The position numbers were made by a program, and so were the translations under genes. Positions 1 through 64,000 of a stretch of 64,000 nucleotides of DNA are shown here, piece by piece (position 1 is the first letter of the stretch; each line of letters begins with the position of its first letter). This DNA comes from Phormidium tenue FACHB-1052 (GTDB lineage Bacteria; Cyanobacteriota; Cyanobacteriia; Phormidesmidales; Phormidesmidaceae): positions 682,001-746,000 of the forward strand of contig NZ_JACJQN010000001.1 in the NCBI RefSeq assembly GCF_014696675.1, read 5' to 3'. The notes beneath the pieces were generated by a model. That model searched no databases, was not told the DNA's origin, and worked only from the letters and a program-made list of their open reading frames with translations.

Positions 1-1080
1 TCTCCTACAGAGGCAGTGGTGAATAGTGTCGAGCCAGTTACCGTTGTAGACGGCCTAGAGCATCCTTGGAGCATGGTCTGGCTGCCCGATGGCGATATGC
101 TCATTACCGAGCGTCCTGGACGTCTGCGCCGGGTCAGCAACGGCACCCTAGACCCTACCCCCATCGCCGGGCTTCCTGAGGTATTGGCCTTTCGCCAGGG
201 GGGACTACTAGACATTGCCCTGCATCCCGAGTTTGAAGACAATGGTCTTATCTACCTGGCCTACGCCGATGGCACCCAGCAGGCCAACCGTACCCAGGTG
301 GCCCGGGCGAGGCTAGAGGGCAATACCCTCACCGACTGGACGGTGATTTTTACCAACAACCGCGACAAAGCAGACGGCCAGCACTTTGGCTCACGCCTGC
401 TGTGGCTACCCGACGGCACGCTGTTGGTGGCCCTGGGGGATGGTGGTAATCCCCCGCTACAACTCGACGGCGAGCTCATCCGTAACCAGGCCCAAAACCG
501 TCAGACCCTTCTAGGTTCGGTGGTGCGCCTCACCGACGAGGGAGAAGCCCCTAGCGACAATCCCTTTGTGAATGACTCAGGTGCCAACCCGCTGATTTGG
601 AGCTACGGTCACCGAAACATTCAGGGCCTAGCCCTTGACCCTGAAACCGATCAGGTGTGGTCCACAGAGCACGGCTCTCGGGGTGGGGACGAACTCAACC
701 GCTTGGAGTCAGGCAAAAACTACGGCTGGCCAGTGGTGACCTACAGTGAGGAGTATTCCGGTGGCCCGGTTTCTACGGAGCGATCGCGTCCAGATATGGT
801 AGATCCTCTCACCTACTGGACGCCCTCTATTGCGCCCTCAGGGCTGGCAGTCTATCGGGGCGATCGCTATCCCCAGTGGCAAGGGCAGCTATTTGCCGGT
901 GGGCTAGTCTCCCAGGATGTGCGCCGCATCGAGGTGGATGCCAATGGTGCCGTAGTCGATCAGGTTTCAATTCCCATTGGTCAGCGGGTGCGCGATGTGC
1001 GCCAAGGGCCTGATGGCTTTCTCTATGTCCTGACCGACGACCCCAATGGTCGCCTAGTGCGTCTGGAACCAGCCTCCTAG
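1..1080 (+). CDS. PQQ-dependent aldose sugar dehydrogenase family protein (5' end outside window)
   Basis: Six-bladed beta-propeller oxidoreductase of the soluble glucose/aldose sugar dehydrogenase (YliI/Asd) family, which oxidises sugars outside the cytoplasm with PQQ. The frame is open from base 1, so the gene almost certainly starts upstream and has lost its signal peptide to the window edge; the GTGs at 16 and 19 are only internal candidates. Family signatures include GLEHPWSMVWLPDG near the visible N-terminus, LLVALGDGG in the middle, and EHGSRGGDELNRL followed by GKNYGWP, the characteristic PQQ/calcium-site region. It ends in LVRLEPAS and is followed by a strong hairpin. PQQ synthesis genes are not in the window, so whether the cell supplies the cofactor is unknown. 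Confidence 0.88.
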   Translation, partial: SPTEAVVNSVEPVTVVDGLEHPWSMVWLPDGDMLITERPGRLRRVSNGTLDPTPIAGLPEVLAFRQGGLLDIALHPEFEDNGLIYLAYADGTQQANRTQVARARLEGNTLTDWTVIFTNNRDKADGQHFGSRLLWLPDGTLLVALGDGGNPPLQLDGELIRNQAQNRQTLLGSVVRLTDEGEAPSDNPFVNDSGANPLIWSYGHRNIQGLALDPETDQVWSTEHGSRGGDELNRLESGKNYGWPVVTYSEEYSGGPVSTERSRPDMVDPLTYWTPSIAPSGLAVYRGDRYPQWQGQLFAGGLVSQDVRRIEVDANGAVVDQVSIPIGQRVRDVRQGPDGFLYVLTDDPNGRLVRLEPAS

Positions 1081-1111
1081 AGAGCTTCAACACGTAGACT
1101 CTGCTAACGCA

Positions 1112-1137
1112 AAGGGCATTCCGGATGGGATGCCCTT
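1112..1137 (+). terminator. hairpin after the sugar dehydrogenase gene
   Basis: An 11-bp stem (one wobble pair) closes a GGAT tetraloop 31 bases after the stop codon. It is not followed by a clear T run, so it may stabilise the mRNA end as much as terminate. The rest of 1138-1365 shows no convincing gene. Confidence 0.6.
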
Positions 1138-1365
1138 GCGACTTTCAACTTTGGGCTAGCTATTCTTTAAGCGTAGCTCCGATAAGCGTGGCTCCGGCCC
1201 ACTGCTCACCCCCTCACAGCAAACGGTAATTGTGTGGTTGAGCGATCGCGGCATTGAGCTACGGGCGAAGGTCTTGCTGAAATACTTCAATTCAATTGCC
1301 TAATAGCCACTCTCTTGGACGAGAACCTATCCTGAAACGCTTCCTCGCCAAAGCTCCTTGCGAAG

Positions 1366-1590
1366 CTAGGCAGCGTAGTCAAACACCGCGTCCAGATACA
1401 GACGATTGATGCGGCGATCGCTAATGCCGTTCTGCATCAAAAAGAGTGACAGCGCCGCGCAGAATACCCGATGTTGACTCCACGATGGGTGGGCCTCTAC
1501 ATAGTCACGCATGGCCTCAAACAACTCCTCCGGCACCTCTACACTGAGGCTAATTCTCGATGCCATAGCCGCCATTGATTGCTCACTCAT
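1366..1590 (-). CDS. DUF2811 family protein
   Basis: Small cyanobacterial protein of unknown function. The core reads ISLSVEVPEELFEAMRDYV, then HPSWSQHRVFCAALSLFLMQNG, the DUF2811 pattern as I know it. It is soluble with no membrane segment. A GTG lies two codons upstream at 1596, but the ATG at 1590 is preferred because a purine-rich GGGGAAG sits 7-13 bases before it. The fold of such proteins suggests a small helical, possibly DNA-binding unit, but that is inference. No operon partner is obvious: the gene is isolated between two gene-poor stretches. Confidence 0.75.
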   Translation of the reverse strand: MSEQSMAAMASRISLSVEVPEELFEAMRDYVEAHPSWSQHRVFCAALSLFLMQNGISDRRINRLYLDAVFDYAA

Positions 1591-1596
1591 CTCCAC

Positions 1597-2267
1597 TTCC
1601 CCAATCTGACACTAGACAGCAAAACAAAGCCCCCACCAACTGTTTAACAAGCTGGATCCCTTGCTGAAAGGGATTGTAAAGCCTGTAGACGAGCTGGAAC
1701 AGAAGCGCTGTATAAGCTGGTCGCACCATTGTCACCAGAGGGCAGGGGGATGTCAATCTTGCCAACTCCTCCCCGATCCGCTATTCCCTATTTCTGGCAA
1801 ACGAAGCCTCAAGGGTTTCAGCGATCCCCGGCTGAGCTAGCCGTAACCACCCACACCTAAGCGATCTAATGTACCTGTGGAGAAGTCCAATCCCCAGGTC
1901 GGGTCTAAATGACTACTCCGTCGTTCATTTCTGGGGAAAACTCTGCCAAAACTGGGGAAAACCCTGGGGAAAACCTGAGAAGAAAAAGAAAAAATATAAA
2001 ATCCAGCAGAGCTGCAAATTTTAATCGTCTAGGCGGACAAAGTGTCAGCATGTTTTGCAGGTTAGGCGCTTGTGGTTCCAATCGCTGACGCCCATTGCGC
2101 TGGCCAAATAGCTGAGGACACAGAAAGCTGACCAAGACAAAACCTGTGACACCATCTGGCTCACCATCGCCACTCAAGGAGTTTTGTCTTTGCTTGTCCT
2201 CTAAAGATGGCTATACTTCATCCGATAGCAACCTGAGTCACTGGTACTAAACCTAAGCCCAATTTGA
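1597..2267. other. gene-poor stretch
   Basis: About 670 bases with no credible gene. Two open frames on the minus strand (1583-1765 and 1905-2177) have no recognisable protein features and the second is partly a translated repeat. The only clear structure is the short G/A-rich direct repeat at 1931-1974. Confidence 0.6.
1931..1974. repeat. three copies of CTGGGGAAAAC
   Basis: Exact 11-base copies start at 1931, 1952 and 1964, so the spacing is 21 and 12 bases. A degraded copy, CTGCCAAAAC, lies at 1943. A purine-rich AGAAAAAGAAAAAA tract follows. Function is unknown. Confidence 0.85.
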
Positions 2268-3434
2268 TTAGCTTAGATCATTGTTCTCGGGCCAAGAGCC
2301 ATCGCCAGACTGCGAATCAAACCCATCGCTAGACCCGTCTAGGTCGTAGCGTAGATAGTCGAGTCTTTGCTTCTGGTGGCGGCGCGACGGGCGACGGTAT
2401 TTTTTGGTCTGAAGCCTTGGCTCTTGGCATTGCTGTCCCTGCTCTCCCATTCTCAGCTTGAGGGGGGCGTCGGGATCACGCTGCTGTTGTTGGCTCTCCT
2501 GGTACTCCAGTGCTTCATTCAGCAAGGTGAGATAAAAGTCATAGCGAGGCCAGTCGGGATCTACAGCACAGCCCGGTGCGTCCCGGTGTAGACAATCGTT
2601 GAATTGGCAGACACCCTGAGCTAGGCGCGATCGAATTTCTGGAAAGCACTGACCCAAGGCTAGCGGGGTCAGTGCCACATCGGGCTGGTTAAAGCCAGGG
2701 GTATCCGCCAAAAAGCCGCCCCCTGGCAGCTCAAATAGCTCTACATGGCGAGTAGTGTGTCGGCCCCGCCCCAACTTGCCAGACACCGCGCCTGTCCTCA
2801 GGCTGGCCTGGGGAATGAGCCAGTTAATTAAACTTGATTTACCTACTCCAGAGGGCCCAGAGATGATGGTTGTGCGCCCCTGTAGCCAAGGGAGTAGCCC
2901 TTGCACGGTTTCATCTTCTTGAAGACTGATCATCGTGGCTGGGTAGCCCCAGGCGTCTAGCTGCTCCTGCCAGTAGCGGCGGGTGGCAGCGCTGACTAGG
3001 TCTTGCTTGTTGAGGCAGAGGTGAACGGGTACCCCCGTTGATTCGGCTTTGACTAAGAACCGCCCCATCTGCTGGGGGTCAAGGTCAGGCTCGGCGAGGG
3101 CAAAGACTAGCAAAATCTGGTCAGCATTGGCCACAGGTGGCCGATCTAGCACCGATCGGCGAGAACCGACTGCGGCGATCGCGCCCCGCCCATCGACCCA
3201 GTCGATCGCCTCTAACTGCACGCGATCGCCCACCATCACCTGCTGACCAGTTTTCCTTAAGCGCGCCCGGCGGGTACATAGCAAGATTTGACCCGCAGTC
3301 TCATCTCCAAGCAGGTTGCTGGTTGTATCTAATCTCACCCGATAGTAGTTGGCTTGTATAGCTACTACTAGACCCCAGGGGCCTGATCTCGACTCAGTAA
3401 GTACCGTATCATCAAGCTCAGAGGGTGCCATCAC
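2268..3434 (-). CDS. rsgA: small ribosomal subunit biogenesis GTPase RsgA
   Basis: Circularly permuted GTPase that checks late maturation of the 30S subunit. Motif order is the permuted one: G4 NKQD at residues 142-145, then the P-loop GPSGVGKS at 193-200, then G3 DTPG at 244-247. A zinc knuckle follows with Cys276, Cys281, His283 and Cys289. The N-terminal ~100 residues form the OB-fold part. At 388 residues it is longer than the ~300-350 of many RsgA proteins because of a Gln-rich and basic C-terminal tail, common in cyanobacterial members as I recall. Translation can start at GTG 3434 or ATG 3431, directly abutting the stop of the upstream TusA-like gene, which implies translational coupling. 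Confidence 0.95.
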   Translation of the reverse strand: MMAPSELDDTVLTESRSGPWGLVVAIQANYYRVRLDTTSNLLGDETAGQILLCTRRARLRKTGQQVMVGDRVQLEAIDWVDGRGAIAAVGSRRSVLDRPPVANADQILLVFALAEPDLDPQQMGRFLVKAESTGVPVHLCLNKQDLVSAATRRYWQEQLDAWGYPATMISLQEDETVQGLLPWLQGRTTIISGPSGVGKSSLINWLIPQASLRTGAVSGKLGRGRHTTRHVELFELPGGGFLADTPGFNQPDVALTPLALGQCFPEIRSRLAQGVCQFNDCLHRDAPGCAVDPDWPRYDFYLTLLNEALEYQESQQQQRDPDAPLKLRMGEQGQQCQEPRLQTKKYRRPSRRHQKQRLDYLRYDLDGSSDGFDSQSGDGSWPENNDLS

Positions 3435-3677
3435 CTAACTAGGTCGGCGCACATAAACAACAAAATAATCAGCACAATCTTCTAAATGCTCTACCTTGTA
3501 TCCTTCCATGGTGAGACTATCAGGTACCTGCTCAACAGGTTCCCCAGCATCAAGCCACACCTCTAGCAAAGCCCCAGGTGCCATTTTCTCGAGCCGGAGC
3601 TTGGTTCGCACAAAATTGATGGGGCAGGGCGTGCCCCGCAGATCTAAACGCTCATCAGCGGCTGTAGAGTAACTCAT
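3435..3677 (-). CDS. TusA/SirA-like sulfur-carrier family protein
   Basis: An 80-residue single-domain protein with the TusA-like two-layer fold pattern. The predicted sulfur-accepting cysteine is Cys18 in [12 protein letters not shown]. The classic motif is CPxP; here the second proline is Asn (CPIN), which I recall in cyanobacterial members too. The family relays persulfide sulfur in tRNA thiolation or related pathways, but no thiolation partner is encoded nearby. Its ATG overlaps the dnaJ stop codon in an ATGA overlap and its own stop touches rsgA, so dnaJ, this gene and rsgA are probably translated as a coupled unit. The exact substrate cannot be deduced. Confidence 0.85.
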
Positions 3678-4795
3678 CCGCGAAACAGCCCCCCCAAGAA
3701 GCCCTCAATACCACCTCGGTTGACCTTCTCGCCCCGAATTTCTGCTAGTTTCTCAACTAGCTCTCGCTCCTCAGGCTTCAGACGCGTAGGGATGTCAACC
3801 TGAACGGTGATCAAGTGATCGCCGCGACTAACGGGATTGCCTAGCTTGGGCACACCACGATTGTCGAGGGTGAGAACAGTACCAGGCTGGGTGCCAGCGG
3901 GTACGTCGAGCTCTTCTGGGCCTTCAACGGTGTCAATAGTCAGCTTGCAGCCCAAAATTGCTTGAAGATAGCTAATCTTGAGATCAGAGAGAATATTGAT
4001 GCCATCCCGCTTAAAGGAAGCATCTTCAGCGACAAACAGGTAGACATACAAATCTCCAGCAGGCCCACCCCGTAGCCCAGTATCCCCTTCATTCGACACC
4101 CGCAGCCGAGTACCGTTGTCGACGCCAGCCGGCACAGTAATTTTGAGTTTTTTAGTTTCCTGGTTCTGACCGCTGCCGCCGCACACGTCGCATCGATCTT
4201 CAATGACTTCGCCTGTGCCATTACAGGTCGGGCAGGCCGACACTTGGGTAAAGCTGCCAAAGGGAGTACGGGTAGCCCGGCGAACTTGGCCAGTACCGCT
4301 ACAGGTGCCGCAGGTAGAAGGACGAGTACCTGGCTTAGCCCCGCTGCCTGTGCAGGTGCCACAGGTTTCCAAATGGCTAATCTTAATTTCTTTCTCGCCG
4401 CCAAACACCGCTTCTTTGAAGTCAAGCCTGAGGTCAAGGCGGAGATCATCGCCTCGGGTCGGCCCGCGTCGTCGAGTACCCTGGCCCGCGCCTCCCGCAA
4501 AACCGCTAAAGAAGCTCTCGAAGATATCGGCGAAGCCACCCATGTCACCCATGTCTTGGTAGCCGCCAGCACCAGCGCCCAACCCGGCTTCTCCAAAGCG
4601 ATCATAGCGAGCTCGAACCTCGGGCTCAGAAAGCACTTCGTAGGCTCGGTTGATCTCTTTGAAGGTGTCTTCAGCCCCAGGATCTTTGTTGACATCGGGG
4701 TGGTATTTGCGGGCTAAGCGTCGGTAGGCTCGCTTAACATCGTCCTGATCGGCGTTGCGCGAAATACCGAGAATCTCATAGAAATCACGGGCCAT
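3674..4795 (-). CDS. dnaJ: molecular chaperone DnaJ (Hsp40, type I)
   Basis: Co-chaperone that delivers unfolded clients to DnaK and stimulates its ATPase. All type I parts are present in 373 residues: J domain with the HPD motif at 32-34; Gly/Phe-rich linker around residues 70-105; four zinc-binding CxxCxGxG-like repeats ([32 protein letters not shown]) in the middle; and a C-terminal client-binding part. It lies 97 bases downstream of dnaK and overlaps the next gene by 4 bases. An inverted repeat sits in the dnaK-dnaJ gap. Confidence 0.97.
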
Positions 4796-4852
4796 AGGGG
4801 GCTACCTAGACAACTCCAGCAACAATCAAACATTAAACCATTCTAAAAGGAG

Positions 4853-4875
4853 TTCCCACTTTGGCTAGGTGGGAA
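4853..4875. promoter_or_regulatory. inverted repeat TTCCCAC-N9-GTGGGAA between dnaK and dnaJ
   Basis: Perfect 7-bp arms around a 9-base spacer lie 17 bases after the dnaK stop and 58 bases before the dnaJ start (minus strand). The geometry recalls a CIRCE operator, but the arm sequence does not match TTAGCACTC, so it is not called CIRCE. It may be an attenuating or processing hairpin. Confidence 0.5.
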
Positions 4876-4892
4876 TACCCGCCCCCTTAGCC

Positions 4893-6848
4893 TTAATCTA
4901 TGGCTTCGTAATCGGCAGTAACGGTGGCGTCTAACCCCATATCATCGTCATAATCAGGGTCATAGGTCTCGTCGTTCCCGGCTTCAACGTTGGCATAGGC
5001 CGCTGCCGGAACGCCCATATCCACTTCGGCTCCAGTGTCTACATCGCGGTAAACGTTGGTACCAACGGCAAAGATAGCCGCTTGCAGAGCATCAATACAT
5101 CCCTGGAATGTAGCGACATCAATGCTGGGGTCGTGGGTAGCAGCCCGGAGCTGACTGACTTTCTCGTCTAAATCAGCCCGAGTTGCCTCATCTAGCAGGC
5201 TGCCATGATCGCGCAGGGTGGCTTCGTAGCTATAAAACAGGTTGTCAGCTCGATTAGTTAGTTCGGCCAGCTGTCGCCGTCGCCCGTCCTCATCGGCATA
5301 GGTTTCAGCCTCCAAGCGCATGCGATCGACTTCGCTGTCGGTCAGGCCGCCCGTGTTAGTAATGCAGATGCTCTGGGCCCGACCCGTACCTTTATCGAGG
5401 GCCGCTACTTTAAGAATACCGTCGGCGTCGATTTCAAAGGACACCTCAATTTGCGGTACTCCTCGCGGAGCAGGGGGAAGACCGGTCAGCTCAAACTTAC
5501 CTAGGCTCTTGTTGTCCTTGGCCATGGCTCGCTCACCCTGGAGAACGTGAATTTCTACAGAGGTTTGGCCATCGGTGGCGGTCGAAAATACCTGAGACTT
5601 GCTAGTGGGAATAGTGGTGTTGCGCTCGATAATTTTGGTAAATACTTCTCCCAAGGTTTCGATCCCCAGGGAGAGGGGGGTGATGTCGAGCAGTAGTAGA
5701 TCCTTGACTTCTCCCCCTAGTACGCCTGCTTGAATTGATGCCCCTAGGGCCACTGCTTCATCAGGGTTCACAGAGCGATCGGGAGCTTTGCCGTTGAAGT
5801 AGGCACTAACTGCCTGCTGCACAGCTGGGATGCGGGTAGAGCCGCCTACCAGCAAGATGCGATCGATCGCATCAGGGCTCAAATCGGCATCTTTAAGGGC
5901 CTGCTTAACCGGATCTAGGGTGGCCTGTACCAGTTCTGACGCGAATTGCTCGAACTGAGCGCGAGTCAGCGTCATTTCTAGGTGCTTTGGCCCAGACTCA
6001 TCGGCGGTAATAAAGGGAAGGTTGATGGAAGTCGAAGGCATGCTCGACAACTCGACTTTGGCTTTTTCGGCGGCTTCGCGGATGCGCTGTAGCGCCATGC
6101 GATCGGCAGATAGATCAATACCTTCTTGCTCGCGAAAAGCAGCGGTCATCCATTCAACGATACAGTTGTCAAAGTCGTCACCGCCTAAATGGTTGTTGCC
6201 AGCGGTAGCTTTGACCTCAAAGACGCCATCGCCTAGCTGCAAAATAGACACATCGAAGGTACCGCCCCCCAGATCGAACACCAGCACAATCTGGTCTTGG
6301 TCTTGCTTATCAAGCCCGTAGGAAAGAGCGGCAGCGGTAGGCTCGTTGATGATGCGCAGAACTTCTAGCCCCGCAATGGTGCCAGCGTCTTTGGTTGCCT
6401 GGCGCTGTGCGTCGGTAAAGTAAGCCGGTACGGTAATGACAGCCTGAGTTACTTCGGTTCCCAAGTAAGTTTCGGCATCCTGCTTAAGCTTCTGCAAAAT
6501 CATTGCAGAGATTTCCTGGGGTGTGAACGCCTTGCCCCGGATCTGCACGTCTACAGTGTTGTCACGACCGCTAACGCAGACGTAAGGTACGCGGCTGCGC
6601 TCCGCCTCGGTGTCTTCCCAGCGACGACCAATAAATCGTTTAATGCTGTAGACCGTATTCTCTGCGTTGGTGACCGCCTGGCGTTTGGCCAACTGGCCTA
6701 CCAACCGCTCGCCGTTTTTGCCGAATCCAACAATGCTGGGTACCGTGCGGCCCCCTTCGGTGCTGGCAATTACAGCTGGTTTGCCGCCTTCGAGGACAGC
6801 GACACAACTGTTTGTTGTTCCTAGGTCAATGCCGATTACTTTACCCAT
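4893..6848 (-). CDS. dnaK: molecular chaperone DnaK (Hsp70), probably the DnaK1-type paralogue
   Basis: ATP-driven foldase working with DnaJ and GrpE. The nucleotide-binding domain shows [12 protein letters not shown] at the N-terminus, [14 protein letters not shown] near residue 190 and [13 protein letters not shown] near residue 335. The substrate-binding domain follows and the C-terminus is acidic and divergent, ending [12 protein letters not shown] rather than in the usual conserved tail. Cyanobacteria carry several dnaK genes. The cluster grpE-dnaK beside pilB recalls Synechocystis sll0057/sll0058 next to slr0063, which points to DnaK1 (inference from memory). It lies 233 bases downstream of grpE with its own possible control hairpin at 6950-6973. 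Confidence 0.96.
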
Positions 6849-6949
6849 AGCCCACGGTGCTCAACTTAATCGTTCGCGTTACCTTCGAAATTGGCTCAGG
6901 CCATAACGGTCGGAGCTAATTGTGATTAGGTTGCCCGCTTGCACCGCAG

Positions 6950-6973
6950 AAGTTATCGTCACTGCGGTAACTT
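6950..6973. promoter_or_regulatory. hairpin AAGTTATCG-TCACTG-CGGTAACTT upstream of dnaK
   Basis: A 9-bp stem (one G-T wobble) with a 6-base loop, about 100 bases upstream of the dnaK start on the minus strand. It could be an operator or a 5' leader structure. It is not a CIRCE element. Confidence 0.45.
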
Positions 6974-7036
6974 TTGACGGCACTGCCCAGAGGCGGGGGC
7001 TTGGTAGAACCTAGAGCACAGTGATAAGCCTGCCCT

Positions 7037-7059
7037 GCTGCTTATTAGAATAAGCCAGC
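7037..7059 (-). terminator. hairpin after grpE
   Basis: GCTTATT-AG-AATAAGC (7040-7055), extended by GCT/AGC with one bulge, lies 23 bases after the grpE stop. There is no T run, so termination may be incomplete and dnaK partly co-transcribed. Confidence 0.45.
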
Positions 7060-7081
7060 ACACAGTTAATCGGTCAGTGGA

Positions 7082-7783
7082 TTAGTCAGAGGCACCAGAA
7101 CTCTCAATGTCTGGGTTTTGAGAGCCCTCCTCTGGGGGAGCCGCTACTTTTACCATAGCGTGGCGCAGCACCCGATCACCAAGCTGGTAGCCCCGCACAA
7201 ACTCTTCAATCACTACCCCCTCAGCATGGTCGGCGGTTGGTTCGCGCATGACGGCCTCGTGCAGCAGCGGGTCAAACTCTTGCCCTTCTGCACGCATGGC
7301 TGAAACACCTAAGCGCTTTAGTGTTTCCACGAGCTGTTTGTAAACGCTTTGATAACTTTTGTGAATGGTCATCTCGGCTTCGGTCTGAGGCTTAATCTGC
7401 GATCGCGCCCGTTCAAAGTTGTCAACCACGGGCAGTAGCTCAATAACGGTGTCGCCCTTAATCTGAGTAGCTAACTCGTCTTTTTCTTTGCTAGTGCGTT
7501 TGCGGTAGTTCTCAAAGTCGGCTGCAATCCGCATCGATTGATTTGCCCGGTCTTCAAGCTGGGCTTTTAGCCCCGCCACTTGGCGCTCTAGATCGGCTAC
7601 TAAAGCCGTATCAACACCACTTCCGTCAGAGGGCGGTGCTGTTTCAGCGGCTTCAACGGTTGCTGCTGCGGCTTCGACCACGTCATCAAAGTCAATATCC
7701 ACAGCGTCTTCTTCAAGAATCTCTTCAATAGCTTCAGGGTCAGAAGCGGGATCGTGGGCAGTGTGATGAATGTCGTCAACCAT
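7082..7783 (-). CDS. grpE: nucleotide exchange factor GrpE
   Basis: Homodimeric exchange factor that releases ADP from DnaK. The ATG at 7783 (MVDDIHHTAHD) is preferred; an in-frame ATG at 7831 would add 16 residues of no family character. The acidic N-terminus (about residues 10-60) is followed by a long heptad coiled coil with ADFENYRKRTSKEKDE, then the beta-domain with GVSAMRAEGQEFDPLLHEAV and GVVIEEFVRGYQLGDRVLRHAMVKV split across the typical GrpE signature. It heads the minus-strand grpE-dnaK-dnaJ series and is divergent from pilB with a ~330-base intergenic region, which must hold promoters for both directions. Confidence 0.95.
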   Translation of the reverse strand: MVDDIHHTAHDPASDPEAIEEILEEDAVDIDFDDVVEAAAATVEAAETAPPSDGSGVDTALVADLERQVAGLKAQLEDRANQSMRIAADFENYRKRTSKEKDELATQIKGDTVIELLPVVDNFERARSQIKPQTEAEMTIHKSYQSVYKQLVETLKRLGVSAMRAEGQEFDPLLHEAVMREPTADHAEGVVIEEFVRGYQLGDRVLRHAMVKVAAPPEEGSQNPDIESSGASD

Positions 7784-8113
7784 GCTGATAGGTAACTCGG
7801 CGGGTGAATGCAATAACGTGCCTAGGCCCAAGTCTATCTCAGCGACTTGCCCTTGGCAGTGCTTCTAATTCTATCGTGGAATGTGGGTTTGACTGCCGTG
7901 GGGTTGAGGCTCTGCCTGACTCCCAAGAGTGACACGCCATGGCCCAGTCGTGGTGCAGATAAATTAGATAAGGGTATTATCGACACTACGGGGTCAATGC
8001 GGGTAGGGCTTGCGATCGCGCTAGCTTAGTGGGTACAGCCCCCCGTTTAGGGCATACTGCCTGCATAGATTGGGTTTAAGCCTGTTTTACACCAGCACTT
8101 TGGCATCAGCGCT

Positions 8114-10117
8114 ATGACTAATTCCTCCTCACGGCGAGCTCTAGTACTTCAGCGGAGTTTTTCGCCCTTCGGCAACAAGCTCATTCAAGCGGGCTATGTT
8201 GACTCTGAGCAGATGCAGAAAGCCCTGGCAGAGAGCCGCAAAAGTGGGCAGTCGCTGACTGATGTGCTTGAGTCGCTCACCGGGCAGCAGCTCTCTCCCG
8301 AACTGCTGCGGCAGTACAAAAAACAGCAGCTTTTTGAGCTCAAAATTCTTTACGGGGTTGAATCCCTCGATCCCGAACTCAACGATATTTCTCCGGCGCA
8401 AATCGGGCAACTAATCGATACCCTGGTACCAGTGGATATCTGCCGTCGCCACCGCTTGGTGCCTCTTTCCAAGGATCAAGGTGAGACCCCTTCGGTGCTC
8501 GTTGCCATGGTCGACCCAGAGAATTTGGAAGCTCAGGACGACCTCAACCGTATCTTGCGGGCCCAAGGTCTCTCTCTTCGGCGCATGGTCATTACCGTCG
8601 AAGACTATCAGCGGCTAATGTCTACCTATCTAGACGATGCGGTAGCTAAGCAGAAGAAAGAAGAACTAGATGCAGCCGTTGACGTTAACACTAGCCTGGA
8701 AGAGCTCGATTTTGGCGCAGGCAGCTTAGAAGATGTTATCGACGAAGAGGCCGACCTGGGCATGGCCCTCAAGGATGCCGGTGCGGCTCCGGTCATTGCC
8801 CTAGTCAACAAAATCTTGGCCAAAGCTCTACAAGAAGGCGTTTCTGATATCCATGTTGAACCTCAAGAGGAGTATCTGAGGGTGCGCTTCCGTAAAGATG
8901 GGGTGCTCAAAGAAGCGCTGCCGAAGATGCCCAAGAAGATCATCCCAGCAGTTACCGCCCGCTTTAAAATCATTGCTGAGTTAGACATTGCCGAGCGCCG
9001 AGCACCTCAGGATGGTCGGATTCGGCGGGTGTTCCAGGGGCGCAAAGTTGACTTTCGAGTCAACACCCTACCCAGTCGCTGCGGCGAGAAGGTGGTGCTG
9101 CGAATTCTAGATAACTCAGCGACTCAGCTCGGTCTAGATAAGTTAATTACTGACCCCGATTCCCTGCGCATTGTGCAGGAGATGGCCTCTCGGCCCTTTG
9201 GCCTGCTGTTGGTGACTGGCCCGACCGGTTCGGGGAAGACCACGACTCTCTACTCGGTGTTATCAGAGCGTAACGACCCCGGTATCAATATCAGCACTGC
9301 CGAAGACCCAATCGAATACACGCTGCCTGGTTTAACCCAGGTGCAGGTGATTCGCGAAAAGGGCATGGATTTTGCGTCGATTCTACGCGCTTTTTTGCGC
9401 CAAGACCCCGATGTGATTCTGGTGGGTGAAACCCGCGATCGCGAAACGGCTAAGACGGCAATCGAAGCCGCTTTGACGGGGCACTTGGTGCTGACGACGC
9501 TGCACACCAATGACGCCGCTGGAGCGATCGCCCGTCTTGACGAAATGGGGGTAGAGTCATTCATGGTTTCTAGCGCCCTGATTGGGGTACTAGCTCAGCG
9601 TCTAGTGCGGCGAGTGTGCACAGACTGCCGCATTGCCTACAGCCCGACTCACGAAGATCTAGCTCACTTTGGTCTGAGTTCTGCCTCTGAATCAGATATC
9701 ACCTTCTATCAGGCTAATACTCTTACTGTAGAAGAACTTGTGGCCGCTAAAGATAACAATACTCTGTGCCAAAGATGTCAAGGTGGTGGCTACAAGGGCA
9801 GAGTTGGAGTATACGAAGTGCTGCGCGTCACCGAGCGCCTGCAAAAGTTGATTTCTGAAGGTGCCCCGACTGAGTTAATCAAGGAGGCAGCGGTAGAAGA
9901 AGGTATGCAGACTCTACTTTCCTACAGCCTAGACCTAGTCCGCCAGGGATACACCACCCTAGATGAAGTGGAACGGGTAACCTTTACGGATACAGGCCTG
10001 GAGGCAGAACTGAAATCTAAGCGCAAGGCCTCGCTGACTTGTGCCAGTTGCGCCGCTGAGCTTCAGCAAGATTGGCTTGATTGTCCCTACTGTCTCACTC
10101 CCCGCTTTCACGATTAG
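8114..10117 (+). CDS. pilB: type IV pilus extension ATPase PilB
   Basis: Hexameric cytoplasmic ATPase that powers pilin polymerisation for motility and DNA uptake. The N-terminal ~180 residues are MshEN/T2SSE-N-like. The core has Walker A GPTGSGKTTT, an Asp-rich box, Walker B DPDVILVGETRD and a His box GHLVLTTLHTND. A four-cysteine zinc site (CTDC and CQRC) follows. The C-terminus carries an extra zinc-ribbon-like pair CASC and CPYC, which I recall in cyanobacterial PilB. It is 667 residues long, close to Synechocystis PilB1. It is the first gene of pilB-pilT-pilC. Confidence 0.96.
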   Translation: MTNSSSRRALVLQRSFSPFGNKLIQAGYVDSEQMQKALAESRKSGQSLTDVLESLTGQQLSPELLRQYKKQQLFELKILYGVESLDPELNDISPAQIGQLIDTLVPVDICRRHRLVPLSKDQGETPSVLVAMVDPENLEAQDDLNRILRAQGLSLRRMVITVEDYQRLMSTYLDDAVAKQKKEELDAAVDVNTSLEELDFGAGSLEDVIDEEADLGMALKDAGAAPVIALVNKILAKALQEGVSDIHVEPQEEYLRVRFRKDGVLKEALPKMPKKIIPAVTARFKIIAELDIAERRAPQDGRIRRVFQGRKVDFRVNTLPSRCGEKVVLRILDNSATQLGLDKLITDPDSLRIVQEMASRPFGLLLVTGPTGSGKTTTLYSVLSERNDPGINISTAEDPIEYTLPGLTQVQVIREKGMDFASILRAFLRQDPDVILVGETRDRETAKTAIEAALTGHLVLTTLHTNDAAGAIARLDEMGVESFMVSSALIGVLAQRLVRRVCTDCRIAYSPTHEDLAHFGLSSASESDITFYQANTLTVEELVAAKDNNTLCQRCQGGGYKGRVGVYEVLRVTERLQKLISEGAPTELIKEAAVEEGMQTLLSYSLDLVRQGYTTLDEVERVTFTDTGLEAELKSKRKASLTCASCAAELQQDWLDCPYCLTPRFHD

Positions 10118-10260
10118 CGGTTGTTGACAGCATTTTGTGCCCAAGTGGGCATCTTGTTAGCAACAACGGGTCTTACAGCACCAATTGTTTTATCGGCTTA
10201 GCCTAAGCTTTTCCAACGCTGGATTTTCTCGACGTTTCTCAACCCCCATGAGGTAGCCCT

Positions 10261-11385
10261 ATGGAATTGATGATCGAAGACTTGATGGAAGAGGTGATTG
10301 AGCGGGGTGGCTCTGACCTGCACCTTTCCGCAGGTTTGCCCCCCTATATCCGCATTAGCGGCAAACTCACCCCCACCGAGCACGAGCCGATGACTGCCGA
10401 GTCGTGTCAGCGGCTGATCTTCAGCATGCTCAACAATACCCAGCGCAAACAGCTAGAGCAGACTTGGGAACTAGATTGCTCCTACGGCGTCAAGGGGCTG
10501 GCCCGCTTTCGGGTCAATGTCTACAAAGATCGAGGTACCTATGCAGCCTGTTTGCGAGCCCTGAGCTCCAAAATCCCGAGTATGGATACGTTGGGGTTAC
10601 CCAACATTGTGCGGGAGCTGTCAGAGAAGCCTCGAGGCCTAATTCTGGTAACCGGACCCACGGGTTCTGGAAAATCGACCACTCTGGCCTCAATGATTAA
10701 CAACATCAACCTCACGCGGCCTGAGCACATTCTCACCGTTGAGGATCCAATTGAGTTTGTCTATGAGCCCATCAAAAGCCTGATTCACCAGCGCCAGATT
10801 GGGGAAGATACCAAAAGTTTTGCCAATGCCCTGCGCGCTGCTCTGCGGGAAGATCCAGACGTAATTCTGGTGGGTGAGATGCGTGACCTCGAAACCATTT
10901 CCTTGGCCATTTCGGCCGCAGAAACAGGGCACCTCGTTTTTGGTACCCTGCACACTAGCTCAGCGGCCCAAACCGTTGACCGGATGATCGACGTATTTCC
11001 GCCGGAACAGCAGCAGCAGATTCGGGTGCAGTTGTCAGGCTCGCTAGTGGCGGTACTCAGCCAAACCCTGGTGCCCAAGGCCAATCCTAAACCCGGTGAG
11101 TTTGGCCGTATCATGGCTCAAGAAATTATGGTGATTACCCCAGCGATCGCCAACATGATCCGGGAAGGTAAAACCCCCCAAATCTACGGGGCCATCCAGA
11201 CCGGAGGGAAGCTGGCCATGCAGACCCTAGAAAAGGTTTTGGCTGATCTCTACAAGGCGGGCACGATTTCCTTTGAGGCCGCCATGTCTAAGACCTCTCG
11301 CCCCGACGAGCTACAACGGCTGATTGGAGGAGCGCCAGCACCCAATGCTGCTGCCCGCCAAGGGGCAGCAGCCGGACGCCATTAA
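10261..11385 (+). CDS. pilT: type IV pilus retraction ATPase PilT
   Basis: Hexameric ATPase that depolymerises pili and drives twitching. Length 374 matches the family. It shows the N-terminal PAS-like region with GGSDLHLSAGLPP, Walker A GPTGSGKST, Walker B EDPDVILVGEMRD, His box GHLVFGTLHTSSA, and the PilT-specific C-terminal motif AIANMIREGK (canonical AIRNLIRE) in ITPAIANMIREGKTPQI. The Ala-rich tail is variable. It lies 143 bases after pilB and 245 bases before pilC, whose gap contains a hairpin and a -10-like box. Confidence 0.96.
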   Translation: MELMIEDLMEEVIERGGSDLHLSAGLPPYIRISGKLTPTEHEPMTAESCQRLIFSMLNNTQRKQLEQTWELDCSYGVKGLARFRVNVYKDRGTYAACLRALSSKIPSMDTLGLPNIVRELSEKPRGLILVTGPTGSGKSTTLASMINNINLTRPEHILTVEDPIEFVYEPIKSLIHQRQIGEDTKSFANALRAALREDPDVILVGEMRDLETISLAISAAETGHLVFGTLHTSSAAQTVDRMIDVFPPEQQQQIRVQLSGSLVAVLSQTLVPKANPKPGEFGRIMAQEIMVITPAIANMIREGKTPQIYGAIQTGGKLAMQTLEKVLADLYKAGTISFEAAMSKTSRPDELQRLIGGAPAPNAAARQGAAAGRH

Positions 11386-11566
11386 GCCTGGGCAAACGGC
11401 TCCATGTAACTAAATAGGGCGCTTAGGGAAAATTAAACTGAGTGCCCTAGTCTAGAGAGGGAGCATAGACTATCTATTCCTCTCACGGGTTTGGGGTTAA
11501 ACCTAGGAGCAAAGTGACCATGCTGCTAGAGCAAGGCACGCACCACGCGAGTTCGGGTAGATTTAG

Positions 11567-11598
11567 CGGGTTCGGTCAGCTGAACCCGTCGCTATAAT
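11567..11598 (+). promoter_or_regulatory. hairpin plus TATAAT box upstream of pilC
   Basis: CGGGTTC (11567-11573) pairs with GAACCCG (11582-11588) around an 8-base loop. A perfect TATAAT follows at 11593-11598, 33 bases before the pilC ATG. The hairpin covers the place where a -35 element would be, and no good -35 is visible, so this may be a regulated promoter or simply the pilT terminator next to a promoter. Confidence 0.45.
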
Positions 11599-11630
11599 TG
11601 CAGTACTTTTAAGCCATTGAGCTATTAGCC

Positions 11631-12851
11631 ATGCCTACCTACGTTGCCATTGGTCGCGACACCAACGGAGCCCAGCGCAAAGAGCGGATCGCCGCCGAGA
11701 ATCCCAATGAGGCCCGCAATCGCCTGAAAGATCAGGGCCTCTACGTGATGGATATCAAGGAGGAATCCGGGTTCACTATTGACATGGAGAGCATTAAAAC
11801 CTCCATGACCAAGGTGACGGTTAAGGACAAGGCGATCTTTTCCCGTCAGTTTGCTGCTCTCGTTAACGCTGGTGTTGCTCTGGTGCGAGGGTTAGGGGTA
11901 CTGGCAGATGACTGCGCCAACCCTAAACTTAAGAAGGCACTGATGGCCATTAACGCTGACGTGCAGCAGGGCACCAACCTGTCTGATGCGATGCGTAAGC
12001 ACCCCGCTTGCTTTGATAACCTTTACGTAGCACTGATCCAAGCGGGTGAGGTCGGTGGCGTACTCGATGAAGTGCTCAATCGTCTGGCTAAGCTACTGGA
12101 AGATTTAGCCCGGTTGCAGAACCAGATTAAGTCGGCCATGGCCTATCCAGTAACGGTAGGGTTCTTGGCGGTGATTATCTTTGTCGGTATGACGGTATTT
12201 TTGCTGCCGATCTTTGCCGATATGTTTGAAGACCTAGGGGCTGATCTGCCGGTCTTTACTCAGGTGATGATGATGATCAGCCGGTTTTTACGCCAACCCT
12301 TAAACTGGGTGTTCATGATAGCAGCGATATCGGCGTTGACATTTGCCTACCGTCGATATTACGCCACTTTAAACGGGCGACGGGTGATTGACCGTTTATC
12401 CCTCAAGATGCCTTTGTTTGGTGACCTGATCCAAAAAACGGCTACTGCGCGCTTTTGCCGCACCTTTGGTTCTCTGTCGAAATCTGGGGTACCGATTCTA
12501 ACAGCGTTGGAAATTGTGCGGGACACGGCGGGTAATCAGGTGATTGCTGAGGCTGTAGACGAGGCCCGTAAAGATGTCCAGGGTGGAGGCATGATTAGCT
12601 TGGCACTCCAAAAGCACGCGGTGTTTCCCGGCATGGCGATTCAGATGATCAGCATTGGGGAAGAAACAGGGGAGTTAGACGCAATGCTGATGAAAGTGGC
12701 TGACTTCTATGAGGATGAGGTAGAACAGGCCGTAAAAGCTCTAACCAGCATCATGGAGCCGATCATGATTGTGGTGTTGGGTGGCATGGTAGGGTCAATT
12801 TTGATATCGATGTACTTGCCAATGTTCAAGATTATGGATGCGATTGGTTAA
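11631..12851 (+). CDS. pilC: type IV pilus inner-membrane platform protein PilC
   Basis: Polytopic inner-membrane protein that couples the PilB/PilT motors to the growing pilus. The 406 residues hold two T2SSF domains, each ending in a strong membrane segment (YPVTVGFLAVIIFVGMTVF, and PIMIVVLGGMVGSILISMYL at the C-terminus). The family hallmark FSRQFAALVNAGVALVRGL lies in the first domain, and FCRTFGSLSKSGVPILTAL is its second-domain equivalent. It is the last gene of the pilus cluster and is followed by a long bidirectional terminator. Confidence 0.95.
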   Translation: MPTYVAIGRDTNGAQRKERIAAENPNEARNRLKDQGLYVMDIKEESGFTIDMESIKTSMTKVTVKDKAIFSRQFAALVNAGVALVRGLGVLADDCANPKLKKALMAINADVQQGTNLSDAMRKHPACFDNLYVALIQAGEVGGVLDEVLNRLAKLLEDLARLQNQIKSAMAYPVTVGFLAVIIFVGMTVFLLPIFADMFEDLGADLPVFTQVMMMISRFLRQPLNWVFMIAAISALTFAYRRYYATLNGRRVIDRLSLKMPLFGDLIQKTATARFCRTFGSLSKSGVPILTALEIVRDTAGNQVIAEAVDEARKDVQGGGMISLALQKHAVFPGMAIQMISIGEETGELDAMLMKVADFYEDEVEQAVKALTSIMEPIMIVVLGGMVGSILISMYLPMFKIMDAIG

Positions 12852-12892
12852 GGGTTAGCAGCCCTCTGGAGTCCAATCTGGGACAATTGCTC

Positions 12893-12932
12893 GCACCAAT
12901 AGCCAAGGCATCTTTGCCTTGGCTATTGGTGC
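12893..12932. terminator. 18-bp bidirectional terminator between pilC and the reductase gene
   Basis: Perfect 18-bp arms (12893-12910 and 12915-12932) with a TCTT loop separate two convergent genes. It serves both strands; no strong T run follows on either side. Confidence 0.8.
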
Positions 12933-12951
12933 GTTTAACGGTCTAATCGAG

Positions 12952-14103
12952 CTAAGACAGTAGCCCTTTGCTGAGTCGCTGGATAGCTCTGTGGGCGACC
13001 TCGCCATAACTGACCTCACCGCAGAACACCTTCACCATGGTTAGAGTGCTGGAGGGACGTTTCACCCCAGCACGATAGGCTAAGGCCGGTGCACTGTAGA
13101 CTAGGCGGGCTATGCGTCTGGCCCAACGCATCTCTTCACCCCATTCTGTGTTCATTACCTGGCTATAGGTTGTGAGGGCTCGATGCCCCTTCGAGACTGG
13201 GGGTTGATTGTCTTCTTTAAGAGCCTGGGCGATCGCCTCTGCAGCCTTGAGTCCGCTAAAGATGGAGGGGCGAATGCCCTCAGCCGTGAAGGGATCGACT
13301 ACGCAGGCGGCTTCCCCTGCCAGCACGGCCCGGTGGGTATGCAGATCCTGAGGGCCATCCCAAATGAATATGGGGTGGCCAAAGTGTTGCACGGTGCTGG
13401 CGTCTACGCCAAAAGCAGCAGAATAGTCACTGACTGGGGTTCGCAGGTCTTGCTTGCGCTGAGCTCCGGAGCGAAATACACCTCCACCGATGGAGTAGCC
13501 ATCGGCTTTGGGGAAGTTCCATAGGTAGCCCTGCTGCATGAGGCCTAGGTCAAAATGCACTACGGGCTCGCTGGGAACCTCCAGTCGAGGCTCAGCTTCT
13601 AGGGCTGCGGCCAGTTTGTATCGCCGTTGAGAAAAGCCCAGCCACTTGGCCATTGCCCCCCGCGCTCCGTCTGCTGCGATCAAAAAACGCCCTTGAACTG
13701 GCCCCTGAGTAGTGTTGACCTGCCAAAAATCTCCTTGATTTTCGATGCTTTGGGCCTTGGTGCCATCCCACAAGGTCGCCCCTTGTTTTTGGGCCTGCTG
13801 CACAATGAAGTGATCAAACTCGTCGCGTCGCACCATCCACAGGGCTTTTTCGGCGGGCAGTTCGGCCTCAATGGGGTCGGTCATGTTGAAGGTGTAGCGC
13901 ACCTTGCGCACCTTAACAGAGATGGCGGGGGCAAAGTCAAAGTCAAACCACTGAGCTACCTGGGGCGAGACGCCGCCGCCACAGGGTTTGTAGCGAGGGA
14001 GCTTGGCGGCATCGAGTAGCAGTACTTGGTGTCCGGCTTTGCTGAGGTGGTAGGCGGCGGTGGCTCCGGCGGGGCCGGCACCAACAATGATGCAGTCGTA
14101 CAT
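12952..14103 (-). CDS. geranylgeranyl reductase family FAD-dependent oxidoreductase
   Basis: Flavoprotein of the ChlP/GGR family. The N-terminus has the dinucleotide-binding motif IIVGAGPAGATAAYHLSKAG, then LPRYKPCGGGVS, the family substrate/FAD motif with its conserved cysteine, and LIAADGARG and LAGEAACVVDPFTAEGI further on. At 383 residues it is shorter than ChlP (~407) and its N-terminus differs, so it is probably a paralogue rather than the chlorophyll enzyme. It starts 33 bases downstream of the homogentisate phytyltransferase gene on the same strand, suggesting a role in reducing the prenyl donor or product. The substrate is inferred only from this neighbour. Confidence 0.85.
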   Translation of the reverse strand: MYDCIIVGAGPAGATAAYHLSKAGHQVLLLDAAKLPRYKPCGGGVSPQVAQWFDFDFAPAISVKVRKVRYTFNMTDPIEAELPAEKALWMVRRDEFDHFIVQQAQKQGATLWDGTKAQSIENQGDFWQVNTTQGPVQGRFLIAADGARGAMAKWLGFSQRRYKLAAALEAEPRLEVPSEPVVHFDLGLMQQGYLWNFPKADGYSIGGGVFRSGAQRKQDLRTPVSDYSAAFGVDASTVQHFGHPIFIWDGPQDLHTHRAVLAGEAACVVDPFTAEGIRPSIFSGLKAAEAIAQALKEDNQPPVSKGHRALTTYSQVMNTEWGEEMRWARRIARLVYSAPALAYRAGVKRPSSTLTMVKVFCGEVSYGEVAHRAIQRLSKGLLS

Positions 14104-14136
14104 GGTTTTAGATCCGTTGTGCCAGTCTGCTCTGGG

Positions 14137-15135
14137 CTAGGCCAGCCAGCAGGCTAGGGGGAACATCAGGTATTGCAGGAAAAATAGTTTCCAAATGAAT
14201 TGGTAAAACTCGGGATAGGCTAGTTTTTTCTGAGCTGCGATGTTTTGACCGCTGTGGGAAACTCGAAGACTCATCCACCCTAGGAAAGCTAGCACCAGCA
14301 GGTGCGATCCGGCCAGAAAAAGCCGATTGACTTCGGTCAGCCAGGGGGCGACTAGCGCCATGCCCAGATAGCAGACAGTCAAAATACCCAGCGCCAGCTT
14401 AAACACGGTGCGCTGGCCCAGTTTTAAAGACAGAGTGCGAATGCCGTAGCGGCGATCGCCCTCAATGTCGGGAATATCCTTAAATAGTGCAATAGCAATG
14501 CTAAATAGCAGAACGAACGCCGTCAGCGCCCAAACTCGACCAGGAACGGTGAGAGGCAAATTGAGGCGATCGCTAAAGTGCAAAAACAATCCCAAATTTA
14601 CAATGGTGCCCCGCACCGCCAAAATACACACTGAGGCCCAAAAAGGAAATCGTTTGAGCCGCGCCGGGGGCAGCGAATAGGCGGTGCCGATGATCAGGCT
14701 CAGGCCCACTGTCGCCAACAGCCAGGGACCGCCTACAACCGCCAAACCCATGGCTCCTAGGCCCGCTAAGCCAACAATCCAGCGGCCATCAGCAACGGAG
14801 AATTCTCCAGCGGCTAGGGGCAGGTGAGGCTTGTTGATGCGATCGATCGCAATATCTTCGAGCTGATTGAGTCCAACAATGTAGAGATTGCCCAGCAGGC
14901 AGGCCACCACGGCAGTCCCGACTACACTCAGCAGAAGCTTGAAGGGTAGAAGATTATCGAACTCTAAATCAGCCAAAACGATAGCGGCAACGCCCACTAC
15001 GCTCAAGCTAGTACCAATGACTGTGTGAGGCCGCCAAAATTTCCAGAGAGCGTAGAGCCAGGGGCGGGGAGACTGGGTAAAGCGCAGCCGCTTCCCCTGG
15101 GGCATGGAGGAGTTTGGCGGGGCAGCGTTGGTCAT
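14137..15135 (-). CDS. hpt: homogentisate phytyltransferase (UbiA family)
   Basis: Membrane prenyltransferase that joins phytyl diphosphate to homogentisate, the committed step of tocopherol synthesis (Synechocystis Slr1736 type). The first Asp-rich motif is NQLEDIAIDRINKPHLPL, with NxxxDxxxD, and the second is KDIPDIEGDRRYGIRTLS. About eight to nine hydrophobic segments fill the 332 residues. The N-terminal region WKFWRPHTVIGTSLS is typical of the HPT subgroup. It is upstream of and probably co-transcribed with the GGR-family reductase. Tocopherol cyclase is not in the window. Confidence 0.9.
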   Translation of the reverse strand: MTNAAPPNSSMPQGKRLRFTQSPRPWLYALWKFWRPHTVIGTSLSVVGVAAIVLADLEFDNLLPFKLLLSVVGTAVVACLLGNLYIVGLNQLEDIAIDRINKPHLPLAAGEFSVADGRWIVGLAGLGAMGLAVVGGPWLLATVGLSLIIGTAYSLPPARLKRFPFWASVCILAVRGTIVNLGLFLHFSDRLNLPLTVPGRVWALTAFVLLFSIAIALFKDIPDIEGDRRYGIRTLSLKLGQRTVFKLALGILTVCYLGMALVAPWLTEVNRLFLAGSHLLVLAFLGWMSLRVSHSGQNIAAQKKLAYPEFYQFIWKLFFLQYLMFPLACWLA

Positions 15136-15226
15136 AAATCAAGTTTTATCGCCAGGGGTTCAGTGTTCTAGCTTATCGGCTGATGGCCTATTTATTGGCC
15201 TACTTTAACTAGGCTGGGCTGATTTT

Positions 15227-16312
15227 TTAGTCTCGGGTGGGTTTTCCCCGCATCGCTTCAATATCCAGCCAGGTGACAATTACCCCAGCCACGGGCACCG
15301 CTAGAAAAAGTCCCAACACTCCAGCTACCGTAGCCCCAACAATCAACGCAAAAAACATGACTACGGGATTGATATCTAACGAGTCTTTCATGATGTAAGG
15401 CAGCAGCAAATTTTCTTCAATCTGTTCTACGGCAACGCAAACGACAACGGCTTGAAGGGCTAACCACACCCCTTGAGATAGCAGCAGCAAGGACACAATA
15501 CTGATCCCTAGGGTAGCCCCAATGCCTGGAATCAAATTAAATAACCCGGCAATGACGGCGAGCAGCAGCGGAAAGGGCATGCCCAAAAAGGCAAAGACCG
15601 CAAAGGTGGAGGTAATAGAAAACGCGGCCAGCAGCAGGCGACCCCAGAAAAAACCCAGCAAATTGTGCTGAATGACGGTATTGAAGCGCCTTTTGTTGCG
15701 AATGGGCAGGTGGTTGAGCAACCACCACCAAATTTTGGCCCCATCCAGCATCATAAACAGGGTCACAACCGCAATTAGGATGGCGAGAACCAGGTTGGCT
15801 AGGGTTGATTGCAGGAGCCCTAGCCCCGTTGTGAGGATAGTGACGGCCTGGTTCTGCAGCTGAGGCTCTAAACCCTGCAAATCGACGGGCAGATTTAGCG
15901 TCTCCAAGAGATCTTCGGCACTGCTGAGCCAGGGGGCGACCGAGTCAGAAAAATTTTGTATGCTGGCGGAAAGCTGCTGCCCCTGGGATAACACCGCCAT
16001 GCCTAGGGTGAGGGAAAGGCCAACAATAATGGCTAAGCACGTGAGAAATACGGCGATCGCCGCTACCCCGCGCGGTAGCCACCGGCTGAGCCAGGTGACC
16101 GGATGGTTGAGCAAAAACGCCAGAATCGTAGCAGTGACAAACACCACTATCAGCACTTCAAAGTAGGCCAGTAGCTGAATGGTGGCCCAGCCGCTGGCAA
16201 ACAACAGCAAGAATCGCACTAGAGTGCTGGTGCCCAAAGCGGCCCAGATACTATCTTTGCTCCGAGGCGACGCTCCCGGGGCAGTTTCTTCCTGGGCTTC
16301 CTCAGTTTTCAT
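15227..16312 (-). CDS. AI-2E family transporter
   Basis: Integral membrane protein of the AI-2E/PerM family with about seven to eight hydrophobic segments and the usual C-terminal GLFNLIPGIGATLGI then GLFLAVPVAGVI pattern. Members export or exchange varied small molecules or ions; the substrate cannot be told. The ATG at 16312 (MKTEEAQEE) is chosen; an in-frame start at 16351 would add a Cys-rich stretch read through the preceding gene. With this start the gene overlaps the DUF2288 gene by 11 bases, so the two are probably translationally coupled. Confidence 0.88.
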   Translation of the reverse strand: MKTEEAQEETAPGASPRSKDSIWAALGTSTLVRFLLLFASGWATIQLLAYFEVLIVVFVTATILAFLLNHPVTWLSRWLPRGVAAIAVFLTCLAIIVGLSLTLGMAVLSQGQQLSASIQNFSDSVAPWLSSAEDLLETLNLPVDLQGLEPQLQNQAVTILTTGLGLLQSTLANLVLAILIAVVTLFMMLDGAKIWWWLLNHLPIRNKRRFNTVIQHNLLGFFWGRLLLAAFSITSTFAVFAFLGMPFPLLLAVIAGLFNLIPGIGATLGISIVSLLLLSQGVWLALQAVVVCVAVEQIEENLLLPYIMKDSLDINPVVMFFALIVGATVAGVLGLFLAVPVAGVIVTWLDIEAMRGKPTRD

Positions 16313-16607
16313 GGACTGGGGCTTCTTGCACGAGCACGAAGGGTTGCACAATCAACGATTGGAACTGCTTTTTAGCGGCTTGATCCCACACTTCTAGCTG
16401 CAAGGGCGAGGGTTTGGTGATTAGCGCTTCGGCAATCCAATGGTTGACAGCAGCGGTATTGTCGGTGGCGATCGCCATGCCCACCTCGACTAAATCTAGC
16501 TGTGGGTCAACTACCACCACTGCCCCCCGATTGGCGTGGGGGCTGATCCAGGCCCAGTCGGCGGGGGCAAGCATATCGGTGAGTTCTTGTTTGAGGTCTT
16601 GGGACAT
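16302..16607 (-). CDS. DUF2288 family protein
   Basis: Small soluble protein of unknown function. The body reads QELTDMLAPADWAWISPH, then RGAVVVVDPQLDLVEVGMAIA and QFQSLIVQPFVLVQ, which I recognise as DUF2288. The ATG at 16607 (MSQDLKQEL) fits family length (~100 residues); an earlier ATG at 16712 would translate a G-rich repeat on the other strand into Pro/Ser-rich sequence and overlap plsC. It sits between plsC and the AI-2E gene in the lipid-gene block. Confidence 0.8.
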   Translation of the reverse strand: MSQDLKQELTDMLAPADWAWISPHANRGAVVVVDPQLDLVEVGMAIATDNTAAVNHWIAEALITKPSPLQLEVWDQAAKKQFQSLIVQPFVLVQEAPVHEN

Positions 16608-16649
16608 GGGCTTGCCGGGTGCGATCGCGGGTTTGTTACAGGCTACCAG

Positions 16650-16695
16650 ATGGGGCGGGATGGGGGTGGAGGGGTGGGGAGTGGAGGGGTAGGTG
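16650..16695. repeat. G-rich degenerate repeat
   Basis: Runs of GGGGTGG/GGAGGGG-like units on the plus strand between plsC and DUF2288. A similar purine-rich run occurs inside radA at 22080-22122, suggesting a low-complexity repeat class dispersed in this genome. Confidence 0.6.
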
Positions 16696-16701
16696 AGGAG
16701 A

Positions 16702-17367
16702 TTAGCGGCCAAGGTCGTGGAGGCGGTGAATCTCGGCGGCGCACTGAGCGGTGACTACCTCTAACCCTTCGCGGGCCGTGGAGGGGGGTGGGGCGATGGG
16801 CGCGCCAATGCGGATGGTGAGGGGAGCGGGGCGGGGTATCGACGAACCCTTGGTGAAAATGCGCTGGGTGCCCCAGAGGCTGACGGGCAGCAGCGGTACC
16901 TGAGCCTTGGCCGCAATCAGCGCCGCGCCGATTTTGGGTTCAGGAATGCGGCCATCGGGCGTGCGAGTGCCCTGGAGAAAAATGCCCACCGCCCAGCCCT
17001 GCTCCAACTGCTTGAGGGCTTCGCGAATGGCACTGCGATCGGCGCTGCCCCGCTTCACGGGGTAGGCCCCGTAGAGGCGAATGGCCTGACTGAGCACCGG
17101 CACCTTAAACAGCTCTTCTTTGGCCATGTAGGAGACGGGGCGGCGCACGGCAGCAGAGAGCAGCGGTGGGTCAAAATCGCTGGCGTGGTTGGCGACCACC
17201 ACCAACCCGCCAGTTTGGGGCACCTGATCTGTGCTGTAGACCCGGCCCCGAAAATAGAGGCCCAGCATCGGGCTCACCACCGACCATTTGAACAGGTGGT
17301 ACCACAGCAGGTTAACGGGGGGTTCGCGATCGCGGCTCATCTCGGGCCTATTCTGTAAAACCATCAA
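16702..17367 (-). CDS. plsC: 1-acyl-sn-glycerol-3-phosphate acyltransferase family (PlsC-like)
   Basis: Membrane-associated acyltransferase for the second acylation of phosphatidic acid synthesis. The catalytic HX4D motif is NHASDFD with His61 and Asp66. Motif III reads GIFLQGTRTPDGR, where Gln132 replaces the glutamate of the usual FPEGTR signature; I believe other cyanobacterial members share this. Motif IV-like LLPVSLWGT follows. At 221 residues the length is normal. The GTG/ATG near 17367 is used; a shorter start at Met10 (17340) is possible. It is downstream of fabD in the same direction, fitting a fatty-acid-to-phospholipid operon. Confidence 0.9.
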   Translation of the reverse strand: MMVLQNRPEMSRDREPPVNLLWYHLFKWSVVSPMLGLYFRGRVYSTDQVPQTGGLVVVANHASDFDPPLLSAAVRRPVSYMAKEELFKVPVLSQAIRLYGAYPVKRGSADRSAIREALKQLEQGWAVGIFLQGTRTPDGRIPEPKIGAALIAAKAQVPLLPVSLWGTQRIFTKGSSIPRPAPLTIRIGAPIAPPPSTAREGLEVVTAQCAAEIHRLHDLGR

Positions 17368-17406
17368 AGTCCCTTTGCCTAGGAAATTAGGACTGTCGCG
17401 TGGGGC

Positions 17407-18294
17407 TCAGCCTGCACTGGCAACCTGCTCTAGATTACCTACGTTGACCAGCGCGAGTTCTTTGCAGGTGCGCTTGGTCAACCCGGTGAGCACATTCCCT
17501 GGCCCCACTTCGACTACTGTGTCAATGCCTATTTCTGGCAACGCCAAAGTAATCTCGCGCCAGCGCACAGAGCTTGTCATCTGCTGGATTAGCCGCTGCT
17601 TCAACACCGAGCCGTCAGTGGAGGGGGTAGGGTCTACGTTGGAGAGCACCGGCACTTGAGCAGTGGCGAAGGGGATTGGTTCTAAAACTTCCTGAAATGT
17701 TGCGGCGGCATCAGCCATCAGCGGCGAGTGGAAAGCCCCGCTGACATTGAGCTTCACAGCCCGCTTGGCTTTCACACCTTCCATCACCGTGGTGACGGCC
17801 TCCGGCGTGCCTGAGATCACTACCTGACCAGGATTGTTGTCGTTGGCGAGCACCACGCCTGGGGTGGCCTCAATCTTGGCAGCTAGCTCATCGGCATCAA
17901 AGCCCAGCAGGGCAGCCATCATGCCGTCAGAGGCTTGAGCCATCAGCTCGGCACGACGCTGCACCAGGGTCAGCCCGGCGGCAAAGTCAAAGACGCCAGC
18001 GGCGTAGAGGGCAACGTATTCTCCCAGGCTGTGGCCAGCTACAACCGCTGGCTGGTGTCCCTGCTCTTTGAGTAAATCAACCAGAATACTTTCGATGACG
18101 TACAGACAGGGCTGGGTATAAAGGGTGTTCGAAACCTTGTCGGCAGCATCTTGAACCACATCGAGCACCGACCAGCCCAGGATGGCCTCAGCTTCGGCAA
18201 AGCGCGCTTGGGCTGGGGCCACGGTGGCCAGGTCTGTCCCCATGCCGATCGCCTGGGAACCTTGCCCAGGAAATACCCATGCTGCGTTTGTCAT
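17407..18294 (-). CDS. fabD: malonyl-CoA:ACP transacylase FabD
   Basis: Transfers malonyl from CoA to acyl carrier protein for fatty acid elongation. The nucleophile is Ser89 in AGHSLGEY and the partner His189 lies in SGAFHSPLM. The N-terminal FPGQGSQ oxyanion-hole motif is present. At 295 residues it matches the family. It follows fabH after 222 bases with no clear gene between, and precedes plsC by 39 bases. Confidence 0.96.
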   Translation of the reverse strand: MTNAAWVFPGQGSQAIGMGTDLATVAPAQARFAEAEAILGWSVLDVVQDAADKVSNTLYTQPCLYVIESILVDLLKEQGHQPAVVAGHSLGEYVALYAAGVFDFAAGLTLVQRRAELMAQASDGMMAALLGFDADELAAKIEATPGVVLANDNNPGQVVISGTPEAVTTVMEGVKAKRAVKLNVSGAFHSPLMADAAATFQEVLEPIPFATAQVPVLSNVDPTPSTDGSVLKQRLIQQMTSSVRWREITLALPEIGIDTVVEVGPGNVLTGLTKRTCKELALVNVGNLEQVASAG

Positions 18295-18516
18295 GCCTCT
18301 ACCTTCCCGACTTGTGTGGCGATCGCGGCCAGCCCCAATACCTGCCTTGTCCCATCCCTAGATTCAGGGCTGACCTACAAAGTTATTAGCGCTGCCAGAA
18401 CTACACAAGATACTGTCTCACAAAATGCTCACTGAAACCGCCGTGGGAAGGAGAGCGAGGGTGAGGGGAAACCTAAGTCGACTATCTGACTTGGCAACAG
18501 CAGCTGGCCCAATTGC

Positions 18517-19512
18517 CTAGCCCCACCGGATGATGGCAGAGCCCCAGGTCAGCCCCGCCCCAAAACCAGCAGTAGCAATCACATCTTCAGCTTTTATTTT
18601 CCCGGCCCGCACGGCTTCGTCGAGGGCAATAGGGATAGAGGCGGCGGAGGTGTTGCCGTGACGGGCCATGTTGCTGACTACGCGCTCAGCGGGTACGTCT
18701 AGGCGCTCGGCTACCGCGTCAAGAATGCGCTGGTTGGCCTGGTGGAGCACCAGCCAGTTAATATCGGCGGTGGTGAGGTTGGCGCGGAAGAGAGCTTTTT
18801 CGATCACTTCGGGGACGCGGTTGACGGCGAACTTATAGACTTCGCGTCCATTCATGGTGATGGGGGCGAAGGTGCCTTTCTGAACGGTGATGTCTCCAAC
18901 CAGAACCTCGGATTCAGGTTGGTAAGCCAGGTTCAGGCAGTGATTTAAGGAGCCATCACTGCACAACTCAAAGCCAAGCAGGCGATCGCGCTCAGCCGCC
19001 TGTAGCACCACGGCCCCGGCCCCGTCGCCAAATAGCACACAGGTAGTGCGATCGTCCCAGTCCGTCCAGCGAGAGAGCACGTCGGCCCCGATCACTACCA
19101 CGTTCTTAAATACTCCGGTGCGAATGTATTGCGCCGCTGTAACCAGGGCAAACACAAACCCTGAGCAGGCGGCAGTGAGGTCAAAGGCCACGGCGCGAGT
19201 TGCTCCTAGGGCCACCTGTACCCGGCAGGCACTACCAAAGAGGTCGTCAGGGGTAGAGGTTGCCAACACGATTAGATCGACCTCTTCGGCGGCTACCTCA
19301 GCCATCGCTAGCGCATTACGAGCAGCCTCAGTTGCTAAGGAGGCAAGCGACTCGTCTGGAGCCGCAATGTGGCGCTGGCGGATGCCCGTACGGGCCGCAA
19401 TCCACTCGTCAGAGGTATCGACACGCTGGCTGAGGTCATCGTTGCTGAGCGGTATGGTTAGGCGTGCCGAACCGCTGCCCACCAGTGACACACCGGGCAT
19501 AAACTGTTCCAC
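18517..19512 (-). CDS. fabH: beta-ketoacyl-ACP synthase III FabH
   Basis: Condenses acetyl-CoA with malonyl-ACP to start fatty acid synthesis. The catalytic triad is visible: Cys116 in AACSGF, His257 in VLHQAN and Asn287 in RHGNTS. The 331-residue length is standard. It starts 3 bases after the plsX stop, so plsX and fabH are surely one operon. Confidence 0.97.
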
Positions 19513-19515
19513 GGG

Positions 19516-20550
19516 TTATTCTCCGTCTGCTGCGGGTATAGCCACCCGCTGGTACTGGGCCTGAATGCGGTCTTGAACGCGGTTGTCGACCGCTTCTTTG
19601 GCTAACCGAATGGCGTTAAACACCGAGGGTGCCTGGGAGCTGCCGTGGCTAATCACCGTCACCCCAGCTACACCCAGCAGTAGGCCACCGCCATGCTCGG
19701 CGTGATCGACTCGCTGCTTAATGCGCCGCAGATTGGGCTTGAGAATTGAGGCTCCAATCTTGCCGCGCACGCCTTGGGGCAGCTCTTCCCGCAAGATTTG
19801 CAGCACCGACTCACCCACCGCTTCGGCAAACTTGAGCAGCACGTTGCCCACGAAACCGTCGCAGACCACCACATCAAACTGGCCCGAGAGAATGTCGCGC
19901 CCCTCAGCGTTGCCCGCGAAGGGAATGTTGGGATTTTCTTCCAGCAGTTGGTGAGCCTTTAAGGCCGCGTCGTTGCCTTTGCTGGGCTCTTCGCCAATAT
20001 TGATTAGCCCCACGCGAGGGTTATCGACCCCCAACACGTAGCGAGAATAGATGGTGCCCATGATGGCGAACTGTTCTAGATACTTGGGGCGGCAGTCTAC
20101 ATTGGCCCCCACATCTAAAATCAGCACCGACTTGTTGGCGACCACGGTGGGAAACACAGCCCCGATCGCCGGTCGGTCAATACCCTTCAGCCGTCCCAAA
20201 CGCAGCAGGGCGGCAGCCATCGCTGCCCCCGAGTGCCCCGCAGACACTACTGCGTCGGCCTCATTGCGCTTGACCAAGTCCATCGCCACGTTGATAGAGG
20301 CTTGAGGCTTTTTGCGCAGGGCGCTGAGTGGCTCTTCGTGCATTTCGATGCTGCCCTCGGCGGGCACTAGCTCAATGCCCACCAGTTGCTCCGGACTAGC
20401 CGTAGATGCCTTGATCTGATCGATATCACCGACCAGGACAACATCGACATCTAGCTCGGCCTTGGCGCGAATGGCACCTGCAACGATCTCACCTGGGGCA
20501 AAATCTCCCCCCATGGCATCAATAGCAATGCGTGCCCGGTTAAAACCCAT
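19516..20550 (-). CDS. plsX: phosphate acyltransferase PlsX
   Basis: Makes acyl-phosphate from acyl-ACP for the first glycerolipid acylation by PlsY. The N-terminal IAIDAMGGDFAPGEIVAGA and the central SAGHSGAAMAAALLRLGR are family signatures, and VVCDGFVGNVLLKFAEA occurs near residue 220. 344 residues, normal. It is the first gene of the lipid block, 52 bases downstream of rpaB on the same strand. Confidence 0.97.
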   Translation of the reverse strand: MGFNRARIAIDAMGGDFAPGEIVAGAIRAKAELDVDVVLVGDIDQIKASTASPEQLVGIELVPAEGSIEMHEEPLSALRKKPQASINVAMDLVKRNEADAVVSAGHSGAAMAAALLRLGRLKGIDRPAIGAVFPTVVANKSVLILDVGANVDCRPKYLEQFAIMGTIYSRYVLGVDNPRVGLINIGEEPSKGNDAALKAHQLLEENPNIPFAGNAEGRDILSGQFDVVVCDGFVGNVLLKFAEAVGESVLQILREELPQGVRGKIGASILKPNLRRIKQRVDHAEHGGGLLLGVAGVTVISHGSSQAPSVFNAIRLAKEAVDNRVQDRIQAQYQRVAIPAADGE

Positions 20551-20601
20551 CTGCTAAATCTGTTAAAAACCTGAGGAAATTCTAGCAGACTACCCTACCG
20601 A

Positions 20602-21339
20602 CTATTCTTCGCCGGGTTCCACTATGCGCTGAAACAGGTAGCCGGTACCTCGAGCAGTGAGAATCAGCTCTGGGTTGCTAGGGTCGTCTTCGAGCTTAGC
20701 CCGCAGGCGAGAAATGTGTACATCGACCACGCGGGTATCGACGTGACGTTCAGGGGTGTAGCCCCATACTTCCTGCAAAATCTCGGAGCGCGAGAAGGGC
20801 TCGCCAGAGCGGCTGACCAGCAGCTCTAGCAGGCTAAACTCCATGCCGGTCAGGCGAATGCGCTCGTCGCCCTTGTATACTTGGCGCTTGTTGGTGTCGA
20901 TGCGAATGGTATTGACGGAGATGACGCCAGAGCTGGGGATGCCGGTCATGCCGGTTTTATCGACCCGGCGCAGCACGGAGCGAATGCGGGCTTCGAGTTC
21001 TTTGGGAGAGAAGGGTTTGACGACGTAGTCATCAGCCCCAAGCTCTAGGCCGGTGATGCGATCGGCCACATCGCCCAGAGCGGTGAGCATAATAATAGGA
21101 ATGTCAGACTCTTTGCGGAGCTCTTGGCAGACGCCGTAGCCGTCGAGCTTGGGCATCATCACATCGAGCACCACCAGGTCAGGAGCGGCGTTGCGAAAGG
21201 TTTCTAGGGCTTCTTCGCCATCGGCGGCGGTGACGACGTCATAGCCGATCATCGATAGGCGAGTTTCGAGAATTCGCCGAATGCTGGCCTCGTCGTCGAC
21301 CACTAGAATTTTTTCTTTGTTGTTTTCCAAGGCTTTCAA
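20602..21339 (-). CDS. rpaB: response regulator RpaB (Ycf27, OmpR family)
   Basis: Essential cyanobacterial regulator that binds HLR1 sites and controls photosystem and high-light genes, normally with the kinase Hik33/NblS. The receiver has Asp59 in LVVLDVMMPKLDG, and KPFSPKELEARI carries the conserved Lys. The winged-helix output domain has RLTGMEFSLLELLVSRSGEP and WGYTPERHVDTRVVDVHISR. 245 residues match RpaB closely. It is divergent from radA; no kinase is encoded nearby, as expected. I see no HLR1 pair in its own upstream region. Confidence 0.93.
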   Translation of the reverse strand: MKALENNKEKILVVDDEASIRRILETRLSMIGYDVVTAADGEEALETFRNAAPDLVVLDVMMPKLDGYGVCQELRKESDIPIIMLTALGDVADRITGLELGADDYVVKPFSPKELEARIRSVLRRVDKTGMTGIPSSGVISVNTIRIDTNKRQVYKGDERIRLTGMEFSLLELLVSRSGEPFSRSEILQEVWGYTPERHVDTRVVDVHISRLRAKLEDDPSNPELILTARGTGYLFQRIVEPGEE

Positions 21340-21629
21340 GGCTCCCTACATAACGTCATATTCTATAAACAATCGCAACGTTTAATGATTAACTTTTGAA
21401 AGCTAATTAGTCGATTGAGCGAAACAGCCCTAGGCACCGCTAAAGCAGTCCCCTAAAACGCTGCCGGAGCAGGACTTACGACGTTTGATTTGATTATCCT
21501 ATGTGTATTGATTCATGCCGCATGCATGGAACATCTGTGCTTCAGGCTTTTTTAAGGTTTATTGCACAGTAGCGGCCATTGGTTTAGAGCCAAGTATCGC
21601 CCCGAGTAATCGGCGGGGCAGGGGTAGTG

Positions 21630-23150
21630 ATGGCTAAATCTCGTTCAATTTTTGTCTGCAACGAATGCGGTGCTGAGTCGCCCCAGTACTTTGGCCGCTG
21701 CCCCGTGTGCAACAGCTGGAATGCATTGGTGGAGCAGGCTCAGCCCGCTAAGGAGACGACCGCTCGGGCCTCTGCGTTAGGGCGCAGTCGGGGTGGGTCG
21801 ACAACGGCTAAGGTCAGTCAGCCGCGCTTGGCCATGACCCTAAACCAGATTCAAGACCATCCCCAGGCGCGGCTGCCTTCGGGCTATGGGGAACTCGACC
21901 GAGTGCTGGGCGGCGGTATTGTGCCGGGGTCACTGGTGCTGCTGGGGGGTGATCCCGGCATTGGCAAATCTACCCTGCTGCTCCAGGTGGCAAACCAGCT
22001 CGCGTCGCGGCAGCGGGTGCTGTATGTGTGCGCGGAGGAGTCGGGCCAGCAGGTGAAGCTGCGGTGGCAGCGCTTGGGGCCGGTGGAGAAGGTGGAGAGT
22101 GATGGAGTAGGGGGTGATAGGGTAAAAGCAAAAGGCAAAGGGCAAAGGGCAAAAAAAGAAGCGGTAGAAGATCTAGAGGTTTATGAGACTTCTGGCATGG
22201 AGGCGGTGGATAGCCAGCTGTTTTTGCTGCCAGAAATTGACCTAGAGACCATCTTGATGGAGCTGGAGTCGCTGAAGCCGACGGTGGCGATTATCGACAG
22301 TATTCAGGCGTTGTACTATGCGGCGCTGACGTCGGCACCGGGGTCGGTATCGCAGGTGCGGGAATGTACGTCGGCGCTGATGCAGCTGGCGAAGCGGGCG
22401 AATATTTCGCTATTTATTGTGGGTCACGTGACCAAGGAGGGGGCGATCGCAGGCCCCAAAGTCCTTGAACACCTTGTAGATACGGTGCTGTACTTTGAGG
22501 GCGATCGCTTTGCCAGCCATCGACTACTGCGATCGGTGAAAAACCGCTTCGGGGCCACCCACGAGTTGGGCGTGTTTGAAATGGTCGATCGCGGCCTGGC
22601 GGAGATTAGCAATCCTTCAGCCCTTTTCCTCGGCAACCGCGATGAGCAGGTGCCGGGCATTGCCACGATTGTGGCCTGCGAGGGCACAAGACCCCTGGTG
22701 GTGGAGCTGCAATCGCTAGTTAGCCCCACTAGCTACAGCTCGCCGCGCCGTTCCACGACGGGTGTGGAGTACAACCGGCTGCTGCAAATTTTGGCGGTGC
22801 TGGAGAAGCGGGTGGGGATTCCTCTATCTAAGCTCGATGCCTATGTGGCATCGTCCGGCGGGCTAGCGGTGGGGGAACCGGCGGCGGATCTGGGCATCGC
22901 GATTTCGGTGGTGGCTAGCTTTCGCGATCGCCTCGTCGATCCAGAACTCGTTCTCATTGGCGAAGTGGGCCTAGGTGGCCAAGTGCGCCCCATCTCTCAG
23001 CTAGAGCTGCGGCTAAAGGAGGCGGCGAAGCTGGGCTTCAAGCGGGCGATCGTGCCCAAGGGGCAGTCCGTAAAAGTAGACGGGCTGGAGATTGTGGAGG
23101 TGTCGCGGGTGGTGGATGCGATCGCCCATGCTTTGAAGGGAAGTGGGTGA
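21630..23150 (+). CDS. radA: DNA repair protein RadA (Sms) with an extra insert
   Basis: Helicase-like protein for recombination-intermediate processing. Visible are the N-terminal zinc finger CNECG plus CPVCN, Walker A GGDPGIGKST, the RadA-specific KNRFG motif in VKNRFGATHELGVF, and a Lon-like C-terminal domain. The ATG at 21630 follows a GTG at 21627; either is possible. At about 506 residues it is longer than typical RadA (~450-460). The excess is a charged, low-complexity segment at about residues 152-195 (numbered from GTG 21627), encoded by a repeat. It sits between the ATPase strand with EESGQQVKLRWQRLG and LFLLPEIDLE, a surface position. Confidence 0.95.
   Translation: MAKSRSIFVCNECGAESPQYFGRCPVCNSWNALVEQAQPAKETTARASALGRSRGGSTTAKVSQPRLAMTLNQIQDHPQARLPSGYGELDRVLGGGIVPGSLVLLGGDPGIGKSTLLLQVANQLASRQRVLYVCAEESGQQVKLRWQRLGPVEKVESDGVGGDRVKAKGKGQRAKKEAVEDLEVYETSGMEAVDSQLFLLPEIDLETILMELESLKPTVAIIDSIQALYYAALTSAPGSVSQVRECTSALMQLAKRANISLFIVGHVTKEGAIAGPKVLEHLVDTVLYFEGDRFASHRLLRSVKNRFGATHELGVFEMVDRGLAEISNPSALFLGNRDEQVPGIATIVACEGTRPLVVELQSLVSPTSYSSPRRSTTGVEYNRLLQILAVLEKRVGIPLSKLDAYVASSGGLAVGEPAADLGIAISVVASFRDRLVDPELVLIGEVGLGGQVRPISQLELRLKEAAKLGFKRAIVPKGQSVKVDGLEIVEVSRVVDAIAHALKGSG
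22080..22160 (+). repeat. low-complexity repeat inside radA
   Basis: Two parts: a purine-rich GGTGGAG/GGGGTGATAGGG-type run (about 22080-22122) and heptamer-like GCAAAAG/GCAAAGG units (22127-22160). The frame of radA stays open through both. Such heptamer runs are usually intergenic in cyanobacteria. Confidence 0.75.
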
Positions 23151-23242
23151 GGAGGATGCCTATCCAACTATGGACGTGGCGACGGTGCCGAGAAGACTAA
23201 AATAATGTAAAGAACCTTAAATATCGCTCCTGGAGGTGCGCC

Positions 23243-23512
23243 ATGACCCCTACCGTCGAAATTTACACCTGGAGAAGCTGCCCCTTCTGCATTCGCGCTA
23301 AGCGATTGCTCGACCAAAAAGGGATTGAATACACCGAATATGCCATTGACGGTGATGAGGCGGCTCGCAGCAAAATGTCTGAGCGGGCAAACGGGCGGCG
23401 ATCGCTCCCCCAGATCTTCATCAACGATCACCATGTGGGCGGCTGCGACGACCTCTTTGCCCTGGATGCTAAGGGCGGCGTAGAACCTCTCCTGAGCGGC
23501 TCCCCTGCTTAG
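23243..23512 (+). CDS. grxC: glutaredoxin 3
   Basis: Small thiol-disulfide oxidoreductase using glutathione. The dithiol active site is Cys13-Pro-Phe-Cys16 in RSCPFCIRAK. The cis-proline region SLPQIFIND and the GGCDDL glutathione-binding motif are in place. 89 residues, normal. GGAGGTG 5 bases before the ATG is a strong ribosome site. It stands alone after radA and before a bidirectional terminator. Confidence 0.95.
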   Translation: MTPTVEIYTWRSCPFCIRAKRLLDQKGIEYTEYAIDGDEAARSKMSERANGRRSLPQIFINDHHVGGCDDLFALDAKGGVEPLLSGSPA

Positions 23513-23606
23513 CAAAACTGCTGGCAGACAAAGAACCTGCGAATTCTCCTGCGGTCAGATAGCCCCTTTAGATAGCTCACCCACGCCCCTAGAGTTTATC
23601 CATGAC

Positions 23607-23643
23607 GAAAGCCCCAGATTTCAAAAAGGAATCTGGGGCTTCT
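23607..23643. terminator. bidirectional terminator between grxC and lrtA
   Basis: AGCCCCAGATT (23610-23620) pairs with AATCTGGGGCT (23630-23640), flanked by A/T, between convergent genes. Stem 11 bp, loop 9 bases. Confidence 0.8.
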
Positions 23644-23668
23644 GGTTGGTGTGCAACTCACATAAGGG

Positions 23669-24316
23669 CTAGCTGTGAACAGTGGCTTCAGAAGCCTGCT
23701 GAGCTTTTTGCCCGTTTTGGTGGCCGTTTTGGTTGGGTTTGCGGGGCTGAATCAACCCGTAGCCACCGTGGTTGCGCTCGTAGATCACGTTGATTTCTTC
23801 GGTTTCTGCGTTGAGAAACATATAGAAATCGTGGTCAATGACCGAGAGTTGCTCCAGTGCCTCTGTCACAGACATGGGCGACATCGCAAAGTACTTGGTG
23901 CGAATCACCTCTTCAGGCAGCTGAGGCTCACTGGTGTTGAGCACGTGGGTGACATCGGTCAGGGGCGCTTCGTTGAGGTAGGCCTCGGTGGTTTTGCCTA
24001 AACTGCCCTGCATGCGGGTATTGCGCTTTTCTTTGAACTTGCGCAGCTGGCGGCTAATTTTATCGGCTACCAAGTCGATGCTGGCGTAGAGATTTTCGCT
24101 GCTTTCTTCGGCTCTAACAACGGCTCCGTCTACGAATAGGGTAACTTCGGCGGCCTGGTTGGCCCCAATTCTGGGGTTTTTAGCTACGGACAGATGAACG
24201 TCAACCTCGTTGGTCAGGTGTTTGAAGTGGCTCACCGCCTTGAGGATTTTTTGCTCTACATGCTCCCGAATCGCGTCTGTGATCTCAATATTTCTGCCAT
24301 GGATTACCAACTTCAT
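23669..24316 (-). CDS. lrtA: long-form ribosome hibernation promoting factor (LrtA)
   Basis: Binds idle ribosomes and dimerises them to 100S, in cyanobacteria known as the light-repressed transcript A. The N-terminal HPF domain (about 1-100) opens with MKLVIHGRNIEITDAIREHV. The C-terminal dimerisation domain (about 140-190) has IRTKYFAMSPMSVTEALEQL and FYMFLNAETEEINVIYER. The last ~20 residues are Gln/Asn-rich and variable. AAGGAG lies 8 bases before the ATG. It is divergent from lipB across ~180 bases. Light regulation is known for the family, not shown here. Confidence 0.95.
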   Translation of the reverse strand: MKLVIHGRNIEITDAIREHVEQKILKAVSHFKHLTNEVDVHLSVAKNPRIGANQAAEVTLFVDGAVVRAEESSENLYASIDLVADKISRQLRKFKEKRNTRMQGSLGKTTEAYLNEAPLTDVTHVLNTSEPQLPEEVIRTKYFAMSPMSVTEALEQLSVIDHDFYMFLNAETEEINVIYERNHGGYGLIQPRKPNQNGHQNGQKAQQASEATVHS

Positions 24317-24493
24317 AAAGCGGACTCCTTGATACGTCGGCTTGGTTTCACCCTAACACCTTGTATTCTGCACAACAGCGTCCGTTAGAATCCTTTGCAT
24401 GGGTTGATAATTCTTGATTGCAAAACCCAGAAAAATGGGCTATTTCCGCTGATTTTACGCTTGACAGGAATGAATCAAAACCTCGGGGAATCA

Positions 24494-25153
24494 ATGCCCC
24501 GTTGCGATATTTACGAGCTGGGGGTGATGCCCTTTGCCGCAGCTTGGACGTTGCAAAAGACCTTAGTACAGCGCCACCGGGAGCATCCCCAGCCCGAACG
24601 CCTGCTCTTGGTCGAGCATCCTGGTGTCTATACCTTGGGCCAGGGGTCAACCCTAGATCACCTCAGGCTCCCAGCCAAAGAATTGCCTTATCCTCTATTT
24701 CGCACTGAGCGGGGGGGCGAGGTCACCCACCACTGCCCCGGTCAGCTAGTGGGCTACCCCATTCTCAACCTGAAGCGGCACCAGCCCGATCTGCACTGGT
24801 ACCTGCGCCAGCTAGAGGAGGTGCTGATTCAAACCCTGGCGCAGTTTGGCGTGAGCGCCGAGCGGCAGGCCGGGCTAACCGGCGTGTGGGTAGGCAACAC
24901 CAAGCTGGCGGCGATCGGCATTAAGGTGAGCCGCTGGGTGACGATGCACGGCTTTGCGCTCAATGTATGCCCTGATTTAGAAGGGTTTCAGGCGATCGTG
25001 CCCTGCGGCATTGCCGACAAATCGGTGGGCAGCCTGGCCCAGTTTTGCCCAGGCATTACGGTGGAGTCAGTGCGACCTGTCGTGATCACTCGCTTTGCTC
25101 AGGTGTTTGGGGTTAAGCCCGTCATACAGAATGTCGCCCAACTGGGCCTTTGA
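24494..25153 (+). CDS. lipB: octanoyltransferase LipB
   Basis: Transfers octanoyl from acyl carrier protein to lipoyl domains, the first step of lipoate synthesis. With the start at 24494 ([10 protein letters not shown]) the catalytic dyad is Lys144 (IGIKVS) and Cys171 (VPCGI). The motif [16 protein letters not shown] is intact. This start has GGGGAA 4-9 bases upstream; in-frame ATGs at 24395 and 24470 would add a non-family extension. The 3' end overlaps the convergent dciA-like gene by 32 bases. LipA is not nearby. Confidence 0.93.
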
Positions 25154-25709
25154 GCCCTTTGACCGCGCAGATGCTGCACCGTCCCCAGCGCTTGAGTTCC
25201 CCCGTGGGGCAGTGGCACTGACACTGGGGGCAGAGGGGTTGCTGGGCAGCTAGCTGTTGGGTGAGGCCTGCCCAGCGCTCAAAGCTCTCTGCGGCTGTCT
25301 CGGGTCGCTGGGGCGATCGCGGGATGGCTCGCGGCTCATAGCTAGGGTGCTGTCGCAGCCATTCAGGCAGTTCTGCGGCGGCTGGGGCCGTAGTAGTTTT
25401 GCCAGCCTTATTCTGCCGATACCAATCGCCGCTCGAAAAGCGAATGTCGCTGAGGTTGAGATGGAGGCGATCGTTGAGCTTGGCCAGAATGCGCAGGCGC
25501 TCTAGGGTCAGGGTTTGGGCCCACATGGGGTTGACCACCGCCACATGCAGCACGTCTTGATCGAGCCGCACTGGGGCAGCCTGGCGAGCAACGCCTTCCC
25601 CCACTACCGCAGCCCAACCGTTGAGCACGTGGCGAAACTGGCCCCGGCTGCGCCAGCGAGGCTGCTGCTCAAACTGGTGAATGACGTTGTGGATAGAGTC
25701 GAGGGGCAT
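25122..25709 (-). CDS. DciA family protein (DUF721) with C-terminal zinc-ribbon-like cysteines
   Basis: DUF721/DciA proteins help load the replicative helicase DnaB in bacteria lacking DnaC. The N-terminal ~90 residues have the DUF721 pattern [17 protein letters not shown], then [18 protein letters not shown]. The C-terminal part carries [19 protein letters not shown] and SICAV, a Cys-rich knuckle not part of minimal DciA. A Pro/Ala-rich linker joins the two. It is the only initiation-related gene here. Its 3' end overlaps lipB. The role is inferred from the family. Confidence 0.85.
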
Positions 25710-25946
25710 GGGTGAAGGTTGTACCGTAGTTCAGGGGGATGACCGTCGAATTTTCATGGAGAAAAGCGTCTATCTCGTCACCTGTTCGCTCTACCCAGAA
25801 TGGATTTAGCTTAGCTTGGCCTGACCGGATTGCTCCCGTTGCAGCGTAGGAGGTTCGGCAATTTTGGGAAACACAGATTACCCTAAACTAGGGCCTTTCG
25901 CTTTGGGGCCAGCTCTTGATCGCCGCGCAAACTCACTCCCAGACCC

Positions 25947-27527
25947 ATGGCTTCCATTCTTGACCCGCCCATTTTGACCAAAGTCGCCAAAATGAAGGAG
26001 CGGGTCTGCTGGCAGCACCCACTTTTAATGCAGCGCCGCATCGATCAAACCCGGCTGATGTTGGAAGATGGCCGCAGCGACGATCGAGAATTTTCGTTCT
26101 TGGTGATTGGCGATAGCGGCTCTGGCCCCCACCCCGACCATCACCCCCAGCGGCGCATTGCCGAGCAAATGCTGCCCCACCTGCCAGATTGCCGTTTTTT
26201 GCTGCACACGGGCGATGTGGTGTATCAGGTAGGCTCTAGCGAGCAGTATCCAGAAAATTTCATCAAGCCCTATCGGGAATGGCTGGTGGGGGGCGATCGC
26301 CCCGATCGCATTGCCTTTAACGATATGGTGTTCCAGTTTCCGTTTTTGGCGGTGCCGGGCAACCACGACTATTACAACTTGCCTCGGCTCTACAGCATTT
26401 TGGTGCAGTTGAGCCGACCCGTGCGCAAGCTGCTGGGGCTGAACCTCAACCCCAACGTGGGCTGGCACGGTTCTGGCATCGGCGACGCCTATGCCCGCGC
26501 TTTTTTAGATTACTTAAGAACGCTGTCGGATGAAGAGCTAGCCGCTCACCTCGATCGCCACTACGGCCCCTGGGGCGAGAACACCCTGGGGCTGCGCTAC
26601 CAGCCGGGGCAGTTTACCCGCTTGCCCAATCGCTACTACACCTTTCGCTACGGCGGCATCGACTTTTTTGCCCTCGACAGCAGCACCTTTAACGACCCGG
26701 CTCTGTCGCCCCAGCGGGCTTCAAATGCGGCCTATCGAGGTCGGCTGCTGGCCCAGCGAGAGGCGATTCAGCGCCAGCAGCAGCAGGTGCGCGACGAAGC
26801 CATGCACCTGCAACGCACCGATCCCCACGCCCAGGAGCGCCTAGACGACCTACAGGCCAAGATCGAGCAAATGGAGGAAATGCTGCTCGACATTGAAAAG
26901 CAGGTGCACCCTCGGCCCACCACGCTGGTCGATACTGAGCAGTTGCTGTGGCTGCGGGACGGGCTGATTGCCTCCTGGCAGGATAAGGCGGTGCGGGGGC
27001 GCGTGCTGTTCTTTCACCACCCGCCCTACGTGACGGAAAACACCAAATGGGGTCAGGGGCAGACGATGGCTATTCGCCAAAACCTGCGCTGGGTGCTCGA
27101 TCAGGTGGCAGCGGCGGTGCCCGAAATTAGCCCCGATCGCCCCCCGGTTAACCTGGTGCTCAACGGCCACGCCCACTGTTTTGAATATCTCAAGACCGAA
27201 GCCACGGGCTACGCCGACAGTCACATGAACTATTTAGTCTGCGGCGGCAGCGGTTTGAGCCTGCGGCGACAACGACCGGAAGGCACCATGCTCTATGAAC
27301 CCTTGGGGGCTGACCCCGATGGACAAACGGAGTTTAAGCTGGTGGCAAAATCACAGCTATACATGGGCCTCGTGGGCCACAAAGCCGAGCGACGGCGGCC
27401 TTACTCTTTTGTGCGCATTGATGTCACCCAGGATGAAGTGCCCAAATTTATTGTGACGCCCCACATTTCGGAGCGATCGCACCAGACCTGGGAAGACTAT
27501 GCCCTTGATCCGCTGGTGCTGGAGTAG
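25947..27527 (+). CDS. calcineurin-like metallophosphoesterase
   Basis: Two-metal phosphoesterase. The ordered metal motifs are present: IGDSGSG (near residue 52), LHTGDVVY, VPGNHDYYN, FHHPPY and LNGHAHCFEY. The middle contains a Gln/Glu-rich helical insert (about residues 255-325) that looks like a coiled coil. 526 residues, no signal peptide, so likely cytoplasmic. The substrate is unknown. It runs with the DUF924 gene 8 bases downstream, probably as an operon. Confidence 0.88.
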   Translation: MASILDPPILTKVAKMKERVCWQHPLLMQRRIDQTRLMLEDGRSDDREFSFLVIGDSGSGPHPDHHPQRRIAEQMLPHLPDCRFLLHTGDVVYQVGSSEQYPENFIKPYREWLVGGDRPDRIAFNDMVFQFPFLAVPGNHDYYNLPRLYSILVQLSRPVRKLLGLNLNPNVGWHGSGIGDAYARAFLDYLRTLSDEELAAHLDRHYGPWGENTLGLRYQPGQFTRLPNRYYTFRYGGIDFFALDSSTFNDPALSPQRASNAAYRGRLLAQREAIQRQQQQVRDEAMHLQRTDPHAQERLDDLQAKIEQMEEMLLDIEKQVHPRPTTLVDTEQLLWLRDGLIASWQDKAVRGRVLFFHHPPYVTENTKWGQGQTMAIRQNLRWVLDQVAAAVPEISPDRPPVNLVLNGHAHCFEYLKTEATGYADSHMNYLVCGGSGLSLRRQRPEGTMLYEPLGADPDGQTEFKLVAKSQLYMGLVGHKAERRRPYSFVRIDVTQDEVPKFIVTPHISERSHQTWEDYALDPLVLE

Positions 27528-27535
27528 ATGAGCCG

Positions 27536-28120
27536 ATGGAGCGTTGGCAGGCGATTCTGCGGTTTTGGTTTGGCGACCCAGAGAATCCGGGTAGTGAATA
27601 TGGCCAGCAACGCCGAGTCTGGTTTAAGAAAGACCCGGCGTTTGACGACACCATTCGGCAGCGGTTTTTGCCTGACTATGAGCAGGCCGCAGCCGGTGCT
27701 CTGGCGACGTGGCGGCAGGAACCGCGATCGTGCCTTGCCCTGGTGATTTTGCTCGATCAGTTTCCGCGCAATCTGTTTCGGGGCGAGGCGCGCAGTTTTG
27801 CCAGCGATCGCGCTGCCCGAGACACTGCCAACTATGCCCTGGCCCAGGGCTACGACCAGCAGGTGTTGCCGGTGGAGCGCATCTTCTTTTACCTACCGCT
27901 AGAGCACAGCGAAAATCTGGCCGATCAGGAGCGCTCGGTGAAATTGGTGCGATCGCTCCACGCCGCCCACCCTGAGTTTGAATCTTGCCTTGACTACGCC
28001 CTGCGCCATCGGGACATCATTCAACGGTTTGGGCGATTCCCCCACCGCAACGAGATCCTGGGGCGAGAGGCAACTCCGGCAGAGGCGGAGTTTTTGCAGC
28101 AGCCAGGGTCGAGATTCTGA
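27536..28120 (+). CDS. DUF924 family protein
   Basis: Helical, TPR-like soluble protein of unknown function. Recognisable motifs are ILRFWFGD at the start, LALVILLDQFPRNLFRG in the middle, and HRDIIQRFGRFPHRNEILGR near the end, which define DUF924 (COG3803). 194 residues, normal. It is likely co-transcribed with the phosphoesterase and converges on the response-regulator gene across an AT-rich inverted repeat. Confidence 0.88.
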   Translation: MERWQAILRFWFGDPENPGSEYGQQRRVWFKKDPAFDDTIRQRFLPDYEQAAAGALATWRQEPRSCLALVILLDQFPRNLFRGEARSFASDRAARDTANYALAQGYDQQVLPVERIFFYLPLEHSENLADQERSVKLVRSLHAAHPEFESCLDYALRHRDIIQRFGRFPHRNEILGREATPAEAEFLQQPGSRF

Positions 28121-28191
28121 GAAGTTTTAAGTTTTAAGTTTTGAGTTTTGAATTAGCGAACTCAAAACTTAAAATTCAAAATTCAAAACTT
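28121..28191. repeat. AT-rich heptamer repeats forming an inverted repeat
   Basis: AAGTTTT-type units on the left (28122-28153) face AAAACTT-type units on the right (28163-28191) around AGCG. It can fold as a long hairpin between convergent genes and probably serves as a transcription barrier. This repeat style is widespread in cyanobacterial intergenic DNA. Confidence 0.7.
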
Positions 28192-28867
28192 ACCCACCCA
28201 GCCGATAGCCTTTGCCGTAGACGGTGTGAATTATTGGCGCGGTACCCTTCGGCTCTATTTTGCGGCGTAGCAGGCGCATTTGGGCGGCGACGACGTTGCT
28301 GCTGGGGGCATCCTGGTCATCCCAAACACTTTGGTAAATCTGCTCGTGGGTGAGCACCTGATTGGCGTGGCGCAGCAGGTAGGCTAGCAGGCGGGTTTCT
28401 TTTTCGGAGAGTTCGGCGGGTTGGCCCTGGCGGTGGGCGAGCTGATTGGCTTCGTCGAGGGTGAGATCGCCGTAGGCGAGGCGGGGTGGGGTGGATGCTT
28501 CGAGGTTGGGCGATCGCCGCAGCAGCGCCCGCACCCGCGCCAGCAGTTCTCGCAGCTCAAAGGGTTTGACCAAGTAGTCATCGGCTCCGGCGTCGAGGCC
28601 ATCGACGCGATCGTTAAGGGTGTCTTTGGCGGTGAGGAATAGGACGGGGGTGGAGTCTTGGCGCGATCGCACCTGCCGACAGATCTCTAACCCGCTTAAC
28701 CCCGGCAGCATCCAGTCAAGAATTAGCAGGTCGTAACCGCCTTGGCCAGCCAGGTCACAGCCCGCTTCCCCGTCAGTCGCCACATCTACCTCATAACCCT
28801 CCCGGTTGAGCAAGCGACTCAGCGGGTCGGCGAGTTCGACTTCGTCATCGACAAGCAGAATTTTCAT
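28190..28867 (-). CDS. OmpR-family response regulator (RppA-like), orphan
   Basis: Two-domain DNA-binding regulator. The receiver holds Asp51 in LLILDWMLPGLSG and the Lys in KPFELRELLARV. The output domain has ELSEKETRLLAYLLRHANQVLT and VVAAQMRLLRRKIEPKG. The sequence resembles RppA/NrsR regulators (redox or metal sensing) more than RpaA/RpaB. No histidine kinase lies next to it, unlike most rppA-rppB pairs, so the partner must be elsewhere. 225 residues, normal. Confidence 0.85.
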   Translation of the reverse strand: MKILLVDDEVELADPLSRLLNREGYEVDVATDGEAGCDLAGQGGYDLLILDWMLPGLSGLEICRQVRSRQDSTPVLFLTAKDTLNDRVDGLDAGADDYLVKPFELRELLARVRALLRRSPNLEASTPPRLAYGDLTLDEANQLAHRQGQPAELSEKETRLLAYLLRHANQVLTHEQIYQSVWDDQDAPSSNVVAAQMRLLRRKIEPKGTAPIIHTVYGKGYRLGG

Positions 28868-28909
28868 AGGGACAAGCGGCGGGTGAGGGGGTAGTGAGTA
28901 AAGCGTCTT

Positions 28910-29368
28910 TTAACGCCAAAATTCCTCGGCTAGTAGGGCTGGTAGCTCTTTGCTAAAGGGATATGCGGTAGGAAATTCGGTAGTAGGATAGGCGGCGATC
29001 GCCTCCGCCAAAGCATCCTGATACACTTCGTCTAACACGCCCTGAAAGTAGGTTTTGAGGCTTGGGGATTGCTTGAGCAACCGCTTGAGGGCGTTGCGCT
29101 GCTCCAAAATGGTGAGCTGCCAACCGCGATAGTCGTTGGGTAAATTCACATAGCAGCGCTTGAGCAAGTGAACGAGCAAAACACTCAGACGGCTTTCTAG
29201 CTCTCGCTTGGCCGATTTACCCAAGTCTTCAATCTCCTCTATCAGCCCGTCCCAGTCGAGCTGTTCAGTATCTCTATTCTTCAAACAGGCAGCAGTAGCT
29301 TCCACCCAGCGGACAAAATCCTCGTCATAGAGCTGCCGCAAAGGTGTTTGGAGAGGAGTCTTGGGCAT
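28910..29368 (-). CDS. DUF29 family protein
   Basis: Cyanobacteria-enriched small protein of unknown function. It shows the DUF29 order: LYDEDFVRWVEATAACLKN, then DWDGLIEEIEDLGKSAKREL, then LLVHLLKRCY, and QALAEAIAAYP-like sequence near the end. 152 residues, all helical, soluble. It lies between the orphan regulator and the aminotransferase on the same strand; co-transcription is possible but there is no functional link. Many cyanobacteria have multiple copies. Confidence 0.9.
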   Translation of the reverse strand: MPKTPLQTPLRQLYDEDFVRWVEATAACLKNRDTEQLDWDGLIEEIEDLGKSAKRELESRLSVLLVHLLKRCYVNLPNDYRGWQLTILEQRNALKRLLKQSPSLKTYFQGVLDEVYQDALAEAIAAYPTTEFPTAYPFSKELPALLAEEFWR

Positions 29369-29428
29369 GGCACCAAGGCCTAAAAGAACTATTCATCAGT
29401 TTAAGCCACGCCAGTGATGGGCAAGTCA

Positions 29429-30793
29429 TCACAGACAGGCGCGAATCGCTTGCTCCAAAATGGCCAAGCCTTCGTCTAGCTCTTCGTAGGTGACGGTCAA
29501 CGGCGGGGCGATGCGCCACACCGCGCCCATGCCGGGGAGGGCGGTGATGTTCATGCTCAACCCTAGTTCCAGGCAGCGTCGGGTAATGGCGGCACCTTTT
29601 TCTGGGTCGGGTTCACGGGTGGTGCGATCTTTAACCAGCTCTACCCCCAGCAGCAGCCCTCGACCGCGCACATCGCCGATCGCCTCGTAGCGATCCTTCA
29701 GCTTGAGCAATCCATCCTTCAAGTAGGCTCCCATGGTTGCCGCGCGCTCCGTTAGGTTTTGGCTGGTCAACACTCGCAGCACCGCCAGCCCTACCTCTGC
29801 GGGCATTGGGTCAGACACGTGAGAGGTGTAGAAGATAAAGCCTTTTTCGTAGCAGTCGGCCTCGATCGCCTCACTGGTAACGGTCGCGGCCAGGGGCAGA
29901 CCGCCCCCCAAGGTTTTTGACAGGGTGAGAATATCGGGCACCACGCCCAGTTGCTCGAAGGCGAAAAAGCTACCCAGGCGGCCAAAGGCGGTTTGGGCCT
30001 CATCTAAAATCAGCACCATGCCCCGTTCCCGGCAGTAGCCCTGCAACCGCTGAAAATAGCCATCAGGGGGTACGATTACCCCGCCAGAGCTGAGCACCGG
30101 TTCGGCAATTACGGCGGCATAGGCCCCCACCGACTGGCTATCGACTAGGTCAAAGCCCACCGCCAGGCAGGTCATGTCGCACTGGTCTTGGCAGTGGCGA
30201 ATGGGGCAGCGGTAGCAGTTGGGGGTGGGCAGCGCCAAGTTGCCTGGAATGGTGGGGCCATAGCCCTTGCGGGCCGACACAAAGGTGCTCGCCCCAGCCC
30301 CGGCGGTCATGCCGTGCCAGGAGGTGCTTAACCCCACCACCTCAAAGCCGCCCGTGTGCAGTTTGGCCATCCGCAGGGCGGCTTCGTTAGCCTCGCTGCC
30401 GGTGTTGAGAAATAGAGCTTTTTGCAGGGTGGGCGGCAAGAGCTGGCAGAGGGCGTCGGCCAGTTCTACCACCGCTGGCGACAACATGCCGCTAAACAGG
30501 TGCAGCACGTCTTCGCAGGCTTTGTGGATGGCCTGCACTACATCGGGATGGTTGTGGCCCAGGGTGGCGCACATTTGCCCAGAGGTAAAGTCGAGAATCT
30601 TGCGACCCTGGCGATCGTACAGGTGGCTGCCCCGCGCCCGCTCGATCAGCCGGGGGGTAAAATCGCCGCCGTAGCGCACCAGGTGATGCTCAACGATGTC
30701 CCACATTTCCTCATCCGAGGAGACATTTGCCGCAGGAACTAAATCTGCACTCGCGGGGAAAGGTGCGCTGACGTCATGGGTAGAGTCGGGCAT
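29429..30793 (-). CDS. class III PLP enzyme, 2,2-dialkylglycine decarboxylase-like
   Basis: PLP-dependent class III aminotransferase fold, very like Burkholderia DgdA, which decarboxylates dialkylglycines and transaminates pyruvate. Residues known from DgdA have counterparts: Gln73 in SGQMCATLGH, Trp159 and Met162 in SWHGMT, the SSGG loop at 235-238, Lys293 (PLP Schiff base) in SKTLGGG, and WRIAPPL near the C-terminus. Annotation pipelines often call it an aspartate aminotransferase family protein. A Cys-rich insert at 193-209 (five cysteines) is absent from DgdA as I remember it. The start at 30793 lacks a ribosome site; an AAGGAGA lies farther upstream. Confidence 0.78.
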   Translation of the reverse strand: MPDSTHDVSAPFPASADLVPAANVSSDEEMWDIVEHHLVRYGGDFTPRLIERARGSHLYDRQGRKILDFTSGQMCATLGHNHPDVVQAIHKACEDVLHLFSGMLSPAVVELADALCQLLPPTLQKALFLNTGSEANEAALRMAKLHTGGFEVVGLSTSWHGMTAGAGASTFVSARKGYGPTIPGNLALPTPNCYRCPIRHCQDQCDMTCLAVGFDLVDSQSVGAYAAVIAEPVLSSGGVIVPPDGYFQRLQGYCRERGMVLILDEAQTAFGRLGSFFAFEQLGVVPDILTLSKTLGGGLPLAATVTSEAIEADCYEKGFIFYTSHVSDPMPAEVGLAVLRVLTSQNLTERAATMGAYLKDGLLKLKDRYEAIGDVRGRGLLLGVELVKDRTTREPDPEKGAAITRRCLELGLSMNITALPGMGAVWRIAPPLTVTYEELDEGLAILEQAIRACL

Positions 30794-30827
30794 GGCATAT
30801 AGCGGGGAAGGGCATGTCTCCTTAGAT

Positions 30828-30865
30828 TAGCGGGAATTTCAGGTTGCTTTAGCAACATCCCGCTA
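30828..30865 (-). terminator. two-tier hairpin at the glpK stop codon
   Basis: Outer stem TAGCGGGA/TCCCGCTA encloses an inner GTTGC-TTTA-GCAAC stem. The right arm includes the glpK stop codon. There is no T run, so it may protect the mRNA end or attenuate transcription into the next gene. Confidence 0.6.
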
Positions 30866-32377
30866 GTTAGCCCAACCCTTAGCCCGCTCGACCGCTTTCA
30901 TCCACAGGGCAAAGTTTTCCTGGGCTTCGGCCTGACCAGTGCCGGGTTCAAAGATGCGATCGATCGCACGCCCCTCCACCAAAGTGCGGTAGTCATCCCA
31001 AAAGCCGACGGCTAGACCCGCTGCAAAGGCGGCTCCCTGAGCGGTGACATCGAGCATCTGGGGCCGCTCGACGGGAATGCCCAGCACGTCGGCCTGGAAC
31101 TGCATGAGAAAGTCGTTGTTGCAGGCCCCGCCATCGACCTTGAGCTGACGAATGGGAGTACCGGCATCCTGGTTGACAGCGTCGACGACTTCTTTGACTT
31201 CGTAGGCGATCGCCTCTAGCACCGCCCGCACCATGTGCTCTCGCTGGGCACCGCGCGTCAGCCCCAGAAAGGCACCCCTGGCGCTCATATCCCAATGGGG
31301 GGCACCAAGGCCGCTGAGGGCGGGCACAAAGTAGACGCCGCCGTTGTCGCGGGCATTGCGGGCCAGAATTTCGGTCTCCGCCGCGCTGGAGATAATTTGC
31401 AGGCCATCGCGCAGCCACTGAATGCAGGCCCCAGCGGTAAACATGCTGCCCTCGATCGCATAGCCAAGATGGGGCCGCAGCGGATCGAGCGTGGCCTCAG
31501 ACCAGGCCACCGTAGAAAGTAGATGATTTTGCGATCGCGCCACCTCATCCCCCGTGTGCGACACCAGAAACGCCCCGGTGCCGTAGGTGCATTTGAGCAG
31601 ACCGGGGCGATCGCAGCCGTGGCCATAGAGCGCCGCCTGCTGGTCGCCAAAGATCGCCGCAATCGGAATTTCGGCCCCGAAAACAGACGCATCGGTATGG
31701 CCAAATACTCCCACGCTGGGCTGAATCGTGGGCATGATGTGGGGCGGAATGCCAAATAGCTTCAGCAGAGTGTCATCCCACTGGCCGCTGGCCAGGTTGA
31801 GCAGCATGGTGCGGCTGGCGTTGCTGTGGTCGGTGGCGTGCACCTGCCGCCCGGTGAGGTTCCACAGCACCCAGCTATCGATCGTGCCTGCGAGCACCTG
31901 GTCAAAGTCAACCGGCGGATCCACCTCTTTCTTGGCTTGCTCTAGCAGCCAGGCCAGCTTAGTGGCAGAGAAGTAGGCGTCAAGGATTAGGCCAGTGCGA
32001 TCGTAGATTTCTTCGGCTTTACCCGCTTCTCTGAGCTGGTTGCACAATGGCGCGGTACGGCGATCTTGCCAGACGATCGCATTGGCGAGGGGGCGACCCG
32101 TGCGACTGTCCCACAGCAGACAGGTTTCACGCTGCACCGTGAGGCCGATAACGGCAATATCGGTCGGCTTGAGGCTGGCTTTGGCGATCGCTGACCCCAT
32201 AGCCCAGGCGATCGCTTCCCAAATCTCACGGGCGTCGTGCTCAACCCAGCCGGGCTGCGGGTAATACTGGGTCAGCTCGCGGTAGGCCTGACCGGCGATC
32301 GCCCCTTCCCGGTCAAAGATGATCGCTCGGTTGCCGGTGGTGCCCAAATCTAGGGCCATGATGTAGTTAGCAGTCAT
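30863..32377 (-). CDS. glpK: glycerol kinase
   Basis: Phosphorylates glycerol to glycerol 3-phosphate, feeding glycerolipid synthesis or catabolism. FGGY-family features: LDLGTTGNRAIIFD at the N-terminus, WEHDARE-like GWVEHDAREIW, FGDQQAALYGHGC with KCTYGTGAFLVSHTG, and LKVDGGACNNDFLMQFQAD. 504 residues, standard. No glpF or glpD is in the window. It is divergent from the Deg protease gene with a 150-base shared upstream region and precedes the DgdA-like gene by 69 bases. Confidence 0.96.
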   Translation of the reverse strand: MTANYIMALDLGTTGNRAIIFDREGAIAGQAYRELTQYYPQPGWVEHDAREIWEAIAWAMGSAIAKASLKPTDIAVIGLTVQRETCLLWDSRTGRPLANAIVWQDRRTAPLCNQLREAGKAEEIYDRTGLILDAYFSATKLAWLLEQAKKEVDPPVDFDQVLAGTIDSWVLWNLTGRQVHATDHSNASRTMLLNLASGQWDDTLLKLFGIPPHIMPTIQPSVGVFGHTDASVFGAEIPIAAIFGDQQAALYGHGCDRPGLLKCTYGTGAFLVSHTGDEVARSQNHLLSTVAWSEATLDPLRPHLGYAIEGSMFTAGACIQWLRDGLQIISSAAETEILARNARDNGGVYFVPALSGLGAPHWDMSARGAFLGLTRGAQREHMVRAVLEAIAYEVKEVVDAVNQDAGTPIRQLKVDGGACNNDFLMQFQADVLGIPVERPQMLDVTAQGAAFAAGLAVGFWDDYRTLVEGRAIDRIFEPGTGQAEAQENFALWMKAVERAKGWAN

Positions 32378-32543
32378 CTAGAACTCTCGTTGCTGGCTTC
32401 CAGCATGCTATTCAACCCAGGCCTTCGGCCTTAACCACTCGAAAGTACGGTATCCCCCTCCCCCGCTGAGTGGGCAATTGTGAAACAATTTTGATCAATC
32501 GACAGGATACTACCCCCCTGCTGTTGTGCGTCGAATTTGCGTT

Positions 32544-33713
32544 ATGAGGCATGCTCCCTTGAAACAAGGACTCTGGATACCCCTAAGACGGCTGCTGGCG
32601 GCGATCGCAGCGGCGGTGATGATGTTGAGTGGCGCGATCGCCGCCCCAGCCGAAGCGCAGTCGGCAGCCACAGCGGCGATCGGCAACGAAAGCTTTGTAG
32701 CGGCTGCTGTGCGCCAGGTTGGCCCAGCGGTGGTGCGCATTGACACCGAAAAAACGATCACTCGCCAGACCCGCGATCCGCTCTACGAAGATCCCTTCTT
32801 GCGCGATTTCTTTGGCGGTATGCCGCGCCAGCGCCAGGAGGAACTGCTGCGGGGTCAAGGGTCAGGGTTCATCATCGACGACACCGGCAACATCTTGACC
32901 AACGCCCACGTGATCAACGGCGCTGACCGGGTGGTGGTCACCCTCAAGGATGGCCGCAGCTTTGACGCCGTGGTGGAAGGGGTAGACGAAGTCACCGATC
33001 TGGCCGTGGTCAAAATTGATGATGGCGAAGACGACGTGCTGCCCATCGCTACCCTGGGCGACTCTGACCAGATCGAAGTGGGTGACTGGGCGATCGCCGT
33101 CGGCAACCCCCTTGGCCTCGACAATACCGTGACTCTGGGCATTGTCAGCACCCTCAAGCGCACCAGCAGCTCCGTGGGCATCCCTGGCAAGCGGCTGGAG
33201 TTTATTCAGACCGATGCCGCTATCAACCCCGGCAACTCGGGGGGGCCGCTGGTCAACCAGCGGGGCGAAGTGATCGGCATCAACACCGCCATTCGCGCTG
33301 ATGCCATGGGCATTGGCTTTGCGATTCCTATCAACAAAGCCAAAGAGGTTAAAGACAGACTGGCTCGGGGCGAAACGGTGGCCCACCCCTACATCGGTGT
33401 GCAAATCGCCAACCTTACCCCTGAGCAGGCCAAGCGCAGCAACGAAGACATCAACTCGGGCATGTATCTGCCCGAAGTGGATGGCGTACTCATCATTCGA
33501 GTGCTGGAAGGCACCCCCGCTGCCGATGCGGGTCTGCGCCGAGGCGATGTGATTTTGCAGGTCAACGGCACCCCCATTCGCAGCGCCGATGGGTTGCAAA
33601 TCAAGGTCGAAAACACCAAGATTGGCGATGCTTTAGAGCTTGAGATCCAGCGGGGCGATCGCCCCTTGACGGTGCAGGTCAAAACTGCCGAACTTCGTGA
33701 GCAGGCCGAATAA
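32544..33713 (+). CDS. Deg/HtrA-family serine protease (HhoA/HhoB/HtrA type)
   Basis: Exported trypsin-like protease with one PDZ domain for quality control in the periplasm or thylakoid lumen. With the ATG at 32544, a signal peptide spans residues 1-39 (LAAIAAAVMMLSGAIAAPAEAQ). The triad is His122 (NAHVI), Asp152 (DLAVV) and Ser232 (NPGNSGGPL). The PDZ domain covers about 285-380 with GVLIIRVLEGTPAADAGL. A GTG at 32526 would add six residues. 389 residues match cyanobacterial Hho proteases; which of the three paralogues it is cannot be told. Confidence 0.93.
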   Translation: MRHAPLKQGLWIPLRRLLAAIAAAVMMLSGAIAAPAEAQSAATAAIGNESFVAAAVRQVGPAVVRIDTEKTITRQTRDPLYEDPFLRDFFGGMPRQRQEELLRGQGSGFIIDDTGNILTNAHVINGADRVVVTLKDGRSFDAVVEGVDEVTDLAVVKIDDGEDDVLPIATLGDSDQIEVGDWAIAVGNPLGLDNTVTLGIVSTLKRTSSSVGIPGKRLEFIQTDAAINPGNSGGPLVNQRGEVIGINTAIRADAMGIGFAIPINKAKEVKDRLARGETVAHPYIGVQIANLTPEQAKRSNEDINSGMYLPEVDGVLIIRVLEGTPAADAGLRRGDVILQVNGTPIRSADGLQIKVENTKIGDALELEIQRGDRPLTVQVKTAELREQAE

Positions 33714-33788
33714 CTCAGGCGCTCGGCTAAAGAGCTGACCAAATTTCAAAATTGCAGTTGTCAACATTCTTTATTCAGGAGACTTTCC

Positions 33789-34133
33789 ATGCATTCCACC
33801 GAAGACACCGGCACCCGAAAAATTCTATCTGCGGTTAGCCACGGCTCAATTTTCTTCAATACTCTAGTAGTATCTGTGGGCGTTCCTATCGCCATTCTGC
33901 TAATTTCTGACGACTTAGTCGTTAAAGAAAATGCTAAGGAAGCCATAAACTTCCACCTAAACATATGGTTTTGGAAGGTGGTTGCAGGAATTTTGGCTTG
34001 GGTGCTGATCGGCATTCCGCTCTTGTTGGTTGTGTTTCTTGTGGACTTGATTATGCCTATCTTTGGCATCTTCCACAGCCTCACTAACCCCAACACAGCA
34101 TTTCGCTATCCTCTCATTCTGCGACTGTTCTAG
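33789..34133 (+). CDS. DUF4870-type membrane protein
   Basis: A 114-residue membrane protein with about three hydrophobic helices. The signature VKENAKEAINFHLNIWFW is typical of DUF4870 proteins, followed by LIGIPLLLVVFLVDLIMPIFG. Function is unknown. CAGGAGA lies 8 bases before the ATG. It stands 75 bases after the Deg protease, so co-transcription is possible. A hairpin follows. Confidence 0.8.
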   Translation: MHSTEDTGTRKILSAVSHGSIFFNTLVVSVGVPIAILLISDDLVVKENAKEAINFHLNIWFWKVVAGILAWVLIGIPLLLVVFLVDLIMPIFGIFHSLTNPNTAFRYPLILRLF

Positions 34134-34140
34134 GGAGACC

Positions 34141-34177
34141 CTTGGTAGGGACGTTGCTTGCGATGACCCCTACCAAG
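34141..34177. terminator. hairpin between DUF4870 and the hydrolase
   Basis: CTTGGTAGGG (34141-34150) pairs exactly with CCCTACCAAG (34168-34177) around a 17-base loop, between convergent genes. Confidence 0.65.
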
Positions 34178-34179
34178 CG

Positions 34180-35220
34180 TTATCCACCTACCTGCTCTAC
34201 CCAATCCAGCGCTCGGTTCCATGCCCACCAGGGGTCGCTGTCCCCAGCTTGGCGTTGACCGGCGCTGCTGTTGTAGTAGCCCACGTGGCCGCCGAACTCG
34301 GTTAGCACCAAGTCAATCTTGGGGTTGGCTGCGCAAACATTATTTAAGTCGGGGATGATTTCGGGGCTGAATAGAGGGTCATCGGCGGCATAGAGAATCA
34401 GAGTGGGAATCGTCAGTTCGGCCATAAACGGGAGCGGACTGCTGGCGTTGTAGTAGTCTTCGACTGAAGCAAACCCCAGGCGAGGAATCACCAACTCGTG
34501 GTCAAAGCCCCAGATGCTGTTGGCGCGATCGATCGCAGCTAGGTCAAAGTGGTCGGGATGGGCCTGGTAGAGACGCTGGGCTAGGCGCTTGAGTTCGGCG
34601 GCGATCGATCGCTCTAAAAATTTGCCCAGCGGGTCAGCGCTCAGGTAGCGCAGCGATCGATTTGAGTCGAGGCTGGGGCAGACCACCACGACTCCGGCAA
34701 TGTCTCCCGGCACTAAACCGCTGTCGGCGGGCAGTTGCATGGCCGCTTTAGCCCCCCACAGCGCCAGTTGCCCGCTGAGGGAATAGCCCATGAACCAGAA
34801 GGGCGGTGCACAGCCCAGCGCCTTGGCCTGGGCGGCTAGGGCTACATAGTCATCCCCTTCGTAGATGCCATCGGAGGTGAGGGTGGGCGAGAGGTCGGCA
34901 GTTTTGCCGTGGGCGCGCCAGTCAAACACCACCAGGCCATAGCCCCGATGGTGGGCTTTGCGGCCCAAAATATCGAGCTGCCACTGATCGTCGAGGCTGC
35001 CGGTAATGCCGTAAGTGGCGATAATGGTGCCCTTCGAGCGGTTGGGCGTTGTCCAGCGACCAAAGATCGGCACCTCCCCCTGGCCTGTGAAAATATGGTC
35101 TTGGTAGGAGACGGGCGATAGGTCAATGCTTTGGGGCCAGGTTTGGCTCGACACCAGGGCGGTATAGAGGGTCATGGCCAGGCCATTCTGCAAAAACCAA
35201 GGGGGCACATAGGGGGGCAT
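34180..35220 (-). CDS. alpha/beta hydrolase (YheT/COG0429-like)
   Basis: Serine hydrolase fold of the YheT group. The nucleophile elbow is WFMGYSLSGQLAL, the acid is in ILYAADDPLFSP and the histidine in EFGGHVGYY. The N-terminal region has RWTTPNRSKGTIIATYGITG and VVFDWRAHGKT. 346 residues, no signal peptide. Substrate unknown; related proteins act on esters or lipids. It is divergent from bvdR by about 110 bases. Confidence 0.87.
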   Translation of the reverse strand: MPPYVPPWFLQNGLAMTLYTALVSSQTWPQSIDLSPVSYQDHIFTGQGEVPIFGRWTTPNRSKGTIIATYGITGSLDDQWQLDILGRKAHHRGYGLVVFDWRAHGKTADLSPTLTSDGIYEGDDYVALAAQAKALGCAPPFWFMGYSLSGQLALWGAKAAMQLPADSGLVPGDIAGVVVVCPSLDSNRSLRYLSADPLGKFLERSIAAELKRLAQRLYQAHPDHFDLAAIDRANSIWGFDHELVIPRLGFASVEDYYNASSPLPFMAELTIPTLILYAADDPLFSPEIIPDLNNVCAANPKIDLVLTEFGGHVGYYNSSAGQRQAGDSDPWWAWNRALDWVEQVGG

Positions 35221-35329
35221 AGGGACGGGCTGATACTGCCTTCAGCATTCCAGAGAACCCGTTGTAGCACCATCCCCCCGCTGGAGAAAAACGTACTATG
35301 GCGGTGGCGATATAGCTGAGGAACGGGTG

Positions 35330-36379
35330 ATGGCAACCCCTAAGGTCAAGGGCGATCGGGTGCGGGTCGGTATGGTCGGCACGGGCTTTGTAGCGCGGCT
35401 GCGGGCCGAGGCGCTGCGGGGAAGCGATCGCGCCTCCTTGGTCGCCGTAGCTGGCCACAACACCGCCGACACCCAAGCCTTTGCCTCGCAGTACAACGCT
35501 GTCTCTGTGGATGACTGGAAAGCCCTAGTCGATCGCTCTGACCTAGATCTAATCATGGTCTGCCATATCAACCGCGACCACAGCACTGTCACCGCCGCTG
35601 CCCTAGAGGCCAACCACCACGTGGTGGTGGAGTATCCCCTAGCGCTGAGGGCCGACAAAGCTCAGCCCCTGCTCACCCTGGCTCAGGAGAAGCAGCGCCT
35701 GCTGCATGTCGAGCATATCGAGCTGCTGGGGGGCACTCATTTGGCAGCAAAAGCTAATTTGGGGGCGATCGGTCAGCCCTTCTACACCCGCTACTGCACC
35801 CTGGCCTCTCGCCGCCCTGCTCCTGCCGCCTGGACTTACTGCCCTGAGCTGTTTGGCTTTCCGTTAGTGGGGGCACTGTCGCGCCTGCACCGGCTGATCG
35901 ACTGCTTTGGCCCGGTGGCGCGGGTCTACTGCCAAAACCACTACGGCAGCCTCACCCCCGGCCCTGAGGGGATGACCTGCTACACCACCTGCCTCTGCAC
36001 CGCCCAGCTCACCTTTATTTCGGGGCTAATCGCTGAGGTTACCTACGGCAAGGGCGAGGCTCTTTGGCAGGCGACGCGGCGGCTAGAGGTGCTCGGCAGC
36101 GACGGCTCACTTTGTCTGGACGGCGATCAGGGTACTCTGACTGACGCCCAAGGCACGCGTGCTGTAGAGGTCGGCTCCCGCCGGGGATTGTTTGCGGCTG
36201 ACACGGCCCAGGTGATCGAGCACCTACTCACCGGGCAGGCGCTGTACTGCACACCCGAAGCCAGTTTATATACCTTACAGGTGGCGACTGCTGCCCAGCG
36301 ATCGGCGGCGACGGAGGGCGTGATCGAGGTTGCCGCGCCTATGCCACCGTATAGCCCGCCTTCTGAATTGCCTCGGTAA
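35330..36379 (+). CDS. bvdR: biliverdin reductase BvdR
   Basis: Gfo/Idh/MocA-fold enzyme that reduces biliverdin IXalpha to bilirubin with NADPH; in Synechocystis (Slr1784) it affects phycobilisome assembly. The Rossmann motif is VRVGMVGTGFVARLRAEAL. The match to Slr1784 is clear in VVEYPLALRADKAQPLL, LLHVEHIELLGGTH, GFPLVGALSRLHRL and VGSRRGLFAADTAQV. The ATG at 35330 has GAGGAA upstream; a GTG sits one codon earlier. 349 residues. The last 13 codons overlap the convergent HMA gene by 41 bases. No heme oxygenase or bilin synthesis gene is adjacent. Confidence 0.9.
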   Translation: MATPKVKGDRVRVGMVGTGFVARLRAEALRGSDRASLVAVAGHNTADTQAFASQYNAVSVDDWKALVDRSDLDLIMVCHINRDHSTVTAAALEANHHVVVEYPLALRADKAQPLLTLAQEKQRLLHVEHIELLGGTHLAAKANLGAIGQPFYTRYCTLASRRPAPAAWTYCPELFGFPLVGALSRLHRLIDCFGPVARVYCQNHYGSLTPGPEGMTCYTTCLCTAQLTFISGLIAEVTYGKGEALWQATRRLEVLGSDGSLCLDGDQGTLTDAQGTRAVEVGSRRGLFAADTAQVIEHLLTGQALYCTPEASLYTLQVATAAQRSAATEGVIEVAAPMPPYSPPSELPR

Positions 36380-36536
36380 GCGCCTCGGCGGTCACGCTGG
36401 CGGTAATGTCTACTGCCTTAGACGCGAGGTCGGTTTTGACCTCAGCGCTGGGGTCAACAGCCTGCACGGCTTGGGTAATGGTGCTGACGCAGGCGCCGCA
36501 GGCCATATCGGGCACGGTCACAGAAAGGGTGGTCAT
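36339..36536 (-). CDS. heavy-metal-associated (HMA) domain protein, copper-chaperone-like
   Basis: A 65-residue ferredoxin-fold metal carrier. The metal-binding motif is CGAC in VPDMACGACVSTITQAV. The C-terminus GYTVA is typical of Atx1/CopZ-type domains. Cyanobacterial Atx1 passes copper to P-type ATPases for the thylakoid. No metal ATPase is nearby. Its 3' end overlaps the bvdR coding end by 41 bases on the opposite strand. Confidence 0.9.
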   Translation of the reverse strand: MTTLSVTVPDMACGACVSTITQAVQAVDPSAEVKTDLASKAVDITASVTAEALTEAIQKAGYTVA

Positions 36537-36832
36537 AGGAATTGGTCTAGGAAATTAGAGGACTCAATCACTGTAGGCCATGGGCATTGGCACGGGGCGA
36601 CGTTCGGCTTTTGGTCTGCTAGGGCGATCGCCGTTCCCACCCCCGTGCGATCGCCTCTGCGGGCTGTTTGGCCCTAACCAAATCGGGTTCACGAGCAAGG
36701 CTGTCGCGCTGTTATTCTCCCCACTCGGTTGACAGCAGCGCTAAGGTTGATCAGATGATTTGGTAGCGTTGATGACGGCGGGGCATAAACCCCCTTGGAA
36801 TCATAGGTCAGCAAACGGGAGCGATAACTACT

Positions 36833-38014
36833 ATGACCGCATGTGAGTACAGGCCCGGTTTAGAGGGTGTACCGGCCACCCAGTCGAGCATTAGCTATGT
36901 GGATGGCCAGGCGGGAATCTTGGAGTATCGCGGCATTCCCATTGAAGAGTTGGCCCAGCGGGGCACCTTTCTCGAAACGGCTTACCTGTTGATTTGGGGC
37001 GGGCTGCCCTCCAAGCCAGAGCTGGAAGCGTTTGAGTACGAAATTCGCTACCACCGCCGCCTCAAGTACCGCATCCGCGACATGATGAAGTGCTTCCCCG
37101 AGAGCGGCCACCCGATGGATGCCCTGCAAGCCTGCGCGGCGGCCTTAGGCCTGTTTTACTCGCGCCGGGCGTTGGATAATCCGGTCTACATTCAGCAAGC
37201 GGTAGTTCGGCTGCTGGCCAAAATTCCTACCATGGTGGCGGCGTTTCAGCTAATGCGTAAGGGCAACGACCCGGTGCAGCCCCGCGACGACCTCAACTAC
37301 TCCGCCAACTTTCTCTACATGCTCAACGAGCGCGAGCCCGACCCCCTGGCGGCGCGGATCTTTGATATCTGCCTCACCCTCCACGCTGAGCACACCATCA
37401 ACGCCTCCACCTTTTCGGCCATGGTGACGGCCTCGACCTTGACTGATCCCTACGCAGTAGTGGCCTCGGCGGTGGGCACCCTGGCGGGGCCGCTCCACGG
37501 CGGAGCCAACGAGGAGGTGATCGACATGCTCGAGGAGATTGGCTCAGTCGGAAATGTGCGCCCCTACGTGGAGCGCTGCATTGCCGAAAAGTCTAAGATC
37601 ATGGGCTTTGGCCACCGGGTCTACAAGGTCAAAGATCCCCGCGCCACGATTTTGCAAGGGCTGGCCGAGCAGCTATTTGCCAAGTTTGGCCAAGACGAGT
37701 ACTACGCGATCGCCCTAGAGATGGAGCTGGCCGTCTCCGAAAAGCTCGGCGCTAAGGGCATTTACCCCAACGTTGACTTCTACTCGGGGCTGGTTTACCG
37801 CAAGCTGGGCATTCCGACCGATCTGTTTACGCCGATCTTTGCGATCGCCCGCGTGGCTGGCTGGCTGGCCCACTGGAAAGAGCAGCTCGGTGAAAACCGC
37901 ATCTTCCGCCCCACCCAGATCTACACTGGCCCCCACAGTCAGGCCTATGTTGACCTGGCCAACCGCCCCCACATCTGGGATAAACAGGGTTTTTCGGTGT
38001 CGCTACCCTCCTAA
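36833..38014 (+). CDS. gltA: citrate synthase
   Basis: Condenses acetyl-CoA and oxaloacetate to citrate. The catalytic region is intact: LHAEHTINASTF, GPLHGGANEEV and GFGHRVYKVKDPRA. The N-terminal part shows QSSISYVDGQAGILEYRGIP, the short prokaryotic type. 393 residues, normal. It is monocistronic, with a downstream terminator 84 bases after the stop. Confidence 0.96.
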   Translation: MTACEYRPGLEGVPATQSSISYVDGQAGILEYRGIPIEELAQRGTFLETAYLLIWGGLPSKPELEAFEYEIRYHRRLKYRIRDMMKCFPESGHPMDALQACAAALGLFYSRRALDNPVYIQQAVVRLLAKIPTMVAAFQLMRKGNDPVQPRDDLNYSANFLYMLNEREPDPLAARIFDICLTLHAEHTINASTFSAMVTASTLTDPYAVVASAVGTLAGPLHGGANEEVIDMLEEIGSVGNVRPYVERCIAEKSKIMGFGHRVYKVKDPRATILQGLAEQLFAKFGQDEYYAIALEMELAVSEKLGAKGIYPNVDFYSGLVYRKLGIPTDLFTPIFAIARVAGWLAHWKEQLGENRIFRPTQIYTGPHSQAYVDLANRPHIWDKQGFSVSLPS

Positions 38015-38366
38015 TTGACCACTGATGGGTCAGACCCCCCTGGGCACTCTTCTCCCCTGAGCAGATTATTGATCTAGTGACGATTTTCAGGAACTCCTGC
38101 CCCTCTGGCGCTTGCGCTGGGGGGCTTTTGTTTGGGGATGTCACAGACGGGTTTCCAGGTGCGAGGGATACAGTGAACTGCCTTCCACCTCGCACCGTAC
38201 AGCTTGAACCCCTCACAGGCCACCCCAACCGGCTTTTCAATCCCTTCCCGCCAAAACTTCCTATGAATCCCATCTGCCCGGCTCGGTGGATGGGGGAAGA
38301 TGGCGGTAGAATCTAAAGTGTTTTCTCTTTGCCAGAGTTAACTGTACCGTTGCGAAGGACCAGCCC
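38015..38366 (+). other. gltA-ndhA intergenic region
   Basis: Holds the gltA terminator at 38099-38129 and, farther on, the presumed promoter region of the ndhAIGE operon. No further gene is visible. A plus-strand open frame across 38077-38316 includes the terminator and is not believed. Confidence 0.6.
38099..38129 (+). terminator. gltA terminator
   Basis: GCCCC/GGGGC stem with a mismatch and a terminal CGC-TT-GCG tip, followed by TTTTGTTT. Confidence 0.75.
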
Positions 38367-39485
38367 ATGAACCAAGGAATTGACCTACGGGGTAGCTTCG
38401 TTGATGCCCTCGTCGACCTGGGGGTGCCCACTGGGGCTGCTAAAGCTCTGTGGCTGCCGCTGCCGATGGTGGTCATTTTAGTGGGGGCCACGGTCAGTAT
38501 TTTTGTGACGGTATGGCTAGAGCGCAAGATTTCTGCCGCCGCTCAGCAGCGAATTGGGCCTGAGTTCGCCGGGCCGCTGGGCACCCTGCAGGCCGCTGCC
38601 GACGGCATCAAACTGATCTTTAAAGAAGACATCACCCCCGCCAAGGCCGACCCAATTTTGTTTACGCTGGGGCCTGCGATCGTGGTGATCCCAGTGTTTT
38701 TGTCGTACCTAATTGTGCCCTTTGGCCAAAATCTGGTGATCACCGACATCGGTGTCGGCATCTTTCTGTGGATTGCCCTCTCCAGCATTGCCCCGATCGG
38801 CCTGCTAATGTCGGGCTACTCCTCCAACAACAAGTACTCCCTACTGGGGGGCTTGCGGGCAGCGGCCCAGTCGATCAGCTACGAAATTCCCATGGCGCTG
38901 GCGGTGCTGGCGGTGGTGCTGATGTCCAACAGCCTGAGCACCATTGACATTGTCAATCAGCAGTCGGGCTACGGCATTTTAGGGTGGAATATCTGGCGGC
39001 AGCCCGCTGGCTTCTTAATTTTTTGGATTGCCGCCCTGGCGGAGTGCGAGCGTCTGCCCTTTGACCTGCCAGAGGCGGAGGAAGAGCTGGTAGCGGGCTA
39101 TCAAACCGAATACACGGGTATGAAGTTTGGCCTCTTCTACGTCGGCTCCTACGTCAACCTGGTGTTGTCGGCGCTGATCGTCTCGATTTTGTACCTGGGC
39201 GGTTGGGAATCTCCCATCTCGGTGAGCTGGTTAGCTAGTCTGGTCGGGGTCAGCGAGACTACGCCCTGGCTTCAGGTCATCACCGCTTCGCTGGGCATCG
39301 TAATGACCCTATTCAAGGCCTACGCCCTAGTGTTCATTGCAGTGCTGCTGCGATGGACCGTGCCCCGCGTTCGCATTGACCAGCTGCTTGACTTTGGCTG
39401 GAAGTTTCTACTGCCGGTGGCGCTGGTCAATCTGTTGTTGACCGCCGCTCTTAAGCTGGCGTTTCCGGCTGCCTTTGGTGGCTAG
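38367..39485 (+). CDS. ndhA: NDH-1 subunit NdhA (NuoH homologue)
   Basis: Membrane-arm subunit of the cyanobacterial NDH-1 complex for respiration, cyclic electron flow and CO2 uptake, forming the entry to the quinone cavity. About eight hydrophobic helices are present. Family motifs include [40 protein letters not shown] (both near 20 residues) and a C-terminal [18 protein letters not shown]. 372 residues, as in other cyanobacteria. It starts the ndhA-ndhI-ndhG-ndhE operon. Confidence 0.97.
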
Positions 39486-39589
39486 CTGAGAAGGCTTGCC
39501 TTACCCTTTAGATAAGTGGCTGCTGGTGGCTAACCCCTGCTGAACGCTCAACCTCATCGACAATCTGTACCACTGCGGAGGTCTTCCCC

Positions 39590-40228
39590 ATGCTGGGTTT
39601 TCTCAAACAAGTCGGCGATTATGCCAAAGAGAGCTTACAGGCGGCCAAGTATATCGGCCAGGGGCTCTCTGTAACCTTTGACCACATGAGCCGCCGCCCG
39701 GTAACAGTGCAATACCCCTACGAGAAACTGATCCCCTCAGAGCGGTTTCGGGGGCGCATTCACTTTGAGTTTGACAAGTGCATCGCCTGCGAGGTGTGCG
39801 TGCGGGTGTGCCCCATCAACCTGCCCGTGGTCGATTGGGAATTTGATAAGGCGACCAAGAAAAAAGACCTGAAGCATTACAGCATTGACTTTGGGGTCTG
39901 CATTTTCTGCGGCAACTGCGTGGAGTATTGCCCCACTAACTGTTTGTCGATGACCGAAGAGTATGAGCTGGCTGTCTATGAGCGCCACGAGCTGAACTAC
40001 GACAACGTAGCCCTGGGTCGTTTGCCCTACAAGGTCACCCAAGACTCGATGGTTACCCCTCTGCGAGAGCTGGCCTATCTGCCTCAGGGCGTGATGGATC
40101 CTCACGATCTGCCGATCAATGCTCGGCGGGCGGGCCAAATGCCTCAAGAAATTTTGGAGGCGGCTCAAAAAGAAGTCAAAACGGCTGAAGGCGAAGCTAA
40201 GGCCAGCGAAGCCAAGCCCAAGGAGTAA
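39590..40228 (+). CDS. ndhI: NDH-1 subunit NdhI (two 4Fe-4S clusters)
   Basis: Ferredoxin-like electron carrier subunit that passes electrons toward plastoquinone. Two cluster motifs are visible: Cys64, 67, 70, 74 ([11 protein letters not shown]) and Cys104, 107, 110, 114 ([11 protein letters not shown]). The C-terminal ~25 residues are Ala/Lys/Glu-rich and variable. 212 residues. It is 104 bases downstream of ndhA with GGAGG before the ATG. Confidence 0.97.
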
Positions 40229-40311
40229 TACACCCGTTAGGGTTCCGTGGTACATTCGCCTAAGCTAAGACCACGGCTGCGATCGCTCAATGTTTATCAG
40301 GAGTCAAGACT

Positions 40312-40923
40312 GTGACGCTAGCGGAAGGGGTACAACTCGTTGCCTTTGGCATACTGGTGGCGATGACGCTGGGGGGTGCCCTGGGTGTCGTGCTGTTAGA
40401 CAACATTGTCTACTCGGCGTTTTTGCTGGGGGGCGTGTTTACCAGCATGTCGGGCCTTTACATCTTGCTCAATGCGGGGTTTGTAGCCGCCGCTCAGGTA
40501 CTGGTGTACGTGGGTGCTGTCAGCGTGCTGATTTTGTTTGGGATCATGCTGGTAAACAAAGAACAGCAGTTCGCCCCCATCAAGCAGGCCTGGGTGGGCA
40601 AGATCGCCACAGCCGGAGTTTGTGTTGGTCTGTTTGCGCTGCTGACAACCTCAACCCTAAACACGCCTTGGGCTATTTCTACCGAAGTGCCCCAGGGTGA
40701 GAATGCCACTGTCGCCATTGGTATTCACTTCTTTACCGACTATCTGCTGCCCTTTGAGCTGGCTTCGGTGCTGCTGCTGATTGCGCTGATTGGGGCGATC
40801 GTGCTGGCCCGCCGCGAGCTGATTCCTGACGTGGCTCCTGGGGAGGCTGCCTCCGAGGCATTGCAGCTGCCAGAGCGGCCTCGCGAACTGGTGTCGTCGA
40901 TGGCAAGCCCAGAGTCTGACTAG
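40312..40923 (+). CDS. ndhG: NDH-1 subunit NdhG (NuoJ homologue)
   Basis: Membrane subunit of the proton-translocating arm. Five hydrophobic helices, with AAQVLVYVGAVSVLILFGIML, the conserved pi-bulge helix. The start is GTG at 40312, supported by CAGGAG 7 bases upstream. 203 residues. Third gene of the ndh operon. Confidence 0.96.
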   Translation: MTLAEGVQLVAFGILVAMTLGGALGVVLLDNIVYSAFLLGGVFTSMSGLYILLNAGFVAAAQVLVYVGAVSVLILFGIMLVNKEQQFAPIKQAWVGKIATAGVCVGLFALLTTSTLNTPWAISTEVPQGENATVAIGIHFFTDYLLPFELASVLLLIALIGAIVLARRELIPDVAPGEAASEALQLPERPRELVSSMASPESD

Positions 40924-41012
40924 ACCTCTATTTGGCGGCCTTGGCAGGATGAGGAACTGCCGCTTGAGGCTCAAAACTGTTGTTCGGGATTAGAACGGAT
41001 TCTTCTTCAGCC

Positions 41013-41318
41013 ATGCAACTAGAGTATTTTCTGCTTACTGCCGCTGCCCTGTTCTGTATCGGCATCTATGGCTTGGTTAACAGCCGCAACGTGATTCGCG
41101 TGCTGATGTCCATTGAGCTGATGCTAAATGCCGTCAACCTAAACCTGCTAGCGTTTTCAAACTACCTTGACCCGGTGGGAATCAACGGTCAGGTGTTTGC
41201 AGTGTTTGTGATTAGTATTGCAGCCGCAGAGGCGGCGGTGGGCTTAGCCATTGTGCTGTCGATCTATCGCAACCGTGACACCGTCGATATGGAGCAGTTC
41301 AACCTGCTCAAGTGGTAG
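41013..41318 (+). CDS. ndhE: NDH-1 subunit NdhE (NuoK homologue)
   Basis: Small three-helix antiporter-like subunit. The ATG at 41013 gives [20 protein letters not shown] and 101 residues, the standard length; an in-frame start at 40980 adds an unlikely hydrophilic leader. Conserved glutamates are in [15 protein letters not shown] and [13 protein letters not shown]. It ends the operon, with a strong terminator 26 bases later. Confidence 0.97.
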
Positions 41319-41344
41319 GACTACCGAAGCGTAAGAATGTCTGG

Positions 41345-41385
41345 ATTGTAGAGGGGGTGGCATTGCTCCCTCTACAATTGTTTTT
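41345..41385 (+). terminator. ndhAIGE operon terminator
   Basis: An 11-bp stem ATTGTAGAGGG/CCCTCTACAAT followed by TTGTTTTT. Classic intrinsic terminator. Confidence 0.9.
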
Positions 41386-41467
41386 AAAGCACTGGGGTGT
41401 CGCTGTCTAGGGATGCTGAAAACGGTGTGCTTTCTCGCTCTGTACTGTCAACCCACGGCATTTTGTT

Positions 41468-42388
41468 GTGCAACTTGAGCAAGTCATCATTGTCCATAAG
41501 GCTGGTAACCGGCTGAGCCAAAAGTGGGCCGAGAAGTGCGCCCACCAGCTAGAGGCCCTAGGCAGCAAGGTCTTGCGCGGCCCCAGTGGGCCTAAAGACA
41601 ACCCCTATCCGGTATTTTTGGCCTCGGTGAGTCAGCCGATTGATTTGGCCATTGTGTTTGGCGGCGACGGCACGGCGCTGACGGCGGCTCGCAACCTGGC
41701 TGCCGAGAATATCCCCATTCTCGCAGTCAATATTGGCGGTCACTTGGGATTTTTAACCGAAAGCTCTGAGGAAATGGACGACACCGAGGCGGTGTGGGAG
41801 CGGCTGCTGAGCGATCGCTTTGCCGTGCAGCGCCGCATGATGCTGCAAGCCCGCATCTACGAGGGTCATCGCACCAACCTCGACCCGGTGAGCGAGGTCT
41901 ACCTGGCTCTCAACGAAATGGCGATCAAGCCCGCTTCGCCCGATCGCATGATCACCTCCATGCTCGAAATGGAGATCGACGGTGAAGTGGTAGACCAATA
42001 CCAAGGGGATGGTCTGCTGATCAGCACCCCCACTGGCTCCACCGGCTACACCGTAGCGGCAGGCGGCCCGATTATTCACCCCGGCATGGATGCGATCGTG
42101 GTGACGCCCATTTGCCCCCTCAGTTTATCGAGTCGCCCCATTGTGCTGCCGCCCGGCTCAGTGGTCAGCGTGTGGCCCCTAGCCGACCCCGACCTCACCA
42201 CCAAGCTGTGGACTGACGGTGTGCTGGGCACCGCCATCTGGCCCGGTCAGCGGGTGGATGTGCGCAGCGCCGAGGCCATGGCCCAGTTCATTATTTTAAG
42301 ACAAGACCATTCCTACTACGGCACCCTGCGCAACAAGCTCAACTGGGCAGGCACCCGCGTCAACTATGTGAACAACCATAGAAACTAG
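41468..42388 (+). CDS. nadK: NAD kinase
   Basis: Makes NADP from NAD. The family motif is FGGDGTALTAARNL; the second signature is DGLLISTPTGSTGYTVAAGGPI (core GSTGYT). 306 residues, matching the cyanobacterial NadK that is paired with a longer paralogue elsewhere. The start is a GTG at 41468 (MQLEQVIIVHKAGN). It lies 149 bases after ndhE beyond the terminator, so has its own promoter. The stop overlaps the convergent nuclease-like gene by 4 bases. Confidence 0.95.
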   Translation: MQLEQVIIVHKAGNRLSQKWAEKCAHQLEALGSKVLRGPSGPKDNPYPVFLASVSQPIDLAIVFGGDGTALTAARNLAAENIPILAVNIGGHLGFLTESSEEMDDTEAVWERLLSDRFAVQRRMMLQARIYEGHRTNLDPVSEVYLALNEMAIKPASPDRMITSMLEMEIDGEVVDQYQGDGLLISTPTGSTGYTVAAGGPIIHPGMDAIVVTPICPLSLSSRPIVLPPGSVVSVWPLADPDLTTKLWTDGVLGTAIWPGQRVDVRSAEAMAQFIILRQDHSYYGTLRNKLNWAGTRVNYVNNHRN

Positions 42389-43014
42389 GCTACAATCTCT
42401 TGCCCTAGACACTTCATTACCTGCAAGACCCGACCCAGCACATTTCGCCCCGGCAAGAGCAGCATCACATCGGACACCTCATAACGAGGTTCTGGGGTTT
42501 GAGCGAGCTTGAGGAAGGCAAAACTACTGCCATTAGTCACCAACCCATAGGTGAAGCGCTCTGTCTGTGGGCTAGCAAGCATATAACCCAACGCTTGAGG
42601 AATGGCCGTATCAATACCCAGGGCTGAGTTCTTAGCCTCAATCACTAAAATCCAAAACGAGTCTTTGACTACGAGGGCATCAATGCGGCCCCACCAAACC
42701 TGGTTGGCTTCAGTGACTTCAATTTGGACAGATTCCTCTAGCCTGACCTCAAAGGGACGGCGGTAAAACCCTGCTAGGTGCAGCAACGGCGATATAACAA
42801 TCAGCTTGATTAGCCCTTCAGAAATTTGGCCGCTGCGGGTTTGATCAAAATACTCCCGTTGCACTTGGTCTAAGTAGCGCGTTTCCTCGTCGTTTAGGCC
42901 GGGCAGATTTTGGTGCCATTCTGGGAAAAAATCCAGGTTGTCGGTCAGCTTCAGGTGCTTTGTTTCCTCCAACTCGGGCAGAGTCAGATTGCCGATCGCA
43001 ATGCTTTGTACCAT
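42385..43014 (-). CDS. PD-(D/E)XK-like protein related to type I restriction HsdR N-terminus, orphan
   Basis: 209 residues with a predicted nuclease-fold core: VWWGRIDALVVKDSFW, then ILVIEAKNSALGIDTAIPQA, giving D, E-x-K and a downstream Q, as in HsdR_N-type domains. No helicase, methylase or specificity subunit is near, so it is not a complete restriction system. Such stand-alone proteins are common in cyanobacteria and often annotated restriction endonuclease subunit R. Biochemical activity is unproven. Confidence 0.72.
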   Translation of the reverse strand: MVQSIAIGNLTLPELEETKHLKLTDNLDFFPEWHQNLPGLNDEETRYLDQVQREYFDQTRSGQISEGLIKLIVISPLLHLAGFYRRPFEVRLEESVQIEVTEANQVWWGRIDALVVKDSFWILVIEAKNSALGIDTAIPQALGYMLASPQTERFTYGLVTNGSSFAFLKLAQTPEPRYEVSDVMLLLPGRNVLGRVLQVMKCLGQEIVA

Positions 43015-43128
43015 CCCCTGACTCCTATCATTGGTTTTACGCGAGATAACTTGAGCGCAGCTTAATCTAATCCTGCCTGAAATCGCTCTCTAAGCGTTAC
43101 CTAGCTGGATGGAATAGGAAACGATCGC

Positions 43129-43419
43129 TCAAGAACTGTGGCGATCGCGATGGATATCGTAAATCGCTTTTTCCCAGCACCACTGCTCACTCTGGCTGGG
43201 GTTGCGGAGCTGTACCTGCTCGACCAGACGCTCGGCTACGGCTTGGTTGCCCCCCACCAGGCGCAGGAGCTGTCGCTGGGTGGGGCCTCGCACCGACCGG
43301 CTAGGAGCGGTGACGGTTGGCGACCGATAGGCAGCGGGCCGTCGTCGGCCCTGGCGACGATTGAGCCAGAAGATGAGGGCGATGATCAGGGCGATCGCCA
43401 GTAAAAAAGATAAATCCAT
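43129..43419 (-). CDS. small single-pass membrane protein, unknown function
   Basis: 96 residues. The N-terminus MDLSFLLAIALIIALIFWL is one membrane helix, followed by a basic segment NRRQGRRR that should stay cytoplasmic. The soluble C-terminal part has TQRQLLRLVGGNQAVAERLV and SEQWCWEKAIYDIHRDR, a pattern I have seen in conserved cyanobacterial hypothetical proteins. No known domain. The gene stands alone upstream of ycf3, in the opposite direction. Confidence 0.65.
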   Translation of the reverse strand: MDLSFLLAIALIIALIFWLNRRQGRRRPAAYRSPTVTAPSRSVRGPTQRQLLRLVGGNQAVAERLVEQVQLRNPSQSEQWCWEKAIYDIHRDRHSS

Positions 43420-43695
43420 TCCAGCGGCATAACGTGGCTATAGCTCTCAGATCCCTCAGCCAGAAGCATCCACGGCCAGTTGATTCACGCCTAGGGCCGA
43501 TTGAGCTAACTCTAGTTCTACACAAAAATGCCCTCTACCGGCAGGTAGCCCTAATGCCGCTGCCATTAAATCGCCAGGGTTTGCTAGTGTAATTTATATA
43601 TTTGTCTAGCCTAGCCCCCCGAGCTTTTGCTGCGGCAACACCACCGCCATCGGGCTTAGGTAAGCGTTAAGTCCCTCATTTGCGCGTCGCTACCC

Positions 43696-44217
43696 ATGCC
43701 AAGAACCCAACGCAACGACAACTTCATCGATAAATCCTTCACCGTCATGGCCGACATGATTTTGAAGATGATGCCCGCCAAAAAGAGCGAGAAAGAGGCC
43801 TTTGCCTACTACCGCGACGGCATGTCGGCCCAGGCCGATGGGGAATATGCTGAGGCTATGGAGAACTACCGCGAAGCCCTGATTCTAGAGGAAGAACCCT
43901 ACGATAAAAGCTTCATCCTTTACAACATGGGCCTGATCCACGCTAGCAACGGCGAACATGAAATTGCCCTAGAGAAGTACAAGGAAGCGCTAGACCTCAA
44001 CCCTCGCCTGTGTCAGGCGCTCAACAACATTGCGGTGATTTACCACTACAAGGGTGAGCAGGCCGAGGCCAGCGGCGACACCGACACCGCCGAAAACCTC
44101 TTCGACGAAGCGGCCCGCTACTGGCTAGAGGCGATCACCATCGCCCCCAACAACTACATCGAAGCCCAAAACTGGATGAAGAACACGGGCCGCATGAAGA
44201 ACGACATCTTCTTCTAA
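43696..44217 (+). CDS. ycf3: photosystem I assembly protein Ycf3
   Basis: TPR chaperone needed to assemble photosystem I. Three tetratricopeptide repeats lie at about residues 35-68, 72-105 and 120-153, including [38 protein letters not shown] and [18 protein letters not shown]. 173 residues equals the family length; the N-terminus [20 protein letters not shown] is the conserved family start. It is a single gene. Confidence 0.96.
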
Positions 44218-44238
44218 GGCCAACTCTTTAACCCGTAG

Positions 44239-44255
44239 GGTGGGCAGTGCCCACC
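44239..44255. repeat. GGTGGGC-AGT-GCCCACC hairpin
   Basis: Perfect 7-bp palindromic arms with a 3-base loop, 21 bases after the ycf3 stop. The GTAGGGTGGGCA...TGCCCACC style resembles a dispersed cyanobacterial palindromic repeat, and it may end the ycf3 mRNA. Confidence 0.6.
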
Positions 44256-44386
44256 ATCCAACTTTCGCTGTGTAGGTTCAATCTGTCCCTGCTGTCCCTT
44301 GCTGGGTGACTATTGTTGGGTGCCATTGCATTTGACCCAACTTACAGCCGATAAGCTTCAATTCCCCTTTCTGGATTCCCGTCCCC

Positions 44387-44674
44387 ATGATCGATCTTGA
44401 ACAGGTTCGCAAAGTGGCCCTGCTGGCCCGCCTAGAGCTAACCGCCGAAGAAGAAGCGCAGTTCACCGGGCAGCTCAGCGGCATTCTCGACTACGTGGAG
44501 CAGCTCAAGGAGCTGAACACCGACGACGTAGAGCCCACCACCCGCGCCATCGAGCTAAGCAACATCACCCGCACCGACAGCCTCCAGACCTTTGCCGAAC
44601 GCGATGCCATTCTCGACTGTGCCCCCGATCGCGAAGATGGCTTTTTCAAAGTGCCCAAGATCCTCAGCGAGTAG
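44387..44674 (+). CDS. gatC: Asp-tRNA(Asn)/Glu-tRNA(Gln) amidotransferase subunit GatC
   Basis: Small subunit of the GatCAB enzyme that converts Glu-tRNA(Gln) to Gln-tRNA(Gln). Motifs: VRKVALLARLELTAEEEAQF, LSGILDYVEQLKELNTDDV, and the C-terminal FFKVPKIL. 95 residues, normal. GatA and GatB are not adjacent, as usual in cyanobacteria. Confidence 0.96.
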   Translation: MIDLEQVRKVALLARLELTAEEEAQFTGQLSGILDYVEQLKELNTDDVEPTTRAIELSNITRTDSLQTFAERDAILDCAPDREDGFFKVPKILSE

Positions 44675-44879
44675 GGCAGGGTTCAAATTTCACTAATTCA
44701 GTCTCAATGGCCGTTTAACCCACTGGTTGTTAGGCAAGGTCTGGTTTCTTACGATTTCCTACCGATAGCGCTGGCCGATCTCAACCTATAGGACAATCGA
44801 CCTCAGCTTAAATATGTAGCAGTTGTCAGTCGATAGCTGCGGCATAGCTTTGTTCTGGGTTCTCCTATGTTGAGGTGCC

Positions 44880-46022
44880 ATGAAGCGTCGGCAGTTGGTT
44901 AAAACGACAACCTTGGGCGTGGCAGCGGCTACGACCGCGAGTGTAGCCGCCTGCACTGGGGCTTCTTCCCCCGTGGCTGAGGGCGGCGCTGAGGATCTGC
45001 CCCGGATTGATTGGCAGATGGCAACTAGCTGGCCTGCGGCCCTCGACACGATTTTGGGCGGGGCGCAGACCTTTGCCGATCGCGTCAGTGCCATGAGCGG
45101 CGGGCAGTTCACCATTTCACCCCGCTCCGCTGGCGAAATTGCCCCACCGCTAGAAGTGCTGAATGTGGTCTCTCAGGGGGCGGTGCCCTGTGGCCACACA
45201 GCTTCGTACTACTACGTGGGGCGCAGCCCGGTGATGGGTTTTGGGGCCAGTCTGCCCTTTGGCTTCACGCCCCAGCAGCAAAACGCCTGGCTCTACGAGG
45301 GGGGCGGGCTAGACAAGCTCCAGGAATTTTATGCCCGCCAGTTCAACGTGATTCAGTTTCCCGCTGGCAATACCGGGGCGCAGATGGGGGGGTGGTTTCG
45401 CCGCGAGATCGCCAGCGTCAGCGACCTGGCGGGGCTCAAGATGCGTATCCCTGGTCTGGGGGGCCAGGTGATGAGCAAGCTGGGGGTGACGGTGCAGACG
45501 TTGCCGGGGGGCGAGATTTTTCAGGCATTGCAAACTGGGGCGATCGACGCCGCCGAGTGGGTTGGCCCCTACGACGACGAAAAGCTGGGGCTGAATAAGG
45601 TGGCCCAGTACTACTACTACCCCGGCTGGTGGGAGCCGGGCAGCACCCTCGAAGTGCAGATTAACCTCGACCAGTGGAACCAATTGCCCGAGGTCTATCA
45701 GCAGATCGTGCGCACGGCGGCTTTTGAGGCCAACTTAGAAATGCTGTCGCGCTACGAAACCCGCAACAACGAAGCTTTGCAGCGCCTGGTTGACGGCGGC
45801 GTGCAGCTGCGCGAGTACAGCGCTGAGATTATGACCGCCGCCCAGGAGGCTACCTTTGACCTCTACGACGAGTTTGCCGCTAGCGATGCCGACTTTAAAG
45901 CGATCTATGACGACTGGCGCGGGTTTCGCGATCGCATCTATGCCTGGAGCCAGCTCAACCAGGGAGCCTTTGAGCGCTTTGTCTACAGCAATCTGAAGGC
46001 TGGGGGCGAGCCGCCCGCCTAG
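44880..46022 (+). CDS. TRAP transporter substrate-binding lipoprotein (TakP-like DctP)
   Basis: Periplasmic binding protein of a TRAP transporter. The N-terminus has a twin-arginine RRQLVK and a lipobox ending at Cys25 (SVAAC), so it is probably a Tat-exported lipoprotein. The body closely follows the TakP/2-oxoacid and lactate-binding group: [28 protein letters not shown] and [14 protein letters not shown]. The likely ligand is a 2-oxoacid or lactate, perhaps with a bound cation (family inference). It converges on the permease genes, with 25 bases between the stop codons. Confidence 0.9.
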
Positions 46023-46047
46023 TGCAAAGACTAACGCTATGGTGGGG

Positions 46048-47382
46048 CTACTGGAGCGATCGCTCTACCAGCCAGCTCACCGTCTGGGGAAACACCATCA
46101 CGACCACCAGCACCACCAGCTGAATGGCCATAAACGGCAGCGCGCTGCGGTGAATTTCGCGGGTGGTAATGGTTTTTGGAGCCACGCTCTGCAAATAAAA
46201 CAGCGAGAACCCCACCGGCGGCGAAATAAACGCCGTTTGCAAGTTCAGCGCCATCACCACCCCAAACCACACCATGTCGATGCCTAATGCCTGGGCGGCG
46301 GGCACCAGCAGTGGCATAGCGATAAAGCAAATTTCAATAAATTCTAAAAATACCCCCATAGCAAAAATAACCAGGTTGGCCACCAGCAAAAAGGTCACGT
46401 AGCCCCCCGGCATGTTCACCAGCAGATTGGTGATTAGGGTTTTGCCCCCCAGGGCATCAAACACTAGGCCAAAAAACGACGAGCAAAACAGAATAATCAG
46501 CACTACCCCGGTCACGATCGCCGTGGCGTGGGCCGCCTCCTGCAGCAGCTTGAGCGTCAGTCGCCGGTTGAGGGCAGCTAGCCCACAGGCTCCCACGGCC
46601 CCGACCGCGCCCGCTTCGGTGGGGGTGGCAAGGCCAAAGAAAATGCTGCCCAGCACCACAAAAATCAGCAGTACTGGCGGCACGATCGCCTTCATCACCC
46701 GCTTGAGCAGCTCCCAACGGCTGATCTGGCGCATCGCTAGGGGCAACGACGGGGCCGTACCGGGTTTAAAGTAAGCCACCATGAGCACATAGACCGCGTA
46801 AGCTCCGGCCAGCATCAGCCCCGGAATCAGCGCCCCCAAAAACAGATCGCCCACCGACACCCCCAGCTGGTCGCTCAGCACCACCAGCACCAGGCTGGGC
46901 GGAATTAGCTGCGCCAGGGTGCCCGAGGCAATGATGGTGCCAGCGGCCAGCTCCTTGTCGTAGCCGTGGCGCAGCATAATCGGCAGCGAAATCATGCCCA
47001 TGAGAATGACCGTGGCGGCCACCACCCCAGTTGTCGCCGCCAGCAGGGTGCCAACCAGCACCACCGCCAGGGCCATGCCGCCGCGCAGGGGGCCAAGTAC
47101 TAGGCCAATGGTCTCTAGTAGCTCCTCCGCCAGGCCCGACTTTTCGAGCACCGCGCCCAGGAACACAAAAAACGGAATTGCCAGCAGCGTGAAGTTGCCC
47201 ATGGTGCCAAACCAGATGTTGGGCAGCAGCAGCAGGCGGGCGGGCTCAAAGGCCCCCAGCAGCCAGCCCACCAGGCCAAACACCAGCCCCGTACCGGCAA
47301 AGGAAAATGCCACGGGGTAGCCACTCATCAAGATCAAAAAGAAGCCAACGAACATGGCGATCGCCAACCACTCGTAGCCCAT
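46048..47382 (-). CDS. TRAP transporter large permease subunit (DctM)
   Basis: Main transport subunit, ion-coupled. About 12 hydrophobic helices in 444 residues. Motifs: [41 protein letters not shown] and [19 protein letters not shown] (each around 20 residues). It is downstream of the small permease gene and faces the binding-protein gene. Confidence 0.93.
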
Positions 47383-47448
47383 GGCGCACCTTACAAAGGG
47401 GACTTAAAAAACCTGAATCCTGAAAACGATGAAACTGCCCATGACTGC

Positions 47449-48060
47449 TCACTCCAGAGGCGGGAGATCAGCCTCGGCCTCTGGCAGCTGCCTGCCCTCG
47501 ATATAGCCGCACCACACCGCCCAATATTTGATCGCCTGGGCCACGGCCTGAAGCAGCAGCAGCCCAAAACCCACCAGCACCATCGATTTGATCGGTGCTC
47601 TGGGCAGCCCGCTGGCGTCGGGAGACACCTCCCAGCGGCCCCAGGTGCCATCGGGCAGCAGCCCCCACGACTGCATCACCGGGTTCACCGTCACCCACAG
47701 CCCCAGCACGCAAAAGGGAATCAGAAACAGCACCGTGCCCCAGAAGCTAATCATGGCCTTACGGCGATCGCTCCAGCCCGACTCCAAAAAATCGACCCGC
47801 ACATTCGCCCCCTGCTGAAGAATGTAGGGAAAGCTGAGCAAAAAGGTAATCGAAAATAGGTACCACTGCCACTCAAGCAGCCCGTTCGAGGCCAATTGCA
47901 GACCCAAAAAACGGCCAATGTAGCGAGCCATGACGTTGTAAAAACCCACGGCCACGGTGAGCAGCACCAGCCAGCTCAGACTCTTGCCAATCCACTCGCT
48001 CAGGTTGTCGATCGCCTGAGCCACCCGCAACAGCCGTCCAATCAGTCCAGGATTCAGCAC
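47449..48060 (-). CDS. TRAP transporter small permease subunit (DctQ)
   Basis: Four-helix membrane subunit that pairs with DctM. 203 residues with LLVLLTVAVGFYNVMARYI-like first segment and ELEWQWYLFS-like NGLLEWQWYLFSITFLLSFPY, and QGANVRVDFLESGWSDR, a DctQ signature. It lies 66 bases upstream of dctM on the same strand. Confidence 0.9.
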   Translation of the reverse strand: MLNPGLIGRLLRVAQAIDNLSEWIGKSLSWLVLLTVAVGFYNVMARYIGRFLGLQLASNGLLEWQWYLFSITFLLSFPYILQQGANVRVDFLESGWSDRRKAMISFWGTVLFLIPFCVLGLWVTVNPVMQSWGLLPDGTWGRWEVSPDASGLPRAPIKSMVLVGFGLLLLQAVAQAIKYWAVWCGYIEGRQLPEAEADLPPLE

Positions 48061-48117
48061 TCTTTAGATCCCCCGCCGACTAGCGTTGGAGTTGATAATA
48101 CCGCCTAATGGAATGTG

Positions 48118-48456
48118 CTACAGAGCAGAGGTTTGAGGTAGTGCATTAGCCCTGTCGTAAAGGACTACCCCAACGCGATCGATATGGTCAACCAGCGGCT
48201 GATCCAGGCTGTTGTAGTGAACTACGTCGAAAAAATAGGGCAGGGGCAGCTCTTCATTGAGCAGATCGGCAAGCTGGGCGAGGGTGCGGCGGGTGATGCG
48301 ATCGCCCTTCACCGCCAAATCTACGTCTGACCCTGGTTTGTAATTGCCCTTGGCCCGCGAGCCAAACAGCACCACCGCCGCAATTTCCTCAAACTGGCAG
48401 CAGGCCGCAACGATTTGAGCCATATCGCTCTCTGTCAGCCCGTAGGCGTTAGCCAT
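48118..48456 (-). CDS. mntA: MNT nucleotidyltransferase, antitoxin MntA
   Basis: Minimal nucleotidyltransferase of a HEPN/MNT (type VII) toxin-antitoxin pair. The active site is GSRAKGNYKPGSDVDL, with Gly32-Ser33 and the metal ligands Asp44 and Asp46, and a third Asp near residue 77 in YFFDVV. Known MntA proteins AMPylate a tyrosine of the HEPN toxin to silence it. 112 residues. Its start overlaps the hepT stop by 8 bases. Confidence 0.9.
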   Translation of the reverse strand: MANAYGLTESDMAQIVAACCQFEEIAAVVLFGSRAKGNYKPGSDVDLAVKGDRITRRTLAQLADLLNEELPLPYFFDVVHYNSLDQPLVDHIDRVGVVLYDRANALPQTSAL

Positions 48457-48853
48457 CAGCTTTCACCTTTAGGACTTGGTAAAGTTCGGTCAGCAAGGGA
48501 AAGTAGTCGTTGCGAATGCTAGTTTCGACTGCGATCGCCGTGGCTTCGTTGTAGGTATGCGTGGTCAAATTGCGGTCTTGTAGCGCGCTCATCCAACCAT
48601 GCCCTTGACTAATCAGGCCGATTTGAAACCCCTGCTTAATTGCCTCCCTGGGAGTTTTGACCAGGATTCCCTCAGCTTCTTCATAGTCTTTCATCACCTT
48701 CCACGCTAGCTCAAAGGCCAGCTCAAAAAACTGAATGATCCCCGCCCTCTCCACCAGGGAGGGTGACTCAATCGCCAGGGCATCGCGCAGCAGCAAAAAC
48801 GTGCGCTCGAAGTTAGCGAATCGCTGGACCCAGCGGGTATCGAGGGGATGCAT
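48449..48853 (-). CDS. hepT: HEPN toxin HepT (HI0074-like)
   Basis: Helical HEPN-fold RNase-type toxin. The motif RX4HXY is intact as Arg94-NLTT-His99-Thr-Tyr101; the Tyr is the known AMPylation target in such pairs. FFELAFELAWKVMKDYEEAEG is the family core (21 residues, trimmed mentally to ELAFELAWKVMKDY). 134 residues. It precedes mntA and follows puuE by 26 bases, inside the transporter/allantoinase block. Confidence 0.9.
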   Translation of the reverse strand: MHPLDTRWVQRFANFERTFLLLRDALAIESPSLVERAGIIQFFELAFELAWKVMKDYEEAEGILVKTPREAIKQGFQIGLISQGHGWMSALQDRNLTTHTYNEATAIAVETSIRNDYFPLLTELYQVLKVKADG

Positions 48854-48879
48854 GGGCGCGCAAGGTGAACTCTTCTAGA

Positions 48880-49794
48880 TTAGGCGGGTTTGTGGTGTTC
48901 GTGCCAGTGGCGAGCGATGTCGACGCGGCGGCAGATCCAGACGCGATCGCGCCCCTGCACATAGTCCAAAAACCTCGCCAGTGCTGCCGTGCGCCCCGGC
49001 TTGCCCGCCAGGCGACAGTGTAGGCCAATGCTCATCATCTTGGGGCAGTCGTCGCCCTCAGCGTAGAGAGTGTCGAAGGCATCGCACAGGTAGGCAAAAA
49101 ACTGATCCCCCGAGTTGAAGCCCGCATAGGTGGCAAAGCGCATGTCGTTGTTATCGAGGGTGTAGGGAATCACCAGGTGCGGCCTGCCGTACTCAGTATT
49201 CCAGTAGGGCAGGTCGTCGGCGTAGCTGTCGGCGTCGTAGAGAAAGCCGCCCTCTTCGACCACCAGGGCGCGGGTATTAGGGCTGTTGCGGCCCTGATAA
49301 AAGCCCAGGGGCCTACAGCCCGCCACCTGCGTGTGAACCTCCACCGCCTTCCAAATGTGCTCGCGCTCGGCCTCAATGCCAAAATACTGGTAATCAATCC
49401 AACGGTAGCCGTGGCTGGCGATCTCCCAGTCGGCCTCGGTCATGGCGGCGATCGCCTCAGGGTTACGGGCCATAGCCATGGCCACGGCATACACCGTCAG
49501 CGGCAGGCCGCGCCCCGTAAACAGCCGGTGCAGCCGCCAAAACCCCGCCCGACTGCCGTACTCATACATCGATTCCATGTTCATATTGCGCACTCCGCGC
49601 AGCGGTGCAGCCCCCACACTTTCTGACAGAAATGCCTCCGAGGCCGCGTCGCCGTGGAGAATGCAGTTTTCGCCCCCCTCTTCGTAATTAATCACAAACT
49701 GCACTGCAATTCTGGCGTTGCCGGGCCACTGGGCTTGGGGCGGAGTGCGTCCGTAGCCCACCAAGTCGCGGGGGTAGGAAGGAGAAATTGCCAT
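48880..49794 (-). CDS. puuE: PuuE-type allantoinase (polysaccharide deacetylase fold)
   Basis: Metal-independent allantoinase that opens allantoin to allantoate in purine degradation. Close match to Pseudomonas PuuE along the length: YPRDLVGYGRTPPQAQWPG, NYEEGGENCILHGDAASEAF, YEYGSRAGFWRLHRLF, ASHGYRWIDYQYF and LVIPYTLDNNDMRFATYAGF. The classical deacetylase metal triad is modified as in PuuE. 304 residues, normal. No urate oxidase, transthyretin-like hydrolase or allantoate enzyme is in the window, so pathway assignment rests on this protein alone. Confidence 0.85.
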   Translation of the reverse strand: MAISPSYPRDLVGYGRTPPQAQWPGNARIAVQFVINYEEGGENCILHGDAASEAFLSESVGAAPLRGVRNMNMESMYEYGSRAGFWRLHRLFTGRGLPLTVYAVAMAMARNPEAIAAMTEADWEIASHGYRWIDYQYFGIEAEREHIWKAVEVHTQVAGCRPLGFYQGRNSPNTRALVVEEGGFLYDADSYADDLPYWNTEYGRPHLVIPYTLDNNDMRFATYAGFNSGDQFFAYLCDAFDTLYAEGDDCPKMMSIGLHCRLAGKPGRTAALARFLDYVQGRDRVWICRRVDIARHWHEHHKPA

Positions 49795-50178
49795 AGGAGA
49801 TGAGGAATGGAGTTTGCAGCGCGATTTAGGCTGGATTTTAAGGGTTAAATTACGCTTTGGTCTAGCTAACTTGCTGGGCTAGCTCACAACTTTTTCACCA
49901 CAAAAAGGATCCCTCAAGTTCGGTTTCTCGTAAAAAAACATGGGCCAAGGTCACGAATTAGCGCTTCTACACTGGTTTATGATCTTATGATCTATAGATC
50001 GGCTAATGTCGAAATACAGCTAAAGGCGGATAAGAATACAGGGGGCTGAGCTACGGTGTAGCATGAAGTTTGTGTTCTTAAACATCAATTAACTCTGCTG
50101 GCGGCTTGGCTGACAGCACAACCACCACAGAATTGTGGCACTGGAGCTACGGCTTTGTTGAACGGAAGGAGTAAACCC
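49795..50178. other. puuE-cysH intergenic region
   Basis: Divergent promoters for puuE and cysH should lie here. I see a short imperfect repeat ATGATCTTATGATCTATAGATC (around 49979-50000) and a small CCACA-GAAT-TGTGG hairpin at 50125-50138, neither matched to a known operator. No NtcA-type GTA-N8-TAC site was found near cysH. Confidence 0.45.
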
Positions 50179-50955
50179 ATGTCAGATGTCGCGCTCTTGC
50201 CCAGCAAGGTGCAGGCCGCCCCCGTTCTTGACCTCGACGCTATCAACCGAGAGTGGGGAGAGGCTGACGCCAGCAGTCTGGTGCAGTGGGGCTACAGCAC
50301 CTTTGGCGATGGTCTCGTCATGAGCACTAGCTTTGGTATTCAGTCGGCGGTGATGCTGCATCTGGTGACCCAGGTGGTGCCTCAAATTCCAATCATTTGG
50401 GTGGACACTGGCTATCTGCCGGTTGAGACCTACCGCTTTGCTGAGGAACTCTCGACCCGCCTCAACCTCAACCTCAAGGTCTACCAGTCGCCCCTCAGCC
50501 CGGCTCGCATGGAAGCCCTGCACGGACGCCTGTGGGAGCAGCACGATGTAGAGGCGCTAAACCGCTACGACAAAATCCGTAAGGTAGAGCCCATGCAGCG
50601 GGCCTTGGACGACCTCAACGCCACGGCTTGGCTCACTGGGCTGCGATCAGATCAGACTGACCACCGCAAGTCCCTAGGGCGGGTGGGCCAGCAGGGGGGC
50701 CGCTACAAGCTGCTGCCCATTCTTAAGTGGACTTCCAAGGATGTGTACGACTACTTGGTGGCCCACGACTTGCCCTACCACCCGCTGTTTGATCAGGGCT
50801 ATGTGACGGTGGGCGATTGGCATTCTAGCCGTCCGATCACGGCGGCTGATGATAACGAGCGCGACACTCGATTTAAGGGGCTCAAGCAGGAATGCGGTCT
50901 GCACCTGCCTCAGTCACCTGAGGAGGCGGCTAGCTTAGACTCTAGTTCGCTGTAG
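50179..50955 (+). CDS. cysH: phosphoadenylyl-sulfate reductase (thioredoxin-dependent)
   Basis: Reduces PAPS to sulfite in sulfate assimilation. The ATG at 50179 has GGAAGGAG about 8 bases upstream; a TTG frame start at 50155 is not needed. The C-terminal catalytic cysteine is Cys239 in [20 protein letters not shown] and [14 protein letters not shown] support the family. The CCxxRK iron-sulfur motif of APS reductases is absent, so the PAPS-type is inferred. 258 residues, normal. Single gene. Confidence 0.94.
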
Positions 50956-51511
50956 GGCGGGTGGTTGACTGGCGATCGCCCCTTTCCGCCGCCCTCTCTG
51001 GCTTTAGTGATGCTGTCTTGTTGTTAACGCATCAGCCACTAGCAGTGAAGCAAAAACTGAACCCTCTGGGAAGGTTCAATGGTTGGATTAGCATCACCTT
51101 CTGCGGTATTGTCTGCTGTGGAAAAATGGGGCGATCGCCTCGATTTTTCAGTCTTGACTAGAGAAGTGCGAGACACTTTTGCGCCTGCTGTGTAGGTTCA
51201 ACTAGGAAAAGATGGCAGAGACAGGATGAAGTTCAAAAGCATGGCTTTAAGCCTGGTTAAAGTTTGGGATCAGCCATTAACGCTATGGGCAACATTGAGG
51301 GTACGCACAACAATGGCTAGTTTGGTTACGGCTAAACGTGGGGTCTACCGAATGTCTAGGGCGACGCGATCAACGTCTGCCCCAGGGGGGAGGTTTCCCC
51401 ATTCAAATTCTTTTAGACTAGACGGGTTAGGCCGAGGTATGACTTCTAACCATTCAGAAATGCCCATCAACGGCATAGCTTATCCCTCTTGGTACATGCC
51501 CTGAATCGCCA
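50956..51511 (+). other. cysH to hybrid-kinase intergenic region
   Basis: About 550 bases without a credible gene. An open frame at 51226-51504 shows no domain and biased composition. The only clear structure is the hairpin at 51121-51149. Confidence 0.55.
51121..51149 (+). terminator. hairpin with HIP1 in its stem
   Basis: GAAAAAT (51121-51127) pairs with ATTTTTC (51143-51149), and the inner stem is formed by GGGGCG/CGCCTC around a GCGATCGC octamer. It lies 165 bases after the cysH stop. Confidence 0.5.
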
Positions 51512-54500
51512 ATGTCCTCAGCTCCCCTACCTAACGACGAAGCGGGACGGTTAGAAGCCCTGCGGCGCTACGAAATTTTAGATACTCCCCCCGAAGCTGG
51601 GTTCGATCGCATCACTGCTTTGGCTGCCCGGCTGTTTAACGTGCCCATGGCCCTGGTTTCCCTAGTGGATGAATCTCGGGCTTGGTTTAAGTCTTGCTAT
51701 GGGTTTGAGGGGCAAGAAATGCAGCGGCACAGTACGTTTTGTAGCCATGCGCTGCTGTCTGAAGACGTGTTAGTTGTCCCTGAGGCGCGCCACGATCGCC
51801 GCTTTGCCGATAACCCCCTAGTGCAAGCTGAGCCAGGGTTGCGCTTTTATGCCGGAGCCCCCCTGCGCAATCAAGACGGCTTTATTTTAGGCACTCTGTG
51901 CCTGCTTGACACTCAGCCACGAGACGATTTTGGCCGTGACCAGCAGGCGATGCTGTCAGATCTAGCCGCCATGGTGATCGATGAACTCGACCTGCGTTTG
52001 GCCGCCCACCGAGTGGACTCCATCGACCAGGCCTTGCTAGCAGTTACCCAGGGGGTGGCTACCCAAACCGGGGATGCCTTTTTCTCGGCTTTGGTGCTGC
52101 ATCTCACCCAGACCCTAGGGGTTGACTATGCCTATGTTGGTCTGGTCACGGGCGCTGGGCAAGATGCCATCCAAACCATTGCCGTCTGCGCCCAAGGGCA
52201 AATAGCCGAAAATTTTGACTATCTCCTACACCATACTCCCTGCCATCAGGTGCTGCTTAAGCGCGAACTGTGCTGCTATGCCAGTGGCGTTAGGGTTCAG
52301 TTTCCGCAGGCGGCGCTGCTGAAACCCTTGGGCATTGACAGCTACGCAGCGATTCCCTTTTTTGACCCCGAGGGCAATCCTTTAGGTTTGCTGGGCGTGA
52401 TGGACAGCAAGCCCTGGGGCAACGTGCAGCTAATCAAAGCGCTGCTGCCCATTTTTGCTCTGCGCATTGCCACCGAACTCGACCGGCAGCGTACCGATGC
52501 CGCTCGGCTCCAGGTGCAGCAAGACCTAGAGCATTTGGTAGCCCAGCGCACTGCTGAGCTTTCCCAAACCAATCACCGACTACAGTTAGAAATTGAAGAA
52601 CGACGGCAAGCCGAAATCGCCTTGGAAAAAGAGCAGGAGCTGCTGCGGGTGCTGCTCGAAAACGTGCAGGCGGGCATTGTGGCCTGCGATGAAGCGGGCA
52701 TGTTAAGGCTGTTTAACCAGGCGGCGCGAGACTTCCACGGTCTGCCAGAGGCACCGCTACCCCCCGATCGGTGGGCCGACTACTACGACCTTTACCATTC
52801 CGACGGCAAAACACCTCTGGCTCAGGAGGCGATTCCGCTGTTTCGGGCGCTGCGGGGCGATCGCGTGGTCGACGCTGAGATGGTGATTGCGCCTAAGGGG
52901 GGTAAGGCACGTACGGTGCTGACGAGTGGCCAGGCGATCGCCACCCTAGACGGCAATAACCGGGGTGCCGTGGTCGTTATGCACGACATTACGGAACGCA
53001 AACAGGTCGAAAATGCCTTGCGCGACAGTGAAGCTCGGCTATCTAGCATTTTTGAAACGGTGCCCAACGGCATTATTATTTTTGACGACGAGGGCCAGCT
53101 AGTCACCGCAAACTCAACCGCAGAGGAGATCTTTAAGCTGACTCGCAGTGAATTGGCCGATCGCGCCTACAACGACCTGTCATGGGCTATTACTACAGTA
53201 GATGGGCAGCCCTTTGCCCCCGAAGACCTGCCCTTTGCTCAGGTCATGCGCGCTAAAACACCGATTCACGGCATTGAATATGCGATTACCCATGCCGATG
53301 GCAGCCGCGCAATTCTCTGCATTAACGCTTCACCGTTGTTCGACGCTGATGGCCACATTACCAATGTGATTACGTCGATTACCGACATCACCGAGCGGCA
53401 CCAGTCTGCGGCTACTCTCCAGGCCTCTGAAGAACGCTATCGCTCGGTGATTGAAACCGTTGCCGAGGGCATTGTGCTCCAGCACGCCGATGGCAGCATT
53501 TTTACCTGCAATGCCAGCGCTGAAGAGATTTTGGGCCTGACCGCCGAGCAAATGATGGGACGCAGCTCCCTCGACCCTCGCTGGTCATCTACCTATGAGG
53601 ATGGCTCTCCCTTTGCGGGCGATCAGCACCCCGCCATGGTCACGCTGCGAACCGGGGAGCCGCAGTCTAACGTGATCATGGGGGTGCATAAACCCGATGG
53701 CACCCTCACCTGGATCTCGATCAACACCCGACCGCTGTTTCACCCCAATGACCCCACGCCCTTTGCCGCGGTGGCTTCGTTTTCGAATATTACTGCCCGC
53801 AAGTTGGCCGAGGCTGAGCGGGCTCAGCTGATTCGAGAGCAGGCCGCCCGTCTCGATGCCGAAGTTGGCCAGTTTCGCTCAGCGCTACTGGTGGATATTA
53901 GTACGACGCTGGCCTCGCTGCTCAACCATACAGATACCCTAGAACGGGTTGCCGATCGGGTGGTGCCGTTTTTTGCCGACTGGTGTGCGATCGATCTGCT
54001 GCACCCAAACCAGGGCCGGAGCCAGAGCCTTGAGCGGGTGGCAATGGCGCACTGCGATCGCGCTAAAGTCGAGTTGGGCTGGCAGCTACATCGCCAATAC
54101 CCACCGTCGCTGGATGCTCTAGAGGGAGTGCCCAAAATTTTGCGCACGGGCCAAACCCAACTGGTGGCCGAGATTCCACCAGCGATGCTAGAGACGGCGG
54201 CCCACGACGGCGAGCACCTGCGTTTGCTGCAAGGGCTAGGTCTGAGGTCTTGTATTATTGCCCCGCTAATTGCTCGGGGACAAACCCTGGGAGCGATTTC
54301 CTTTGTGATGGCTGAAACTGGCCGCCGCTATGGTGCTAACGACCTGGCCCTGGCTGAGAATATTGCCCATCAGGTGGCGATCGCCGTCGATAACGCCCGC
54401 CTCTACCAAGCAGAGCAAACCGCACGCAATGAGGCTGAAGCGGCTAACCGCATCAAAGACGAGTTTTTGGCGGTGCTCTCCCACGAGCTGAGGTCGCCCC

Positions 54501-55621
54501 TTAACCCGATTTTGGGCTGGTCGCAGCTGCTGCAAAGGCGATCGCCCGATGCCACCACGCTGATGCGAGGACTCCAGACCATTGAGCGCAACGCCAAGCT
54601 GCAAACTCAGCTAATTGCCGATCTGCTCGATATGTCGCGGATTTTGCAGGGTAAGCTCAGCCTGGAGGTAGCGCCAGTGCAGCTTCAGGCCACCGTCGAA
54701 GCAGCCATGGAAACCGTGCGGCTCGCAGCGGAGGCCAAGGCCATTGAGATGCGCGCCCAGTTTGACCCAACCCTTGCCCCTGTGATGGGCGATGCCGGGC
54801 GGCTCCAGCAGGTGGCTTGGAACCTGCTAGCCAACGCGGTGAAATTTACCCCTGAGGGTGGCCGCGTTGAGATTCAGCTACGGGCCATTACCCCAACCAA
54901 CCAGCGGGCTGAGTTGCCCACTGCCAGGCACTTAGCTCAGGCCGAGCTGACGGTGACCGATACTGGCAAGGGCATCGCCCCAGAGGTGTTGCCCTACATT
55001 TTTGAGCGCTTTCGCCAGGCCGATGGCAAGACCACGCGCCAGTTTGGCGGGCTGGGGCTGGGGTTGGCGATCGCCCGGCAGCTAGTCGAGTTGCACGGGG
55101 GCACCATCACCGTAGCTAGCCCCGGCGATGACCAAGGGGCTACGTTTACCGTACGTTTACCCCTCCAGCGCCACCCGCTCCATCGGCTAAAGGGCAGCTT
55201 AAACTCTACAGCCGACCTGCCAGGTTCTTTGCAGACCGGCACCTTGGCAGGGATTCGTATTTTGGTGGTCGAAGATGAAATTGATGCCCGCGAGCTGCTG
55301 GTATTTGTGCTAGAGCAGGCTGGGGCTGCCGTCACCGTTACGGCCTCTGCTGAGGAGGCGCTAAAACGACTGCCCGATCTGGAGATAGACATCTTGATTA
55401 GCGACATTGCCATGCCCCAGATGGATGGCTACATGCTGATGCATCAGATGCAGGCTGAACTAAACCGTCGGGGCCAGCGCTGCAAAGCGATCGCTCTCAC
55501 TGCCTACGCTAGCGATTTAGATCAACGGCAGGCGTTAGCAGCGGGGTTTCATCGCCATCTCAGTAAACCCTTTGAGCCAGCACAGCTCATTGAGGCGATC
55601 GCTACGTTGGTCGCTGAATAG
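51512..55621 (+). CDS. hybrid sensor histidine kinase (GAF-GAF-PAS-PAS-PAS-GAF-HisKA-HATPase-REC)
   Basis: Large soluble sensor, 1369 residues, no membrane segments. Domain order by sequence: GAF (about 10-160, with ALVSLVDESRAWFKSCYG), second GAF (~175-320), coiled coil (~335-375), three PAS domains (~375-495, ~505-630, ~640-765; the first two end in HDITERK/TDITERH, the third in SNITARK), GAF (~790-960), HisKA with His991 in SHELRSPL, HATPase (~1070-1190) with FGGLGLGLAIARQLV, and REC with Asp1298 in ILISDIAMPQMDGYM. No bilin-binding cysteine pattern is obvious in the GAFs. The signal is unknown. Confidence 0.93.
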   Translation: MSSAPLPNDEAGRLEALRRYEILDTPPEAGFDRITALAARLFNVPMALVSLVDESRAWFKSCYGFEGQEMQRHSTFCSHALLSEDVLVVPEARHDRRFADNPLVQAEPGLRFYAGAPLRNQDGFILGTLCLLDTQPRDDFGRDQQAMLSDLAAMVIDELDLRLAAHRVDSIDQALLAVTQGVATQTGDAFFSALVLHLTQTLGVDYAYVGLVTGAGQDAIQTIAVCAQGQIAENFDYLLHHTPCHQVLLKRELCCYASGVRVQFPQAALLKPLGIDSYAAIPFFDPEGNPLGLLGVMDSKPWGNVQLIKALLPIFALRIATELDRQRTDAARLQVQQDLEHLVAQRTAELSQTNHRLQLEIEERRQAEIALEKEQELLRVLLENVQAGIVACDEAGMLRLFNQAARDFHGLPEAPLPPDRWADYYDLYHSDGKTPLAQEAIPLFRALRGDRVVDAEMVIAPKGGKARTVLTSGQAIATLDGNNRGAVVVMHDITERKQVENALRDSEARLSSIFETVPNGIIIFDDEGQLVTANSTAEEIFKLTRSELADRAYNDLSWAITTVDGQPFAPEDLPFAQVMRAKTPIHGIEYAITHADGSRAILCINASPLFDADGHITNVITSITDITERHQSAATLQASEERYRSVIETVAEGIVLQHADGSIFTCNASAEEILGLTAEQMMGRSSLDPRWSSTYEDGSPFAGDQHPAMVTLRTGEPQSNVIMGVHKPDGTLTWISINTRPLFHPNDPTPFAAVASFSNITARKLAEAERAQLIREQAARLDAEVGQFRSALLVDISTTLASLLNHTDTLERVADRVVPFFADWCAIDLLHPNQGRSQSLERVAMAHCDRAKVELGWQLHRQYPPSLDALEGVPKILRTGQTQLVAEIPPAMLETAAHDGEHLRLLQGLGLRSCIIAPLIARGQTLGAISFVMAETGRRYGANDLALAENIAHQVAIAVDNARLYQAEQTARNEAEAANRIKDEFLAVLSHELRSPLNPILGWSQLLQRRSPDATTLMRGLQTIERNAKLQTQLIADLLDMSRILQGKLSLEVAPVQLQATVEAAMETVRLAAEAKAIEMRAQFDPTLAPVMGDAGRLQQVAWNLLANAVKFTPEGGRVEIQLRAITPTNQRAELPTARHLAQAELTVTDTGKGIAPEVLPYIFERFRQADGKTTRQFGGLGLGLAIARQLVELHGGTITVASPGDDQGATFTVRLPLQRHPLHRLKGSLNSTADLPGSLQTGTLAGIRILVVEDEIDARELLVFVLEQAGAAVTVTASAEEALKRLPDLEIDILISDIAMPQMDGYMLMHQMQAELNRRGQRCKAIALTAYASDLDQRQALAAGFHRHLSKPFEPAQLIEAIATLVAE

Positions 55622-55625
55622 ATGT

Positions 55626-55656
55626 AGCCCAAAAGCAAAACGTGTGGGGCTTTTTT
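55626..55656 (+). terminator. terminator after the hybrid kinase
   Basis: AGCCCA pairs with TGGGGCT (one bulge) around about 13 bases, ending in TTTTTT at 55651-55656. Confidence 0.6.
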
Positions 55657-55766
55657 GCGATCGGTTGCTTGCGGTTGCATAGCGATCGGGCTGAGTCACC
55701 GTGACTCAAGCAAAGCCCACCGGTGCTCAGCCCCACGCTGACTCTTTAGGGTGATCTAATCACCCT

Positions 55767-56156
55767 TCAATGGTGATGATTGGCCTCAAGCAAGGCTGCA
55801 ACCTTATTGAGTAACTGGTCAAACTCGATTGGCTTACGGATGAAATTGCTAGGTTCTAACGCCAACCCCTGACTTGTTTGGAGAGTGTCATAGGCTGTGA
55901 CAATTAAAATTGGCATCTGCGGCAGGGCAGGATTTTGTCGGATCTTTTTAGTGACTTCATAGCCATTCATATCCGGCATCATTACATCCATCAAAATCAG
56001 GTCGGGAGGCGCATGCTCAACCTTAGCTAGAGCTGAGCCGCCATTGCCAGCGGTTTCAACTTCGTAGCCTTCTGTTTCTAAAACAGTTCTCAACAAAAAC
56101 AAATTATCTTCTATGTCGTCAACGACCAGAATACGAAAATCAGAGGGGGTGCACAC
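55767..56156 (-). CDS. single-domain response regulator (CheY-like)
   Basis: 129-residue stand-alone receiver. Phosphoacceptor Asp57 in LILMDVMMPDMNGYE, acidic pair in VVDDIEDN, Thr in ILIVTAY and Lys in FIRKPIEF. It has no output domain, so it should act by protein binding or phosphotransfer. The start is GTG at 56156. It converges on the hybrid kinase gene, 145 bases away; a partnership is plausible but unproven. Confidence 0.9.
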   Translation of the reverse strand: MCTPSDFRILVVDDIEDNLFLLRTVLETEGYEVETAGNGGSALAKVEHAPPDLILMDVMMPDMNGYEVTKKIRQNPALPQMPILIVTAYDTLQTSQGLALEPSNFIRKPIEFDQLLNKVAALLEANHHH

Positions 56157-56247
56157 AGCAAGGGACTAAATGAAGTATATGAATATAGCTAGTCTAGTTG
56201 ATAAGTTATTCTACCTACCTCAAACTTGAGGCACAGATCTAAGCCGC

Positions 56248-56277
56248 AAAAAAGGTAGGCTTATGCCTACCTTTTTT
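56248..56277 (-). terminator. terminator of the 222-residue membrane protein gene
   Basis: A 13-bp stem AAAAAAGGTAGGC/GCCTACCTTTTTT with loop TTAT. On the minus strand it lies 33 bases after the stop codon and ends in a T run. Confidence 0.9.
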
Positions 56278-56309
56278 CCTTTTGCTGGATTGACAAAGGT
56301 TCGCTAGCG

Positions 56310-56978
56310 CTAGCGAGGAGCAGCGCCGTAGGTGCGGGGACTACGAGCACCGGTAGCAGCACCAGCGAGGGAAGCCACTAGGCCCAGCAAAGACCCCAAG
56401 GCAAATGACCAGCCAACCTTGGCGGCATTGCCAGCAATGTTTTGGGCTTGCTCTTGGGTGACGTTGGGGTCAGCGGCATTGGGCAGAGCGTCAACGGGCA
56501 CCTGATTAACGACGGCGTCGGCTCCCTGGGCTACTAGGCCAAAGGCACCGGCCACGCCACTCGAAAGCAGCCAGGCGCTAACAGCCAAGGTGGTTGCCCA
56601 CAAAATAGCGCCATTCAGTAGAGCAGTTTTGCGATTCATGGGACCGCAGGCACGGGAGGTAACGTAGCCGCCTAAAAACAGGGCAATCAGCAGGCTAATA
56701 ATTGACCAGATGCCCACGGCAGTACCAACGTCGCCAGCATTACTTTGGGCAGCATCTGAGCCAGCAATGTTGGTGAGGCCCACAGCAGCGCCCAAGGCGG
56801 TGAGCACGAGTTGGGTGGCGATCGCAACCACCAGTCCGGCAAAAATTGGGCCCCAGCGTACCAGGTCGTGGTAGCCAGTGACGGCAACGGGCGCTGTGTC
56901 TGCTACGCGCTGGCTAGGATTGGTGCTATAAGCGACGGGCTCTTCTCGATAAGCGCCGGGTTCGTTGGTGTAAGACAT
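56310..56978 (-). CDS. four-helix membrane protein, unknown function, shares its membrane module with the protein at 59062-62133
   Basis: 222 residues. A Pro/Tyr-rich N-terminal tail (1-40) is followed by four hydrophobic segments: about 44-68, 88-108, 120-150 and 187-210. The Asp/Asn-rich loop 72-86 and the 150-186 loop (VNQVPVDALPNAADP region) are soluble. Positions VG-W (88-91) and ALF (99-101), the GP at 43-44 and GLTNI at 67-71 recur with near-equal spacing in the large repeat protein. The pattern resembles poorly studied bacterial proteins annotated as hypothetical or PhnA-like (memory only). The upstream region is shared with glgC in the opposite direction. Confidence 0.75.
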   Translation of the reverse strand: MSYTNEPGAYREEPVAYSTNPSQRVADTAPVAVTGYHDLVRWGPIFAGLVVAIATQLVLTALGAAVGLTNIAGSDAAQSNAGDVGTAVGIWSIISLLIALFLGGYVTSRACGPMNRKTALLNGAILWATTLAVSAWLLSSGVAGAFGLVAQGADAVVNQVPVDALPNAADPNVTQEQAQNIAGNAAKVGWSFALGSLLGLVASLAGAATGARSPRTYGAAPR

Positions 56979-57384
56979 GGATACTCTTTACCTCTCAGTG
57001 GACTAACTCTTAGACTGATAAATCGCTTGGGCTGATAAATCTTGTCCCCAATTTATGACGTTGTCGGAATCTGACCATCTACACAGAGATACAAACTAAA
57101 ACACCTAAAGAGGTAGATGCAGCATGTTCCTATTGAGATGTCTTGAAGAGTACTCTGATCAAGTCTATAGACAGGCCTAAAAAATCGTAAAAGGAGCCAG
57201 AAAACGGTCGGCATTTTTTATTTACAAAAAGTAAGTACCGCGCCTTAGACAACTCTGCCCTTAGGTGTATGCCCAAAATGGGGTAATACTACACCCTAGG
57301 AAAAGCTGCCAATTGGCGATCGCCCTTTGAGGGTGAGTTGGGCGGTTAGTTGTCGTGGCGATCGAGCGTGATTAAGGAGATGTT
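56979..57384. other. intergenic region between the membrane protein and glgC
   Basis: Should carry promoters in both directions. The clear feature is the nested inverted repeat at 57262-57298. The string TTTACAAAAAGTAAGTAC (57221 area) resembles only half of an HLR1 site. Confidence 0.5.
57262..57298 (+). promoter_or_regulatory. nested inverted repeat upstream of glgC
   Basis: Outer arms TAGGTGTA (57262-57269) and TACACCCTA (57290-57298, one bulge) enclose CCCA-AAA-TGGG (57272-57282). It ends 86 bases before the GTG start. It could be an operator or 5' leader structure. Confidence 0.45.
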
Positions 57385-58674
57385 GTGAATAAAGTATTAG
57401 GTATTGTGCTGGGTGGTGGTGCCGGAACCCGTCTCTATCCCCTAACGAAGACTCGGGCAAAGCCAGCGGTGCCCCTAGGTGGCAAACACCGCCTGATCGA
57501 CATTCCTATTAGCAACTGCATCAACTCAGGTATCTCAAAAATCTACGTTCTCACGCAGTTTAACTCGGCCTCGCTGAACTCCCATATTTCCCGGGCCTAC
57601 AGTTTTTCAGGTTTTCAGCAGGGTTTCGTAGAAGTATTAGCAGCCCAGCAAACCCCCGAAAACTTAGACTGGTTCCAGGGAACTGCCGATGCCGTGCGAC
57701 AGTACCTGCCGCGTTTTGAAGACATGGATGTAGATGAATATTTGATCCTGTCGGGCGACCACCTATATCGCATGGACTACAGCGATTTTGTAGAGCACCA
57801 TCGGCGCACCAACGCTGACATTACCCTATCGGTGCTGCCGGTTGATGAAGCTCACGCCTCCAGCTTTGGGTTAATGAAAATTGACGATTCAGGCCGCATC
57901 ATCAACTTTAGCGAAAAGCCCAAGGGTGATGCCCTCAGGCAGATGCAGGTTGATACTACCACCCTAGGCCTCTCTCCAGAAGGCGCTAAAGAAAAGCCCT
58001 ACATCGCCTCCATGGGCATCTATTTATTTAAGCGAGAGGTATTGATAGACCTGCTTAAAAAGCAGCCTGAATCACCTGACTTTGGCAAAGAGATTATTCC
58101 AAATTCTGCTAAAGACCATAATGTGCAGGCCTATCTCTTTAACGACTATTGGGAAGATATTGGGACAATTGAGTCGTTCTTTAACGCCAATTTGGCTCTG
58201 GTCAAGCAGCCCAACCCGCTGTTTAGCTTTTACGATGAGTCAGCCCCAATCTATACCCGCGCCCGCTATCTGCCGCCGACAAAACACCTTAAGTGTGATA
58301 TCACCGAGTCGATGATTAGTGAGGGCTGCATTCTTAAGGAGTGCCGTATCACTAATTCGATTATTGGCATTCGCTCTCGCATTGAGTCGGGCTGCACCAT
58401 TCAAGACAGCCTGATTATGGGAGCCGACTATTACCAAGACAACTTTGAGCGTCGCGGCAGTTGTGATACAGCCAGAGTTCCCCTCGGCATTGGTGCTAAC
58501 ACCACTATTAACCATGCCATTGTCGATAAAAATGCCCGCATCGGCTGCAACGTAAAAATCCTCAATAAAGACCGTGTTAAGGAGGCCGAGCGGGAAGATG
58601 AGGGATTTTACATTCGCAGCGGCATTGTGGTTATTCTGCGAGGAGCTATTATTCCCGACGACACGGTTATTTAA
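57385..58674 (+). CDS. glgC: glucose-1-phosphate adenylyltransferase (ADP-glucose pyrophosphorylase)
   Basis: Makes ADP-glucose, the committed step of glycogen synthesis, activated by 3-phosphoglycerate in cyanobacteria. N-terminal [15 protein letters not shown], catalytic [21 protein letters not shown] and the left-handed beta-helix C-terminal domain with [14 protein letters not shown]. 429 residues, as expected. The start is GTG at 57385 with AAGGAG 5 bases upstream; the nearby ATG at 57380 is in another frame and hits a stop. It is monocistronic with a strong terminator. Confidence 0.97.
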
Positions 58675-58703
58675 GCTGAGCTAATTAGACAGCACAAGCC
58701 ATA

Positions 58704-58739
58704 AAAAAGAGGCTCTAGTCGTGACTAGAGCCTCTTTTT
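58704..58739 (+). terminator. glgC terminator
   Basis: A 17-bp stem AAAAAGAGGCTCTAGTC/GACTAGAGCCTCTTTTT with a 2-base tip, ending in T5. Confidence 0.92.
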
Positions 58740-59007
58740 GTGCATATTGAGCAGCTGCATTGCGGACTATAGCCACGTATGACTGGAGAGATGACCATAG
58801 ACTTGGAGTCTAACATTTTAGGTTACCCTAGCAGTGCTGCTACGAGCGCTCTTCAAGATGAGACACTAGGCTGTCTCAAGTTTAATTTGCCTACAGCATT
58901 TCCCTACTGCGTGAATAAGCCTAATGGCTAGATATCGAGGGATTTAGAACGCTCCATATCCCTCACTAGCTTTTTGGGAAAGGGGTAAACGTATTGAACG
59001 GGCAATA

Positions 59008-59044
59008 AAAAGGGCGATCGCGCTACCAACGCGATCGCCCTTTT
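59008..59044 (-). terminator. terminator of the repeat-protein gene, with HIP1 in the stem
   Basis: A 15-bp stem AAAAGGGCGATCGCG/CGCGATCGCCCTTTT with a 7-base loop, 18 bases after the stop. The stem is built from two HIP1 octamers. Confidence 0.85.
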
Positions 59045-59061
59045 CTATCGTTACTCTATAT

Positions 59062-62000
59062 CTAGCTCCCGACGGCTAGACCACCAGCAGCGGCGGCACA
59101 GAGAGCCGAAATCGTAGCGGTAGCAAAGATCCACCAGGAGGCAGCGGCGGCGGTTTTGCGAGTGTCTTCCACCTGCTGATAGGCCTGGTGCTTGATCTCA
59201 CTCAGACGATTTTCGACCGCATGTTCGAGCTGTTCGGCTTTGCTGAGAGCGCCAGTGCGGACATCTTCGATCTGGTCGATGATGCGGTTGGCATCGGTCT
59301 CTGAAATCGCATCGTGGGAACTCATGATCGCCACCAGGGTGCCGCGATCGACCTGGCCGAGGCGCACCTTAAGCGACTCAAAACCTGCTTGAGGGTCATC
59401 CAAAAGCTGCTGCAAGTCGCGGCGGATGCCATAGTAGTCGAGCTCGGGGCGGCCTAGGGAGTCGAGATAGTTGCGAATTCGAGACATAATGTTGCTCACA
59501 ACCGACGTAACCCGCGCCTGCACGTTGCGGATTTGGGCCACGACCTGGTTCCGCACCGATAGCACCTGATCGACGGCGGCCTCAGCTTCGGCCTGGGTCA
59601 TGTCGGGGCGCTGGGCCAGCAGAGCCACAACGGTATCGCGGTCGATTCTCGACAGGCGAGTTTGCAGACGCTCGGCCCCTAGACGCGGATCGTTGAGCAG
59701 CAGCTTGAGATCGCGCTTGATGTCGTCGGGGTTGAGCGCAGCTTTGTTGGTGTTGCGCAGGTAGTCTTCTAGGGCAGTCTCGAAAGAGATCACCTGGGCC
59801 TGGGCCCGACGAGCCAGCCGCTGAGGCATGTGCAGAATATCGCGAATGTTACCTAACACATCGTCAATGATGCGATTGGCTTCTGCCTCGCTGAGGTCTT
59901 CGCGCTGGCTGAGCAGCTGCACCAGGGTGTCACGATCCATCGCCGACAGGCGATCGCGCATGGCCCCAACCCCCGCTTTAGGGTCGTTCACCAGTAGCTC
60001 TAGGTCGCGCTTAATGCCCTCGGGGTTGAGCTCGGGCTTGCCGGTTTCGAGCAAATAGCGCTCGATCGCACTGGTGGCTTCGTCGTATTTAGCCTTGGCC
60101 TGGGCTGTCAGCGCACCGGGCGCATTAATCGTCTTGTACCAGGTCGACTCAACTTGGTCGAGGGTGCGGTTGATCTCAGCTTCGGAGAGATCTTGACGCT
60201 GGTTGAGCAACTGCACCAGGGTATCGCGATCGAACTGGGCCAGGCGCTGACGCAGGCGATGCACGCCAGCATCGGGCTCGTGGAGCAGAGTAGCCAGGTC
60301 GGCTTTTATACCCTCAGGGTTAAGCTCAGCTTTGTGGGTGTTTTGCAGGTAGTGCTGTAACCCCGTCCACTGGTTCTCAACTCGGGCTTTAGCCGAAGAT
60401 TGCAGCCCGGCAGCGTCGGCCCGCACGTTGTTCATCACCCCTTCTAAACGGCTGGCAACAGCCTGGATTTCGGCCTCGCTCAGATCGCCACGGGTGCTTA
60501 GGGTCTGGGTAAGCGCCTCATAAGTAAACGGGGTGAACCGCTCTTGCAGATCGTCAGCATCGGCGTAGGGATCGTCTAGCAGGCTGCTAAAGGCACGGGT
60601 GCCCATGTCAGATAGCAGCTCTTCGCGCGGAGTTTGACGCAGGAAAGTGTAGACCTTAGATTGGGTATCCTTAGCCGCTTCGATCCGATAGCGCTCAGAA
60701 ACTTCGCCCAGAGCTTGAAGCCGCACGGCTTCGAGCTGGCGAGAGACTTCGGCAATTTCGCCCTTGGTCAACAGCCCCCGCGAGGCCAACAGCTCGGCGA
60801 AGAATGATTGATCCAAGTTCATTAGCTCTTGGCGCATCAGACCAGGGTCGGCAAAGGGATCGTAGATCACATCCCAAAACTCTTTTTGCATGCGCTGGGT
60901 GTTGAGCTGCCATGGGTAGGCGTTGAGCAGGTAGGTCTCAACGTCGGCTCTGACAACGCTGTAGCGATCGCTGCCACTCACCTGGCTGGTGAGCGTGTCA
61001 ACCTGGCCGGTGACATCGTGCTTGAGCTGCTTGAAGCGATCGGTGATTTTCTCCACATCCAGGTCAGAGAGGTCGGCTCGACCCATCACCACACCCATCA
61101 AGGTGGTTAGCCCCTGGTTGAGCGGGTTAGTCTTAGCCTCTTTGCCCTTGCGCTGCTGGCGCATTTCGCCCAGAAACTCGTCTAGGCGGCTACCCAGCGT
61201 GTCAGCCAACAGTTCTTCGGGGTGAGCTGACTTGAGATAGTTGACCAGTTCACCCAGGCTGTCGCCGCCGGAGGCCTTGCCTAGAGCCTTGTTCCAGGTG
61301 CCGTAGAGGCGATCGGCGATGCGGCTAGCTTCTTTGCGCGACAAATCGGTACGGCTGCTGACCAGCTTCTCAAAGCTGTCGCGGTTGAGCTGGGATAGAG
61401 TATCGCGATCGGCCAGCGATGTCAGGTCAGACTCGTGAATCAGGCGCTCGAACTCCGCTTCTAACCCTGCAATATCTAAGGCTGGAGACGTGAGGGAACT
61501 AACGTAGTCGCGCAGCGTGTCCTTAATATCGTTGCCGCTCCAGCCAGCAGTGAGTTCGCGGCGCACGGCGGCAGCGGTAGCTTCGGCGGTCTCAATCACC
61601 TGATTGCTGGCCATCTTGGCTCCCACAGCCCCGGTAGCTGCCCCTAATAGAGACTGAAAGCTAGATGTAGCGGTTTTGACCACTGATCCAATCAGCGACC
61701 CAACGGTGGTGGAGCTGACCCAAAACAGCAGGCAAAAGTAGGTGCCCCACACCACCAAACCGGTAATAGCCCCTAGCAACGCACTGCTGTAAAGGCTGAG
61801 CTTGACGGCCAAAAAGCAGGCGCAAAAAAGGGCCAAACTGACCGTAATCACGGTCCAAACGCCAACTTTGGTGGCAATTTTTTTGTCACCGCTACCAGAG
61901 CCGCTGCTACTACTACTCGATGAAGACTGGCCAATGTAGGTGAGGCCTGCGGCGACCGACAGGTTGGTTAGCAAAAGATGGAAGCCAAAGGCCAAAATTA

Positions 62001-62133
62001 CGCCCGAAAGCAGGGCAATAAAAAACTGAGGCCCCGAAAAAATAAGGGCAGCATCTTCAGGAGTTGCAACTCCTGGAGATACTACCTGGGCCAGAGGGCC
62101 ACTTAATAGGTCTAATCCAATGTGCTCAATCAC
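59062..62133 (-). CDS. membrane-anchored protein with eight ~72-residue helical repeats, unknown function
   Basis: 1023 residues. Three hydrophobic segments at about 34-67, 88-111 and 115-150, a Ser/Gly linker at 70-82, and a final helix at about 1000-1020. The middle (200-990) holds eight repeats at about 207-278, 297-370, 398-470, 494-565, 592-663, 690-759, 788-860 and 887-958, spaced by ~98 residues. The best-conserved units read ELNPEGIKxDLxxLLxDPxAG, then RDTLVQLLxQRxDLSEAEANR. Between them are polar amphipathic linkers. The first two repeats and the third are degraded. The membrane part matches the 222-residue neighbour. I cannot assign a family or function. Confidence 0.85.
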   Translation of the reverse strand: MIEHIGLDLLSGPLAQVVSPGVATPEDAALIFSGPQFFIALLSGVILAFGFHLLLTNLSVAAGLTYIGQSSSSSSSSGSGSGDKKIATKVGVWTVITVSLALFCACFLAVKLSLYSSALLGAITGLVVWGTYFCLLFWVSSTTVGSLIGSVVKTATSSFQSLLGAATGAVGAKMASNQVIETAEATAAAVRRELTAGWSGNDIKDTLRDYVSSLTSPALDIAGLEAEFERLIHESDLTSLADRDTLSQLNRDSFEKLVSSRTDLSRKEASRIADRLYGTWNKALGKASGGDSLGELVNYLKSAHPEELLADTLGSRLDEFLGEMRQQRKGKEAKTNPLNQGLTTLMGVVMGRADLSDLDVEKITDRFKQLKHDVTGQVDTLTSQVSGSDRYSVVRADVETYLLNAYPWQLNTQRMQKEFWDVIYDPFADPGLMRQELMNLDQSFFAELLASRGLLTKGEIAEVSRQLEAVRLQALGEVSERYRIEAAKDTQSKVYTFLRQTPREELLSDMGTRAFSSLLDDPYADADDLQERFTPFTYEALTQTLSTRGDLSEAEIQAVASRLEGVMNNVRADAAGLQSSAKARVENQWTGLQHYLQNTHKAELNPEGIKADLATLLHEPDAGVHRLRQRLAQFDRDTLVQLLNQRQDLSEAEINRTLDQVESTWYKTINAPGALTAQAKAKYDEATSAIERYLLETGKPELNPEGIKRDLELLVNDPKAGVGAMRDRLSAMDRDTLVQLLSQREDLSEAEANRIIDDVLGNIRDILHMPQRLARRAQAQVISFETALEDYLRNTNKAALNPDDIKRDLKLLLNDPRLGAERLQTRLSRIDRDTVVALLAQRPDMTQAEAEAAVDQVLSVRNQVVAQIRNVQARVTSVVSNIMSRIRNYLDSLGRPELDYYGIRRDLQQLLDDPQAGFESLKVRLGQVDRGTLVAIMSSHDAISETDANRIIDQIEDVRTGALSKAEQLEHAVENRLSEIKHQAYQQVEDTRKTAAAASWWIFATATISALCAAAAGGLAVGS

Positions 62134-62785
62134 GGTACTGTTCCTTTGAAAATTGCAACTGTCTTGATGCCGCTTGGTCTACCCGTTTCTAGTAACTGTT
62201 AGTGGAGATACTGAGAATGCAGTTTGATCTGCCAAAGACTAGAAGGCTATGGGTGAGGTTTGACTTGGCGATCGCTCTTAGCGCTTCGGGACATAAAACC
62301 GATGGAGCAGTTGCCAAGACTAGGTCTCACAAAAAATAGACTTAAAAAATGAAAAATCTGAGTAGTCTGAGTCGCAACTCTAGATACATCAGGACAACCA
62401 ATACAGCCTCTAGGCTTACATCAAACTCTATTAGTCCCCAAAAAGCATCTATCCCACTGCCTAATTCTTTGGGGGGATAATATGTGCGTCTAGACCCGAT
62501 TGGGTCTAGGGTAGGGCCGATGGTGGACTGGCCCTTCGGGGGAGCGATCGCCCCTAGCCCCCCTCTTGGCACTCCAAAACCTCCGCAACTGTTCGACAAA
62601 GGCTTTAGCCTCTGCTTAGCTATCCAATCTACCTATCGGGTTAAAGTCGGGCTAGATCGCAGTAGCTCGTCAACAACACCGTGCGAGGGTGCCGCCAGAG
62701 TGAAGTGTACCTCTTGACGGATGATGTCTCCAAACCCTGTCGTTACGTTATGGAAAGGAAAAATTAGAAAGCAGAGGAATAACCC
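62134..62785. other. intergenic region before csbD
   Basis: Promoter region of the large repeat gene (minus) and of csbD (plus). It contains a CTAGACCC-GATT-GGGTCTAG palindrome at 62490-62509. Two short open frames here have no family character. CsbD has AGAGGAA before its ATG. Confidence 0.5.
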
Positions 62786-62968
62786 ATGAGCATTCAAGAT
62801 AGGGCTGAAGCCACCGGCAAGAACATTCAAGGTAAGGCGCAGGAAGCAGCCGGTAAAGTTACCGGAAATACTTCCGACGAAGCGAAAGGCAAGTCTAAGC
62901 AGGGCGAAGCCAGCGTTCAGCATGCCAAAGAAGATGTCAAAGATCAAATCAAAAAAGTGATTGATTAG
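62786..62968 (+). CDS. CsbD family stress protein
   Basis: 60-residue hydrophilic, helical protein of the CsbD family, usually induced by general stress. The sequence has the typical repeated GKxQEAAGKVTGN and SKQGEASVQHAKEDVKD style. No catalytic residues are known in the family. It stands alone with a strong terminator 30 bases downstream. Confidence 0.9.
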   Translation: MSIQDRAEATGKNIQGKAQEAAGKVTGNTSDEAKGKSKQGEASVQHAKEDVKDQIKKVID

Positions 62969-62997
62969 GATTGACTGACGGTTCTTCGTGAGCCGTA

Positions 62998-63040
62998 GAT
63001 CAAAAAAGGAGAGCATCAAAATTGCTCTCCTTTTTTGATC
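62998..63040 (+). terminator. csbD terminator
   Basis: An 18-bp stem GATCAAAAAAGGAGAGCA/TGCTCTCCTTTTTTGATC with a 7-base loop and T6 in the 3' arm. Confidence 0.93.
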
Positions 63041-63132
63041 GTTTTTTTGAAATTAAGTATTTTTAAACGGGGGCAGTGTGTGGGCTCATCCGCCATGGAG
63101 TGCACAAGCAAACGGCAAAACCAATATCCTGA

Positions 63133-63162
63133 GTTTCTATGTCTAAGGTTTCTATGTCTAAG
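63133..63162. repeat. tandem duplication of GTTTCTATGTCTAAG
   Basis: Two exact head-to-tail copies (63133-63147 and 63148-63162) about 125 bases upstream of the MFS gene. Confidence 0.85.
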
Positions 63163-63287
63163 GACTGTTTAGAAAAGGATAGTTGCAACTTTATCATCTT
63201 GTGAAAATTATCGTGTAAAAGATGTGGCTGTTGCTACACCCCCAGCAGGATAAGACGAGTTTTGACCTGTATTCCCACGCGATCGCC

Positions 63288-64000
63288 ATGGACTCTGAAC
63301 CCCCAAGTCTGCGTCTGCTGATCACGATGAATTTAGGCTTTTGGGGAGTGCAGATTGGCAATGGTCTGCAAACTGCCCACGCCAGTGCCGTTTTTGAGAG
63401 CCTGGGGGCCGAGGCCAGCCAGTTGCCCCTGCTGTGGCTGGGGGCACCGTTGATGGGGCTGCTGGCCCAGCCGATTGTTGGCGAACTCAGCGATCGCACC
63501 GTCAGCCGCTGGGGCAAGCGGCAGCCCTACTTTCTGGGCGGTGCGGTGATCGGAGCGGCGATGCTGGTGACGATGCCCATGGCCACCAGTCTGATGCAGG
63601 CGGTGGCGCTGTACTGGGTGCTACAGCTCGCCCTCAATGTCAGCGTTGCCCCCAGTCGCCCCTTTGTGGGGGATTTGCTGTCTCCGGCCCATCGCACCCT
63701 GGGCTACTCGCTCCAGGGGTTCTGCATTGGGCTGGGCACCATCTGCGCGGCGGGGTTGCCCTGGATGTTAGAGCATGTCTTTCGCCTAGAACCCGTCTCC
63801 CACGCCGGTATTCCCGACGTGATTCGCGGAGCCTACTGGGTGGGGGCAGCGTTTTGTTTAGTCGGTACCCTGGCCACTTTTTGGGCCGTGGAGGAACCGA
63901 CCCACGAGGTGATGGCTCTCCCTCACGAACCAGCGGGCGATCGCCTACCGATGCTAGCGGCGATCGCTCAGGCGGTAACGGATCTGCCCCCGATGATGCG
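63288..64000 (+). CDS. MFS transporter, sugar-type (SLC45/GPH-like), 3' end outside window
   Basis: The frame from ATG 63288 (MDSEPPSLRLLITMNLGFWG) stays open to the window edge, 237 codons. It encodes hydrophobic helices of a major-facilitator protein. The loop-2 motif GELSDRTVSRWGKRQPYF and the later SRPFVGDLL are typical of SLC45/plant-sucrose-transporter-like and GPH-type carriers, so a disaccharide or related sugar is the likely substrate; this is inference from family. The remaining helices lie beyond the window. Confidence 0.85.
   Translation, partial: MDSEPPSLRLLITMNLGFWGVQIGNGLQTAHASAVFESLGAEASQLPLLWLGAPLMGLLAQPIVGELSDRTVSRWGKRQPYFLGGAVIGAAMLVTMPMATSLMQAVALYWVLQLALNVSVAPSRPFVGDLLSPAHRTLGYSLQGFCIGLGTICAAGLPWMLEHVFRLEPVSHAGIPDVIRGAYWVGAAFCLVGTLATFWAVEEPTHEVMALPHEPAGDRLPMLAAIAQAVTDLPPMM

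Follow-up and report, generated by a model that had tools for sequence, protein, structure and literature searches.

The heptamer array inside radA of Phormidium tenue FACHB-1052 is one case of a recurring process in which heptameric repeats are recruited and turned over, with the reading frame tolerating them, at a single disordered loop of RadA; a second gene acts as host as well. The DNA analysed was a stretch of 64,000 nucleotides (the window) from a genome of 5.82 Mb in 36 contigs (G000). In this genus and some other lineages, the loop leading from a helix to a strand of RadA is probably a tolerated, disordered acceptor site, filled and refilled with the heptamers current in the lineage. 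Tolerated turnover is the most likely reading and a single rare invasion is not favoured; the rarity claimed in the preliminary description does not hold, given that the heptamers of this one loop differ between members of the genus, that some other cyanobacteria have yet others there, and that other genes also contain translated heptamers. The case rests on about two dozen related genomes with differing repeats, on the contrast with the rest of the gene and on the second host gene, and provides a compact and testable instance of repeat DNA turned into protein sequence repeatedly at one place.

The radA gene and its variable loop

Table 1. Features of radA in the window (positions are those of the window).
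Feature	Positions	Strand	Remarks
radA/sms	21630..23150	+	alternative GTG start 21627; 506-507 aa; zinc ribbon, ATPase, Lon-like domain
Variable loop, 47 codons	22077..22217	+	residues 151-197 of the 507-codon frame; flanks WQRL and LFLLPEID
G-rich stretch	22099..22127	+	first 17 bases exact in the loop of the genome's own HerA-like gene; look-alikes elsewhere in the genome
GGCAAAG heptamer array, 3.7 copies	22128..22153	+	exact part 22134-22153; read as AKGKGQRAK
Acidic second half of loop	22154..22217	+	pattern E-x-x-[GS]-x-E-x-V

The frame that hosts the array is open from end to end over 507 codons (21627-23150), the ATG being the more likely start than the GTG. Its product is RadA/Sms: it matches TIGR00416 over residues 2-499 at 653.6 bits (cut-off 403.05) and has Pfam matches to the zinc-ribbon, ATPase and ChlI/Lon_C families. 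C10, C13, C24 and C27, GDPGIGKST and KNRFG are all kept, and in an alignment of 45 proteins these columns are mostly invariant, the remainder nearly so. Tandem Repeats Finder identified 3.7 copies of GCAAAGG with a period of 7, the exact part of which encodes residues 170-176 (GKGQRAK), and the period-7 run of 13 in the 47-codon loop was reached by none of 500 codon shuffles (printed p 0.002). Together with the TIGR00416 match and the open frame, these results confirm the earlier claims that GCAAAGG-like units stand behind a purine-rich run inside radA and are translated without breaking the frame. The bare GCAAAGG heptamer is not enriched across the window (23 observed against 16.55 expected, with as many in 10 of 100 shuffles), and only the array, not the bare heptamer, is unusual. 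An assembly error is an unlikely source of the array, as many other assemblies also have an open loop of this kind. Seven A in a row (22151-22157) close the array, in a register that, judged by eye, could favour -1 slippage.

Other repeats were also seen in the window. An intergenic pair of another family lies between two convergent genes at 28122-28190, where AT-rich AAGTTTT heptamers are followed by AACTCAA-like units that are partly complementary to them; a G-rich imperfect period-15 repeat, GGGGTGGGGGTGGA, occurs at 16657-16690 near the border of two minus-strand open frames; and the 15-mer GTTTCTATGTCTAAG is present in two exact copies at 63133-63163.

The best structure neighbours of the RadA model are the RadA entries 8rxc and 5lkm, and S. 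pneumoniae RadA (5lkm, 8rxc) has the same fold and domains but, when aligned, no counterpart of query residues 155-193. In the AlphaFold2 model, built with 45 aligned proteins, pLDDT is under 50 at residues 155-192 (numbered from the ATG), as the linker of the zinc finger is likewise low. This low-pLDDT loop sits between helix 139-149, which follows Walker A, and the next strand, 197-200. The preliminary description was thus right in expecting a loop, which is predicted to be disordered; its placement between conserved strands is not what the model gives, in which the insert joins a helix to a strand. In P-loop folds, helix-to-strand connections face away from the nucleotide and from the loops that contact DNA. 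In S. pneumoniae RadA the DNA-contact loop, RL1, spans residues 213-223 (PMC11612176), and a DNA-contact role for the window loop was dropped, RL1 being elsewhere by that account. Given the disorder in the model, the P-loop topology and the position of RL1, the window loop would be a flexible loop and not an active-site element, and, going by the topology of the fold, its product should be a flexible charged linker held away from ATP and the DNA-contact loops.

Repeat content of the loop across genomes

Between WQRL and LFLLPE, 31 of 33 non-cyanobacterial RadA records (the 33 include one from an unspecified bacterium) have 6 residues and the other two have 9 and 14, against 6-84 residues in 123 cyanobacterial loops from a class-wide draw. 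For this draw, genomes were searched with the C-terminal 173 residues and 145 of 146 matched, of which G000 and the members of two small-genome families (15 and 6 genomes) were excluded. On these lengths, the loop is an old and variable cyanobacterial extension. The preliminary description had named as its refutation an insert free of repeats and of one length in every relative, and this is not what the relatives have: loop length is 41-56 residues in 19 of 23 genus members, yet the DNA content differs and mostly belongs to different repeat families. GGCAAAG or GGCAAAA is found in the radA loops of G000, G004, G012, G002, G014, G021, G016 and G025, with GGGAGTC ahead of it in G002, G014 and G021; GGCAGAA in G003 and G013; GGCGGAA in G024; GGGAAAC in G008; GGGAAGA and its kin in G010, G019, G020 and G022; and GGAAGAA in G001, the remaining genus loops having worn repeats or no array. 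Outside the genus, the loops hold TCCAAAA, TCCAAAC, AACTCAA, GGGGAGA and octamers. In G165 (L363) and G112 (L371), a single radA loop stacks at least three unlike heptamer or octamer families, as a sink would.

When five repeat states, assigned by hand, are placed on a radA tree from which the loop was omitted, at least 11 changes are needed. This count is soft, given that 12 of 26 inner branches are open, that long branches join in two pairs and that the labels of worn arrays were also given by hand (G011 being scored as none). Many of the genus families are 1-3 bases apart, and drift of one old array may therefore explain part of the variation; the figures from related genomes are not independent of each other. 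Phase-variable simple-sequence repeats turn a frame on and off through their copy number; here the radA frame is open across the loop in all genus loops read except that of G025. In G025 (L031), whose assembly has long contigs, it is broken inside a loop with eight consecutive G, which is either an assembly error or a real loss. TGA occurs inside the radA matches of G002, G014, G013, G001 and G025, and TAA in that of G025, the loops of the other four being open.

The placement of the arrays was compared between the loop and the rest of the same radA genes, counting exact arrays of periods 5-11 with at least 13 matching positions. In the genus there are 11 such arrays in 10 of 23 genes (G025, G016 and G009, with a frame break or cut contig, are omitted), every one of them of period 7 and inside the loop (3,051 bases, 9% of the total), against none at periods 5-11 in the 31,422 bases outside it. 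In the class-wide draw outside the genus, 4 of 108 loops have period-7 or -8 arrays, one has a 6-mer and 103 have no exact array, while the rest of the gene has no 7- or 8-mer arrays and only two 6-mers in 149,241 bases. Further sets gave loop arrays in 1 of 24 family and class loci and 3 of 43 genome-contig loci, with none elsewhere in those genes; the sets outside the genus overlap in species, and L063 and L364 share one array. By shuffling, 19 of 80 loops (18 distinct) have repeats at p<0.01, as opposed to 0 of 42 zinc-finger linkers. Here 88 loops were found among 96 loci, the 80 of at least 30 bases were tested and the linker was parsed in 42; L058-L060 are G006, G017 and G002 again, and the loops of L038 and L068 are identical. 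Nodosilinea sp. FACHB-131, filamentous cyanobacterium CCT1 and Phormidium sp. FACHB-1136 have the same RadA loops as G017, G006 and G002, respectively, by which the genus is probably Nodosilinea. Six of the 23 genus loops, none of them short (G011, G017, G006, G007, G023, G015), fail p<0.05 for period 7 and are worn or arrayless.

Within G000, exact three-unit GGCAAAR has one match, located in radA, as does the broad pattern GGVARAV x3, and 20 sampled stretches of this genome gave two 13-base GGCAAAR matches; by these matches the GGCAAAG array does not appear to be a common element of its own genome. The exact 20-mer GGCAAAGGGCAAAGGGCAAA has 7 matches in 26 genomes, all in radA or the HerA-like gene. 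Counts of exact three-unit arrays vary widely from genome to genome within the genus (overlapping matches were each counted throughout). GGCAAAR arrays are present in 8 of the 26 genomes: radA is their sole location in G000, G016 and G012, and the HerA-like gene in G006; G004 has them in these two genes and nowhere else, G014 and G002 in radA plus elsewhere, and G001 elsewhere only. GGGAARM is found in 9 of 26 genomes, with radA the sole location in G008, G010, G022 and G020. A family may also be abundant and in radA, as is GGCAGAR in G003 (223 matches) and G013 (22) and GGGAGTS in G002 (83) and G021 (26), the latter family having one match in G000, and GGCAGAR-rich genomes may have something else there, radA holding GGAAGAA in G001 (81), no array in G015 (30) and GGCGGAA in G024 (16).

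An 18-mer from the G-rich half, allowing at most 2 mismatches, has 14 places in G000, the radA and HerA-like loops included, against 7 for a reversed control; about nine of the remaining places are G-rich and repeat-like, and lie within or close to open frames that have the C-rich strand as coding strand, or outside any open frame. The G-rich half is thus weakly a dispersed element of its own genome, with a small excess over the control. In a 464-kb sample of G000 (the window plus 20 stretches), two of four exact heptamer arrays are in no open frame and two are in frame in genes. The earlier suggestion that the unit normally lies between genes thus fails for G000 itself, but it holds for some relatives, in which heptamers of the same families are dispersed.

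The second host is a HerA-like gene with HAS-barrel and DUF87 domains, between which a loop holds repeats. The copy of G000 (L256 / G000:C1:62930-64657) has a G-rich loop that shares the exact 17-mer with the radA insert. This loop contains GGCAAAA in G006, GGCAAAG in G004, GGGAACA in G002, GGGAAGA in G012 and G015 (at a contig edge in the latter) and short G-rich repeats in G020, G025 and G011. The notion that one family occupies both loops of a genome had mixed results, the families being of the same kind in G004 and G006 and different in G012 and G002. In both genes the genus arrays have their purine-rich strand as the coding strand, giving Lys/Arg/Gly/Glu, which runs against the trend reported for Xanthomonas and Nostoc (PMC4692102), where G-rich repeats inside genes are depleted from the coding strand.

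Translated heptamers are also seen in other genes. The glycine dehydrogenase GcvP of G000 (L270:9670-12600) has in-frame AATTCAA heptamers, read EFKIQNSK, just after its GDC-P stretch (35-459). In a G014 sample, 9 of 16 arrays lie in Pfam-supported frames, with the C-rich strand coding in all nine: an AMP-binding ligase, an S15 peptidase, CobN (two), a Pyr_redox_2/AIRS fusion (two), a U32 peptidase, a MutS_V protein and an Ap4A phosphorylase. About 12 of the 20 stretches of this sample were picked around already known arrays, and the 16 arrays give no rate.

Origin and fate of the repeats

The best explanation takes in both copying-in and slippage. Heptamer units would first arise by slippage or be copied in, after which slippage would alter their number. 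Given that 7 and 3 have no common factor, every frame of an array would yield the same cyclic heptapeptide, and it is the overall length alone that would have to keep the frame; translation of the tested families gave one heptapeptide in every frame for a period-7 array and no stops in long coding-strand arrays. GGGGTGA, GGGAGTA, GGGGGTA and GGGTGAA have one stop per cycle and occur in the radA and HerA-like loops only as runs of fewer than three full units. Purifying selection on RadA, suggested by the absence of arrays outside the loop, would clear frame-breaking versions and arrays elsewhere in the gene. Finally, as comparison of the loops suggests, old arrays would decay to charged low-complexity sequence and be overwritten by other families. 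The loop itself would have been lengthened in cyanobacteria, from some 6 residues to 84 at the most. Copying-in of arrays from elsewhere is plausible in some genomes, and in-place slippage and drift may explain much. The rival explanations are narrower, and some are compatible with this one.

It is possible, though less likely, that replication slippage in place is sufficient and that a charged, purine-rich linker whose composition is what is conserved makes short tandem repeats without copying from dispersed ones. Consistent with this, radA is the sole three-unit site in 7 of 26 genomes (the GGCAAAR and GGGAARM genomes named above), the genus families resemble each other, and the GGCAGAR-rich G001, G015 and G024 have other content in radA. 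However, among periods 5-11 it is period 7 that prevails over 6 and 9, and no loop whose longest run is of period 3 exceeds 8 matches. Furthermore, the abundant family is sometimes the one in radA (G003 and G013, G002 and G021), the radA and HerA-like loops of G000 have an exact 17-mer in common, and unlike families are stacked in the single loops of G165 and G112, outside the genus.

A selected role for the loop is possible, and the domestication of a repeat-derived basic stretch, for instance as a DNA- or partner-binding segment of RadA, is an unlikely form of it. In 21 of 23 genus loops the basic residues lie, by mean position, ahead of the acidic ones. The acidic pattern E-x-x-[GS]-x-E-x-V follows in 19 of 23, against 0 of 61 loops outside the genus, a pattern that was drawn by eye from the genus loops and is hence fitted to them. 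Being common to most genus loops, this pattern speaks for some function; a part of the loop is thus not repeat-derived, and selection may act on it. Purine-rich coding in radA and the HerA-like gene, as opposed to C-rich coding in the nine G014 arrays, would also suit domestication, as would the fact that both hosts are ATPases of DNA-acting families (established for the RadA and HerA families). Nevertheless, G005 and G018 have short loops with no basic residue, loop content and length are variable, and RadA of other phyla manages without the loop; moreover, GcvP, CobN, the S15 peptidase and others have translated heptamers too, and these unrelated enzymes point to tolerance.

Less likely again is that the arrays are a frame-indifferent source of linkers, with RadA and the HerA-like helicase as privileged hosts in which arrays are continually renewed and kept by selection; if true, two genome-maintenance motors carry segments written by the repeat DNA of their own lineage. 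It is very improbable that the G-rich coding strand forms DNA or mRNA quadruplexes that tune radA expression or cause frameshifting, given that the window's own loop has no four-G-tract motif, by which a quadruplex there was ruled out, that loops outside the genus carry A- and C-rich repeats (TCCAAAA, AACTCAA) and that coding-strand G-rich repeats are under-represented inside genes (PMC4692102), despite four-G-tract motifs in 14 of 23 genus loops (a raw count), the broken G025 frame in a loop with eight G in a row and the in vitro quadruplexes of G-rich Xanthomonas and Nostoc heptamer oligonucleotides (PMC4692102).

In summary, tolerated turnover suggests a rule for repeats able to live in genes, namely a period not divisible by three and a stop-free strand, and such recycling of repeats into protein is apparently harmless. 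For annotation, it is a warning that loops of this kind can be repeat-derived and that gain or loss of repeats can break frames.

Comparison with known repeats

Heptameric short tandemly repeated repetitive sequences (STRR) are a cyanobacterial repeat class. The window array has tandem seven-base units as they do. The GGGGA(C/T)T repeats of Nostoc PCC 7120 are 68% intergenic and part intragenic (PMC4692102), and the likeness to them extends to related G-rich types, which some relatives of the window genome have in dispersed copies. Unlike these mostly intergenic repeats, the window array lies in the middle of radA, a conserved housekeeping gene, with its units on the coding strand; the site is reused by different families, and the GGCAAAR unit has no other exact three-unit copy in its own genome. 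A literature search, mostly without subscription papers, found no title on repeats in cyanobacterial RadA.

STRRs are also present within RNase P RNA, and heptanucleotide repeats within the Nostoc tRNA-Leu intron. As in RadA, the repeats there form a peripheral, length-variable element of a functional gene product, but these products are RNA and, unlike radA, have no reading-frame constraint. Rickettsia palindromic elements are found in frame within conserved proteins and are palindromic with a fixed consensus. They resemble the RadA loop in being repeat DNA kept in frame inside a conserved protein, whereas the RadA loop is made of short tandem units and, at 75% purine on one strand, is no palindrome over its length. 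The heptameric repeats themselves are thus already known, and their recurrent translated turnover in the RadA loop is a new variant.
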